Shown in pieces: positions 1 to 39,261 of a stretch of DNA of 39,261 nucleotides. The DNA comes from Planctomycetota bacterium. Lineage in GTDB: Bacteria; Planctomycetota; Phycisphaerae; Phycisphaerales; SM1A02. The DNA lies in assembly GCA_014381555.1 (NCBI GenBank), contig JACNLO010000055.1:1-39261 (forward strand), read 5' to 3'. The stretch's first letter is position 1; each line of letters starts with the position of its first letter. The notes beneath the pieces are model-generated. The model searched no databases, had not been told where the DNA came from, and saw nothing but the letters and a program-made list of their open reading frames with translations. The translations under genes were made by a program, and so were the position numbers.

Positions 1-330
1 CCGGACACGACAGGACACGGTGGTGGATAACGTCCACCGACCTTTGATTGCAGGTTAGGGCTTAGTGCCACAGAGAGTAGACCGCCGATGGAATACCCTA
101 GTGTTCACAGGTAAGGCTGAAAGGGTGCGGTAAGAGCGCACCGCGTGTTTGGTGACAAACATGGCAAGGTAAACCCCACCGCGTGCAAGCGCAAGCAGTT
201 CTCGGTTTGTTTCGACAAACGTCCTTGTCCGAGGAATGAGAACGGGTCGCGTGCAAAAGTTTGTTGGCAACAACAGACGTAGATGAATGGCCGTCCTTGA
301 CAGAATCCGGCTTATCGTCCACAAGCAATC
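1..330 (+). ncRNA. rnpB: RNase P RNA, class A, 5' end cut by the window
   Basis: This is the catalytic RNA of ribonuclease P, which matures the 5' ends of tRNAs. Visible class A landmarks, in order, are the GGTGGATAACGTCCACC hairpin near 22-39, the ACAGAGAGTAGACCGCC segment near 69-86, AAGGGTGCGGTAAGAGCGCACCG near 120-142 (given here as landmark text across a stem), GGCAAGGTAAACCCC near 164-178, AGATGAATGGCCGTCC near 281-296 and ACAGAATCCGGCTTATCG near 300-317. The usual 5' start (GAGGAAAGT and the 5' strand of P1) is missing, so the gene begins just before base 1. The 3' end is set only approximately, by the usual distance after GGCTTATCG. No long ORF in this stretch is credible. Confidence 0.93.
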
Positions 331-336
331 ACCCTA

Positions 337-368
337 ACAGGCCCTCGAACGAAAGTTCGGGGGCTTGT
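337..368 (+). terminator. hairpin between rnpB and the M28 peptidase gene
   Basis: A 14-bp stem (337-350 with 355-368) closes on a GAAA tetraloop. As plus-strand RNA it pairs fully if two G-U pairs are allowed. It lies between the 3' end of rnpB and the stop codon of the convergent peptidase gene at 373. No strong U-tract follows on either strand, so it is a likely transcript-end or processing structure rather than a textbook intrinsic terminator. Confidence 0.5.
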
Positions 369-372
369 CCTA

Positions 373-2256
373 TTATGGCGCTTTCAAAGTTACTTTCACG
401 ATGATATTTTTACCTTCGCGTTGCACGGTGAAACTAATTTCATCTCCAGGTGCGGAATCCTTGAGTAACTCCATAAGTTTGCGCCCACCTGTGAGTTCAA
501 CATCATTCCAAGCAAGCAAGATATCGTTTGCTTGTAGCCCAGCGTCTGCAGCACTTGTGCCTTCACTCACTCCGGTAAGCAAAATGCCAGTTTCCAAAAT
601 TTCAGAATAGGACGGATGTATTCCAAGCCTGACAGGGGATGGCATGCGGGTTGTTCGTCCTGCTCCACCTTTTGTGTTTGATGTGAACGTAAGTTTGTTG
701 TCGTTGACGAGTCCTTTGGCGAAGTCGTAGGTGAGTTCGGTCACAATTGCACCTCCCGCTGGGTTTGTTGTAAAAGCTTCGTCTTGAGGTGTGTGGTATT
801 CTGGCGTCATTCCTGTGAAAAAGAATAATACTGGAATATCTTTTGCATAAAAATTGGTGTGGTCTGATGGTCCGGTTCCTCCGGGAGTCAAACTAGCGGT
901 AATTGTTGATGCTTCGATAATTTCTGGAACAAATTCCTCAAATTCAATCGCAGTTCCTGTTCCAGAGATAGAGAGGTTGTCATTGCTTAAATTCCCAACC
1001 ATATCAAGGTTAATCATGGCGTTGATGGATTCAAGATCCATTGTTGGTTCCTTAACAAAGTGTGCAGATCCGCGAAGTCCTGCTTCTTCGGCGTCGAAGA
1101 AAATGAAAAGTATGGAACGCAATGACTCGTCTTCTGATGATTCATAAAATTCAGAGAAAAGTCGAGCAAGGATAAGGTTAGCAGAAATACCTGACGCATT
1201 GTCATCTGCACCACGGTGCAGAACTCCAGGTGTCGAAGTGCCTGTGTACCCGAATCCTACATGATCATAATGTGAACCAATCACGAGCCATTCGTCTGCG
1301 AGTTCGCCTCGACCTTGCAAGATTCCCCCGATGTTTTTCGCTAGTAAGGATGAGGTTTCGACTTCGATATTGAGCGAGGCTTTTTGATTGATAGGTGTGG
1401 TTGTGATTTCACCATCGTCTGCTAACTGTTTCAACTGTGCAATAGATTGCTCAGATGGCAATGCAATGTTTGCAATCTGCTCAGTACATTGCACAATAGG
1501 TATGTTGGTTGAACCAAATCGGCTCGATCGTGTTGTTTCGAGCCCACGTCTACCATCGCGACAATTAGGTGGGTTTACTAAGATGACGCCCACCGCACCC
1601 CGGTCGATTACCGCTTGCATTTTATTCTTGATATTTGAGTGAGGGCTGAATCGTCTATTAGACCATTGGCTTGCGCCATTTTCATCGAGTGGTTCGTAAC
1701 GAAGCATCAGCGCAATTTGACCTGTCAAATCACTATCATCATCAAAACTTGAATACCCGTTATCGCCTGACTCAATTGCATACCCGACAAAAGTAATTGG
1801 AGCAGTGATTGTTCCAGATCCACTGTTTCCAAGGACGACATAATCTCGTTCCTCTAGCAGTGCCATATCATCAATACCGAAAAAAGCTTTTTTTACATTT
1901 GGAGCTGTACCATCGATATTAAAATCAAAGGGTTGGAACCACGAAGTGTTGTGGTCAAAAGCAGGAATGAGAGCTGTTTTTTCGAGATTCCACGTAATGT
2001 AATCACCTGCTAGTTTGCTACCTTCTGTTCCGGGTTCACGACCACCTAACCAGGGATTTGAAAGAAGCGTGAGATGCTCGAAAAACTCAATGGCAAGTGG
2101 ACCCGCGCTCTTGAAATAGGACTCGAGAGCGTCATCTTCAAGTGTACTTTCTGGTTGGAATTGGCGAACGGAAAATGGGCCGTCTTCTACCGAACCGCTA
2201 GGTGGTGAGTGACTAGGAATTGAAAAAAGAAGAGCAGTAATAATGAGTCGTACCAT
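373..2256 (-). CDS. secreted M28-family metallopeptidase with PA insert and C-terminal PDZ domain
   Basis: A zinc-dependent peptidase of 627 residues, probably an exported aminopeptidase. The M28 metal-site motifs are in order and intact: SHYDH (H329, D331), GADDNASG (D351/D352), DAEEAGLRGS (E390/E391), NLDMVG (D418) and EYHTPQDE (H488). A region near residues 150-290 resembles a protease-associated (PA) domain. Residues about 535-627 form a PDZ domain, seen in GILLTGVSEGTSAADAGL followed by NDILLAWNDVEL. The reading frame stays open to 2508, but that would overlap gcvPA. The ATG at 2256 gives a short hydrophobic N-terminus that could be a signal peptide. There is no Shine-Dalgarno, and a TATAAA lies just upstream, so the mRNA may be nearly leaderless. 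The substrate cannot be told from sequence. Confidence 0.88.
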   Translation of the reverse strand: MVRLIITALLFSIPSHSPPSGSVEDGPFSVRQFQPESTLEDDALESYFKSAGPLAIEFFEHLTLLSNPWLGGREPGTEGSKLAGDYITWNLEKTALIPAFDHNTSWFQPFDFNIDGTAPNVKKAFFGIDDMALLEERDYVVLGNSGSGTITAPITFVGYAIESGDNGYSSFDDDSDLTGQIALMLRYEPLDENGASQWSNRRFSPHSNIKNKMQAVIDRGAVGVILVNPPNCRDGRRGLETTRSSRFGSTNIPIVQCTEQIANIALPSEQSIAQLKQLADDGEITTTPINQKASLNIEVETSSLLAKNIGGILQGRGELADEWLVIGSHYDHVGFGYTGTSTPGVLHRGADDNASGISANLILARLFSEFYESSEDESLRSILFIFFDAEEAGLRGSAHFVKEPTMDLESINAMINLDMVGNLSNDNLSISGTGTAIEFEEFVPEIIEASTITASLTPGGTGPSDHTNFYAKDIPVLFFFTGMTPEYHTPQDEAFTTNPAGGAIVTELTYDFAKGLVNDNKLTFTSNTKGGAGRTTRMPSPVRLGIHPSYSEILETGILLTGVSEGTSAADAGLQANDILLAWNDVELTGGRKLMELLKDSAPGDEISFTVQREGKNIIVKVTLKAP

Positions 2257-2265
2257 GCATAAGAG

Positions 2266-2273
2266 TTTATACT
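2266..2273. promoter_or_regulatory. overlapping divergent -10-like elements between the peptidase gene and gcvPA
   Basis: The 44-bp gap between the two divergent starts holds TTTATACT. Read on plus it contains TATACT (2268-2273), about 27 nt before the gcvPA ATG. Read on minus it contains TATAAA (2271-2266), only 9 nt before the peptidase ATG. I see no good -35 hexamer for either direction. This is a motif-level inference. Confidence 0.35.
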
Positions 2274-2300
2274 TACAGCTCTCAAACAGCGAGCGCAAAA

Positions 2301-3656
2301 ATGGATTACACCCAATTAAATACAAACCAAAGAGAAGAAATGTATGCTGAGATTGGTATTGCATCAATCGATGAACTTTTTGATGTGATTCCTTCGGAAA
2401 TTCAGTGCGTTGAAGGACTAGATTTGATGCCTGCGCTGAGCGAATTAGAATTGCAAAGAGCATTGTCAGAGATGGCATCCCACAATCATGGCGCGCACGA
2501 TATGACATGCTTTATGGGGTGTGGCGCATACGACCATTTTTATCCAGCATTGATTGACCAACTCACAAACCGTGCGGAGTTTTTGACTTCGTACACTCCT
2601 TACCAAGCGGAGGCGTCGCAAGGTTCATTGCAGGCGTTCTTTGAATTTCAAACACAAATTGCTCGGCTAACAGGTTTAGATATTGCAAATGCAAGTTTGT
2701 ACGATGGGGCAACTGCGGTTGCTGAAGCAGCATTGCTTGCTATCAATTCAACTCGAAGAAAAGAAGTACTTGTTGCCTCAACCTTGCAACCTGAATATAT
2801 AGCAGTGTTGCGTACAGTACTTTCCGATTTAGATATCACAATTACAGTTCTAGAGTCAACAGATGGCAAAATTGCACCATCTACAGTGGAAGCAAATATG
2901 TCAGATGAAGTTGCTGGAGTCATTGTGCAATCACCTAACATTTGGGGAGTAATTGAGGATTGGGATGGTTGTTTTTCAGAAGCGCATAAGACACTAAAAA
3001 CCGCAGCAATCGCTGTATTCAACCCGATTGCATGCGGTGTATTGAAAACTCCAGGCGAGTGCAGTGCTGATATTGCTGCTGGCGAGGGGCAACCCCTTGG
3101 TAACCCACTCAATCTTGGTGGTCCATATTTGGGATTGCTTGCTGCAAAAGAATCCTACATTAGAAAAATGCCCGGACGACTTGTTGGAATGACGAACGAT
3201 GAAGATGGACGGCGTGTTTTTTGTTTGACCTTGCAAACGAGGGAACAGCACATTCGTGGCGCAAAAGCAACAAGTAATGTTTGCACAAACCAAGGGCTTA
3301 TGGCATTGCGTGCGTCCATATTTATGACAGCGCTTGGGAGTGATGGCATCAGAGAGATTGCAACGCAGTGTTGGAATAAGGCACACTATCTCGCCCAAGA
3401 AATTACAAAACTCGATGGTTGGGAGCTGATATTTGATGGAGATTTCTTTAATGAATTTACCGTGAAGTGTCCTTGCGATGTCACGAAAGTAGTTGACTTT
3501 TGTAAATCGAGGGGCGTGCTCTGTGGAGTTGCTGCTGCTGGAAGGCGAATGCATGGGTTATCACAAGGAAACGAATTGATTATCGCGGTGACCGAAAAAC
3601 GAACAAAACATGAAATTGATACGCTCGTAGATTTGTTCGGGGAGGTTGCACCGTGA
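2301..3656 (+). CDS. gcvPA: glycine dehydrogenase (decarboxylating), subunit 1 (P-protein alpha)
   Basis: The 451-residue N-terminal half of the glycine cleavage P-protein, which decarboxylates glycine and passes the aminomethyl group to lipoyl GcvH. The length is normal for the split, two-gene form. Family features include the start MDYTQLNTNQREEMYAEIG, SIDELFDVIP, FMGCGAYDHFYP, TPYQAEASQGSLQAFFEFQT, LNLGGPYLG and RMPGRLVG-like KMPGRLVGMTND. The ATG at 2301 keeps the conserved N-terminus, although only a poor ribosome-binding site precedes it. The next gene, gcvPB, overlaps by four bases. Neither gcvT nor gcvH is in the window, so the rest of the system must lie elsewhere. The gap upstream is too short for a glycine riboswitch. 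Confidence 0.96.
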   Translation: MDYTQLNTNQREEMYAEIGIASIDELFDVIPSEIQCVEGLDLMPALSELELQRALSEMASHNHGAHDMTCFMGCGAYDHFYPALIDQLTNRAEFLTSYTPYQAEASQGSLQAFFEFQTQIARLTGLDIANASLYDGATAVAEAALLAINSTRRKEVLVASTLQPEYIAVLRTVLSDLDITITVLESTDGKIAPSTVEANMSDEVAGVIVQSPNIWGVIEDWDGCFSEAHKTLKTAAIAVFNPIACGVLKTPGECSADIAAGEGQPLGNPLNLGGPYLGLLAAKESYIRKMPGRLVGMTNDEDGRRVFCLTLQTREQHIRGAKATSNVCTNQGLMALRASIFMTALGSDGIREIATQCWNKAHYLAQEITKLDGWELIFDGDFFNEFTVKCPCDVTKVVDFCKSRGVLCGVAAAGRRMHGLSQGNELIIAVTEKRTKHEIDTLVDLFGEVAP

Positions 3657-5152
3657 CGACGTTTGATGTTACGAAAAAGCATTCTCGAGGTGACCGTGCA
3701 ACTGAGCCTTTGATTTTTGAGAAACAAGTTGATGATGTTGTAGGTGTTGATTTACCTCCACTGGATGTACCCGAGACCAAGATACCGACCATCATGCAGG
3801 GTGGCAGCAAGACCTTACCAACATTCGGTCAACATGATGTGATGGCACATTACACACACTTGTCAGACCGAAACTTTTCGGTAGACGGAAACTTTTATCC
3901 ACTTGGCTCTTGCACGATGAAGCATAACCCTAGAATTAATGAGTGGGGTGCTTCGCTTCCTGGCTTTGCTTGTTTGCATCCTTTGCAAGATGATGACACT
4001 ATTCAAGGTGCGCTTCGATTGTTGTATGAAACTCGAACGATGCTTGAAGAAATTTCTGGAATGCACGAAGTATCCCTGCAACCAGCTGCAGGTGCCCATG
4101 GTGAATTCACCGCGTTAAAAGTAATTCGTGCATACTTTGCAGATCATGGACAACCAGAGAGAACAGTTGTGCTTGCAGCTGATACTGCACACGGAACAAA
4201 CCCAGCCTCCTGCACGATGTGTGGCGCTTCAGTACAAACTGTCAGAACATCTAATGGTCAAACGGATTTGGATCATTTACAAGAAGTGATTGCAGATGTT
4301 GGAGCTGAAAACATCGCAGCATTTATGATTACAAATCCAAGTACTGCAGGATTATTTGACTCAAATATCAAGAAAATAGCTGACATTGTTCATTCAGCAG
4401 GCGCCAAACTTTATCTTGATGGAGCGAACATGAATGCGATGTTAGGTCGAGTTCGTCCGGGCGATTTTGGTGCGGATGCGATGCATTACAACACCCACAA
4501 AACATTTAGTACCCCTCATGGTGGGGGTGGACCGGGAAGCGGTCCGATTGCCGTGACTGAAGAACTTGCTCCGTATTTACCAGTGCCTCAAGTCATGATG
4601 GCAGATGATGGAAGTTTTTACTTGGACCGAGATCGCGAGAAGTCAATTGGAAAAGTGCGTTCTTTCATCTGTCAGTTTGGTGTACTCGTTCGCTGCTGGG
4701 CGTATATTTCAGCATGCGGCCCCAATGGTTTGAGAAATGTTTCGGAGACAGCAGTGCTCAATGCAAATTACATTGCAGCAAAATTACGCGAACGGTATGC
4801 CATGCCATTCTTTGACCCACAAAATGGTAATTATTGCGCACATGAATTTGTAACAGTTCCGCAACAGTTGCTCGACAAAGGAGTGACATTGATAGACATC
4901 GCGAAACGCATGATTGATTACGGCGTGCACCCGCCAACGATGCATTGGCCAATTCACGATTGTTTTATGGTAGAGCCGACTGAAACAGAATCTAAGGCAG
5001 CGCTTGATAGTTTTATCGATGTGATGCTTCAAATTGCTGATGAGATAGACTCAGACATCGAGCTGGTACTACAATCCCCACAAGAGTCCGACATAGCAAG
5101 AGCAGACGAAGTATCCGCTGCTCGAAAACCAATAATTGCTTACCCAAAATAA
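3653..5152 (+). CDS. gcvPB: glycine dehydrogenase (decarboxylating), subunit 2 (P-protein beta, PLP-binding)
   Basis: The 499-residue C-terminal half of the P-protein; it carries the pyridoxal phosphate. The cofactor lysine is K283 in HYNTHKTFSTPHGGGGPGSG, preceded by LYLDGANMNAMLG. Other family blocks are YPLGSCTMKHNPR, the QPAAGAHGEFTAL segment and AADTAHGTNPAS. Translation starts at GTG (3653) inside a GTGA overlap with the gcvPA stop, with a GGGGAGG ribosome-binding site about 8 nt upstream. Translational coupling with gcvPA is therefore likely, giving the 1:1 complex. The C-terminal end (about residues 460-499) is a charged tail. Confidence 0.97.
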   Translation: MTTFDVTKKHSRGDRATEPLIFEKQVDDVVGVDLPPLDVPETKIPTIMQGGSKTLPTFGQHDVMAHYTHLSDRNFSVDGNFYPLGSCTMKHNPRINEWGASLPGFACLHPLQDDDTIQGALRLLYETRTMLEEISGMHEVSLQPAAGAHGEFTALKVIRAYFADHGQPERTVVLAADTAHGTNPASCTMCGASVQTVRTSNGQTDLDHLQEVIADVGAENIAAFMITNPSTAGLFDSNIKKIADIVHSAGAKLYLDGANMNAMLGRVRPGDFGADAMHYNTHKTFSTPHGGGGPGSGPIAVTEELAPYLPVPQVMMADDGSFYLDRDREKSIGKVRSFICQFGVLVRCWAYISACGPNGLRNVSETAVLNANYIAAKLRERYAMPFFDPQNGNYCAHEFVTVPQQLLDKGVTLIDIAKRMIDYGVHPPTMHWPIHDCFMVEPTETESKAALDSFIDVMLQIADEIDSDIELVLQSPQESDIARADEVSAARKPIIAYPK

Positions 5153-5204
5153 ACTATCCCGCGGGTCGTTTATTGCTTTGTTGTGACTCTTCCAATATTT
5201 TTTA

Positions 5205-5293
5205 GCCACTGAGACACGAAGACACAGAAACAAGATTGGCGTTCTCAGTTCCTAAACCAAATGTATCCCTCCGTGTCTCCGTGTCTCCGTGGC
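5205..5293. repeat. imperfect inverted repeat with GAGACACGGAGACACGG-type arms
   Basis: Two 26-bp arms (5205-5230 and 5268-5293) match as inverted copies at 21 of 26 positions, separated by 37 bp. Each arm is itself a degenerate tandem of about 8-9 bases (GGAGACAC type). Four of the five mismatches become G-U pairs in a minus-strand transcript, so the structure folds best at the 3' end of the pgsA-pgpA mRNA. The element fills most of the gap between two convergent genes. It may be a dispersed palindromic repeat, a 3'-end structure, or both; one window cannot show copy number. Confidence 0.75.
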
Positions 5294-5312
5294 GTTTCTT
5301 CTCCACAGAAAA

Positions 5313-5816
5313 CTATCCGAGGAGAATTGCCGCGATGAGGACGAGGATGCCTGCGAAAAAACCAGCGAGGATGTCGTCCATCAACACGCCCCAGCCTTTG
5401 GATAGATGTTGTGATTTGTCGATTATCTCCGGCTTCCAGATGTCGAAGAGACGAAAAAGGGCAAAAGCGTAAAAAGCAAGCCCAATCCAAATTGCAGGAG
5501 AAATATGATTCCCTGGTTCAAGCCAAGCCATACCAAGTAGGGCGATCGATTGACCAGCAGCCTCATCGGAAACAACTTGTGGAGGATCAGAAGATTCGAA
5601 ATATTTTGAATACCAAGGGAACAAGTAAATGGTTGTAATAGACGATGCGATAATAATTGCTACAAGGATTCCGATTAACCAACCTTGAAGGATTCCGAAA
5701 TGCCCACAGACCAAGACAACAATAAGTGGCTTAAGTGAACCCCACGTTCCCGGTGCTTTTGGAAGCAACCCAAGGCCTCCAGCTGTACACCACATCAATT
5801 TTAGCCAGTTATTCAT
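5313..5816 (-). CDS. pgpA: phosphatidylglycerophosphatase A
   Basis: A 167-residue integral membrane phosphatase that removes phosphate from phosphatidylglycerol phosphate to give phosphatidylglycerol. The family signature GGLGLLPKAPGTWGSL lies at the N-terminus and the acidic DDILAGFFAG motif near the C-terminus, with about four hydrophobic segments. The length is usual for PgpA. The start overlaps the pgsA stop by four bases (ATGA), so the enzyme that makes its substrate is translated immediately before it. This two-gene pairing strengthens the assignment. The gene ends 20 bp from an inverted repeat that may form the 3' end of the mRNA. Confidence 0.93.
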   Translation of the reverse strand: MNNWLKLMWCTAGGLGLLPKAPGTWGSLKPLIVVLVCGHFGILQGWLIGILVAIIIASSITTIYLFPWYSKYFESSDPPQVVSDEAAGQSIALLGMAWLEPGNHISPAIWIGLAFYAFALFRLFDIWKPEIIDKSQHLSKGWGVLMDDILAGFFAGILVLIAAILLG

Positions 5817-6460
5817 GATTTATTTCGAATCATAGAAAGTAAGCCAGTCATATAAGGTAATCCAGACCAGACAGTTATGATGAGCAGGAGCCAAGCGAGA
5901 ATGTTAATAGCCAGCATGACTCCTTCGTGTTGGTCTGGTTTGAAGTTCACAACAAGAAGAAGAATTAATGGCAATGCAAACGATTGAAAAATCATTTTGA
6001 TTTTTCCAGACCATTTTGCACCACTTTTGTGCCCCATTGATTCCAAGACGCCACGAATCGAGGTTACCAATAGTTCCCTTGCAATGATGACGACGACCAT
6101 CCATGGATAGATTCCTGTGGCCATTGTGAGGAGTCGCTCACTTTCCACCCAAGATTCAACGCTAAAGCGAGGGCCTGCAAAATAAATAAACGTACCAAGA
6201 ACCAATACTTTGTCGCAAAATGGATCCATCAAGCGCCCAAACATCGAAACAACGTCCCATTTACGCGCGAGATACCCGTCAAGAAAGTCGGTTATCGCTG
6301 CGATGACAAAAAGGGCAATTGCGACATTTCCCCAGAGAATTCCTTGGTCTGGATACCGATAGCCACTGAGTACTGCAAAGAACGCAGCAGCGATAAGAAT
6401 CCTCAACATTGTGATTGCATTTGGGATTCTGCGCTTGAGTGATTGCTCCATTAAATCCAT
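5813..6460 (-). CDS. pgsA: CDP-diacylglycerol--glycerol-3-phosphate 3-phosphatidyltransferase
   Basis: A 215-residue membrane enzyme that makes phosphatidylglycerol phosphate from CDP-diacylglycerol and glycerol 3-phosphate. The CDP-alcohol phosphotransferase motif is complete: DFLDGYLARKWDVVSMFGRL, then MDPFCDK, which supplies the conserved Asp residues of D-x2-DG-x2-AR-x8-G-x3-D-x3-D. About six hydrophobic segments are seen. The frame is open to a TTG at 6478. I prefer the ATG at 6460 because AAAGG lies about 4 nt before it. The gene is divergent from nuoJ and coupled to pgpA downstream by a 4-base overlap. Confidence 0.94.
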   Translation of the reverse strand: MDLMEQSLKRRIPNAITMLRILIAAAFFAVLSGYRYPDQGILWGNVAIALFVIAAITDFLDGYLARKWDVVSMFGRLMDPFCDKVLVLGTFIYFAGPRFSVESWVESERLLTMATGIYPWMVVVIIARELLVTSIRGVLESMGHKSGAKWSGKIKMIFQSFALPLILLLVVNFKPDQHEGVMLAINILAWLLLIITVWSGLPYMTGLLSMIRNKS

Positions 6461-6483
6461 TCTACCTTTAACCTTCAAAGAGG

Positions 6484-6512
6484 TTGCGAATCAGCACTAA
6501 TGGACATATCTT
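6484..6512 (+). promoter_or_regulatory. possible sigma70-like promoter for nuoJKLMN
   Basis: TTGCGA (6484-6489) and TATCTT (6507-6512) are separated by 17 bp and lie about 50 bp before the nuoJ ATG. The position in the pgsA/nuoJ divergent gap fits, but both hexamers are imperfect matches. Confidence 0.35.
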
Positions 6513-6564
6513 GCCCGTTTTGAGTTAATTATCCTTCCCATAGATAGAAGGTCTACCCCTACGA

Positions 6565-7506
6565 ATGGACTTGTTCCTACCCTACATTGCTTGCTTGACA
6601 TTAGCCTTGGCTATATATGTTGCTCTTCGCCCCTCCTCAACATCTTCAAGAGTGGTCGTGCAGGTTGCGATGATAGCACTTGGTGTAGCTGCTGCAGGAT
6701 GGCTTATGGGGTTAGTAGTGGGCTCTATTTCAGAATTTGTTGATATGAGTCAGGGTATCTTTTTTAGCATTTTTAGTTTGTGCGCAATTGCCGCAGCGCT
6801 TCGAATGGTGACACACAGTCGCCCAGTCTATAGCGCCTTGTATTTTATCTTGGTGGTAGTTGCGACAGCGGGATTGTTTTTACTTCTTGAAGCAGAGTTC
6901 ATGGCATTTGCACTCATCATTGTGTACGCAGGTGCAATTTTAATTACGTATATGTTTGTGTTGATGCTTTCGAATCAAGCTGACAATCCGGAACATCCAG
7001 AAACTCAAGCATTGTATGATCGTGTCCCGCGTGAACCAGCAGCTGCAGTAGGGGTTGGATTTTTATTGCTCTGCCTTATCACAGGAACTGTTGTGAGTGG
7101 AACGTCTTCCTTACCTACTCAAGGTGACCAGCAGTCACAATGGTCTACCCTGGAAAATTTGCCCAAGCAATTTGAATCAAGTGTGATGGAAATTGACGCT
7201 ACATTTGCGTGGCCACCCATAGCATCATCTCAAGGAAAAATGATTCGTCATGATGGCGATGAATCCTATGTAGTTTCCTCAGAAGGAACGAAGTTGCAAC
7301 TTCCAGTATCAATATTACCACGCAACACCCAACAGGTTGGATGGTCACTTGTAAACGATTTTCCTGTAAGTCTTGAACTTGCAGGAGTTATTTTGCTCAT
7401 GGCAATGTTTGGTGCAGCAGTGCTTGCTCGCAGAGCTATTGAACTTGGCAATCAACAAAAAAGAAAGCTATTTGTTGAGAGCGATAAAGCTGAGGATCAA
7501 TCATGA
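6565..7506 (+). CDS. nuoJ: NADH-quinone oxidoreductase subunit J, extended form
   Basis: A membrane-arm subunit of respiratory complex I, 313 residues against roughly 160-200 in most bacteria. The core NuoJ block runs near residues 60-140: an SQGIFFSIFSLCAIAAAL helix, RPVYSALYFILVVVA, then LLLEAEFMAFALIIVYAGAI and LITYMFVLML. Two features are unusual. About 60 residues with two predicted helices precede the core, and a polar loop of about 90 residues (around 180-270) sits before the last helix, ELAGVILLMAMFGAAVLA. No ribosome-binding site is obvious before the ATG. It is the first gene of nuoJKLMN and overlaps nuoK by four bases. Confidence 0.9.
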   Translation: MDLFLPYIACLTLALAIYVALRPSSTSSRVVVQVAMIALGVAAAGWLMGLVVGSISEFVDMSQGIFFSIFSLCAIAAALRMVTHSRPVYSALYFILVVVATAGLFLLLEAEFMAFALIIVYAGAILITYMFVLMLSNQADNPEHPETQALYDRVPREPAAAVGVGFLLLCLITGTVVSGTSSLPTQGDQQSQWSTLENLPKQFESSVMEIDATFAWPPIASSQGKMIRHDGDESYVVSSEGTKLQLPVSILPRNTQQVGWSLVNDFPVSLELAGVILLMAMFGAAVLARRAIELGNQQKRKLFVESDKAEDQS

Positions 7507-7814
7507 TGACATCCGCAGTACTTTCTGGATATCTCATTGTAAGTGGGTTGCTTCTTGCAATCGGCGTGGTTGGTTTTTTAGTTAGACGAAATTTAATTGT
7601 GATGTTCCTTTGCACCGAACTTATGTTCCAAGGAGCTGCAGTTGCATTCGTTGCAATTGGACGCTTTTTATTCGATTACTCTGGCCAGGTTATGGTCATC
7701 TTTATCCTCACAGTTGCAGCTGCCGAGGCAGCATTGGCATTAGCTTTGGTGGTGCTACTCCATCGGCAACAAGACACGTTAGATGCTGACGCATTTGGAG
7801 AGTTAAACGAATGA
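7503..7814 (+). CDS. nuoK: NADH-quinone oxidoreductase subunit K
   Basis: A 103-residue, three-helix proton-channel subunit of complex I. Both membrane glutamates essential in the family are present: E39 in FLCTELMFQGA and E75 in TVAAAEAALALA, each three residues later than E36 and E72 of the E. coli protein. The length is typical. The start lies in the ATGA overlap with nuoJ; a second ATG follows directly at 7506, and GAGG upstream serves either. The gene overlaps nuoL by four bases. Confidence 0.96.
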   Translation: MMTSAVLSGYLIVSGLLLAIGVVGFLVRRNLIVMFLCTELMFQGAAVAFVAIGRFLFDYSGQVMVIFILTVAAAEAALALALVVLLHRQQDTLDADAFGELNE

Positions 7815-10027
7815 CGTCATTGCTTCAATTTATTCCAAACATCCTTGCAATGCCTGCAGTCCCAGTTTCACAAGTTGTTCAAAGTGAAACGCTTGGTTGG
7901 GCAAGTTTTATTTTATGGTTACCTTTAATCTCACTTGCATTGTGTGGACTTTGCGCAGTTTGTAAGGTTAAGACTAAAGCACCGGCAATCATCACTACTA
8001 TTTGTCTAGGGACGTCGTTTGTACTTACGGTGCTTTTATGGCAGGGGTACGAACAACCAGTGATTATTCACCTCTTCGACTGGTTACAAGTGCATTGGGC
8101 AGAGGGTTCATTTGTAGCAAACTTTGCTCTGTACATAGACTCATTGACATTACTCTGGATGTTATTTGTTACGGGGCTTGGCACACTTATTTCGTTGTAT
8201 GCCTCTGAATATATGGAACACGATGTAGGGAAGGGATACACCCGCTTCTTTGCAGGTGTGAGCGTGTTCCTCTTTGCTATGACGTGCCTTGTGATGGGCG
8301 ACAACTTGCTCTTGCTCTATCTCGGATGGGAAGGCGTTGGATTTGCTTCGTATTGGTTGATTGGGTATTTTTATCAAAAACCATCTGCGGTAGCAGCTGC
8401 AAAAAAAGCATTTATCGTGAACAGAATTGGCGATGTTGGATTAGCTCTCGCGATTTACTTGATTTGGTCTACATTTGGAACAGTGCAATATGATGGAATT
8501 GCAACGGCACTTGCTAGTCATCAATACGAAACGTCGTTTGGTGATTGGACAGTCCATGCGATTCCTTACTTATTAATGATTGCAGCGTTTGGAAAATCAG
8601 CACAACTTCCATTGTATGTTTGGTTGCCAGATGCAATGGAAGGTCCAACTCCTGTTTCTGCCTTGATACATGCTGCAACAATGGTAACTGCCGGTGTGTA
8701 TCTCATCATTCGAACGTATCCACTCTTTATGTTGGATAGCCATGCCCTTGAAACTGTCGCATGGGTTGGTGGATTGACCGCATTTTTTGCAGCAACAATT
8801 GGCATGGCTCAGTATGACATCAAAAGAATTATGGCATACTCAACTATTTCCCAATTGGGTTACATGTTCCTCGGGCTTGGTGTGTTAAGTTCCTTCGGTG
8901 CTGCATACCACGTCTTTACGCATGCGTTCTTCAAAGCAGTTTTGTTCTTAACTTGCGGTGCAATTATGCACGGTTTTGCAGGTCAACTTGATCTAAGACG
9001 TTTGTCAGGGTTACGTAAAATGAAGGGGTGGAAAATCGTGAGTTACACGATGTTGGTTGGATGCCTTGCATTAGCTGGATTCCCTCTTACCAGTGGTTTT
9101 TTCTCAAAAGACGTTATTCTTGCCGAAGCATTTGTGACGCAAGGGGCAGGGTTTAAATTTTTAGGATGGCTTGCAATCTTCACCGCAGGTTTAACAGCTT
9201 ATTACACATTCCGCGTTTGGTTCAGGGTGTGCTGTGGTCCTGTGCAATATGAACCTGGCGACGAGTTGCATGGAGGAGATGAAACTTCATTCCACCCACA
9301 TGCTCCTCGGTTTGCAATTAATTTTGTTCTAGTTGTTATTGCCCTTGGTGCCATACTTGCGGCACTGCCATACTTTATGCCAAATGAAACGGATGGATTA
9401 CATGGTGGTTGGATTGCTGAGATGGTCAACGACTCTCCAGCTTCAGCAGGAGTTCCTGGAGCAGTTGTTGATTCTCATGCAGTTCATGACTCTGGGCACA
9501 CTGGGGATTCGGGAGATGAAACACATCACGGTGACATTTTGGGGATGGATCCACATAAAGCGATGTATTTCATTTCTGCAGTTGTCGGGTTCATAGGCAT
9601 TGCATTTGCCTTGTATTTTCATTTGTTCCGTCGTAAAGCTGCGGATACATTGCGAAGCAAGTTGTTGTCACGCAGAACTACAAGATGGCTACCAACGGCA
9701 ATGGAGCACAAGTGGTACGTCGATGAAATCTATATAGCACTTATACGCTCGCCTCTTTGGATTCTCGGAAAATTATTCTCAATGATCGATCGGTACATCA
9801 TTGACGGTGCTCTTGTCAATGGCATCTCTTCTCTTCCGCGTGCTGCAGCGAAATGGTTTTCGCCATTACACAATGGAGCAGTTCAAAGTTATGCAGTTTC
9901 AATGATAGGTGGGGCGATTCTCATAGTGTTACTGATGTTGTTTATGCCTGAGATAGTCGAATTTTTACAATCGATTTCTCAGCAGGGCGGTGAACATACT
10001 ATTGCTTCTCTCGGGGGTGCGCAATGA
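7811..10027 (+). CDS. nuoL: NADH-quinone oxidoreductase subunit L (antiporter-like, lateral helix)
   Basis: The distal antiporter-like subunit of complex I, 738 residues against about 613 in E. coli. Key elements are YLGWEGVGFASYWLIG (channel glutamate), FGKSAQLPLYVWLPDAMEG (channel lysine), PTPVSALIHAATMVTAGVYL and the C-terminal MEHKWYVDEIY, after which the lateral helix and final anchor follow. The extra length lies mainly between helices in residues about 475-585, including a His/Asp-rich stretch (DSHAVHDSGHTGDSGDETHH). It starts in an ATGA overlap with nuoK and overlaps nuoM by four bases. Confidence 0.97.
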   Translation: MTSLLQFIPNILAMPAVPVSQVVQSETLGWASFILWLPLISLALCGLCAVCKVKTKAPAIITTICLGTSFVLTVLLWQGYEQPVIIHLFDWLQVHWAEGSFVANFALYIDSLTLLWMLFVTGLGTLISLYASEYMEHDVGKGYTRFFAGVSVFLFAMTCLVMGDNLLLLYLGWEGVGFASYWLIGYFYQKPSAVAAAKKAFIVNRIGDVGLALAIYLIWSTFGTVQYDGIATALASHQYETSFGDWTVHAIPYLLMIAAFGKSAQLPLYVWLPDAMEGPTPVSALIHAATMVTAGVYLIIRTYPLFMLDSHALETVAWVGGLTAFFAATIGMAQYDIKRIMAYSTISQLGYMFLGLGVLSSFGAAYHVFTHAFFKAVLFLTCGAIMHGFAGQLDLRRLSGLRKMKGWKIVSYTMLVGCLALAGFPLTSGFFSKDVILAEAFVTQGAGFKFLGWLAIFTAGLTAYYTFRVWFRVCCGPVQYEPGDELHGGDETSFHPHAPRFAINFVLVVIALGAILAALPYFMPNETDGLHGGWIAEMVNDSPASAGVPGAVVDSHAVHDSGHTGDSGDETHHGDILGMDPHKAMYFISAVVGFIGIAFALYFHLFRRKAADTLRSKLLSRRTTRWLPTAMEHKWYVDEIYIALIRSPLWILGKLFSMIDRYIIDGALVNGISSLPRAAAKWFSPLHNGAVQSYAVSMIGGAILIVLLMLFMPEIVEFLQSISQQGGEHTIASLGGAQ

Positions 10028-11610
10028 CGTTGTGGTACCTACTTTTACTTCCATTGATTGGTGCAGGGAGCATCTTTGTTCTTAGAGCAAAGGCGGCTAA
10101 ATGGATTGCGATAGCTACCTCTAGCCTAGTATTCGTGTTGAGTATCGTGATGGCGATTCAATTTAGTCAGTGGGGTACATCTGCGACTGGACTTGTTTCA
10201 CATTATTCTTGGTTAAATACATTAGGAATTACCCTTGATCTCGGCGCAGATTCGGTGGCGATGATGTTGGTGTTACTAACAACTCTTTTAACTCCGCTTT
10301 GTGTATTGGGGTCATTCTCGGCAATAACAAGCCGCAAGCGAGAGTACTACGCATGGCTCCTTATTCTTGAAACGGCAATGCTCGGAGTATTTACTGCTCA
10401 AGACCTCATTCTGTTTTATGTAAGTTTTGAATTGACATTGGTACCAATGTTCTTTTTAATTGCAATTTATGGTGGTAAGAATAGAGCACACGCAAGCATC
10501 AAGTTCTTTATCTATACGTTTACAGGGTCACTCTTTACTCTCGCAGGTTTTGTTTATGTTGCATGGAAATACAAAGTTGCTTCTAACGGGGGATGGTCGT
10601 TTGCTATTCATGATTTGACAACTTTTGCAGCGACACTTTCTCCTACAGAGCAAGGTTGGATATTACTTGCGTTACTTGCAGGGTTCGCCGTAAAAATTCC
10701 AGTTTTCCCTGTGCATACATGGTTGCCACTTGCACACACTGAAGCGCCTACAGCTGGCTCAGTTATCCTTGCGGGTGTTTTGTTAAAACTAGGAACGTTT
10801 GGTGTCTATCGTTTTGTCCTTCCAATGGTTCCTGAAGCATTGGTTGTATATGCTCCAGCTATAGCGGTGCTTGCAATTATTGGTATTTTGTATGCTGCGC
10901 TCATTTGCTGGGTGCAAGATGATGTTAAGAAACTGATTGCTTATTCTTCGGTTAGCCACTTGGGATTCTGTGTGCTTGGGTTAATTGCTTTGAATCCAAT
11001 CGCACTTGAAGGTGCAGTGCTATACATGATTAACCATGGTCTTTCTACCGGAGCATTATTCTTTCTGATTGGAATGATGTATGAGCGGTATCACACTCGA
11101 GACATGAATGCTATAGGTGGATTGGCGAAGAAGATGCCTGTGTGGTCATTCTTTATGGTTTTCTTTGTTCTTGCAAGTGTTGGTTTGCCAGGACTCAATG
11201 GCTTTGTAAGTGAATTCATGTGCTTGATTGGAACGTTTATTTCATCAAGCTCAAATCCAACATGGCCTGGTGTCCTAGGACCTGAATATGCTGCGATTGC
11301 TGCAATTGGAATGGTCTTAGCAGCGATGTACTTGCTCATTATGGTTGGAAAAGTTGTGTTTGGTTCTCTTAAAGAACCAGAGCAACACGAGCCACATCAA
11401 ACATTACCAACAGACTTATCCTTGCGAGAGATTGGCGTTCTAATTCCATTGGCATTGCTCTGCGTTTGGATTGGTGTAAAACCAATTGTCTTAACAGATG
11501 CCATGCAAGATTCTGTGGAAGAAGTTCTTTCTCCATTTCCAAGAATTGTTCAACAACAGGAACAGGCCCCAGCGAAACTGATTGATATAAAGGATGAACA
11601 ACATGGTTGA
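10024..11610 (+). CDS. nuoM: NADH-quinone oxidoreductase subunit M
   Basis: The central antiporter-like subunit of the complex I membrane arm, 528 residues with about 14 helices. Diagnostic motifs are YVSFELTLVPMFFLIAIYGG (channel glutamate), LAGFAVKIPVFPVHTWLPLA (channel lysine), HTEAPTAGSVILAGVLLKLG and MINHGLSTGALFFLIGM. A short polar C-terminal tail follows the last helix. It starts in an ATGA overlap with nuoL and overlaps the start of nuoN by 8 bp (17 bp if the upstream nuoN ATG is used), so all five genes are likely on one mRNA. Confidence 0.97.
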   Translation: MTLWYLLLLPLIGAGSIFVLRAKAAKWIAIATSSLVFVLSIVMAIQFSQWGTSATGLVSHYSWLNTLGITLDLGADSVAMMLVLLTTLLTPLCVLGSFSAITSRKREYYAWLLILETAMLGVFTAQDLILFYVSFELTLVPMFFLIAIYGGKNRAHASIKFFIYTFTGSLFTLAGFVYVAWKYKVASNGGWSFAIHDLTTFAATLSPTEQGWILLALLAGFAVKIPVFPVHTWLPLAHTEAPTAGSVILAGVLLKLGTFGVYRFVLPMVPEALVVYAPAIAVLAIIGILYAALICWVQDDVKKLIAYSSVSHLGFCVLGLIALNPIALEGAVLYMINHGLSTGALFFLIGMMYERYHTRDMNAIGGLAKKMPVWSFFMVFFVLASVGLPGLNGFVSEFMCLIGTFISSSSNPTWPGVLGPEYAAIAAIGMVLAAMYLLIMVGKVVFGSLKEPEQHEPHQTLPTDLSLREIGVLIPLALLCVWIGVKPIVLTDAMQDSVEEVLSPFPRIVQQQEQAPAKLIDIKDEQHG

Positions 11611-13099
11611 CCGACTTTGGTTCCTCATCCCAGAACTTATTTTGCTTTCGGGAGCAGTTGTTTGTGCGATTGGTGGTTTGTCGAACGCTGCGGCTATCAG
11701 AAGACGAGTTGGATTTATTGCGAGTATTTTCCTTATAGCAGCGTGCGTCTCGATTCCATTTGTATATTCACAAATTCATGTCGTTGATTCTTCCTCGTTG
11801 TACCCATGGCTTGGGAAGTATGTCAAATTTACTGTGGGAATTATTGGTATTCTTTTAGTGATGACATCAGGGGGGTTGATGGATCGCAAATATGAACATG
11901 CAATTGCATCTGGTAAGGACCGATTCAATGCATTGCGAACAAGTGCGGGTGAGTACCATGCATTACTCTTACTAAGTATTACAGGAGTAATGTTGCTTTG
12001 CGAAGCGAACGACCTCATCTGGCTTTTTCTCGCACTTGAACTTGTTTCGTTGCCAACATACGTAATGGTTGCGATGAGTCGTTGGTCAAGAGTAGGACAA
12101 GAAGCAGCGATGAAGTACTTCTTCCTTGGTGCTGTTTCCGCTGCATTGATGCTTTATGGTTTCGCTTTGATGTATGGTGCAACTGGCACGTTTGTCTTGA
12201 GCGACATGATGACTGCTTTCGCAGAACAAAGAGTCGACGGAGGTATTGCAATCTTTGGTCAGATAGGGTTGCTCCTTGCACTTGTAGGTCTTTGTTACAA
12301 GATTGCCGCTGCGCCGATGCACATGTACGCTCCAGATGTGTACCAGGGTGCAGCTTCTGCAGTAACCGCATTTTTAGCTTTTGTTCCAAAAGCGGCGGGC
12401 ATGATAGCGATTATTATTATTCTCTCGATTGTTGGTTGGGAAAATGGATTGCCTTCAATCGTGGAAATGACGTTGTGGGTTGTTGCGGTTCTTACCATGT
12501 TGCTTGGAAATATTGGAGCGTTACTTCAGACTTCTACAAAGAGAATGCTTGGGTATAGTTCCATAGCTCACAGTGGATATATGTTGATTGGAATCATTGC
12601 TGGTCCTCCTCTTGGTCTTGTTGCGGTGATGGTGTACCTTGTTATTTACGGTGCGACAAATACCGCCGCATTTGCAACTCTTGCAAGTTTGTCACGAGAT
12701 GGGAGATCAATTGATTCTCTTGATGACATCGCTGGTTTACATAATCGAAGCCCTTTAGCAGCGACAGCATTCTCAATTTCATGCGGTTCACTGCTTGGTA
12801 TTCCACCACTTTTTGGTTTTTGGGGTAAGTTGATGCTTTTCGCTGCAGGTATTGCAGCAGGACAATTGTCTCTTGTAATTATTGCTGCAGTATCAAGTGC
12901 AATCAGCGCGTGGTATTACCTGCGACTCATCGGCTTGAGTTTGTTATCTCCCAATACTCCAAGAAGCGAGTCGGTTACGATCTCGTTGCGATGGCCTCTC
13001 ATCGCGGCGATCATTTCAGCAATTATTGCAATTGGCGGACCGCTAGTTCTGAAGTCTTTGTCATCTGAAGCACGGCAAGCAATTAATCAGCCCGAGTAA
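11603..13099 (+). CDS. nuoN: NADH-quinone oxidoreductase subunit N
   Basis: The proximal antiporter-like subunit of complex I, 498 residues from the chosen start. Motifs are LIWLFLALELVSLPTYVMVA (channel glutamate), YKIAAAPMHMYAPDVYQGA, AFLAFVPKAAGM and a GYSSIAHSGYMLIG segment. The first in-frame ATG is 11594, but AAAGG abuts it directly. The ATG at 11603 has AAGGA at a normal distance of 8 nt, so I start there. The stop codon touches the stop of the convergent membrane-protein gene (13100) with no base between them. The remaining complex I genes, nuoA-I, are not in this window. Confidence 0.96.
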   Translation: MVDRLWFLIPELILLSGAVVCAIGGLSNAAAIRRRVGFIASIFLIAACVSIPFVYSQIHVVDSSSLYPWLGKYVKFTVGIIGILLVMTSGGLMDRKYEHAIASGKDRFNALRTSAGEYHALLLLSITGVMLLCEANDLIWLFLALELVSLPTYVMVAMSRWSRVGQEAAMKYFFLGAVSAALMLYGFALMYGATGTFVLSDMMTAFAEQRVDGGIAIFGQIGLLLALVGLCYKIAAAPMHMYAPDVYQGAASAVTAFLAFVPKAAGMIAIIIILSIVGWENGLPSIVEMTLWVVAVLTMLLGNIGALLQTSTKRMLGYSSIAHSGYMLIGIIAGPPLGLVAVMVYLVIYGATNTAAFATLASLSRDGRSIDSLDDIAGLHNRSPLAATAFSISCGSLLGIPPLFGFWGKLMLFAAGIAAGQLSLVIIAAVSSAISAWYYLRLIGLSLLSPNTPRSESVTISLRWPLIAAIISAIIAIGGPLVLKSLSSEARQAINQPE

Positions 13100-13906
13100 T
13101 CACTCTGCGGCTCGTTTTACAGATGCTGATTTGCGAGCTCGCGTGAGTTGAAAACCAAGACCCGCTAGCGAGAGCCCAATGGTAATACTGAGTAGGACTG
13201 TAGGTGTAATCGAAGAGAGTTCGTTGGAATTCCAATACATGGCAGCGATCGTGCGAATTCCTTCTAAGAGCAAGAAACTGCCTCCCATTGATGTTACTAG
13301 GGCGGCAGAGAAGTAGGGCATGAATGTTGCTACGAGCAACCCCAGAAGTAACCCAGCAATCGAAGAACCAACAAGCATGAGTCTTGGAGCTGCTGGGATA
13401 GCATTCCATGCTGCATTTGCTCGATGCATTCCAGACCTCGTTGCTGCTGCAACATCATGGGTCACCATAGTTAACATCGAGAGTAGGATATCTTCTGACG
13501 ATTGAAGAGTGGTCGCTGAGTGGTCATCGCTTGCTTCAGATTGCTCAGCTGGAGTGGTTGCTGCTTCAATAACATCCCCGACGACTTGTTCGCCATTTCC
13601 TAAATCAGCGACATGCCATGTTATGACTGGGGCAATAATGGCGAATGAAAAAGCTAGCGAGAGGAGAATAGCTAATTTGGAAAGGTATACAGCGAGGATT
13701 GCAGCTATAACGCCAAAAACTAGAGCAATGATAAGAGGTGACATGCTCAGGGAAAGGTGTGGGGCTAGGAGGAGCCCAGTACCGGCGCCAAGAAGCCCAA
13801 AACTAAGTCCCACAGCTGATTTGAGAAGTAGTGCACCTGAGCACAGGAGAATTGCTCCTGTAACAAGACAGATGGCTGGGATAATAAATGGGACAAGCGT
13901 TTCCAT
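13100..13906 (-). CDS. multi-spanning membrane protein of unknown function
   Basis: I do not recognise this 268-residue protein with certainty. It has about four hydrophobic helices near the N-terminus (beginning TLVPFIIPAICLVTGAILL), then a polar segment of about 75 residues (near 120-195) rich in Asp, Glu and Ser. About three more helices follow, and the end is a basic tail (QLTRARKSASVKRAAE). Gly/Ala/Leu-rich glycine-zipper patterns such as SFGLLGAGTGLLLAP resemble the TM198-like (DUF4203) architecture, but this is a weak fold-level guess. The frame opens at 13963. I use the ATG at 13906 because AGGA lies five bases upstream and the earlier region contains a repeat. It converges directly on nuoN. 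Confidence 0.7.
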   Translation of the reverse strand: METLVPFIIPAICLVTGAILLCSGALLLKSAVGLSFGLLGAGTGLLLAPHLSLSMSPLIIALVFGVIAAILAVYLSKLAILLSLAFSFAIIAPVITWHVADLGNGEQVVGDVIEAATTPAEQSEASDDHSATTLQSSEDILLSMLTMVTHDVAAATRSGMHRANAAWNAIPAAPRLMLVGSSIAGLLLGLLVATFMPYFSAALVTSMGGSFLLLEGIRTIAAMYWNSNELSSITPTVLLSITIGLSLAGLGFQLTRARKSASVKRAAE

Positions 13907-13966
13907 GGTATTCCTATCTATCGTCATTGGGAGATACCCACCACTCATTTTCATCATATTCATTAT

Positions 13967-14015
13967 GGGCTTTGTCCCCAGATCAGACCAGTGGACTGAG
14001 AATGGGACAGACCCC
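13967..14015. repeat. short inverted repeat of the GGGTCTGTCCC type
   Basis: GGGCTTTGTCCC (13967-13978) and GGGACAGACCCC (14004-14015) are imperfect inverted copies (10 of 12 positions), 25 bp apart, in the divergent gap between the membrane-protein gene and the DUF255 gene. GGGGTCTGTCCCC-like palindromes occur as dispersed repeats in some bacterial genomes; whether this one is repeated cannot be seen here. Lying between two divergent genes, it could also be an operator or an mRNA leader hairpin. Confidence 0.55.
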
Positions 14016-14046
14016 GTGCCAGACCACCCTGTGATAGCATGTAGAG

Positions 14047-16431
14047 ATGAAATCTATGAATTGTTGGCAAGCGACTGTGTGTATCGCTGTAGTAATGGGA
14101 GTATGTATGAGTTCGAGTGCTACAAATGAACAAACAGGGCAGGACCAAACCCCTGCGTTGCCATCAGATGGAACAAATCGCCTCGGAGAAACGACGAGTC
14201 CATACCTCCTTCAACATCAGCACAACCCTGTACATTGGTACCCGTGGGGAGAGGAAGCATTTGAAGCAGCTCGGTCCCAGAATAAACCAATTTTTCTCAG
14301 CATTGGGTATTCGACATGTTACTGGTGCCACGTGATGGAACGTGAGTGTTTTGAAGATCAAGAAGTTGCAGATATTTTGAATAAAGACTTCATCGCAATA
14401 AAAGTGGACCGAGAAGAACGACCCGATGTCGACGATATTTATATGACAGCGGTACAAATTATCACTCGCGGAAGAGGTGGTTGGCCTATTTCGTTGTTTC
14501 TTGAACCAGAGCACCTTCAACCATTTTTTGGTGGAACATATTTCCCAAAAAATGACAGTTCTGGTCGAAGAGGATTTATTTCAACCATGAATCTTATTAC
14601 ACAAAAATGGCAAGATGAAAATGAATCTGTGATGAAACAAGCAACATTGGTTGGGGAAGCTGTTTCAAACAGTTTGACAACAAAACATGATTCAGTTCCA
14701 CTTGATGCAGATGTTATAGAACGCGGGGTTGTTTCACTACTCTCTCGCTATGATTCGAAACGGGGTGGTTTTTCAAATGCACCTAAGTTCCCAATGCCTT
14801 CGTATCTTGATTTTCTTATGGAAACAAGTTGGGAGACGCCACAAGTTCAAACATCCGTAGCTAACACATTGATTCAAATGAGCATGGGTGGTATGTACGA
14901 CCAAGTTGGTGGAGGGTTTCATCGATACAGCACGGATGATAAATGGCTCGTCCCTCATTTTGAAAAGATGTTGTACGACAATGGACAACTTGTTTCAACA
15001 TACGCTGAAGCGTATAAGAGAACTGGCAACCCAATCTATGCAAAGGTAATTGAAGAAACATTGGACTATGTCAATAGGGAACTCAGCGATCCAAATGGAG
15101 GGTTTTTATCTGCACAGGATGCTGAGTCCAACCATCTTGAAGGTGAAACGTACCTTTGGCGTCAAAATGAAATTGAAAAGGCGCTATCAGATGCTGGCAT
15201 GGAAAATGAAATTGAATTTACGCTTGCTATCTATGGCGTCGATCAGGAACCGAATTTCCAAGATCCGCACCATCCAGAAGTTCCACCTGCAAACGTGTTG
15301 TTTTTAACTTCCTCACTAGAAGAACTTGCTTCTAGATATGGGATGACGTATCCTGAACTTCAACAAAGAATTGATGCAATTGATGCCGTGCTACTCAAGG
15401 TTAGAGACACTCGCGATCAACCCTCGACGGATGACAAAATAATTACAGCATGGAATGGCATGATGATTACTGGCTACGCAGATGCTGGGCGGATATTAAG
15501 TAATCCTGAATGGGTTTCTCGTGCAGAACACGCAGCATCTTTTATTCTGGATGAAATGCGAAGTGGTACAGGCAAGTTGCTGCGAACATGGAGAAATGGG
15601 AAGGGCGGGGCTGAAGCATTCTTAATCGACTACAGCGCTTTAATCCATGGGCTTCTTGCTATTCATCGTGCAAATCAATCACAACAAGCTTTGCAGCAAG
15701 CAATAGAGTTGTATGACATTGCAAGATCATTGTTCTATGTGCAAGGCGAAGGGTGGTATGACACCGAGGATGAACAATCTGATTTATTTGTGAGAACCCG
15801 TGCACAATCCGACGGGGCTATGCCTTCTGCAACGTCTCTTATCTTGTTAGACCAAATTGATCTCGCAAAGTTGTCAGGTGATTCAAGATTTTTGGACGAT
15901 GCTATTCGTACTATTGAATCTGAGAGCAAGTTGCTCACGACTTCGCCGCTTTCGGCAGTTGTAGCAACAAGGGGTTTGCACACTTTACTCCAACGTTATC
16001 CCGAAACATTCGCAGAAGACATTGAAGTGGTAAACGTAGATTCTTCACCTGTAACGATGCACTGTCAACCAAACACATTGACAGTTCCTGCTGGGGGAAA
16101 CGCAACTGTACAAGTAAAAATAAAAATAATCGATGGATGGCATGTGAATTCGCATAGTCCTGGCAACGATTATGCAGTCCCACTTTCAATTACATCTCTC
16201 GACGAAACAGTTTCTCTTTCTATGATGTGGCCAAAAGGAAAAAGAATGCTTTCCGCTGGCGAACGAGTTGTTGTGTACAGCGGACCTGAAGTGAGCATCC
16301 CAGTAAATATTACTGCAAGCGAAAGAGCAAAAGGTCCTGTTGCCATTTCTGTAACATGGCAAGCGTGTGATGAAGATTCTTGCTTGGCGCCCGAAACCAT
16401 ACAAATACCATGCAAAATTGTTGTGGAGTAA
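14047..16431 (+). CDS. exported DUF255 thioredoxin-like protein fused to a DsbD-alpha-like domain
   Basis: A 794-residue protein of the YyaL/SPATA20 (DUF255) family. Residues 1-26 look like a signal peptide. The DUF255 thioredoxin-like domain follows: [19 protein letters not shown], then [16 protein letters not shown] with the CYWC pair C91/C94, [13 protein letters not shown] and [12 protein letters not shown] long alpha/alpha barrel-like region of six-hairpin glycosidase type spans about 200-640 (for example [20 protein letters not shown] and [13 protein letters not shown]). Residues about 660-794 resemble the N-terminal domain of DsbD, with GWHVNSHSP and a CDEDSC pair before LAPE. That points to an envelope redox role, which is inference. 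The asparaginase-like gene starts on its stop codon (TAATG). Confidence 0.88.
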
Positions 16432-16955
16432 TGAAGTTGAACAATCTTTTTTCAGTTGCACTTATTTCGACTGGTGGCACAATCGAAAAAACATACGATG
16501 CTCATGAAGGCATTCTTGCAAACGGTCTTCCTGTTCTTGAAACTATGCTAGGAACGCTACAACTTGATGGTGTTTCAATTGATAGAATTGAGTTAATGAA
16601 CAAGGATAGTAGGGAGATGTCGCAAGCGGATCATGACGCAATTGCAAATTGCGTTAATGAGCAAGCGCAATCACATGATGGCATTATTGTTATTCATGGA
16701 ACAGACTCTCTTGCACTCACAGGCGAACGAATTCTCGAACAATATCCAGACCTAGAAAAACCATGCGTTATTACTGGGGCAATGAGACCTTGGATTATGA
16801 GAAATACCGATGCATTACAGAATCTTGTCGAATCATTTTCAGTTGTAAAGCTAGTGGACCCTGGCGTCTATGTTGCAATGCAAAATCGTGTATTGCAATT
16901 CCCGAATGTTGTGAAAGATACAGAGCAAATGTGTTTTGTTAAGAAAGAAAGCTAA
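16431..16955 (+). CDS. single-domain asparaginase-like protein
   Basis: A 174-residue protein matching only the N-terminal, catalytic domain of type I/II L-asparaginases (about 330 residues in full). Both nucleophile motifs are present: LISTGGTIEK (T14) and IVIHGTDSLALTGERI (Thr-Asp pair). ITGAMRPW and the GVYVAMQNRVLQF block follow. The frame ends just after VVKDTEQMCF, which sits where full enzymes have the catalytic-lysine motif, so the C-terminal domain is absent. There is no remnant downstream because the POT gene begins six bases after the stop. The frame is open upstream of 16431, but the ATG there overlaps the previous stop (TAATG) and gives the right N-terminus. Asparaginase activity is not certain for this short form. 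Confidence 0.8.
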   Translation: MKLNNLFSVALISTGGTIEKTYDAHEGILANGLPVLETMLGTLQLDGVSIDRIELMNKDSREMSQADHDAIANCVNEQAQSHDGIIVIHGTDSLALTGERILEQYPDLEKPCVITGAMRPWIMRNTDALQNLVESFSVVKLVDPGVYVAMQNRVLQFPNVVKDTEQMCFVKKES

Positions 16956-16960
16956 CTAAT

Positions 16961-19036
16961 ATGTCTAATAAATATTTAACTTCACCCGTTCCAAGTAAGA
17001 AAATGCCAAAGGGTATTCCGTACATTATTGGAAACGAAGCGGCAGAACGGTTTAGTTTTTATGGAATGAAGGGGATTCTCGTTATCTTCATGACTCAGTA
17101 TTTGTTTATGTTGCCAGGATCTGGAACAGAGGCGATGTCTAAACCAGAAGCAATGGCTAATTACCATTTGTTTACTACTGCAGTATATTTCTTCCCAATT
17201 CTGGGTGCACTTCTTGCGGATATCGTCCTTGGGAAATATTTGACGATTATGATTTTGAGTGTTGTCTACTGTTTGGGGCACGGTGTACTTGCAATGATGG
17301 GCTCGACAGCTTGGCTCGAAATGTCACCCGGAATTGTTCTGGCTATTGGATTGGTTTTGATTTCGGTTGGCTCAGGTGGCATTAAGCCATGCGTTTCAGC
17401 ACATGTTGGTGATCAGTTTGGAAAGCAAAACGCTCGCTTACTGGAAAAAGTTTTTGGCTGGTTTTACTTTTCAATTAACACTGGAGCATTCTTGTCGACA
17501 ATGCTTACTCCGTGGCTTCTCGAATGGTACGGTCCACACTTGGCTTTTGGAGTTCCTGGAGTATTAATGGCAATCGCGACTATCGCGTTCTGGATGGGTC
17601 GTAATGTTTTTATTCATATTCCAGCTGGAGGCATGGATTGGTTTAAGGAAACTTTTTCGGGTGTTGGCTTAAAATCGATTTTAAAACTTGCAATCATCTT
17701 TATATTCATTGCAGTCTTTTGGGCGCTCTTTGATCAAACGGGTTCATCTTGGGTTTTGCAGGCAGAAGATTTAAACCGGAATTGGCTTGGTATGCACTGG
17801 CTATCTTCTCAAATTCAAGCAGTAAATCCAATTATGATTTTGATTTACATTCCAGTATTCCAATTTGTTGTGTACCCGCTGATTAATAAAGTTTGGAAGT
17901 TGACACCTATTCGAAAAATTTCGCTTGGCTTGTTTGTCATGGTCGCAGGTTTTGCGATGGTTGGTATGGTGCAAAGTTGGGTAGATGCTGGTGAACGCCC
18001 ATCTATCGGGTGGCAAGTTCTCGCGTATGCGATACTGACGGCATCTGAAGTAATGGTATCCATTACTGGGTTAGAGTTCGCTTACACACAAGCCCCAAAG
18101 AGAATGAAATCTGTCATCATGGCGCTCTTTTTAATGAGCATCTCACTTGGCAACTTGTTCACTGCTGGTGTTAATCACTTTATTATGGTTCCTGATGGTC
18201 TTAGCGATGCAAAATCTCTAGTTTCTAAATGGAGCAATAAAGAGACCTCGAGTGAAGATCGAGAAATTCAAGCATCTGAAAAAGGTATTTCGTACAAACA
18301 TCACGAAGACGGAGGATTTGAGTTGATTCTAAAAGGATGGGAAGAATCAATAGGAGATGATGATATTCGTGTTGGGTTTGCTCCTGATTTTGAACGGATT
18401 TCACTTGTAACTTCTGAAGTAGCCGTGATTGAAGGTGCCGTTGCGAAAATAGGAGAGTTTTGGGATGAAAATGATCGACTTCCATTTGCAGATGAAGGCG
18501 CAAATGCGATTCGAAATGAGCTAGACCCGTGGGGCAAGCCACTGCATTACCGCTTGGTTAATCGTAGTAATTTTGAGATTACAAGCGAGGGACCAGACAG
18601 TTTGTTTATGACTGAGAATGATGTTCGTGCTGAAGTTTCTGTTGAGTCACACACAGTTGAGCAACAAAATGAAATGGCTGAAGAGTATGTTGGTTCCTCA
18701 GAATCTTCCTTCTTTCATCCAAAATATTCATGGCTGGTTGTTCGACAAGCAGAAATTGATGCTGAAAAAGCAGGAAGCAGCCCATCAAATTGGGAAAGCT
18801 TTGTTTCTGAAGCATCCTCAGAAGAGAAAACAGTTATAGCAAAACAGAACCACGACTTCAATATTGTTTGGCAAGTTGGAGGAGCAACAACTCTCGCTGG
18901 TGCAGCATACTTTGAGTTTTTCACATGGTTGATGCTTGGAACTGCGATCATCTTTGTCATCGTTGGATACTTCTACGTACCCAAAACGTATATCCAAGAC
19001 GAAGGTATGATTGCAGCAGCAGCGACTCTAGAGTAG
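16961..19036 (+). CDS. POT/PTR-family peptide transporter with a pseudopilin-like insert
   Basis: A proton-coupled di/tripeptide transporter of the inner membrane, 691 residues where 450-550 is usual. The N-terminal half shows the ExxER motif in IGNEAAERFSFYGMKGILV and the PTR2 signature GWFYFSINTGAFLS; the helices match the POT fold. Residues about 415-630 are a soluble insert before the last helix, FFTWLMLGTAIIFVIVGYFYV. Inside it, residues 492-546 contain FWDENDRLPF, LDPWGKPLHYRL and ITSEGPD, matching the C-terminal region of GspG-type pseudopilins (yr.d.g.yP ... DPWGnpY.Y ... SlGaD). No frameshift or stop separates the parts. It is the last gene of the three-gene unit and converges on the lipoprotein gene with a 5-bp gap. 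Confidence 0.9.
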   Translation: MSNKYLTSPVPSKKMPKGIPYIIGNEAAERFSFYGMKGILVIFMTQYLFMLPGSGTEAMSKPEAMANYHLFTTAVYFFPILGALLADIVLGKYLTIMILSVVYCLGHGVLAMMGSTAWLEMSPGIVLAIGLVLISVGSGGIKPCVSAHVGDQFGKQNARLLEKVFGWFYFSINTGAFLSTMLTPWLLEWYGPHLAFGVPGVLMAIATIAFWMGRNVFIHIPAGGMDWFKETFSGVGLKSILKLAIIFIFIAVFWALFDQTGSSWVLQAEDLNRNWLGMHWLSSQIQAVNPIMILIYIPVFQFVVYPLINKVWKLTPIRKISLGLFVMVAGFAMVGMVQSWVDAGERPSIGWQVLAYAILTASEVMVSITGLEFAYTQAPKRMKSVIMALFLMSISLGNLFTAGVNHFIMVPDGLSDAKSLVSKWSNKETSSEDREIQASEKGISYKHHEDGGFELILKGWEESIGDDDIRVGFAPDFERISLVTSEVAVIEGAVAKIGEFWDENDRLPFADEGANAIRNELDPWGKPLHYRLVNRSNFEITSEGPDSLFMTENDVRAEVSVESHTVEQQNEMAEEYVGSSESSFFHPKYSWLVVRQAEIDAEKAGSSPSNWESFVSEASSEEKTVIAKQNHDFNIVWQVGGATTLAGAAYFEFFTWLMLGTAIIFVIVGYFYVPKTYIQDEGMIAAAATLE

Positions 19037-19041
19037 TGCTT

Positions 19042-20196
19042 TTATTGTCCTAAGTTAATTGCACGAATTTGAAGACGATTGCCTTCTGGAATAAGCATGT
19101 AATGTGTCCACTGATTCGATGTTGTTGCGATAGGAATTGCAAGTCGGTTTCGAATGTGGACACCTTCTTCTTCCCCTAAAGTTTGGCGAACGATTCGATT
19201 ATCTGTTGCAACGAGCCACGAGCCATCAAAAACCGGAGTTGCGGCAACGCTTTGATTGAGGAGGGCTACGGTTTCCATGGCCTTACTTGGTTGCCATACA
19301 ATCATTCGTTGCTTCATGGGATGATAAAAGGCATGGGATTCATGCCATGGTGCGGTTGAATTTGTTGTTGCAATTTGCCAGACCAATTCACGGGTCGCAC
19401 CGGTTTCGAGAATAGGTAGAGAAAGTGCGGTGAGTAGGGGGTCTCTTGCGTTCAGATCCAACTCGATTAGGCTAAGTTTTCCATTTTGAATACGAAATAC
19501 GCGAAGGCGATCTATGCCTATGAATATTGGCATAAGCCAGTCACTTTTTCCATCGTCAATGACACGTTGACCTCTGAGAGTTTTTACAACAAGATGAAAG
19601 CGTTGCTCATCGAGTCCCCTACGTGACCACGCAATATCATCAATTGCATTAATCGTTGGGAAAGCGTTGATATGTTCATCTGAAACAATCCAACGTAGAT
19701 TTCCGGTTGCCCAATCTAATTTTCCAATCCATCTACCCAGCTCACCCTTTGGCGCCTCAACCAAACAGTGTCGGCTATTTGCGGATCGTGTGAGAATCAG
19801 ACCTTTTTGGCTAATGTGAATTGGCGAGATGTGCTTGCCTTCAAGCGGATCAATAGAATGAAGTTCAAGGGTTGTTGAGTTTTGTGCTGCGTTGTTGTCA
19901 CCACAAAGAGTTTTAATCGTTGGAGCATTGCCAAGCTGGACCGCGGCGTGCAATCCATTTGGCGAAAATACAGGAAGACTAAACCTATCCCATGGTAACA
20001 GGCCAGCAGACCAATCAATTTCTGTTGAGGTAGAAATCGTAGCATTAATAGGCTTTACGGTGTTTTGTAGAGTCTTGAGTGCAGCAGTTTTACTTTTTAT
20101 GCTTACTTTAGGATGATCTGTTTTTTGAGTGTTTCCGCAAGCGTATAGAGCAAGTGCAACGAGTCCAATCACAAGATGCTTCCAATGTAACGGCAT
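19042..20196 (-). CDS. lipoprotein encoded directly after the secretin, possible beta-propeller
   Basis: A 384-residue protein with a lipoprotein signal: GLVALALYACG, with the lipid-bearing Cys at residue 20. The rest is beta-rich, with recurring blocks that pair a Trp or Asp turn with strands (LGRWIGKLDWATGNLRWIVS, VFDGSWLVATDNRIV). I read this as possibly a degenerate WD/PQQ-type propeller, with low certainty. It starts 11 bp after the gspD stop, so it is probably cotranscribed with the secretin. Its size and pattern differ from the small GspS/AspS pilotins. It may help secretin targeting, or it may be unrelated. I could not assign a family. Confidence 0.75.
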   Translation of the reverse strand: MPLHWKHLVIGLVALALYACGNTQKTDHPKVSIKSKTAALKTLQNTVKPINATISTSTEIDWSAGLLPWDRFSLPVFSPNGLHAAVQLGNAPTIKTLCGDNNAAQNSTTLELHSIDPLEGKHISPIHISQKGLILTRSANSRHCLVEAPKGELGRWIGKLDWATGNLRWIVSDEHINAFPTINAIDDIAWSRRGLDEQRFHLVVKTLRGQRVIDDGKSDWLMPIFIGIDRLRVFRIQNGKLSLIELDLNARDPLLTALSLPILETGATRELVWQIATTNSTAPWHESHAFYHPMKQRMIVWQPSKAMETVALLNQSVAATPVFDGSWLVATDNRIVRQTLGEEEGVHIRNRLAIPIATTSNQWTHYMLIPEGNRLQIRAINLGQ

Positions 20197-20207
20197 GATT
20201 TTATATG

Positions 20208-22757
20208 TTACTGGCCTGGAGTGAAATCCGAAGCAGGATGACGTAATCGTTTTGACAAGAAATCATCATCAGTACTCATATGCTGTCGTTGATTGTCAAT
20301 AGGAAGAGAAATCTCTTGCAATCGTTCGAGATATTCTCTGTTGTATTCTGCAGAATTTGGAATTGTTCTATCAACAATTACAGGTGTAATGAAAACAAGT
20401 AGTTCTTCTCGAAGAGTGGCGTCATCAACAGAAGAAAATAGCTCTCCGATGAGTGGGATATCTCCAAGAAGTGGAACCTTGCGTTTTACTTTTGATTCGC
20501 TTTCTTTCAATATGCCACCAATGAGAACTGTTTCACCATTATGCAATTGAACTTGGCTACGAACTTGTCGTCGTGAGAAAATTGGGTTTTGTCCTGCTCC
20601 ACCACTATCGCTAAGTACATCAGAGAGTTCTACGTTAATGGTCAAGTCGATATCACCGTGAGAAGTGATACGAGGCCGGACATTGAGCATGACGCCGACA
20701 TCCCTGTATTCAAAACCTCCCTCAACACCAACATTTGTTGCGGTAGATGTAGTTTGTACAGGAACTTCTGATCCATTGAAAAAGATTGATTCTTGGTTGT
20801 CAGAAGTAAATGTTTTTGGTTGCTGAATAATTCGAACATTAGTAAGTTGGTTTAGTGCATCAAGCGCAACGCCAACATTGTTGTTCAGCGCGCCAAGAGT
20901 AAAGACTCCACCACCTTCAAATAGTCCACTGAAGATATCTGTAACTCTTCCAGTCAAGTCACCATTGATGCCAATAGAATTTTCGCCACTTCCCGAAACC
21001 CTTGAGCCCCATCGTAGCCCGAGCTCTAAATCATCAGTTAGGGTCACTGCTGCGATGGTCGCAGAAATCATCACTTGTCGTGTTGGTTGGTCAAACTTGC
21101 TAATGACATCCACGATTGATTGTATGTAGGCAGGAGGGGCAAGAATTGCAATTGCATTTTGTCTCACGATTGGTACGAGACGTATCTTTGAAATGAGAGA
21201 AGATTCTGGAGATTGGTCGTCGGAATTTGCGCCACCTTGTTGCCAAGGGAATGTCATTTGTCCACCAGTTTCGTTATCAACTCCCGCAGCGGAATCGGTA
21301 AAGCCCTCGCCGGATAATCCCGTGTCTGGTTCATTAATGGTTGCGGTTACACCAGAGGGAGAAAGAAGGGCGTTCAATTCTTGACTCAATGAAACGGCAT
21401 TAGCGTGTTTGAGTTCTATAATTTGTGGTAGGCCTACGTCTGATGGTTGATCAAGTGATTCGATAATTGAATCTAAAAACCCAAAACTTTCTTCGGTCTT
21501 TGATAAAACTAACAGTGCGTTTTTATCTGGATATGCTTCAAAACGATAGACTCCACTAATTGCCTGCCCAACGTCGGCACGTTGGTTTTGCCCGGCACGG
21601 GAAGACCCTCCGCCACCAGAAGAAGACCCATCTCCTAAAATTTCTTGGAGCAAGTTCCGAATTTTTATTGGATCGCTATATTCCAACACATACATTTTGC
21701 TAGTTTCAGTTGGTCTTGGTAAATCCCATTCACTTTGAATCAAAGTTTGGACTTCTTCCATTACATCTGGCTCCGCTTGCACAGTAACGGAGTTTTGTTG
21801 CATATTTACTGTGAGCCGAAGTTCCACTTGGTTATCAGTTGAAGAAGGTGTGGTACGACTTTGTTGTTGATTTCTGTTTCCACTAACTCTAGATTGGGAG
21901 GAACTTGCTCCTGATTCTTCGAATAAGTCTAAAATATTATTAGAAATTTCAGAAGCATCTGCGTATTTCAGACGAAACGTTTTTAATTTTCCCGATCGCC
22001 AGATGCGATCGAGTTGATCTATTAAGTCTTGAATTTGTTGGCAAAGACCAATATCTCCAAGTAATACAAGTTGGTTAGAATCTGGATATACGGTAAGTGA
22101 ACCGTAGTCAGGGAATAGTTCGTTTATTCGATCACCGATAACTTGAGCTTCAGTTCGTTCAACTGTAAAAACTTTAATGACAATGGTTCCTCGATCTTGT
22201 CGAACCATTACGTCGTCATCAACACCAAGCACTGGGATGTCACCTATATCACTGAGCATCGAATCTAATGGTCCAATGATGATCATGTCTTCTCGTTCGA
22301 TAACTCCAACTTGGTTCAGGCGAAACGCTTGAAAGAGTAAGTCAAGGGCCATGCCACGATCGATTGGCTCATCATTACGAAGGGTGATTTTTTTTGCGCG
22401 GAGTGAACTTGTATTAACAGGTATCACAACTTTTCCAGTTGTCTGTGCAATGAAACCAAGTGTTTCGTCTATAGAAACATCATCAAATGCAAGAATAACT
22501 GAACCACCTGGAATTTCACGGCGTAGAGGTGAACGAGTTAATGGGGATTCGTTGTCAGTAATAATGGCTGAATCTACTTCGAGTTCTGTGGACTCACCAG
22601 TGCCATCTGTAGATGCCTCGTCTGATTCTTGGTCGGTATCAGAATAATCAATAATTGGTGCAGCTTCTGGCGCAGGTCGTTCTTGTGCGATTGCCTCCGT
22701 ACTCAATGCAAGAATGATGATGGCAAGGTTGAAATGTAGTAATTTTTTAAAACTCAC
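20208..22757 (-). CDS. gspD: type II secretion system secretin
   Basis: The outer-membrane channel of the type II secretion system, 849 residues against about 650-700 in classic GspD. A signal peptide (residues 1-24, ending TEAIAQ) is followed by an acidic linker. An N0/STN domain comes next (about 75-160), then about four N1-type ring repeats, for example VFTVERTEAQVIGDRINELF, LKYADASEISNNILDLFEES, LEYSDPIKIRNLLQEIL and LKHANAVSLSQELNALL. The C-terminal secretin domain carries YRDVGVMLNVRPRIT, GETVLIGGILKES and KVPLLGDIPLIGELF. Low-complexity Ser/Gln/Gly loops interrupt the ring domains. The start is GTG (22757) with AAGGA seven bases upstream. A separate promoter precedes it. Confidence 0.96.
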   Translation of the reverse strand: MSFKKLLHFNLAIIILALSTEAIAQERPAPEAAPIIDYSDTDQESDEASTDGTGESTELEVDSAIITDNESPLTRSPLRREIPGGSVILAFDDVSIDETLGFIAQTTGKVVIPVNTSSLRAKKITLRNDEPIDRGMALDLLFQAFRLNQVGVIEREDMIIIGPLDSMLSDIGDIPVLGVDDDVMVRQDRGTIVIKVFTVERTEAQVIGDRINELFPDYGSLTVYPDSNQLVLLGDIGLCQQIQDLIDQLDRIWRSGKLKTFRLKYADASEISNNILDLFEESGASSSQSRVSGNRNQQQSRTTPSSTDNQVELRLTVNMQQNSVTVQAEPDVMEEVQTLIQSEWDLPRPTETSKMYVLEYSDPIKIRNLLQEILGDGSSSGGGGSSRAGQNQRADVGQAISGVYRFEAYPDKNALLVLSKTEESFGFLDSIIESLDQPSDVGLPQIIELKHANAVSLSQELNALLSPSGVTATINEPDTGLSGEGFTDSAAGVDNETGGQMTFPWQQGGANSDDQSPESSLISKIRLVPIVRQNAIAILAPPAYIQSIVDVISKFDQPTRQVMISATIAAVTLTDDLELGLRWGSRVSGSGENSIGINGDLTGRVTDIFSGLFEGGGVFTLGALNNNVGVALDALNQLTNVRIIQQPKTFTSDNQESIFFNGSEVPVQTTSTATNVGVEGGFEYRDVGVMLNVRPRITSHGDIDLTINVELSDVLSDSGGAGQNPIFSRRQVRSQVQLHNGETVLIGGILKESESKVKRKVPLLGDIPLIGELFSSVDDATLREELLVFITPVIVDRTIPNSAEYNREYLERLQEISLPIDNQRQHMSTDDDFLSKRLRHPASDFTPGQ

Positions 22758-22798
22758 TCTAGAATCCTTCTCTGCTTTTTCATCAGGGGAATGCTGAT

Positions 22799-22817
22799 TT
22801 ACTCAGTCAGAGAGTAA
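22799..22817. promoter_or_regulatory. small dyad in the gspD leader
   Basis: TTACTC (22799-22804) and GAGTAA (22812-22817) form a perfect 6-bp dyad with a 7-bp centre. It lies about 45 bp upstream of the gspD GTG and downstream of the proposed promoter. It could be an operator or a leader hairpin; a dyad this short can also arise by chance. Confidence 0.25.
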
Positions 22818-22862
22818 CGCGACGAGGGTGAAAATATTACGCAGATAATTGGCATGGGATGA

Positions 22863-22891
22863 ATATAAACCTATCGGACTTCCATCGGCAA
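22863..22891 (-). promoter_or_regulatory. sigma70-like promoter for gspD and the lipoprotein gene
   Basis: On the minus strand TTGCCG (22891-22886) is followed after exactly 17 bp by TTATAT (22868-22863). It lies between the terminator after the gspC-like gene and the gspD start, leaving a leader of about 100 nt. Position and spacing both fit. Confidence 0.5.
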
Positions 22892-22912
22892 AATGCGTTG
22901 AATTAAGATAGA

Positions 22913-22932
22913 AAAGAGGGATTGCCCTCTCT
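22913..22932 (-). terminator. intrinsic terminator after the gspC-like gene
   Basis: On the minus strand an 8-bp stem (AGAGAGGG with CCCTCTTT, one G-U pair) has a CAAT loop and runs into a T-rich stretch, TCTATCTT. It lies about 35 bp after the stop of the gspC-like gene and before the gspD promoter, so it probably separates the secretin transcript from the main gsp operon. Confidence 0.65.
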
Positions 22933-22966
22933 TCAATGAAGTGGACCGTAAATTGGGGGAAGGAGG

Positions 22967-23566
22967 TTAACTTTCAACTTCTTCTAAGAAGTTATCAGAC
23001 ACTACTGGTGGAGCGTCTTGTCGAAAAAAAGGTTCTTCATTCGTAAATAGATCGATTGGATATTCGCCGCCTCGGTGCTCAACAGTTACGATTGAAGGTG
23101 GGGTGGTTTTTATGACTTTGAGCCCATCTTGTTCTTCGCCAACTTTAAGTCTAATAACAGAATCGTTCCCAGCACCACGGAACCATGCTTCTTCGCCAAT
23201 AATTGCGATAAGAGGAGGACCCATATACATAGGCGGAGGTGGTGGTGGTCCCAAGACAATTGGTTCCGCTGGTTCTGGTACGGGATCTCTTTTTGGTGGA
23301 GGTGGAGGAGGTTCTCGGTGTACAGCAATTTGAATTGGAGTAAAAAAAGCTGATCTTCCGTTGAACCGAGCAATGTCAACTAAAATTTGCTCATTATATT
23401 TTGTTACAAGTTGCTCACTCTTAGAAGTAGTTGGAGTGGAAACTTCACTTTGATTCAATAGCGGTGATGCGACGGTTGTTACTGCATATGCACAAAATAG
23501 AATGATGACAATAATCGAAGCAATGCTCCATCCCAGAGGACCACGAAGTGTTTGTATTTCTTTCAT
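22967..23566 (-). CDS. GspC-like type II secretion inner-membrane protein
   Basis: A 199-residue protein with a short cytoplasmic N-terminus, one membrane helix (GWSIASIIVIILFCAYAVTTV), a proline-rich linker (EPPPPPPKRDP and LGPPPPPPMYMGPP) and a beta domain near residues 115-180. That domain resembles the homology region of GspC: PPLIAIIGEEAWFRG, then IRLKVGEEQDGLKVIKT and VTVEHRGGEYPIDLF. In GspC this region contacts the N0 domain of the secretin. No PDZ or coiled-coil end is present. The ATG at 23566 overlaps the previous stop as TAATG, which I prefer to an upstream in-frame codon at 23602. Assignment rests on topology, domain pattern and position. Confidence 0.7.
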   Translation of the reverse strand: MKEIQTLRGPLGWSIASIIVIILFCAYAVTTVASPLLNQSEVSTPTTSKSEQLVTKYNEQILVDIARFNGRSAFFTPIQIAVHREPPPPPPKRDPVPEPAEPIVLGPPPPPPMYMGPPLIAIIGEEAWFRGAGNDSVIRLKVGEEQDGLKVIKTTPPSIVTVEHRGGEYPIDLFTNEEPFFRQDAPPVVSDNFLEEVES

Positions 23567-24159
23567 TATTTTCCTCTCCGATTTGCAGTGGAAACTACCC
23601 ACGCCTCAACCGAAAGGTCAACACGAATGAACCGGCCACCTTGCCTTGTGAATCGAACATCAGAAACGACATCAATCCAAGGGCTGCTTTCTAGTTCAGA
23701 GATAACATTCAATACTTCTTCCTGTGATGCTTCGAATCGAATATCACCAATAACTTGTTCGATATGTTCGTTTGCAGAAACAATCCCAGGGAGTGAACCA
23801 GATTTCATGCGACTTGTTTTCGTACGAGTATACTCGTCATTTTCAACATCATGATTACTTAGTATGTTGTGAACTGCTTCAGTGAGCGCAGCCGCTCCTT
23901 CACTTTTACTACGAGGGAGTTCCACTTCGCCAAAAGATGAAATTGCATTTTTAACTTTTGAAGTAAATGTGGTTGGAAGTTGAATTTCTTTTATCTGTCG
24001 TTCTTTTGTTGCGACTTGTGTAGACCAATCAACTCCCATTTCAGCAATGGTGGCGTCCCAAATGAGAAACGCGATTGTAAGTGTGCCTGCCCAGAACGCC
24101 CACTGCATGGCACGAGACCATGTAGAAACTTGATTAAGAGCATTTTGTATGCCAAACAT
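23566..24159 (-). CDS. GspM-like type II secretion assembly protein
   Basis: A 197-residue bitopic protein: about 18 cytoplasmic residues, one helix (MQWAFWAGTLTIAFLIWDAT), a helical or coiled segment, and a ferredoxin-like end seen as FEASQEEVLNVISELESSPW then VSDVRFTRQGGRFIRVDLSV. This is the layout of GspM/PilO, which partners GspL in the inner-membrane platform. The sequence match is weak, as is usual for this family, and the gene order after the gspL-like gene supports the call. It overlaps both neighbours by one base (TAATG at each junction). Confidence 0.7.
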   Translation of the reverse strand: MFGIQNALNQVSTWSRAMQWAFWAGTLTIAFLIWDATIAEMGVDWSTQVATKERQIKEIQLPTTFTSKVKNAISSFGEVELPRSKSEGAAALTEAVHNILSNHDVENDEYTRTKTSRMKSGSLPGIVSANEHIEQVIGDIRFEASQEEVLNVISELESSPWIDVVSDVRFTRQGGRFIRVDLSVEAWVVSTANRRGK

Positions 24160-26057
24160 TATTTCTTAATCTCCTTGAGTCGGTCGAACAATAGTCTCAT
24201 TTCACCCTTAAGACGCTTCTTTGTTTCTTCATCTCCTGCGCTCAGACGGTCGATACCTTCTGCAACTTCAGCGAGGGCGATTTGCGCCTCGTCTTCACCC
24301 ATGACGCTAATTTGTGCAGCAGAAAGTGGCTCTGGAATTCGGCTCGAATTGCGTCCGCCAGGATTTCGTTCGGATGTATGAGACCCCACTTCGCTGCTTG
24401 TTCGTGAATTGAGATTGCCTGAAGGGCGATTTGGGCGGTCGGCCACTTCCCTGTCATCTCCAATGTGAGCAGGAGGTTGAATATCAGAGTTATATGATTC
24501 AGAACTGCCTGGGGTCATTGAGGCACTGTTTTCATGCGAGCCAGATGATTCTTCTGGAGAATAATCTACATGATCTTCTGGTTGGATGCCAGCTTTTCTC
24601 ATGGCACTTGTCCAAACTCCAAAATCATTTTCAACAGAATATCGTGGGCGTTTTAAAGGGTCAGTTACAGTCGCTCGTAAATCAAACTCACGTTTCCCAA
24701 ACGTTCCTGCTGGTTCATAAGAGAATAGAATGTCTTTGAACATTCCAGTTGAGGAAAGTTTTTCCTGCATCTTCGCAATAAGTTCTGCTGCAGAATATCC
24801 ATCTTGATCTTGAGCCGAACCTCTGACAGAAACTGGTTCTCCTGTATTAATTCGTAACGTATCGATTTCGATTCCTAGAGGAATATTGTTAATGACATCT
24901 GATGCGATTTTTGTGATTGGCCATGCAGAATTTCCAAGTTCCTTATACATAATCTGCTGTTTTCGTTCCTCAAGAACTTTGGCATACTCCACATCAAGTT
25001 CTGGGTTCATCAAATTGAGTACGCCAAGTTTCAATCCTGAAACGAGTGCTGGACCAACTGCTAGAAGAATGAGAGCAACGCATGCAAGTTTCATCGCGAC
25101 TGTCTTTCTGTTGCAACGATTAATGAAACGTTCTGAGAGGGAAGGGTGAAGTATGGGTGCACTCATCTTCATTGTAGTTAGGGACTGAAGTGAGCCAGTT
25201 GCAGCAAGGAAGCCACCCACGGTGATACCCCACATCGACCACCACGCATGATCACTTGGCGCTGTCCCTTGAATTCGATTGGCGACATCTGCACGAACTT
25301 CCTCAGGAAGAAGGAGTATTGGGGAGTTGCAAGATTGGACAGCAAGTTTGTCTTGCAAGGAATCTAGTAGAGAATTCGTGAACGCAGGAGTGTGGCTGTG
25401 TGCGGAAGCCGTCTCTTGGACTATTCGAGCGATACCATCGATAAATGTTGAATTTGATGTTGCGTCTTCACGAGTCGCACGTAGTGCAGCCCCGTTTGCA
25501 TGAGTGAGGGCAATGGTAATTGTTCCATCAGTTGGATCAGCATAGAGTAGTGGTTCGATTGGTCGAAGCCCATCTAGCAGGGCTGCGATGGACGCGGCAT
25601 CTGGGATAAAAGATGCGTTCTGCATACAATCAGGAACCTCTACGTGAGAAGTATCTGGCCAAGCAACGATAAGCCCAACACGATTCGTTTCGCCATTTGA
25701 GTTGTCTAAGGCAGATACTGCTCTACGGTGTTCGGGAGTACCACCGAGAAATTTTGATTCGGCTTGGAGTCGAAGAGCTTGGACCATCTGATTATGGTCG
25801 ACATCTGGGAGAGTTGTTGTTCTGCAGACAGTTGCAGATCCTGGGAGTATGCAGTAGACGTCAGTAGGATCAACGGACTTGATGAGTGATTCAAGGCCCT
25901 TCTCGCTCTCAACCACCATGGTTTCAGCAATTTCGGGACGCTCGCCTTCCTTCGTAGATACGATTAAGCATCTCCATGTTGTCCCAACTCGTTGAACTAC
26001 AGCAACAAGTGAGCTCTCTGTTGCGAGGAGGTTAGATTGTGTTGGGTGTTTGCTCAT
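24159..26057 (-). CDS. GspL-like type II secretion platform protein
   Basis: A 632-residue protein combining a PilM/GspL-type cytoplasmic region (about 1-270, with a SSLVAVVQRVGTTWRCLIVS start and CRTTTLPDVDHNQMVQALRL, the usual place where these proteins bind the ATPase) with a membrane helix near 335-355 (KLACVALILLAVGPALVSGL). A PilN-like periplasmic domain follows (about 370-480, VINNIPLGIEIDTLRINTGE). Residues about 500-590 are a Ser/Asn/Glu-rich low-complexity stretch, ending in a helical tail of about 45 residues. That tail is not typical of GspL. Another hydrophobic segment lies near 280-300, so the topology is uncertain. It overlaps gspK by four bases and the gspM-like gene by one. 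Confidence 0.75.
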   Translation of the reverse strand: MSKHPTQSNLLATESSLVAVVQRVGTTWRCLIVSTKEGERPEIAETMVVESEKGLESLIKSVDPTDVYCILPGSATVCRTTTLPDVDHNQMVQALRLQAESKFLGGTPEHRRAVSALDNSNGETNRVGLIVAWPDTSHVEVPDCMQNASFIPDAASIAALLDGLRPIEPLLYADPTDGTITIALTHANGAALRATREDATSNSTFIDGIARIVQETASAHSHTPAFTNSLLDSLQDKLAVQSCNSPILLLPEEVRADVANRIQGTAPSDHAWWSMWGITVGGFLAATGSLQSLTTMKMSAPILHPSLSERFINRCNRKTVAMKLACVALILLAVGPALVSGLKLGVLNLMNPELDVEYAKVLEERKQQIMYKELGNSAWPITKIASDVINNIPLGIEIDTLRINTGEPVSVRGSAQDQDGYSAAELIAKMQEKLSSTGMFKDILFSYEPAGTFGKREFDLRATVTDPLKRPRYSVENDFGVWTSAMRKAGIQPEDHVDYSPEESSGSHENSASMTPGSSESYNSDIQPPAHIGDDREVADRPNRPSGNLNSRTSSEVGSHTSERNPGGRNSSRIPEPLSAAQISVMGEDEAQIALAEVAEGIDRLSAGDEETKKRLKGEMRLLFDRLKEIKK

Positions 26058-27352
26058 TGTTCTCGGTATTCCAATATCGTCACAGGGAGGGTAGAACGAT
26101 CGACGATTGCAATAATTTCTTGCTCAACACCGCTTCCCGTGGCTCGCCCGATGCAAGATATTGTATAAACATTGCTCTGGGTAGTAAAAAGGTTGTATAT
26201 GTCCGTAATCATGGACTGTTTTATTCCAGGAATATCTCGATAATCCAGTGGGCTCGTGATTCCTCCAGCATTATTTGTTCGAAGATATATCAATTCTTCA
26301 ACAAGACGCTCGTTTTCTGGAAGAAGCCGGTATAGTAATTCCGGTGAAATAGTATTTATATTTATCCGTCCAGGCGGGGCCTCATGGGCATCAAAGAGGC
26401 ACGTTTCAGCAAAAATCAATCGAAGTTGGTCATCAGTGAGATTCGTCACACCCTCGGCATCTCCTGAAATGGATCGCAGTGTCTGTGTTAAGAGTGTTGA
26501 AAGGTCAGCTTCAGAGTTCTTTGCGAAATTTATGAGAGCATCTGCCTGTGCAGGTTCTAAAACTAGCCGAAGTTGTAGGGTTTGAGCATCTATTTTATTT
26601 AGGTTGATTCTTTTTTCACCGCTTTCAGTCGCGCCGCCATCGACAGAATATGTCGTTAAGAGAGAAGCCCAACCACCCTCAAGCCAATTGTCTGGCTCGT
26701 CCCAAGGCAAACTTTCTCCACCATCATCCTCATTTGGATCAAGTCGAAAATTCAAATTCCAATCTTCACCACGAACATCATCTGGCATGACACCTGCAAT
26801 GAGTTCAAGCTCAGCGATTGAACGGAGCAATCCGTTCCTAGGCTCATACGCAGTTTCTAGACTTAGGTAATAATTACGTTCAACTCCGAGTAGGCGAGGT
26901 TCATCATCATCATCAATCCAGTCTAAAATTGCGTCGTGTATACCAAATGCCATGTCATCAATGACTAAAACGAAAATAGAGTTGTTTTCTGAGTTAATGT
27001 TGAACTTACTGTGTTCATCCATTGGTCCTGCCCAATCTCTGCCATCTACATGATGCAGAATATTCCAATTTGCTGTACCAAGCTCACCTTCTGATGCAAT
27101 TTCAAGATGTCTAAGCATCGCAAAAGCATCTTGCGGAACTGGTATCGCAGTGTGATCTGCCATGATTGCAATAGAGGATTCAACACCACCGCGAGCTGCC
27201 CACCGAGCTTGTATTCGGTCACGAACTTCAATACCTAGTAGAGATTGCCTTTGTGCAAAGACCTGAATGGAGGTTGTCACGATTGCAGCGATACCAATCG
27301 CCCAGAGAGCGATGATAATGACAGATCCGCGATGGTGGACTTGCTTTGTCAT
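26054..27352 (-). CDS. gspK: type II secretion minor pseudopilin GspK
   Basis: The 432-residue, large minor pseudopilin that caps the pseudopilus tip with GspI and GspJ. The N-terminal signal is HHRGSVIIIALWAIGIAAI; like other GspK proteins it lacks the glutamate at position +5 of the mature chain. The large globular part contains LGVERNYYLSLETAYEPRNG, INLNKIDAQTLQLRL and PPGRININTISPELLYRLLP, the last being the typical N-x-N-T-A/I-x-xxLL block of GspK. It overlaps gspJ and the gspL-like gene by four bases each. Confidence 0.93.
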   Translation of the reverse strand: MTKQVHHRGSVIIIALWAIGIAAIVTTSIQVFAQRQSLLGIEVRDRIQARWAARGGVESSIAIMADHTAIPVPQDAFAMLRHLEIASEGELGTANWNILHHVDGRDWAGPMDEHSKFNINSENNSIFVLVIDDMAFGIHDAILDWIDDDDEPRLLGVERNYYLSLETAYEPRNGLLRSIAELELIAGVMPDDVRGEDWNLNFRLDPNEDDGGESLPWDEPDNWLEGGWASLLTTYSVDGGATESGEKRINLNKIDAQTLQLRLVLEPAQADALINFAKNSEADLSTLLTQTLRSISGDAEGVTNLTDDQLRLIFAETCLFDAHEAPPGRININTISPELLYRLLPENERLVEELIYLRTNNAGGITSPLDYRDIPGIKQSMITDIYNLFTTQSNVYTISCIGRATGSGVEQEIIAIVDRSTLPVTILEYREQ

Positions 27353-28233
27353 GGTGAGGGTGGTATCTCGTGCTCATTGCCATCTGGGTCAATAATCGTT
27401 GTGCCTTTGCCGCCAGAACTTGTTCCGCCATCTCCCTTGCCACCACTAGAGTTCGAACCTGAGTTCGATCCAGAGCCGCTCCCATCGGAATTCAATTCAA
27501 TTCCGGCATCTCCTGAGCTAATTCCCAACACAGCAAGCCGAGCTTGCTCTTCTTCTTGGGCGATGAGAAGTAATTTATCGTCGGGAGATCGGAATCGATC
27601 GAGCGGGACAATCGTCCGCAACGTAATTTCTGGGGCATTTTTTTCATCGGAAGAATTCATGCCAGTAGATGTCACTGTAACTCGTAATGCTTCTGGGATT
27701 CCCGATACATCAGAATCCCATTGTGAAAACCAAGAGTCGCCATCAAATGCTTCAAATTGCAAAGCAATGATGCCATCTGCGATTGGCGTCGCCATTCCTC
27801 CGCCAATTGGATTGTCATCGAGGATTGCATCGCGGCGTTTCCAAAGCGCACTACTAACATCATTTGGTTCAATACGGAATTGTGTTTCGTATTCCATACC
27901 CTCGCCATTAAAATCAATTTCTTTATTAGCTCTCAACGCTCCATCGAAAACGAGCAACTCATCTTCATCTAGGATGTTGCCTTGGAACCTGTGTGTGGAG
28001 TCAGAGATGTGTAATCGAGTTTCAAATAAATCGCCTCGTCGTAGCGTTGTGATGATGTCTCTTCGCAGTATCCGAAGTGCGGTGTCACAACGAGAATACG
28101 CTTCGAGTCGTTGGCGACTAATAGACTTTGCAGAACCAAGTTGTGAAAGGGCAGTTGTGATACCTCCCAATACAATTGCCGCCATTACTCCTGCAACAAT
28201 CAATTCAATGAGTGTAAATCCTCGGCGGTTCAT
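27349..28233 (-). CDS. gspJ: type II secretion minor pseudopilin GspJ
   Basis: A 294-residue minor pseudopilin with the class III signal MNRRGFTLIELIVAGVMAAI (cleavage after Gly5, Glu at +5). GspJ-like features are RQRLEAYSRCDTALRILRRD, NILDEDELLVFDGALRANKE and the beta-rich globular domain with ALQFEAFDGDSWFSQWDSD. From residue about 250 the protein ends in a tail of Ser, Gly and Asn repeats (SGSGSNSGSNSSGGKGDGG) followed by DPDGNEHEIPP, unusual for the family. It overlaps gspI and gspK by four bases each. Confidence 0.9.
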   Translation of the reverse strand: MNRRGFTLIELIVAGVMAAIVLGGITTALSQLGSAKSISRQRLEAYSRCDTALRILRRDIITTLRRGDLFETRLHISDSTHRFQGNILDEDELLVFDGALRANKEIDFNGEGMEYETQFRIEPNDVSSALWKRRDAILDDNPIGGGMATPIADGIIALQFEAFDGDSWFSQWDSDVSGIPEALRVTVTSTGMNSSDEKNAPEITLRTIVPLDRFRSPDDKLLLIAQEEEQARLAVLGISSGDAGIELNSDGSGSGSNSGSNSSGGKGDGGTSSGGKGTTIIDPDGNEHEIPPSP

Positions 28234-28694
28234 TGGTTCTCCCTTTTTTCAATCTCTTCCCAATAACGAGCATCTCGATCAATAGCTTCAACAGGAAGGC
28301 GGTCAACGGATTCTCCATGTCGTCTTGCAATTAAGGTCTCAACAGATATGGAATGTGTAGTGCCATATATGTCCCAGAAAATCGTTGCCGTTGTTTGCAC
28401 TGGTTCATAGAAGGAATCGTCACCTAGTTGGATTTCATACGAATACTCTTCATACGGGGGATCGAATTTTCCGCTATCTGGGTATATTTTTACATAATCA
28501 TCAGGTCCTACTACTAGAACCATCGTAAGCAATTCATCTGCGAGCCAACTTGCAGTAATTTGCCGTTCTGCGTTTGATTGTCGTAATAGTGAGCGACTAC
28601 TCATAGAGATAACTACTGCTAATCCCACAGCGAGCATGACTGAACCGATGATAACATCGATGAGTGCAAGACCTTTTCGGTGTTTATTTACCAT
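28230..28694 (-). CDS. gspI: type II secretion minor pseudopilin GspI
   Basis: A 154-residue minor pseudopilin in the GspI position, between gspH and gspJ. The N-terminal signal is KHRKGLALIDVIIGSVMLAV, so the mature chain would start LALID, with Asp rather than the conserved Glu at +5. The C-terminal part shows the small GspI beta domain (YSYEIQLGDDSFYEPVQTTA). The start overlaps the gspH end by seven bases, with GGGAGAAG before the ATG, a good ribosome-binding site. I call it GspI from size, order and signal; overall similarity is low. Confidence 0.82.
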   Translation of the reverse strand: MVNKHRKGLALIDVIIGSVMLAVGLAVVISMSSRSLLRQSNAERQITASWLADELLTMVLVVGPDDYVKIYPDSGKFDPPYEEYSYEIQLGDDSFYEPVQTTATIFWDIYGTTHSISVETLIARRHGESVDRLPVEAIDRDARYWEEIEKRENQ

Positions 28695-29266
28695 TCTTCT
28701 CTCCCCCTTCCCTCAGCATCAAGGTCAATGGGCATGAGTGGCTCAGTTCCGACACCATCAAGCCAAATTGAGGGACCCATAGCATGTGAAGGTAACGAGA
28801 TAAGTGCTTCGTGTTCGTCCCAATGCAATGAAACTTCAATAAACGGTCGTGTTTCACCTGGAGTTGTGGTTACAGGCCATTGACTTGTGTCAGTTACTTC
28901 GCCATCAACAGAAATAACGACAGGGTTGTCGCCGAGCCATTCTGGTATTGAGATTGGTTGTGCAAGAGGATCAATGCCCCAATAGAAATCACCTTCTGTT
29001 TCGAGGTCTTTTACTTTTGAAAGTAACTCAAATTGTTTGCTCTGCGAATCATACCGTAGGGCCGCGGCTTGATTACTTGTTGAAACTCGGTGAGCAAACA
29101 TGAGCACGACATCGTGTACTTTTTCAACAGTCAATTTAAACTCTCTCTGTTGGTTCCCAGAAAGTCTAGGTATAACCATAGATGCAAGCACTCCCATAAT
29201 CATAATAACGACAATGATTTCAAGGAGTGTAAAAGCAGTACGAGATTGGCGCGGATAATGATGCAT
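28688..29266 (-). CDS. gspH: type II secretion minor pseudopilin GspH-like
   Basis: A 192-residue pseudopilin with the N-terminal stretch QSRTAFTLLEIIVVIMIMGV. The residue before the likely cleavage site is Ala instead of Gly, and Glu is present at +5. The globular part has the beta strands of GspH/FimT proteins (KQFELLSKVKDLETEGDFYW and FIEVSLHWDEHEALISLP). The frame stays open to 29329, but that would run into gspG. The ATG at 29266 gives a normal N-terminus two bases after the gspG stop. The order gspG-gspH-gspI-gspJ-gspK is the classic one. Confidence 0.83.
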   Translation of the reverse strand: MHHYPRQSRTAFTLLEIIVVIMIMGVLASMVIPRLSGNQQREFKLTVEKVHDVVLMFAHRVSTSNQAAALRYDSQSKQFELLSKVKDLETEGDFYWGIDPLAQPISIPEWLGDNPVVISVDGEVTDTSQWPVTTTPGETRPFIEVSLHWDEHEALISLPSHAMGPSIWLDGVGTEPLMPIDLDAEGRGREEW

Positions 29267-29268
29267 GT

Positions 29269-29709
29269 TTACTGAGTGATGTCCTCGTTCACACCCTCTC
29301 CGCCGGGCTCGCCATCTTCTCCCCAGCAAATAATGTCGAAACTTGCATTGATTGTTCCAGGAGGAAGTTCAATTACAAAGGAATTTCCCCATGGGTCAAT
29401 AAGATCATCTGCTCGTTCTAGATATGGACCCGATGGACCGCCACCGTCATCAGGAGTGAGAAGAAGTACTTCAAGGTCAAAATCATCCCTTGGTGCTGAA
29501 AGTCCCATGTCAAGTATGTAAAGGTTGACAAGTTTTGCAATGGTAGCTGCTTTCGATTTCGCAGCTGCTTGTTTGGCTGAGCCAACTCGTCCAATAATTT
29601 TGGGCAGGATTAAGGTAGCAAGAACAGTAATAATCATGACAACAACGATGATTTCAATGAGTGTGAATCCTCGTCGTATGGTTTTAGTATTTTTTGTAGA
29701 TGTAGACAT
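29269..29709 (-). CDS. gspG: type II secretion major pseudopilin GspG
   Basis: The 146-residue main subunit of the pseudopilus that pushes substrates through the secretin. The signal is IRRGFTLIEIIVVVMIITVL (cleavage after Gly14, Glu at +5), followed by the long N-terminal helix. The C-terminal domain keeps the family marks: a DPWGNSFVIELPPG loop and a calcium-site-like end (CWGEDGEPGGEG). AGGA lies seven bases before the ATG. Spacing to gspF is 18 bp and to gspH two bases. Confidence 0.96.
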   Translation of the reverse strand: MSTSTKNTKTIRRGFTLIEIIVVVMIITVLATLILPKIIGRVGSAKQAAAKSKAATIAKLVNLYILDMGLSAPRDDFDLEVLLLTPDDGGGPSGPYLERADDLIDPWGNSFVIELPPGTINASFDIICWGEDGEPGGEGVNEDITQ

Positions 29710-29727
29710 AAGTATTCCTATAACGAG

Positions 29728-30936
29728 TTATTGAACGAGGGATTGCAATTCAAGAAGTGGAAGAAGGATGGCAGCAAGCACAAAGCAAGCGAGGCATGCC
29801 ATCACAATTAAAAGAAGTGGAGGAAGCGCTTTCGTAAAGAGTTTTAGAGAAGCATTTACATGCCGATCAAATGCAGTAGCCGAATGCAAAAGCATTTCTT
29901 CAAGTTTGCCAGAACGTTCACCCAAGTTGACTACTTGCACAAGAAGAGGTGGGAAAAGACCAGATTTTTCAAGTGGATCTGCAATTGGTTTCCCGCTACT
30001 TACTTGGTCTTGGACAGCATCAATAGCTTCAGCTAAAGCAGTATTTCCCAGAGTGTCTCGTGTAATGCGCAGTCCCTCAAGAATCGGAAGTCCAGCAGAG
30101 GTTAATGTTCCAAGAGTTCTTGTAAAACGCGCAACTGCAACATCACGTAACAACCTGCCAAGCAGTGGCATTTGTAATTTGAAACGGTCAAACCATAAAC
30201 GGTTTTCTTTTACAGAAATCCAACTTCGCCAAGCAACCACGATAATTCCAATCGCAGCTACAACCCAAAACCACCAGTTGAATAGAAAATCAGCAAAGCC
30301 CATAACGACAACTGTCGGCCAAGGCAATACAATTTTCCCGACGAATGGCTCAATCAAACGAGGTACCAGAACAGTTACTAGAACAATGCCACTAATGGCA
30401 ATGAGTCCAGCAATGATTGCTGGATACAGTATTGCTCCGAGCAACTCTCGTTTTAATTCAAGTGATCGATCCATAAGATCCGCAAGTTGATGAAGAATAG
30501 TACTCATTTGACCTGATGCGTCTGCAGCGCGAAGCATCCCGACAATTAAATCATCAAAGGGGTCTCCCCATTCAGCAGCTACTTTATAAAGTGGATCTCC
30601 AGCTTCTACTCCTTGGATGAAGTGGTCAAGGACTTCTCCAGAGGCAGGGGATGCTTGCTTTCTAATCGTTCGCAGTGCCTGCATGAGTGGAAGCCCCGCC
30701 TCTTGTGCAGTAGCAAGTTCCCGAATCATCGTAGACATTTCAACTTTTGTCATTTTTCGATTTCGTTTAGCAGTGCCACTTGCTTTTGCCCGAGTTTGCT
30801 TTATGAGATTGACTTGGGTTGCAGTTTCTCCACGATTACTCAACTGTTCAACGATATCAGCCTGGTCGTTTCCCGTTAAAACGCCACTTCTGACCTCGCC
30901 GGTATTGGTAATACTTTGGAAAGTAAAATCAGGCAT
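29728..30936 (-). CDS. gspF: type II secretion inner-membrane protein GspF
   Basis: A 402-residue polytopic platform protein that links the ATPase to the pseudopilus. The N-terminal domain (PDFTFQSITNTGEVRSG) is followed by two T2SF domains: FIQGVEAGDPLYKVAAEWGD with a membrane pair near 165-240, then RDVAVARFTRTLGTLTSAGL with GKLEEMLLHSATAFDRHV and a final helix (LLLIVMACLACFVLAAILLP). A GTG at 30945 is also in frame; I use the ATG at 30936 because it matches the family N-terminus. It lies 15 bp after the gspE stop. Confidence 0.95.
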   Translation of the reverse strand: MPDFTFQSITNTGEVRSGVLTGNDQADIVEQLSNRGETATQVNLIKQTRAKASGTAKRNRKMTKVEMSTMIRELATAQEAGLPLMQALRTIRKQASPASGEVLDHFIQGVEAGDPLYKVAAEWGDPFDDLIVGMLRAADASGQMSTILHQLADLMDRSLELKRELLGAILYPAIIAGLIAISGIVLVTVLVPRLIEPFVGKIVLPWPTVVVMGFADFLFNWWFWVVAAIGIIVVAWRSWISVKENRLWFDRFKLQMPLLGRLLRDVAVARFTRTLGTLTSAGLPILEGLRITRDTLGNTALAEAIDAVQDQVSSGKPIADPLEKSGLFPPLLVQVVNLGERSGKLEEMLLHSATAFDRHVNASLKLFTKALPPLLLIVMACLACFVLAAILLPLLELQSLVQ

Positions 30937-30951
30937 TAGGTGCACCGTGTA

Positions 30952-32562
30952 TTAAAAATCACCATCAGTATCTTGTGTTGAACGAAGAACTTCACCGATA
31001 GTTGTGATGCCTTTTGCAGCTTTTGAAAAGGCGTCTTGTCTCATAGTGATATGGGAACTCGGCAAAGAGTTTGAGAGCATTGTGGAAGTTTTATTTTCTG
31101 AAATGGCAGCTCGTAGTTCACGGTTAATAGTGACGAGTTCAAAGAACCCAACACGACCTTTGAATCCTGAGTTGCTGCATTTTTTACAACCATTTCCAAT
31201 CCACATACCATCGCTAAATAGCGGTATTTCAGCCTCCGTCAATCGATGGGAGAGATTATCAGAGAGTGGTACTAATTCTTTGCAGTCAGTGCAAATTCTT
31301 CTCCCGAGCCGCTGTGCAAGGACGCCTTCAAGAACAGATGCTACAAGATATGGCTCTACGCCCATGTCAATAAGTCTTCCTATCGAACTAACTGCGTCGT
31401 TTGTGTGGATTGTGGAAAAGATTAAGTGGCCAGTTAATGCGGATCGAATTGCAATATCTGCAGTTTCGCCATCTCGAATTTCACCAACAAAGATAATGTC
31501 TGGGTCTTGTCGTAAAATTGATCGTAAGCCAGAAGCAAAAGTGAGCCCTCGTTTCGGATTCACAGGAATTTGGTTAATGCCATTTAGTTCATATTCAACT
31601 GGATCTTCAATCGTAATGATTTTTTTTCTGGGGTCATACAGCTTATTAAGAGCAGCATAGAGCGAAGTCGTTTTACCAGAACCTGTTGGTCCAGTGACCA
31701 AAACTAAACCATGTGGTTTTTCAATTAGATGATCTACTTGAACTTGCATATCCTCTGTCATGCCAAGAGAAATTAAATCTAATGGCATCGAACTTTTATC
31801 CAGAATCCGCATGACCACAGATTCACCATATAGAGTTGGAACAGTTGACACACGTATGTCAACTTTCCTTCCTTCGAATCGAAGTCCAATGTGTCCATCT
31901 TGTGGGACATACCGTTCAGCAATATTCATCGATGCCATAATTTTAATACGGCCAATGAGTGCTGGTTGCAAATGTTTTGGAGGAGGGGGTTGTTCAATAA
32001 GTACGCCATCAATTCGATATTTCACCTTAAGTTCGGTCTCAAAGGGTTCAATATGAACATCACTCGATCGTTGTTGAATTGCTTCAAGAAGAAGTAGGTT
32101 TACTAAGTTAATCAGCGTTGGCTGTTCAGCCATTACTAAAATATTGTCAGCCTCAATCGCATCAATATTGTGGTCAGTTTGCTCAGCAGAGGAGGACTGT
32201 CCACCCAAACTTTCAGCCATTCGTGCAGCTGTGGTGCCATAATGTTTCTGCATGAGCTCAGAGAAAATATCTGGCTCCATACCACAGCGAGTGATTGGTA
32301 AATTTGTGATGGTAGAAACTTCATCAGCGGCTTCGACATCTTCTGGAGAAAGCATTGCAACGTGGAGTCTTCCATTTTCAATTCGGATTGGAAGGATTCG
32401 AAGTCGCACGGCAAGTTCTGCACCAACTAAATCAACTACCCTTTGTTCAACTTCTGGAATGACCTCAAACCAATGCAATTTCATATTGAGGCAAACTTGT
32501 TTTGCATCAAGTTCTACGCCCATCTCAATTTCTTCAGCAAATGTTTCGGAGTTTTGGCTCAT
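30952..32562 (-). CDS. gspE: type II secretion ATPase GspE
   Basis: The 536-residue cytoplasmic hexameric ATPase that powers pseudopilus assembly. An N-terminal MshEN/GspE-N type domain (about 20-130) is followed by the catalytic core. Visible motifs are the Walker A GPTGSGKTT (from residue 291), the Asp box TIEDPVEYEL, Walker B RQDPDIIFVGEIRDGETADI, the His box LIFSTIHTNDAVSSIGRL and the four-cysteine zinc motif CTDCKE with CKKCSNSGFKGR. All key residues are in place. The start lies 12 bp after the stop of the Spy-like gene, without a clear ribosome-binding site, so translation may depend on the upstream gene. Confidence 0.97.
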   Translation of the reverse strand: MSQNSETFAEEIEMGVELDAKQVCLNMKLHWFEVIPEVEQRVVDLVGAELAVRLRILPIRIENGRLHVAMLSPEDVEAADEVSTITNLPITRCGMEPDIFSELMQKHYGTTAARMAESLGGQSSSAEQTDHNIDAIEADNILVMAEQPTLINLVNLLLLEAIQQRSSDVHIEPFETELKVKYRIDGVLIEQPPPPKHLQPALIGRIKIMASMNIAERYVPQDGHIGLRFEGRKVDIRVSTVPTLYGESVVMRILDKSSMPLDLISLGMTEDMQVQVDHLIEKPHGLVLVTGPTGSGKTTSLYAALNKLYDPRKKIITIEDPVEYELNGINQIPVNPKRGLTFASGLRSILRQDPDIIFVGEIRDGETADIAIRSALTGHLIFSTIHTNDAVSSIGRLIDMGVEPYLVASVLEGVLAQRLGRRICTDCKELVPLSDNLSHRLTEAEIPLFSDGMWIGNGCKKCSNSGFKGRVGFFELVTINRELRAAISENKTSTMLSNSLPSSHITMRQDAFSKAAKGITTIGEVLRSTQDTDGDF

Positions 32563-32574
32563 TGGAGTATGCGA

Positions 32575-33957
32575 TTAATTTCTTGGGTTCCCAAGATTTT
32601 GGCTATCTGAATTGTCAATGCCTCCACGGGAACCTCTAGGTGTAGGATTGTATTTTTGACCTTTTCCTTTATCTTTATCTTTTTCCCCTTTAGGTGAAGA
32701 AGCGCCTTCAAGTGATATCCCACCCTTGTTTGCCTTAGAAGAGTTAGAAGAGTCTGGGAAGTATGATTCATGCTCTGATTGTGGAACCCAACGTCTTGAC
32801 CCATCAAGTTCGAGAAATTGTTCTGGGGAAAGAATTGCACGTAGCATTTCGATATATCTTTTGCCAAGTTCTTCACGTTTCTTAAAGACTTCTCGAGTTG
32901 GATCTACAATTTTTTGAGGTGTGCCACCATTTCGGCGTACTTGTCCAGCCAATTCCCTGTTTCGGTGCATTTCTGGTTCATACTGCCTTGTTTTTTCTAG
33001 AAGATCAAAATTGATGATTTCAAGCTCTTGAAGATAACTTGCTTGGAGTTGAAGAATTTGCGCTCTGATTCCCTCAGAGTAAGATTCTTTTTCTGCCGCT
33101 TGGCTAAGGATTCTTTCTGCCGGTGTTCGCCGATAGATTCGTGTATACCCACGTTTAAGCGCTCGCAATCTAAAATCTTCACTGTCATTTCTACCAAGAT
33201 TTCCAGAGATAATTTCAATGTATCGATCATTCAAATTTCTAACTTCTACTCTTGCCTTAATACTATTGTTTACAAGATTGGGTGAACGCCTATCATTCCC
33301 TTCTAGGATTTTGTCAAACAACTTTTTTGGATTACCTCGAAGGATTGCGTCCCGATTTCGCATAGCAATATCGAGAGCAACCGCATATTCTTCTAGTTGA
33401 CCTTGGATTAATTCTTCTGAGGATGGAGACAGTTTTGTATCTCTCACAATTTGGAAGAGGTCTACAGATTCCCCGCTGAGTCGACCTTTGCTTATATGTT
33501 TTTCACGGTAGAGCCTTTGGGCAAATGAAGGCCAAAGTTTTCGTTGATTGCCCACAAGAATGACTTGTACATTTTCGAGTAAACCATCATCGAGATGTCG
33601 CTTTTCGATGAGCCAGTCGCTCAGTGCATTAAGAATTGGCTCAAGTGTCTCAACAGTTGTCGCAGGTGGTTTGTTTCGAAGCTCTTCTGCAACTTTGTCC
33701 ATTCGCTCTTGGGTTGCAGCCCATCCTGCTTGAAAATCGTCTTCGTAAGAATCGAACATTGCTTCCACGATGACTTCTTGTGTATCGTCAAGGTTGAGAC
33801 CTTCAGCAAATACAACGAGATCTCGTGCCATATACTCCGGCTGGGTTGCTTCAACCATATATTCAAATTGGCTCAGAGCCGTGTTTGTAATGAAGTGGAG
33901 TGAAAAGACAGCAAATAGAGCTATAAAGGGCGTTTTATGCGTTTTTTTTACAGACAT
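32575..33957 (-). CDS. secreted helical protein with LTXXQ/Spy-like segments, first gene of the gsp operon
   Basis: A 460-residue exported protein. The signal peptide is about residues 1-29 (FIALFAVFSLHFITNTALSQ). The mature chain is nearly all charged amphipathic helix, with motifs of the Spy/CpxP/LTXXQ kind: FAEGLNLDDTQEVIVEAMFD near the start and RAILSPEQFLELDG near the end. The C-terminal 55 residues are low complexity, rich in Ser, Gly and Lys (KGEKDKDKGKGQKY). It lies 12 bp before gspE and is the first gene of the unit, with AAGGA before its ATG. It might be a periplasmic chaperone for the secretion system or its substrates; that is inference. I do not recognise a named family member. 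Confidence 0.75.
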   Translation of the reverse strand: MSVKKTHKTPFIALFAVFSLHFITNTALSQFEYMVEATQPEYMARDLVVFAEGLNLDDTQEVIVEAMFDSYEDDFQAGWAATQERMDKVAEELRNKPPATTVETLEPILNALSDWLIEKRHLDDGLLENVQVILVGNQRKLWPSFAQRLYREKHISKGRLSGESVDLFQIVRDTKLSPSSEELIQGQLEEYAVALDIAMRNRDAILRGNPKKLFDKILEGNDRRSPNLVNNSIKARVEVRNLNDRYIEIISGNLGRNDSEDFRLRALKRGYTRIYRRTPAERILSQAAEKESYSEGIRAQILQLQASYLQELEIINFDLLEKTRQYEPEMHRNRELAGQVRRNGGTPQKIVDPTREVFKKREELGKRYIEMLRAILSPEQFLELDGSRRWVPQSEHESYFPDSSNSSKANKGGISLEGASSPKGEKDKDKGKGQKYNPTPRGSRGGIDNSDSQNLGNPRN

Positions 33958-34084
33958 TGGGGTTCCTTCTCTAATACGAAATTAGGTTGAATTACACTTT
34001 CGACCGTTCTTACGAGCCAGTTCAACGCATCTGACAAATAAATATGACGGGCTTTTTTAGTAGATTTGCTATCGGACGACATGA

Positions 34085-34801
34085 TTAAGAGGTAGAGATT
34101 GTGCGTTGTTCAATACGCTTTTCTGAGGTAGTAACAACAATACGGTCAACAAAAATTGAAGGGGTGTGCACTTCGTCTGGGTCAAATGTGCCGGTAGGAA
34201 CGATTTCTTCTACTTCAGCGATAGTTGTTTTTCCAGAAGTTGCGACCATTGGATTGAAGTTTCGTGCTGTTTTGCGATAAATCAAATTGCCGTCTTCATC
34301 TGCTTTCCACGCTTTTACAAGCGATATATCTGAAACGATTCCACGTTCTAATAAATACGTTTCTCCATCAAAATCCATGGTTTCTTTTCCCTCAGCGATA
34401 ACTGTGCCTACGCCAGTTTTTGTATAGAACCCTGGGATACCCGCGCCTCCTGCTCGTAGACGCTCCGCAAGTGTTCCTTGCGGGCAAAATTCAATATCAA
34501 GTTCTTTTGCCATGAATTGACGTTCAAACTCAGCATTTTCACCTACATAGGAACTGAGCATTTTTTTAATTTGCTTTGTTTGAAGAAGGAGACCCAATCC
34601 CCAATCATCTACTCCAGCATTATTCGAAACGCATGTCAAATTCTGCACGCCACTATCACGAAGTGCAATGATGAGTTGCTCGGGAATTCCACACAATCCG
34701 AATCCGCCAACAGCAACCATCATGCCATCCGTAACTAAACCATCGAGTGCTTCTGCCGCTGTTTTATATATTTTGTTTGCCATAGTTGCATCATACGACA
34801 T
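34085..34801 (-). CDS. scoA: 3-oxoacid CoA-transferase subunit A
   Basis: A 238-residue alpha subunit of succinyl-CoA:3-oxoacid (or acetoacetate) CoA-transferase. Family blocks are DGMMVAVGGFGLCGIPEQLI, LTCVSNNAGVDDWGLGLLL, the KMLSSYVGENAEFERQF segment, ELDIEFCPQGTLAERLRAGG and AGIPGFYTKTGVGT. In two-subunit enzymes the catalytic glutamate is in subunit B. No subunit B lies on either side: upstream is an ABC permease and downstream the gsp cluster. I use the ATG at 34801 because AGGTGG precedes it at a good distance; an alternative ATG is at 34783. It may be the last gene of the ABC operon, 18 bp after the permease. Confidence 0.93.
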   Translation of the reverse strand: MSYDATMANKIYKTAAEALDGLVTDGMMVAVGGFGLCGIPEQLIIALRDSGVQNLTCVSNNAGVDDWGLGLLLQTKQIKKMLSSYVGENAEFERQFMAKELDIEFCPQGTLAERLRAGGAGIPGFYTKTGVGTVIAEGKETMDFDGETYLLERGIVSDISLVKAWKADEDGNLIYRKTARNFNPMVATSGKTTIAEVEEIVPTGTFDPDEVHTPSIFVDRIVVTTSEKRIEQRTISTS

Positions 34802-34819
34802 TGCCCCACCTTTCAGTGG

Positions 34820-36142
34820 CTACCCTTGCCGAATCCACTTCACTAATTGGAGAATATTTGGAGGTTTTCCTTGTATTAGGATTCCAATTCTGAATATGCG
34901 AGCACACATCCAGAGCATTGCTATTACAGAACCCAAACCAATTCCAATAGACAGAATGACTTGCCAGAGGGCAACGGGTTCAGTTGATGCAGTCACACGG
35001 AGAATCATGACAAATGGCAAAAGAGGTGGAGTAAAACTTGAGATGGTTGCAATCATTCCATTTGGGTGCTCTGCTAAGACTGGCCAAAGTGCCAAGGGGA
35101 TAATTAGAATAAGCATTACTGGCCCCATCAAGGATTGCGCATCTCGTAATTCGCTGACGGCACTTCCAACGGCAGCCATAATTGTTGCAATCATGAAATA
35201 CGCGATAACAAAAAATATTACGAACATGAGCAAGTGTGCAAATGGAATTAGATCAAGTAGAGCAAAGGTGACAAGGCCTGCCAGAGCAGCAGAACCATAC
35301 ATGCAAAGGATTACAGCGCTCACACCAGCTTGTCCGAGAATTTTTCCTGCAAGTAATTGCATTGGGCTAATTGCACTTAACAATACTTCCATAACCTTGT
35401 TGCTTTTTTCTTCGATTGTTGTTGTTAACAAACAATTGCCACTGGTAAATGTTGCAATCCAAAGTAGCATCATGAAAGCCATCGGGATAATACGCCGTGC
35501 AAATTCGTTGTCTCTTTCTTCACCTCCATCGTCAGAAAGTCTAGTTGCAATTGTACGAGGGCGCCTAACTAAATCATGGATGTCTTTTGGTTCGTGACCA
35601 AGACGGCGTAATCGGACATTTACAACAGATTGTGATGTTGCCCTAGTTAATATGTCCATGTGGTTTGGCGAAAAACTGCTTGGTATAAACAGTGATAACT
35701 GTTCATCCGATTCATCATCTTGAATAATTGAATCTGGTACGACAATAAGTCCAACATAATCTCCGTTTCGAACTTGGTCTTTTAATGAATCGAGATTTTC
35801 ATTCGGAGCAACAAGAATAGAGATGTCTGTCTGAGAGTTGTTCCCGAGCATTGCGCTTGCGATGGGGTCATTTGTAATTACATCTGGGAGTTGGTCTGCA
35901 ACCTCTTCAATTGAGGTAATGCCTTTTGAGATTTGGGTTTCAAGCTCGACCACAACATCATTAGGCGCAACAAGAACGATAGTTCCTTGAAGAGGGGTTG
36001 TATTTGAGTCCATCATTAGAGGTATAACGAGAATAAAAAGTGCCATCATTAGAATGGGCATAACAATTGCGCCAAGCACAAAAGCTTTTGTCATTGCAGT
36101 GTGTCGAAATTCTCTCCAAGCAACGGTAAGAATTTTATGCAT
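34820..36142 (-). CDS. ABC-2 type permease, NatB/YhaP-like
   Basis: A 440-residue membrane subunit of an ABC exporter. One helix near the N-terminus (AFVLGAIVMPILMMALFILV) is followed by an extracytoplasmic domain of about 190 residues and then about five or six helices (FMMLLWIATFTSGNCLLTTT, the EEKSNKVMEVLLSAISPMQL amphipathic segment, LLMFVIFFVIAYFMIATIMA). EEKSNKVMEVLLS-type motifs are typical of NatB-like ABC-2 permeases. The start overlaps the end of the ATPase gene by eight bases. The substrate is unknown; NatAB exports sodium in Bacillus, but homologues vary. Confidence 0.88.
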   Translation of the reverse strand: MHKILTVAWREFRHTAMTKAFVLGAIVMPILMMALFILVIPLMMDSNTTPLQGTIVLVAPNDVVVELETQISKGITSIEEVADQLPDVITNDPIASAMLGNNSQTDISILVAPNENLDSLKDQVRNGDYVGLIVVPDSIIQDDESDEQLSLFIPSSFSPNHMDILTRATSQSVVNVRLRRLGHEPKDIHDLVRRPRTIATRLSDDGGEERDNEFARRIIPMAFMMLLWIATFTSGNCLLTTTIEEKSNKVMEVLLSAISPMQLLAGKILGQAGVSAVILCMYGSAALAGLVTFALLDLIPFAHLLMFVIFFVIAYFMIATIMAAVGSAVSELRDAQSLMGPVMLILIIPLALWPVLAEHPNGMIATISSFTPPLLPFVMILRVTASTEPVALWQVILSIGIGLGSVIAMLWMCARIFRIGILIQGKPPNILQLVKWIRQG

Positions 36143-37085
36143 GGTCTAGCTCCATGCGAATTGCTTCGGCTGCTTCAGTTCCTCTACTGCGTGCGACTTG
36201 TTCAATAAAAATTTCATCGAGAGATGGTTTCGAAATTTGAGCAGATCGTACTGGTGTGAATGCAACGACCTTTTGCAGAACATCAATCGGATTGGCGTCT
36301 TCATGAATCCGCAGATTCACTCTCTTGTTTTTTTCTGACATAGATATGTTGGCAATGCCTGCAATGGAGTCAAAACATACGGAAGGATCTACAGTTTCCA
36401 CTTGTACAATTCTTGGGTCGAATTGTTCTTGGATTGAGCCTAATGAACCATCTAGGACCTTAACTCCTTGATCAATCATTACTATTCGGTCGCATATTTG
36501 TTCTGCTTGGTGTAGTACATGCGTTGAAAACAAAATTGTGCGACCTTCTTTGTGAAGGTCATTGATAACAGAGCCAATCACCTTTGCATTAACCGGGTCA
36601 AGTCCAGAAAACGGTTCGTCAAGAATAATGAGTTCCGGCTCGTGGATTATCGCAGCAAGAAATTGAACTTTTTGTTGCATTCCCTTGCTTAGCTCTTCAC
36701 ATTTCTTATGCTGTACATCTGGCAAATCGATTCGTTCAAGCCACTCGGCGATTGTTTTTTTTAATGAAGAGCCATACATACCCTTTAGGTTCGCGATGTA
36801 CTCGATAAATTTAGCGACTTTCATTTTTCGATAGACGCCACGTTCTTCAGGAAGGTAACCAATTCGATCTTTTGCTTTGAGTGCAGTTGTTCCAAGTACA
36901 TCAATCGACCCAGAATCGGCATGAATGATGGACATAATCATTCGAATAGTTGTGCTTTTTCCAGCACCATTCGGTCCGAGGAATCCGCACATAGACCCCT
37001 GAGCAATGTCTAATTCGAGGTGTTGTACTGCTTTTGTGTCTCCGAATGATTTGGAGATGCCTTGAAGATGAATTGCACAGTTCAT
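36135..37085 (-). CDS. ABC transporter ATP-binding protein, NatA-like
   Basis: The 316-residue nucleotide-binding subunit paired with the permease that follows. Motifs in order: Walker A GPNGAGKSTTIRM, Q-loop region YLPEERGVYRKMKV, signature LSKGMQQKVQFLAAI, Walker B LIILDEPFSGLDP and the switch His in LFSTHVLHQAEQ. The signature reads LSKGM instead of LSGGQ, which is common in this NatA-like group. The C-terminal 80 residues form the extra beta domain typical of these proteins. It overlaps the gene before it by four bases and the permease by eight, so the three are translated together. Confidence 0.95.
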   Translation of the reverse strand: MNCAIHLQGISKSFGDTKAVQHLELDIAQGSMCGFLGPNGAGKSTTIRMIMSIIHADSGSIDVLGTTALKAKDRIGYLPEERGVYRKMKVAKFIEYIANLKGMYGSSLKKTIAEWLERIDLPDVQHKKCEELSKGMQQKVQFLAAIIHEPELIILDEPFSGLDPVNAKVIGSVINDLHKEGRTILFSTHVLHQAEQICDRIVMIDQGVKVLDGSLGSIQEQFDPRIVQVETVDPSVCFDSIAGIANISMSEKNKRVNLRIHEDANPIDVLQKVVAFTPVRSAQISKPSLDEIFIEQVARSRGTEAAEAIRMELDHA

Positions 37086-37873
37086 TCTTTTTCTCGGAGG
37101 TTAATGACCTCTGTCGGCAGAGCGAACAAAGAATCACTTGCTTTATTTAAAGCGATTCGATCAAGCTTCAAAGTAATTGTGGTGTTACCTCTACTAAAGA
37201 CAACAGTATGAAAAAGAAGGAGATCTTCTATTCTTTCCCAGTCTCTAAAATAGATATCTACCGTTACATCGCCCTTGTTTGTTTTCTCTACAGTACGTCT
37301 GCCTTTTGGGCGATGTGTTTTCTTAGAGAAGAATGCGAGTTGTTCTTTCTCTCCCTTTTTTTCTATTTGTATTATCCAACACTGTTCTCCATCAAATTCT
37401 TCACTACCAACAACTTTCATATCGCTCAACTGCGTTGGCAACATGGTGAACCACTCAAGCCAGTTCATTTGCTGAACTTTTTGCGACAGTGACTTAGAGT
37501 CTATGATGTTCCAAGTAATCTTCCCGTCCTTCCCAAGGTTCTGCTCCCACGCGATTACACCGTCCGAACCAAATCGTGATTGTCCTATTCCGAGATAGGT
37601 CATAACTCCAAGCACCTTTCCACCGGTTTGGGTTGCTAGTTCGATCTCTACCACTGGGCGATTATCAGGTAATCGCATGACTCCATGAAGTTGGAAAGAA
37701 GATAGAGCGTTTAGTTGTTTACGCCCTCCAATTGATTGAATGGCTAAAGAGAGCAATGCTTCTGGTGTTTGAGTTGCCTCGTCGCGTGGTGTCTGCAAGG
37801 GAGTACTTTGGGTTGCTTGGGCAAAGCCGGTGAGGATGCAAGTTGCTATAGCAAATGGGAGGAATCGTTTCAC
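37082..37873 (-). CDS. periplasmic LolA-like protein, first gene of the ABC unit
   Basis: A 263-residue exported protein with a signal peptide (KRFLPFAIATCILTGFAQAT). The chain is beta-rich, with repeated strand patterns (GVMRLPDNRPVVEIELATQT, CWIIQIEKKGEKEQLAFFSK, VDIYFRDWERIEDLLLFHTV), as in the LolA/LolB-like fold (outer-membrane lipoprotein-sorting type). ALLSLAIQSIGGRKQLNALS at the start of the mature part is also typical. Family membership is a pattern-level judgement. It overlaps the ATPase gene by four bases, suggesting a functional link with the ABC exporter. Confidence 0.75.
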   Translation of the reverse strand: MKRFLPFAIATCILTGFAQATQSTPLQTPRDEATQTPEALLSLAIQSIGGRKQLNALSSFQLHGVMRLPDNRPVVEIELATQTGGKVLGVMTYLGIGQSRFGSDGVIAWEQNLGKDGKITWNIIDSKSLSQKVQQMNWLEWFTMLPTQLSDMKVVGSEEFDGEQCWIIQIEKKGEKEQLAFFSKKTHRPKGRRTVEKTNKGDVTVDIYFRDWERIEDLLLFHTVVFSRGNTTITLKLDRIALNKASDSLFALPTEVINLREKE

Positions 37874-37876
37874 AGT

Positions 37877-37905
37877 TTGTTATCCTAGTCGTTTTCAGCG
37901 ATACT
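37877..37905 (+). promoter_or_regulatory. possible sigma70-like promoter for metH
   Basis: TTGTTA (37877-37882) and GATACT (37900-37905) are 17 bp apart in the 111-bp gap before metH. The resulting leader would be about 70 nt. I see neither cobalamin nor SAM riboswitch elements in it. Confidence 0.35.
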
Positions 37906-37984
37906 AACCAAAAAAACCCTATATCCATTTATCCGGATTAACAGTTGAAAGAATCCCAGAGGCACAGTACGCTTCACCAATCAA

Positions 37985-39261
37985 ATGAAAAGTTCTATTG
38001 CACAATCAATTCAATCGGGTCTGTTTGTTCTAGATGGTGCAATGGGGACAGCGATCCAGGCTTTAAATATTGACATCCAGAGCGATTATCTAGGTAGAGA
38101 AAACTGTATTGATATTTTAACTCGAAGTCGACCAGATATCGTCCGGTCCATCCACGAATCATTTTTAGCGGTTGGTGTCGATGCTATCGAAACAAATACA
38201 TTTGGTGCGAACCGTTTGGTTCTTTCAGAGTTTGATGACGAAGTAGCGTCTTGGGCTTATGAACTAAATGTTCAATCCGCCAACATTGCTCGGGAAGCGT
38301 GCGATGGCGTTCAAGGTGATAGGTTTGTGCTTGGTTCGATGGGTCCAGGTACGAAACTCATTTCGCTTGGGCAAACCACGTGGAACGAAATGTATGATTC
38401 ATACTCCGAGCAAGCACGAGGTTTAATCGAAGGTGGTGTGGACGCGTTTTTGATTGAGACATGTCAAGATATTCTTCAAGTGAAATGCGCAATAAATGCG
38501 TGCATGGATGCACTTGCAATCGCGGGGAAGACAACCGATGACATTCCAATTTTGGTAAGCATCACCATCGAGACTACAGGTTCGATGCTTGTTGGTAGTG
38601 ATTTACAAACTGTTGTCCACACTCTTAAGCCATACCCTATTTTGTCACTTGGTTTGAATTGTGCTACTGGACCAGACCTGATGGAACCTCACATTGCATG
38701 GCTTGCAAAACATTGGGATGGTTTTATTTCCGTTGTTCCAAACGCTGGTTTGCCAGAAATGGTGGAAGGGATTGCACACTTTCCACTTTCGCCACATGCG
38801 TATGGCGTCTCAATGAAAAGGTTTGTAGAGCATTATGGAGTAGATATTGTCGGTGGATGTTGCGGAACAACCCCCGAACACCTTGCCTCTTTTATCAAGC
38901 AAAAACCTGACAAAAAAACACGTGCTTGTGATGCGCTGTTACCTTGTGCTACGAGTTTATATTCTCCAGTTGAGTTTAAGCAAGATACATCAATTCTGAT
39001 TATTGCAGAAAGAACCAATGCAAATGGCTCACGTAAATTTAAACGATTACTAGAAGAAGAACAATGGGATGGATTGGTGGAGATGGCACGTGAGGAACTT
39101 TCAGGTGGCGCGCATGTGCTTGATGTTTGTGTTGATTACGTAGGTCGAGATGGAGTCAACGATATGGAAGAAATTGTTGGTCGCCTTTGCCAGCAAGTGG
39201 ATGCGCCCCTCATGCTTGACTCTACCGATGCAAAAGCTATTGAGGCTGGTCTTAAACGAGC
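37985..39261 (+). CDS. metH: methionine synthase (cobalamin-dependent), 5' part, cut by the window end
   Basis: The first 425 residues of an enzyme that normally has about 1,200. It methylates homocysteine to methionine through cobalamin with methyltetrahydrofolate. The homocysteine-binding barrel opens with VLDGAMGTAIQALNID, then VDAIETNTFGANR. The zinc ligands are C226 (LGLNCATGP) and C292/C293 (DIVGGCCGTTPEH). From about residue 335 the folate-binding domain begins: ILIIAERTNANGSRKFKRLL, then DVCVDYVGRDG and MLDSTDAKAIEAG. The frame stays open to the last base. The cobalamin and activation domains would lie outside the window. The ATG at 37985 has a weak ribosome-binding site. Confidence 0.96.
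   Translation, partial: MKSSIAQSIQSGLFVLDGAMGTAIQALNIDIQSDYLGRENCIDILTRSRPDIVRSIHESFLAVGVDAIETNTFGANRLVLSEFDDEVASWAYELNVQSANIAREACDGVQGDRFVLGSMGPGTKLISLGQTTWNEMYDSYSEQARGLIEGGVDAFLIETCQDILQVKCAINACMDALAIAGKTTDDIPILVSITIETTGSMLVGSDLQTVVHTLKPYPILSLGLNCATGPDLMEPHIAWLAKHWDGFISVVPNAGLPEMVEGIAHFPLSPHAYGVSMKRFVEHYGVDIVGGCCGTTPEHLASFIKQKPDKKTRACDALLPCATSLYSPVEFKQDTSILIIAERTNANGSRKFKRLLEEEQWDGLVEMAREELSGGAHVLDVCVDYVGRDGVNDMEEIVGRLCQQVDAPLMLDSTDAKAIEAGLKR

Follow-up and report, generated by a model that had tools for sequence, protein, structure and literature searches.

Does a peptide transporter of a planctomycete carry the head of a secretion pseudopilin, and what could such a head do there? The question was raised by a window of 39,261 nucleotides (contig JACNLO010000055.1 of assembly GCA_014381555.1, from a Planctomycetota bacterium of the order Phycisphaerales), which is the whole stretch of DNA analysed here. 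A sequence-only reading had proposed that a POT transporter encoded in it borrowed the C-terminal domain of a GspG major pseudopilin, placed between its penultimate and last membrane helices. The features discussed below are collected in Table 1.

Table 1. Features of the transporter gene and of the window (residue numbers refer to the 691-residue protein)
Feature	Position	Strand	Basis
Asparaginase-domain ORF directly upstream of the POT gene	16380..16955	+	PF00710, 1.9e-29
POT/PTR2 peptide transporter with insert, 691 aa	16961..19036	+	ORF, Pfam PTR2, AlphaFold
TM1-TM11 core, residues 19-407; ExxER motif at 26-30	17015..18181	+	AF2 helices, alignment
Insert between TM11 and TM12, predicted periplasmic, residues 408-646 (239 residues)	18182..18898	+	AF2; same site in relatives
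N-lobe, residues 410-486, order H-H-E-E-loop-E	18188..18418	+	hhalign, C-lobe HMM, AF2
N-lobe acidic loop, residues 459-469, consensus GxDxxxGxxDDI	18335..18367	+	Spacing like GspG calcium loop
C-lobe, residues 487-561, helix-helix-DPWG hairpin-loop-strand	18419..18643	+	hhalign, PDB profile search, VIA-align
Loop SxGPDxxxxTxxD of the C-lobe, residues 542-554, in GspG calcium-loop register	18584..18622	+	Conservation
Helical linker, residues 566-614, family consensus WLxRRKAEL	18656..18802	+	AF2 helices; conservation
Return strand ahead of TM12, residues 633-640	18857..18880	+	AF2; G640 79/79
TM12, residues 647-671	18899..18973	+	AF2
GspG of the window, motif DPWGNSF	29269-29709	-	T2SSG, 3.7e-17

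The transporter core and its insert

It was found that the 691-residue protein matches the PTR2 family of Pfam with an E value of 1.4e-83 (281.4 bits against a curated cut-off of 27). The full-length AlphaFold model, based on 71 aligned sequences (pLDDT 89.7, pTM 0.90), has 12 membrane helices in the MFS fold. Its closest solved fold is human PepT2 (7pmy; Z 42.9 over 415 residues), and the XcPOT-type structure 6ei3 and PepTSo (4uvm) gave Z scores of 41.8 and 41.2. Besides the 12-TM core, the protein has in common with POT/SLC15 transporters the ExxER motif, a motif of the POT family; E26, E29, R30, and K142 are invariant across the 71 aligned rows. Thus, at the sequence level the core of the transporter is complete. 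The helices of PepTSo between TM6 and TM7 (PepTSo residues 208-293) have no aligned counterpart in the window protein.

In contrast to the solved POT/SLC15 structures, the window protein has a large domain between TM11 and TM12. These last two membrane helices were modelled at residues 380-407 and 647-671, and the structure prediction bears out the earlier claim of a soluble domain between them. The claimed size of about 215 residues was too small, since the modelled insert has 239 residues; the span first given for it, 18212-18850 (residues 418-630), lies inside the insert and misses both ends. In MFS proteins, the N and C termini are both cytoplasmic. Thus, the TM11-TM12 loop should lie outside the membrane, and by this known topology the insert would be periplasmic. 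It is acidic (47 D+E versus 21 K+R), and the AlphaFold model of the insert has a pLDDT of 87.9 and a pTM of 0.74. That POT proteins normally lack such an insert was also supported: bacterial POT chains matched in the PDB have 478-527 residues, too short for a core plus the insert.

The insert consists of two lobes, a helical linker, and a strand that returns to TM12. Among the 79 aligned inserts, W591 of the linker is present in 79 and R595 in 72, and G647 is as invariant as W591. Through conserved linkers (W591 and G640, 79/79 each), the bilobal domain is joined to the C-terminal bundle. Several of the alignment ranges returned by VIA-align, a structural comparison described below, enter the return strand.

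The two lobes of the insert

The motifs quoted in the sequence-only reading are all present in the C-lobe, although FWDENDRLPF starts at residue 500 and not at 492. The segment LDPWGKPLHYRL occupies residues 521-532, and ITSEGPD residues 540-546. In the 79 aligned inserts, D522 and Y530 are each found in 77, G544 in 79, D546 in 74, and D554 in 73. The GspG encoded in the same window carries its own copy, DPWGNSF, as had been said. Judged by sequence comparison, the motif resemblance exceeds chance. An hhalign comparison of 36 inserts with a GspG alignment of 27 rows (in which the window GspG is present twice and the short pieces L085 and L086 were left out) gave a score of 60.8 and a probability of 96, while none of 200 column shuffles exceeded 19.8 and reversing the profile gave 11.4. 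The C-lobe alone scored 67.9 against GspG, with a maximum of 17.3 in 100 shuffles. When a profile of the 79 inserts was run against 177,635 PDB sequences, the top five matches were all GspG (E 0.0037 to 0.064) and the next had an E value of 9. T2SSG was the sole Pfam family that matched more than two of the 79 inserts; it matched 47 of them at E<=1 and ten at E<=1e-3 (best 1.7e-5).

The modelled fold agrees with these profiles. In VIA-align, the insert model superposed with a Z of 6.4 both on GspG of EHEC (3g20; 74 residues at 2.0 A, with 27 percent identity) and on calcium-bound PulG (5o2y; 79 residues at 2.5 A). Pilins and pseudopilins filled the best 14 places, and the highest non-pilin row had Z 4.0; the comparison covered 998 chains preselected by Foldseek, and the tool itself rates Z values below 8 as middling. 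Like the GspG/PulG head (T2SSG, PF08334), the C-lobe has a helix, a small helix after LPxxxxG, the DPWG beta hairpin, the SxGPD loop, and a third strand.

Is the family recovered when the search is reversed? A profile built only from 32 POT heads found matches in 189 of 382 Planctomycetota genomes, the POT itself included. It returned eight non-POT loci, and each of the seven that were opened contains a match. In the five that were scanned with Pfam, T2SSG was the only family at E<=0.05, and it was above the cut-off in two. Many of the matches listed for this profile lie in frames of 137-250 residues.

Could the likeness be a coincidence of DPWG and GPD motifs on an unrelated fold? Several single searches speak for this. 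Foldseek with the insert model gave no match below E 0.4. The search against GspG models that had been suggested at the outset was not significant when run with the single sequence: T2SSG reached E 0.23 with the whole protein, 0.04 with the insert, and 0.01 with an 87-residue piece of it (12.0-16.3 bits, below the 21-bit cut-off), and the NCBIfam GspG model reached only E 0.16 with the 87-residue piece. In a T2SSG search of 26 genomes, the POT insert was reached at E<=0.01 in two, both times below the cut-off. In the source genome, the POT-head profile found at E<=0.1 the POT and one stray match of E 0.1, and missed the genome's own GspG. However, the profile-profile comparison, the PDB profile search, the structural superposition, and the multi-genome search with the POT-head profile are concordant, and a chance likeness is strongly disfavoured, to the point of being hardly tenable. 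These computations show that the C-lobe is a GspG-type pseudopilin head; the proposal of such a head within a POT transporter thus held up, and a POT with a pseudopilin-head insert is the very probable anatomy of the protein.

Not all of a pseudopilin is there. The insert lacks the N-terminal TM helix and the cleavage/methylation motif of GspG/PulG: the N_methyl prepilin family matched none of the 79 inserts at E<=1, and in the AlphaFold model the head helix is preceded by a beta strand, not by a membrane helix (alpha1-N). The computations show that these parts are missing. In pilins, cleavage by the prepilin peptidase and packing into the pseudopilus depend on the N-terminal motif and helix. 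Thus, the insert should be neither cut by the prepilin peptidase nor packed into a pseudopilus in the way of a pilin. The insert differs from GspG/PulG also in that it sits in a transporter, is probably tandem, and has mostly lost one loop aspartate. The calcium site of GspG has three aspartates as ligands. By the GspG calcium loop, from which I assume the ligand roles of the positions in both lobes, the first presumed aspartate of the C-lobe is kept in 74 of the 79 inserts and the last in 73, while the middle one, at position 553, is mostly lost (8 of 79); in the same loop, S542 is found in 77 and G544 in 79. In the N-lobe loop, positions 461, 467, and 468 are D in 51, 69, and 66 of the 79 inserts, and the window protein has E461. 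Metal binding by the loops is plausible from these residues.

The sequence-only reading saw one head. The head stood, but there are probably two in tandem. In the AlphaFold model, the secondary structure of residues 410-486 mirrors that of 487-561; in both, two helices are followed by two strands, then by an acidic loop and a further strand. When the two lobes were compared by hhalign (79 rows, of which the 42 with at least 60 residues in the N-lobe formed the N-lobe alignment), the score was 24.5 over 64 columns, with a maximum of 18.3 in 100 shuffles. A C-lobe HMM run on the 79 N-lobes placed 48 above 0 bits, 21 above 5, and four above 10 (best 22.2). The maxima in 20 shuffled sets were 10, 1, and 0 at these thresholds, and a reversed set gave 6, 0, and 0. 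Compared with GspG directly, the N-lobe scored 15.2 and shuffles reached 16.5. Thus, the homology of the N-lobe rests on its comparison with the C-lobe. The N-lobe is probably a diverged second pseudopilin-like head, and a tandem duplication of heads is likely. Some of the C-lobe HMM matches in N-lobes cover the helical half only. L121 has a DxxGxxxxY motif in both lobes, and in L121, L131, and L134 the two lobes can be aligned by eye. In shorter verrucomicrobial inserts, the N-lobe is trimmed to about the hairpin and the loop.

Distribution of the insert and of heads in other proteins

Is the insert peculiar to this transporter? A search for it among planctomycete POTs had been suggested, and it was found in a POT subfamily of planctomycetes and verrucomicrobia. 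A search with the alignment of the insert and TM12 returned 205 stretches with relatives; since the query contained the insert, this shows its spread and not its frequency. In the best 80 of the 205 loci, the insert lies at the same site in all 80 and is 142 to 239 residues long. Forty of these loci are labelled Planctomycetota, 35 Verrucomicrobiota, two Fidelibacterota, and one Bacillota, and two carry no rank. The Bacillota record (L114) is probably mislabelled, because its gene order is common to planctomycete loci. With the whole protein as the query, 71 of 392 planctomycete genomes gave a match. Of 58 aligned ORFs, counting the window's own, the site holds more than 150 residues in 37; another 19 have no insert, and two (L018 and L057) end earlier. 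One of the 37, L059, has an insert that fails to align with the heads, which leaves 36 head-bearing ORFs of the 58. Since related POTs have no insert, it is dispensable for POT function in general.

For the trees, exact copies and rows more than 85 percent alike were removed (103 rows to 62); neither tree includes L059, L060, or rows with fewer than 330 residues of the core, and the second is also without L018, whose contig ends before the insert. Alignment A2 is without L142 (the insert diverges at its end) and L157 (translation mismatch). With two proteobacterial POTs as the root, the tree places the insert at its base, in the first branch. One subclade of 18 is mostly without the insert (17 without, and L020 with), while all other rows have it. 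The node that separates this subclade is weakly supported (85/48), and there may have been two gains of the insert. In 14 close pairs, not all of them independent, dN/dS was 0.03-0.24 for the C-head and 0.04-0.89 for the N-lobe; in the 13 pairs with an estimate, it was 0.01-0.09 for the core and 0.06-1.52 for the tail. By these ratios, the C-head is under purifying selection.

Heads of this type without a pilin tail were also found in other host proteins. A 451-residue protein of the source genome matches T2SSG with 24.9 bits, above the cut-off, and has a partial TraB/PrgY/GumN match (18.7 bits against a cut-off of 26.8). In L174, from another planctomycete, T2SSG (35.1 bits) and TraB (31.6) are both above the cut-off in one protein, while in L172 T2SSG passes with 35.1 bits and TraB was not found at E<=0.01. 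In 19 of 26 genomes, T2SSG matches weaker than the GspG gene and apart from it lie in frames of 424-668 residues; four of these were opened. Heads occur in tandem elsewhere too: one 308-residue protein, that of L201, matches the POT-head profile twice (49.2 and 39.8 bits), and in L203 there are three such matches (40.2, 10.0, and 12.2 bits). The hosts are TraB-type proteins (L171 and L174), small membrane proteins (L197-L202, where the heads of L198 and L200 were assigned by the POT-head profile only), and a multi-head protein (L203). A scan of L171, L174, L197, L199, L201, L202, and L203, in which a T2SSG-type head is present, gave no match to N_methyl. By these searches, GspG heads that lack a pilin tail recur in planctomycete proteins.

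What the insert may do

The protein is a POT family member with a GspG-type head domain and not a pseudopilin, and its predicted activity is the proton-coupled uptake of di- and tripeptides. Does the head link it to type II secretion? A contact with the secretion machinery had been offered in the sequence-only reading, and the heads might, for example, touch the pseudopilus from the side. The head is of the GspG type, and the gene order could speak for such a contact. In a set of planctomycete loci, a DsbH-like gene, the asparaginase gene, and the POT gene are followed by a convergent lipoprotein-like gene and GspD, and the POT gene thus faces the T2SS cluster, as it does in the window. Among the best 80 of the 205 loci, GspD was found in the flanks of 20, on the opposite strand, and an asparaginase gene lies directly upstream in 17. 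However, BLAST detected no GspD in the flanks of the other 60, all the Verrucomicrobiota-labelled ones included (the flanks searched span at most 5 kb, and some contigs are shorter). With GspD undetected in these 60 flanks and the T2SS genes encoded on the opposite strand to the POT gene, the linkage is not general and may be passive synteny, as a neighbourhood common to one group can be. The alpha1-N helix is absent from the model and the prepilin motif from all 79 inserts, and the proposed contact found no support in these results: the insert is not a subunit of the type II secretion filament, and a coupling of the transporter to the secretion system is very improbable. Many of the loci with the DsbH-like-asparaginase-POT order are Phycisphaerae or Phycisphaerales. 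The asparaginase ORF of the window is given as the longest ORF, with a TTG start, and its true start may be later. A borrowing of the insert from the neighbouring GspG was considered and rejected, as the insert spans two phyla and occurs also where no GspD was detected nearby.

If the heads do not serve secretion, what do they serve? I favour the reading that the protein is a POT with tandem GspG-type heads used as a docking domain, and I give this reading as a whole a probability of about 0.5. Tandem heads built into the last periplasmic loop of the proton-coupled transporter would form a bilobal domain, perhaps stabilised by metal, that lies beyond the cytoplasmic membrane and rests on the C-terminal bundle. 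Its surface would dock a partner and hold it beside the peptide entrance. The partner would most likely be a peptidase or another peptide-handling protein, and its docking would let the substrate be freed at the place of uptake. The docking role taken by itself is a tentative proposal, with the odds somewhat against it.

The main rival to docking is that the heads act without a partner, as a lid or conformational regulator that tunes or shields the periplasmic gate, anchored by the helix of the invariant W591 and the GG strand before TM12. The linker is indeed more conserved than the heads (W591, G640, and G647 in 79/79 each), and the pTM of the full-length model would be in keeping with a definite position of the insert relative to the core. 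But related POTs have no insert, and the length of the insert varies among the best 80 of the 205 loci, and I regard the lid as rather unlikely. A still less likely explanation is an ordinary spacer of no specific function, tolerated by a permissive loop. It would suit the presence, in other POTs, of different insertions at different periplasmic loops (between TM9 and TM10 for L051 and L054, and between TM3 and TM4 for L041) and the fast evolution of parts of the insert, where dN/dS goes up to 0.89 in the N-lobe and 1.52 in the tail. It does not suit a site kept across two phyla, the low dN/dS of the C-head, or G544, D546, and D554, each found in at least 73 of the 79 inserts. In the TM9-10 insert of L054, a discoidin-like pattern was suspected by eye, and Pfam gave no support for it.

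Docking to the outer side of a POT transporter has been proposed before. The extracellular domain of mammalian PepT transporters lies in the loop between TM9 and TM10. The planctomycete insert differs from that of PepT1 and PepT2 in its site (TM11-TM12 instead of TM9-TM10) and probably in its fold (a pilin head instead of Ig-like domains). No homology was found between them; VIA-align matched the C-lobe of the insert model to pilin heads, with no Ig entry among the matches listed. As described in Beale 2015 (PMC4597091), PepT1 and PepT2 have two tandem Ig-like extracellular domains that bind trypsin, and a docking role was proposed for them; there, too, a bilobal tandem domain faces outward from the transporter. 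Among bacterial and mammalian homologues, the same paper ascribes a large extracellular domain to the mammalian ones only (PMC4597091). Among the open-licence papers listed, with subscription journals mostly outside the scope, no description of a pilin-head insert in a POT was found. Both parts, POT core and pilin head, are of known kinds; as far as those papers go, what would be new is their joining in one protein, the pairing of the heads, and the place of the insert.

What does the insert mean for these bacteria? It is possible, if on the doubtful side, that in planctomycetes and verrucomicrobia the GspG head left the pilus to become a docking module of general use in the periplasm, and that in the POT it tethers a peptide-producing partner. 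If this is true, the docking module would occur as a pair in the last loop of peptide importers, as an insertion in TraB-family proteins, and as a series in multi-head proteins, and the POT insert would be an independently evolved bacterial equivalent of the outer domain of PepT1 and PepT2. Pilin heads are found here outside any filament, in several unrelated proteins. A bacterial POT subfamily with a pilin-head outer domain makes the role of such outer domains testable in bacterial transporters.

GspG-type heads in other proteins

I found GspG-type heads, corresponding to the C-terminal globular domain of the GspG major pseudopilin (Pfam T2SSG), placed centrally in TraB/PrgY/GumN-type proteins at four loci (L171, L172, L173, and L174). 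Both T2SSG and TraB scored above the Pfam cut-offs in the L174 protein, while in the L171 protein T2SSG alone did so and TraB did not. The Pfam scan gave no TraB match at E <= 0.01 for the L172 protein, and the assignment of the L173 protein is a by-eye reading of its sequence. Repeated heads were found in other planctomycete proteins. The N-terminal part of the L201 protein appears hydrophobic by eye, and no N_methyl (prepilin N-terminal motif) match was found by the Pfam scan. The L203 protein has a T2SSG match of 30.0 bits.

Coordinates of head-bearing proteins and of genes flanking the POT peptide transporter gene
Location	Feature	Remark
L171:1383-2738	TraB/PrgY/GumN-type protein	GspG-type head mid-protein; contig C26 of the window's genome
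L201:1168-2091	308-aa planctomycete protein	two tandem GspG-type heads
L203:313-3198	long protein	three POT-head profile matches within one frame
window 16380-16955	asparaginase N-terminal-domain ORF	stop 5 bases upstream of POT start
window 19042-20196	384-aa lipoprotein-like gene	between POT and GspD

Insertions at other POT positions

The mammalian outer domain is located in the TM9-TM10 loop. In two planctomycete POTs (L051 and L054), this loop holds about 200-260 residues, in which the Pfam search gave no domain. The L041 and L111 POTs have, besides the TM11-TM12 insert, a second insertion in the TM3-TM4 loop that is about 110 residues long; both frames are 815 aa in length, and the two are perhaps one and the same protein.

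Genes flanking the POT gene

The asparaginase-domain ORF adjoins the POT gene in 17 of the 80 loci fetched as the best of 205 relatives. The lipoprotein-like gene, whose product has no Pfam match at E <= 0.5, also lies between POT and GspD in related planctomycete loci.
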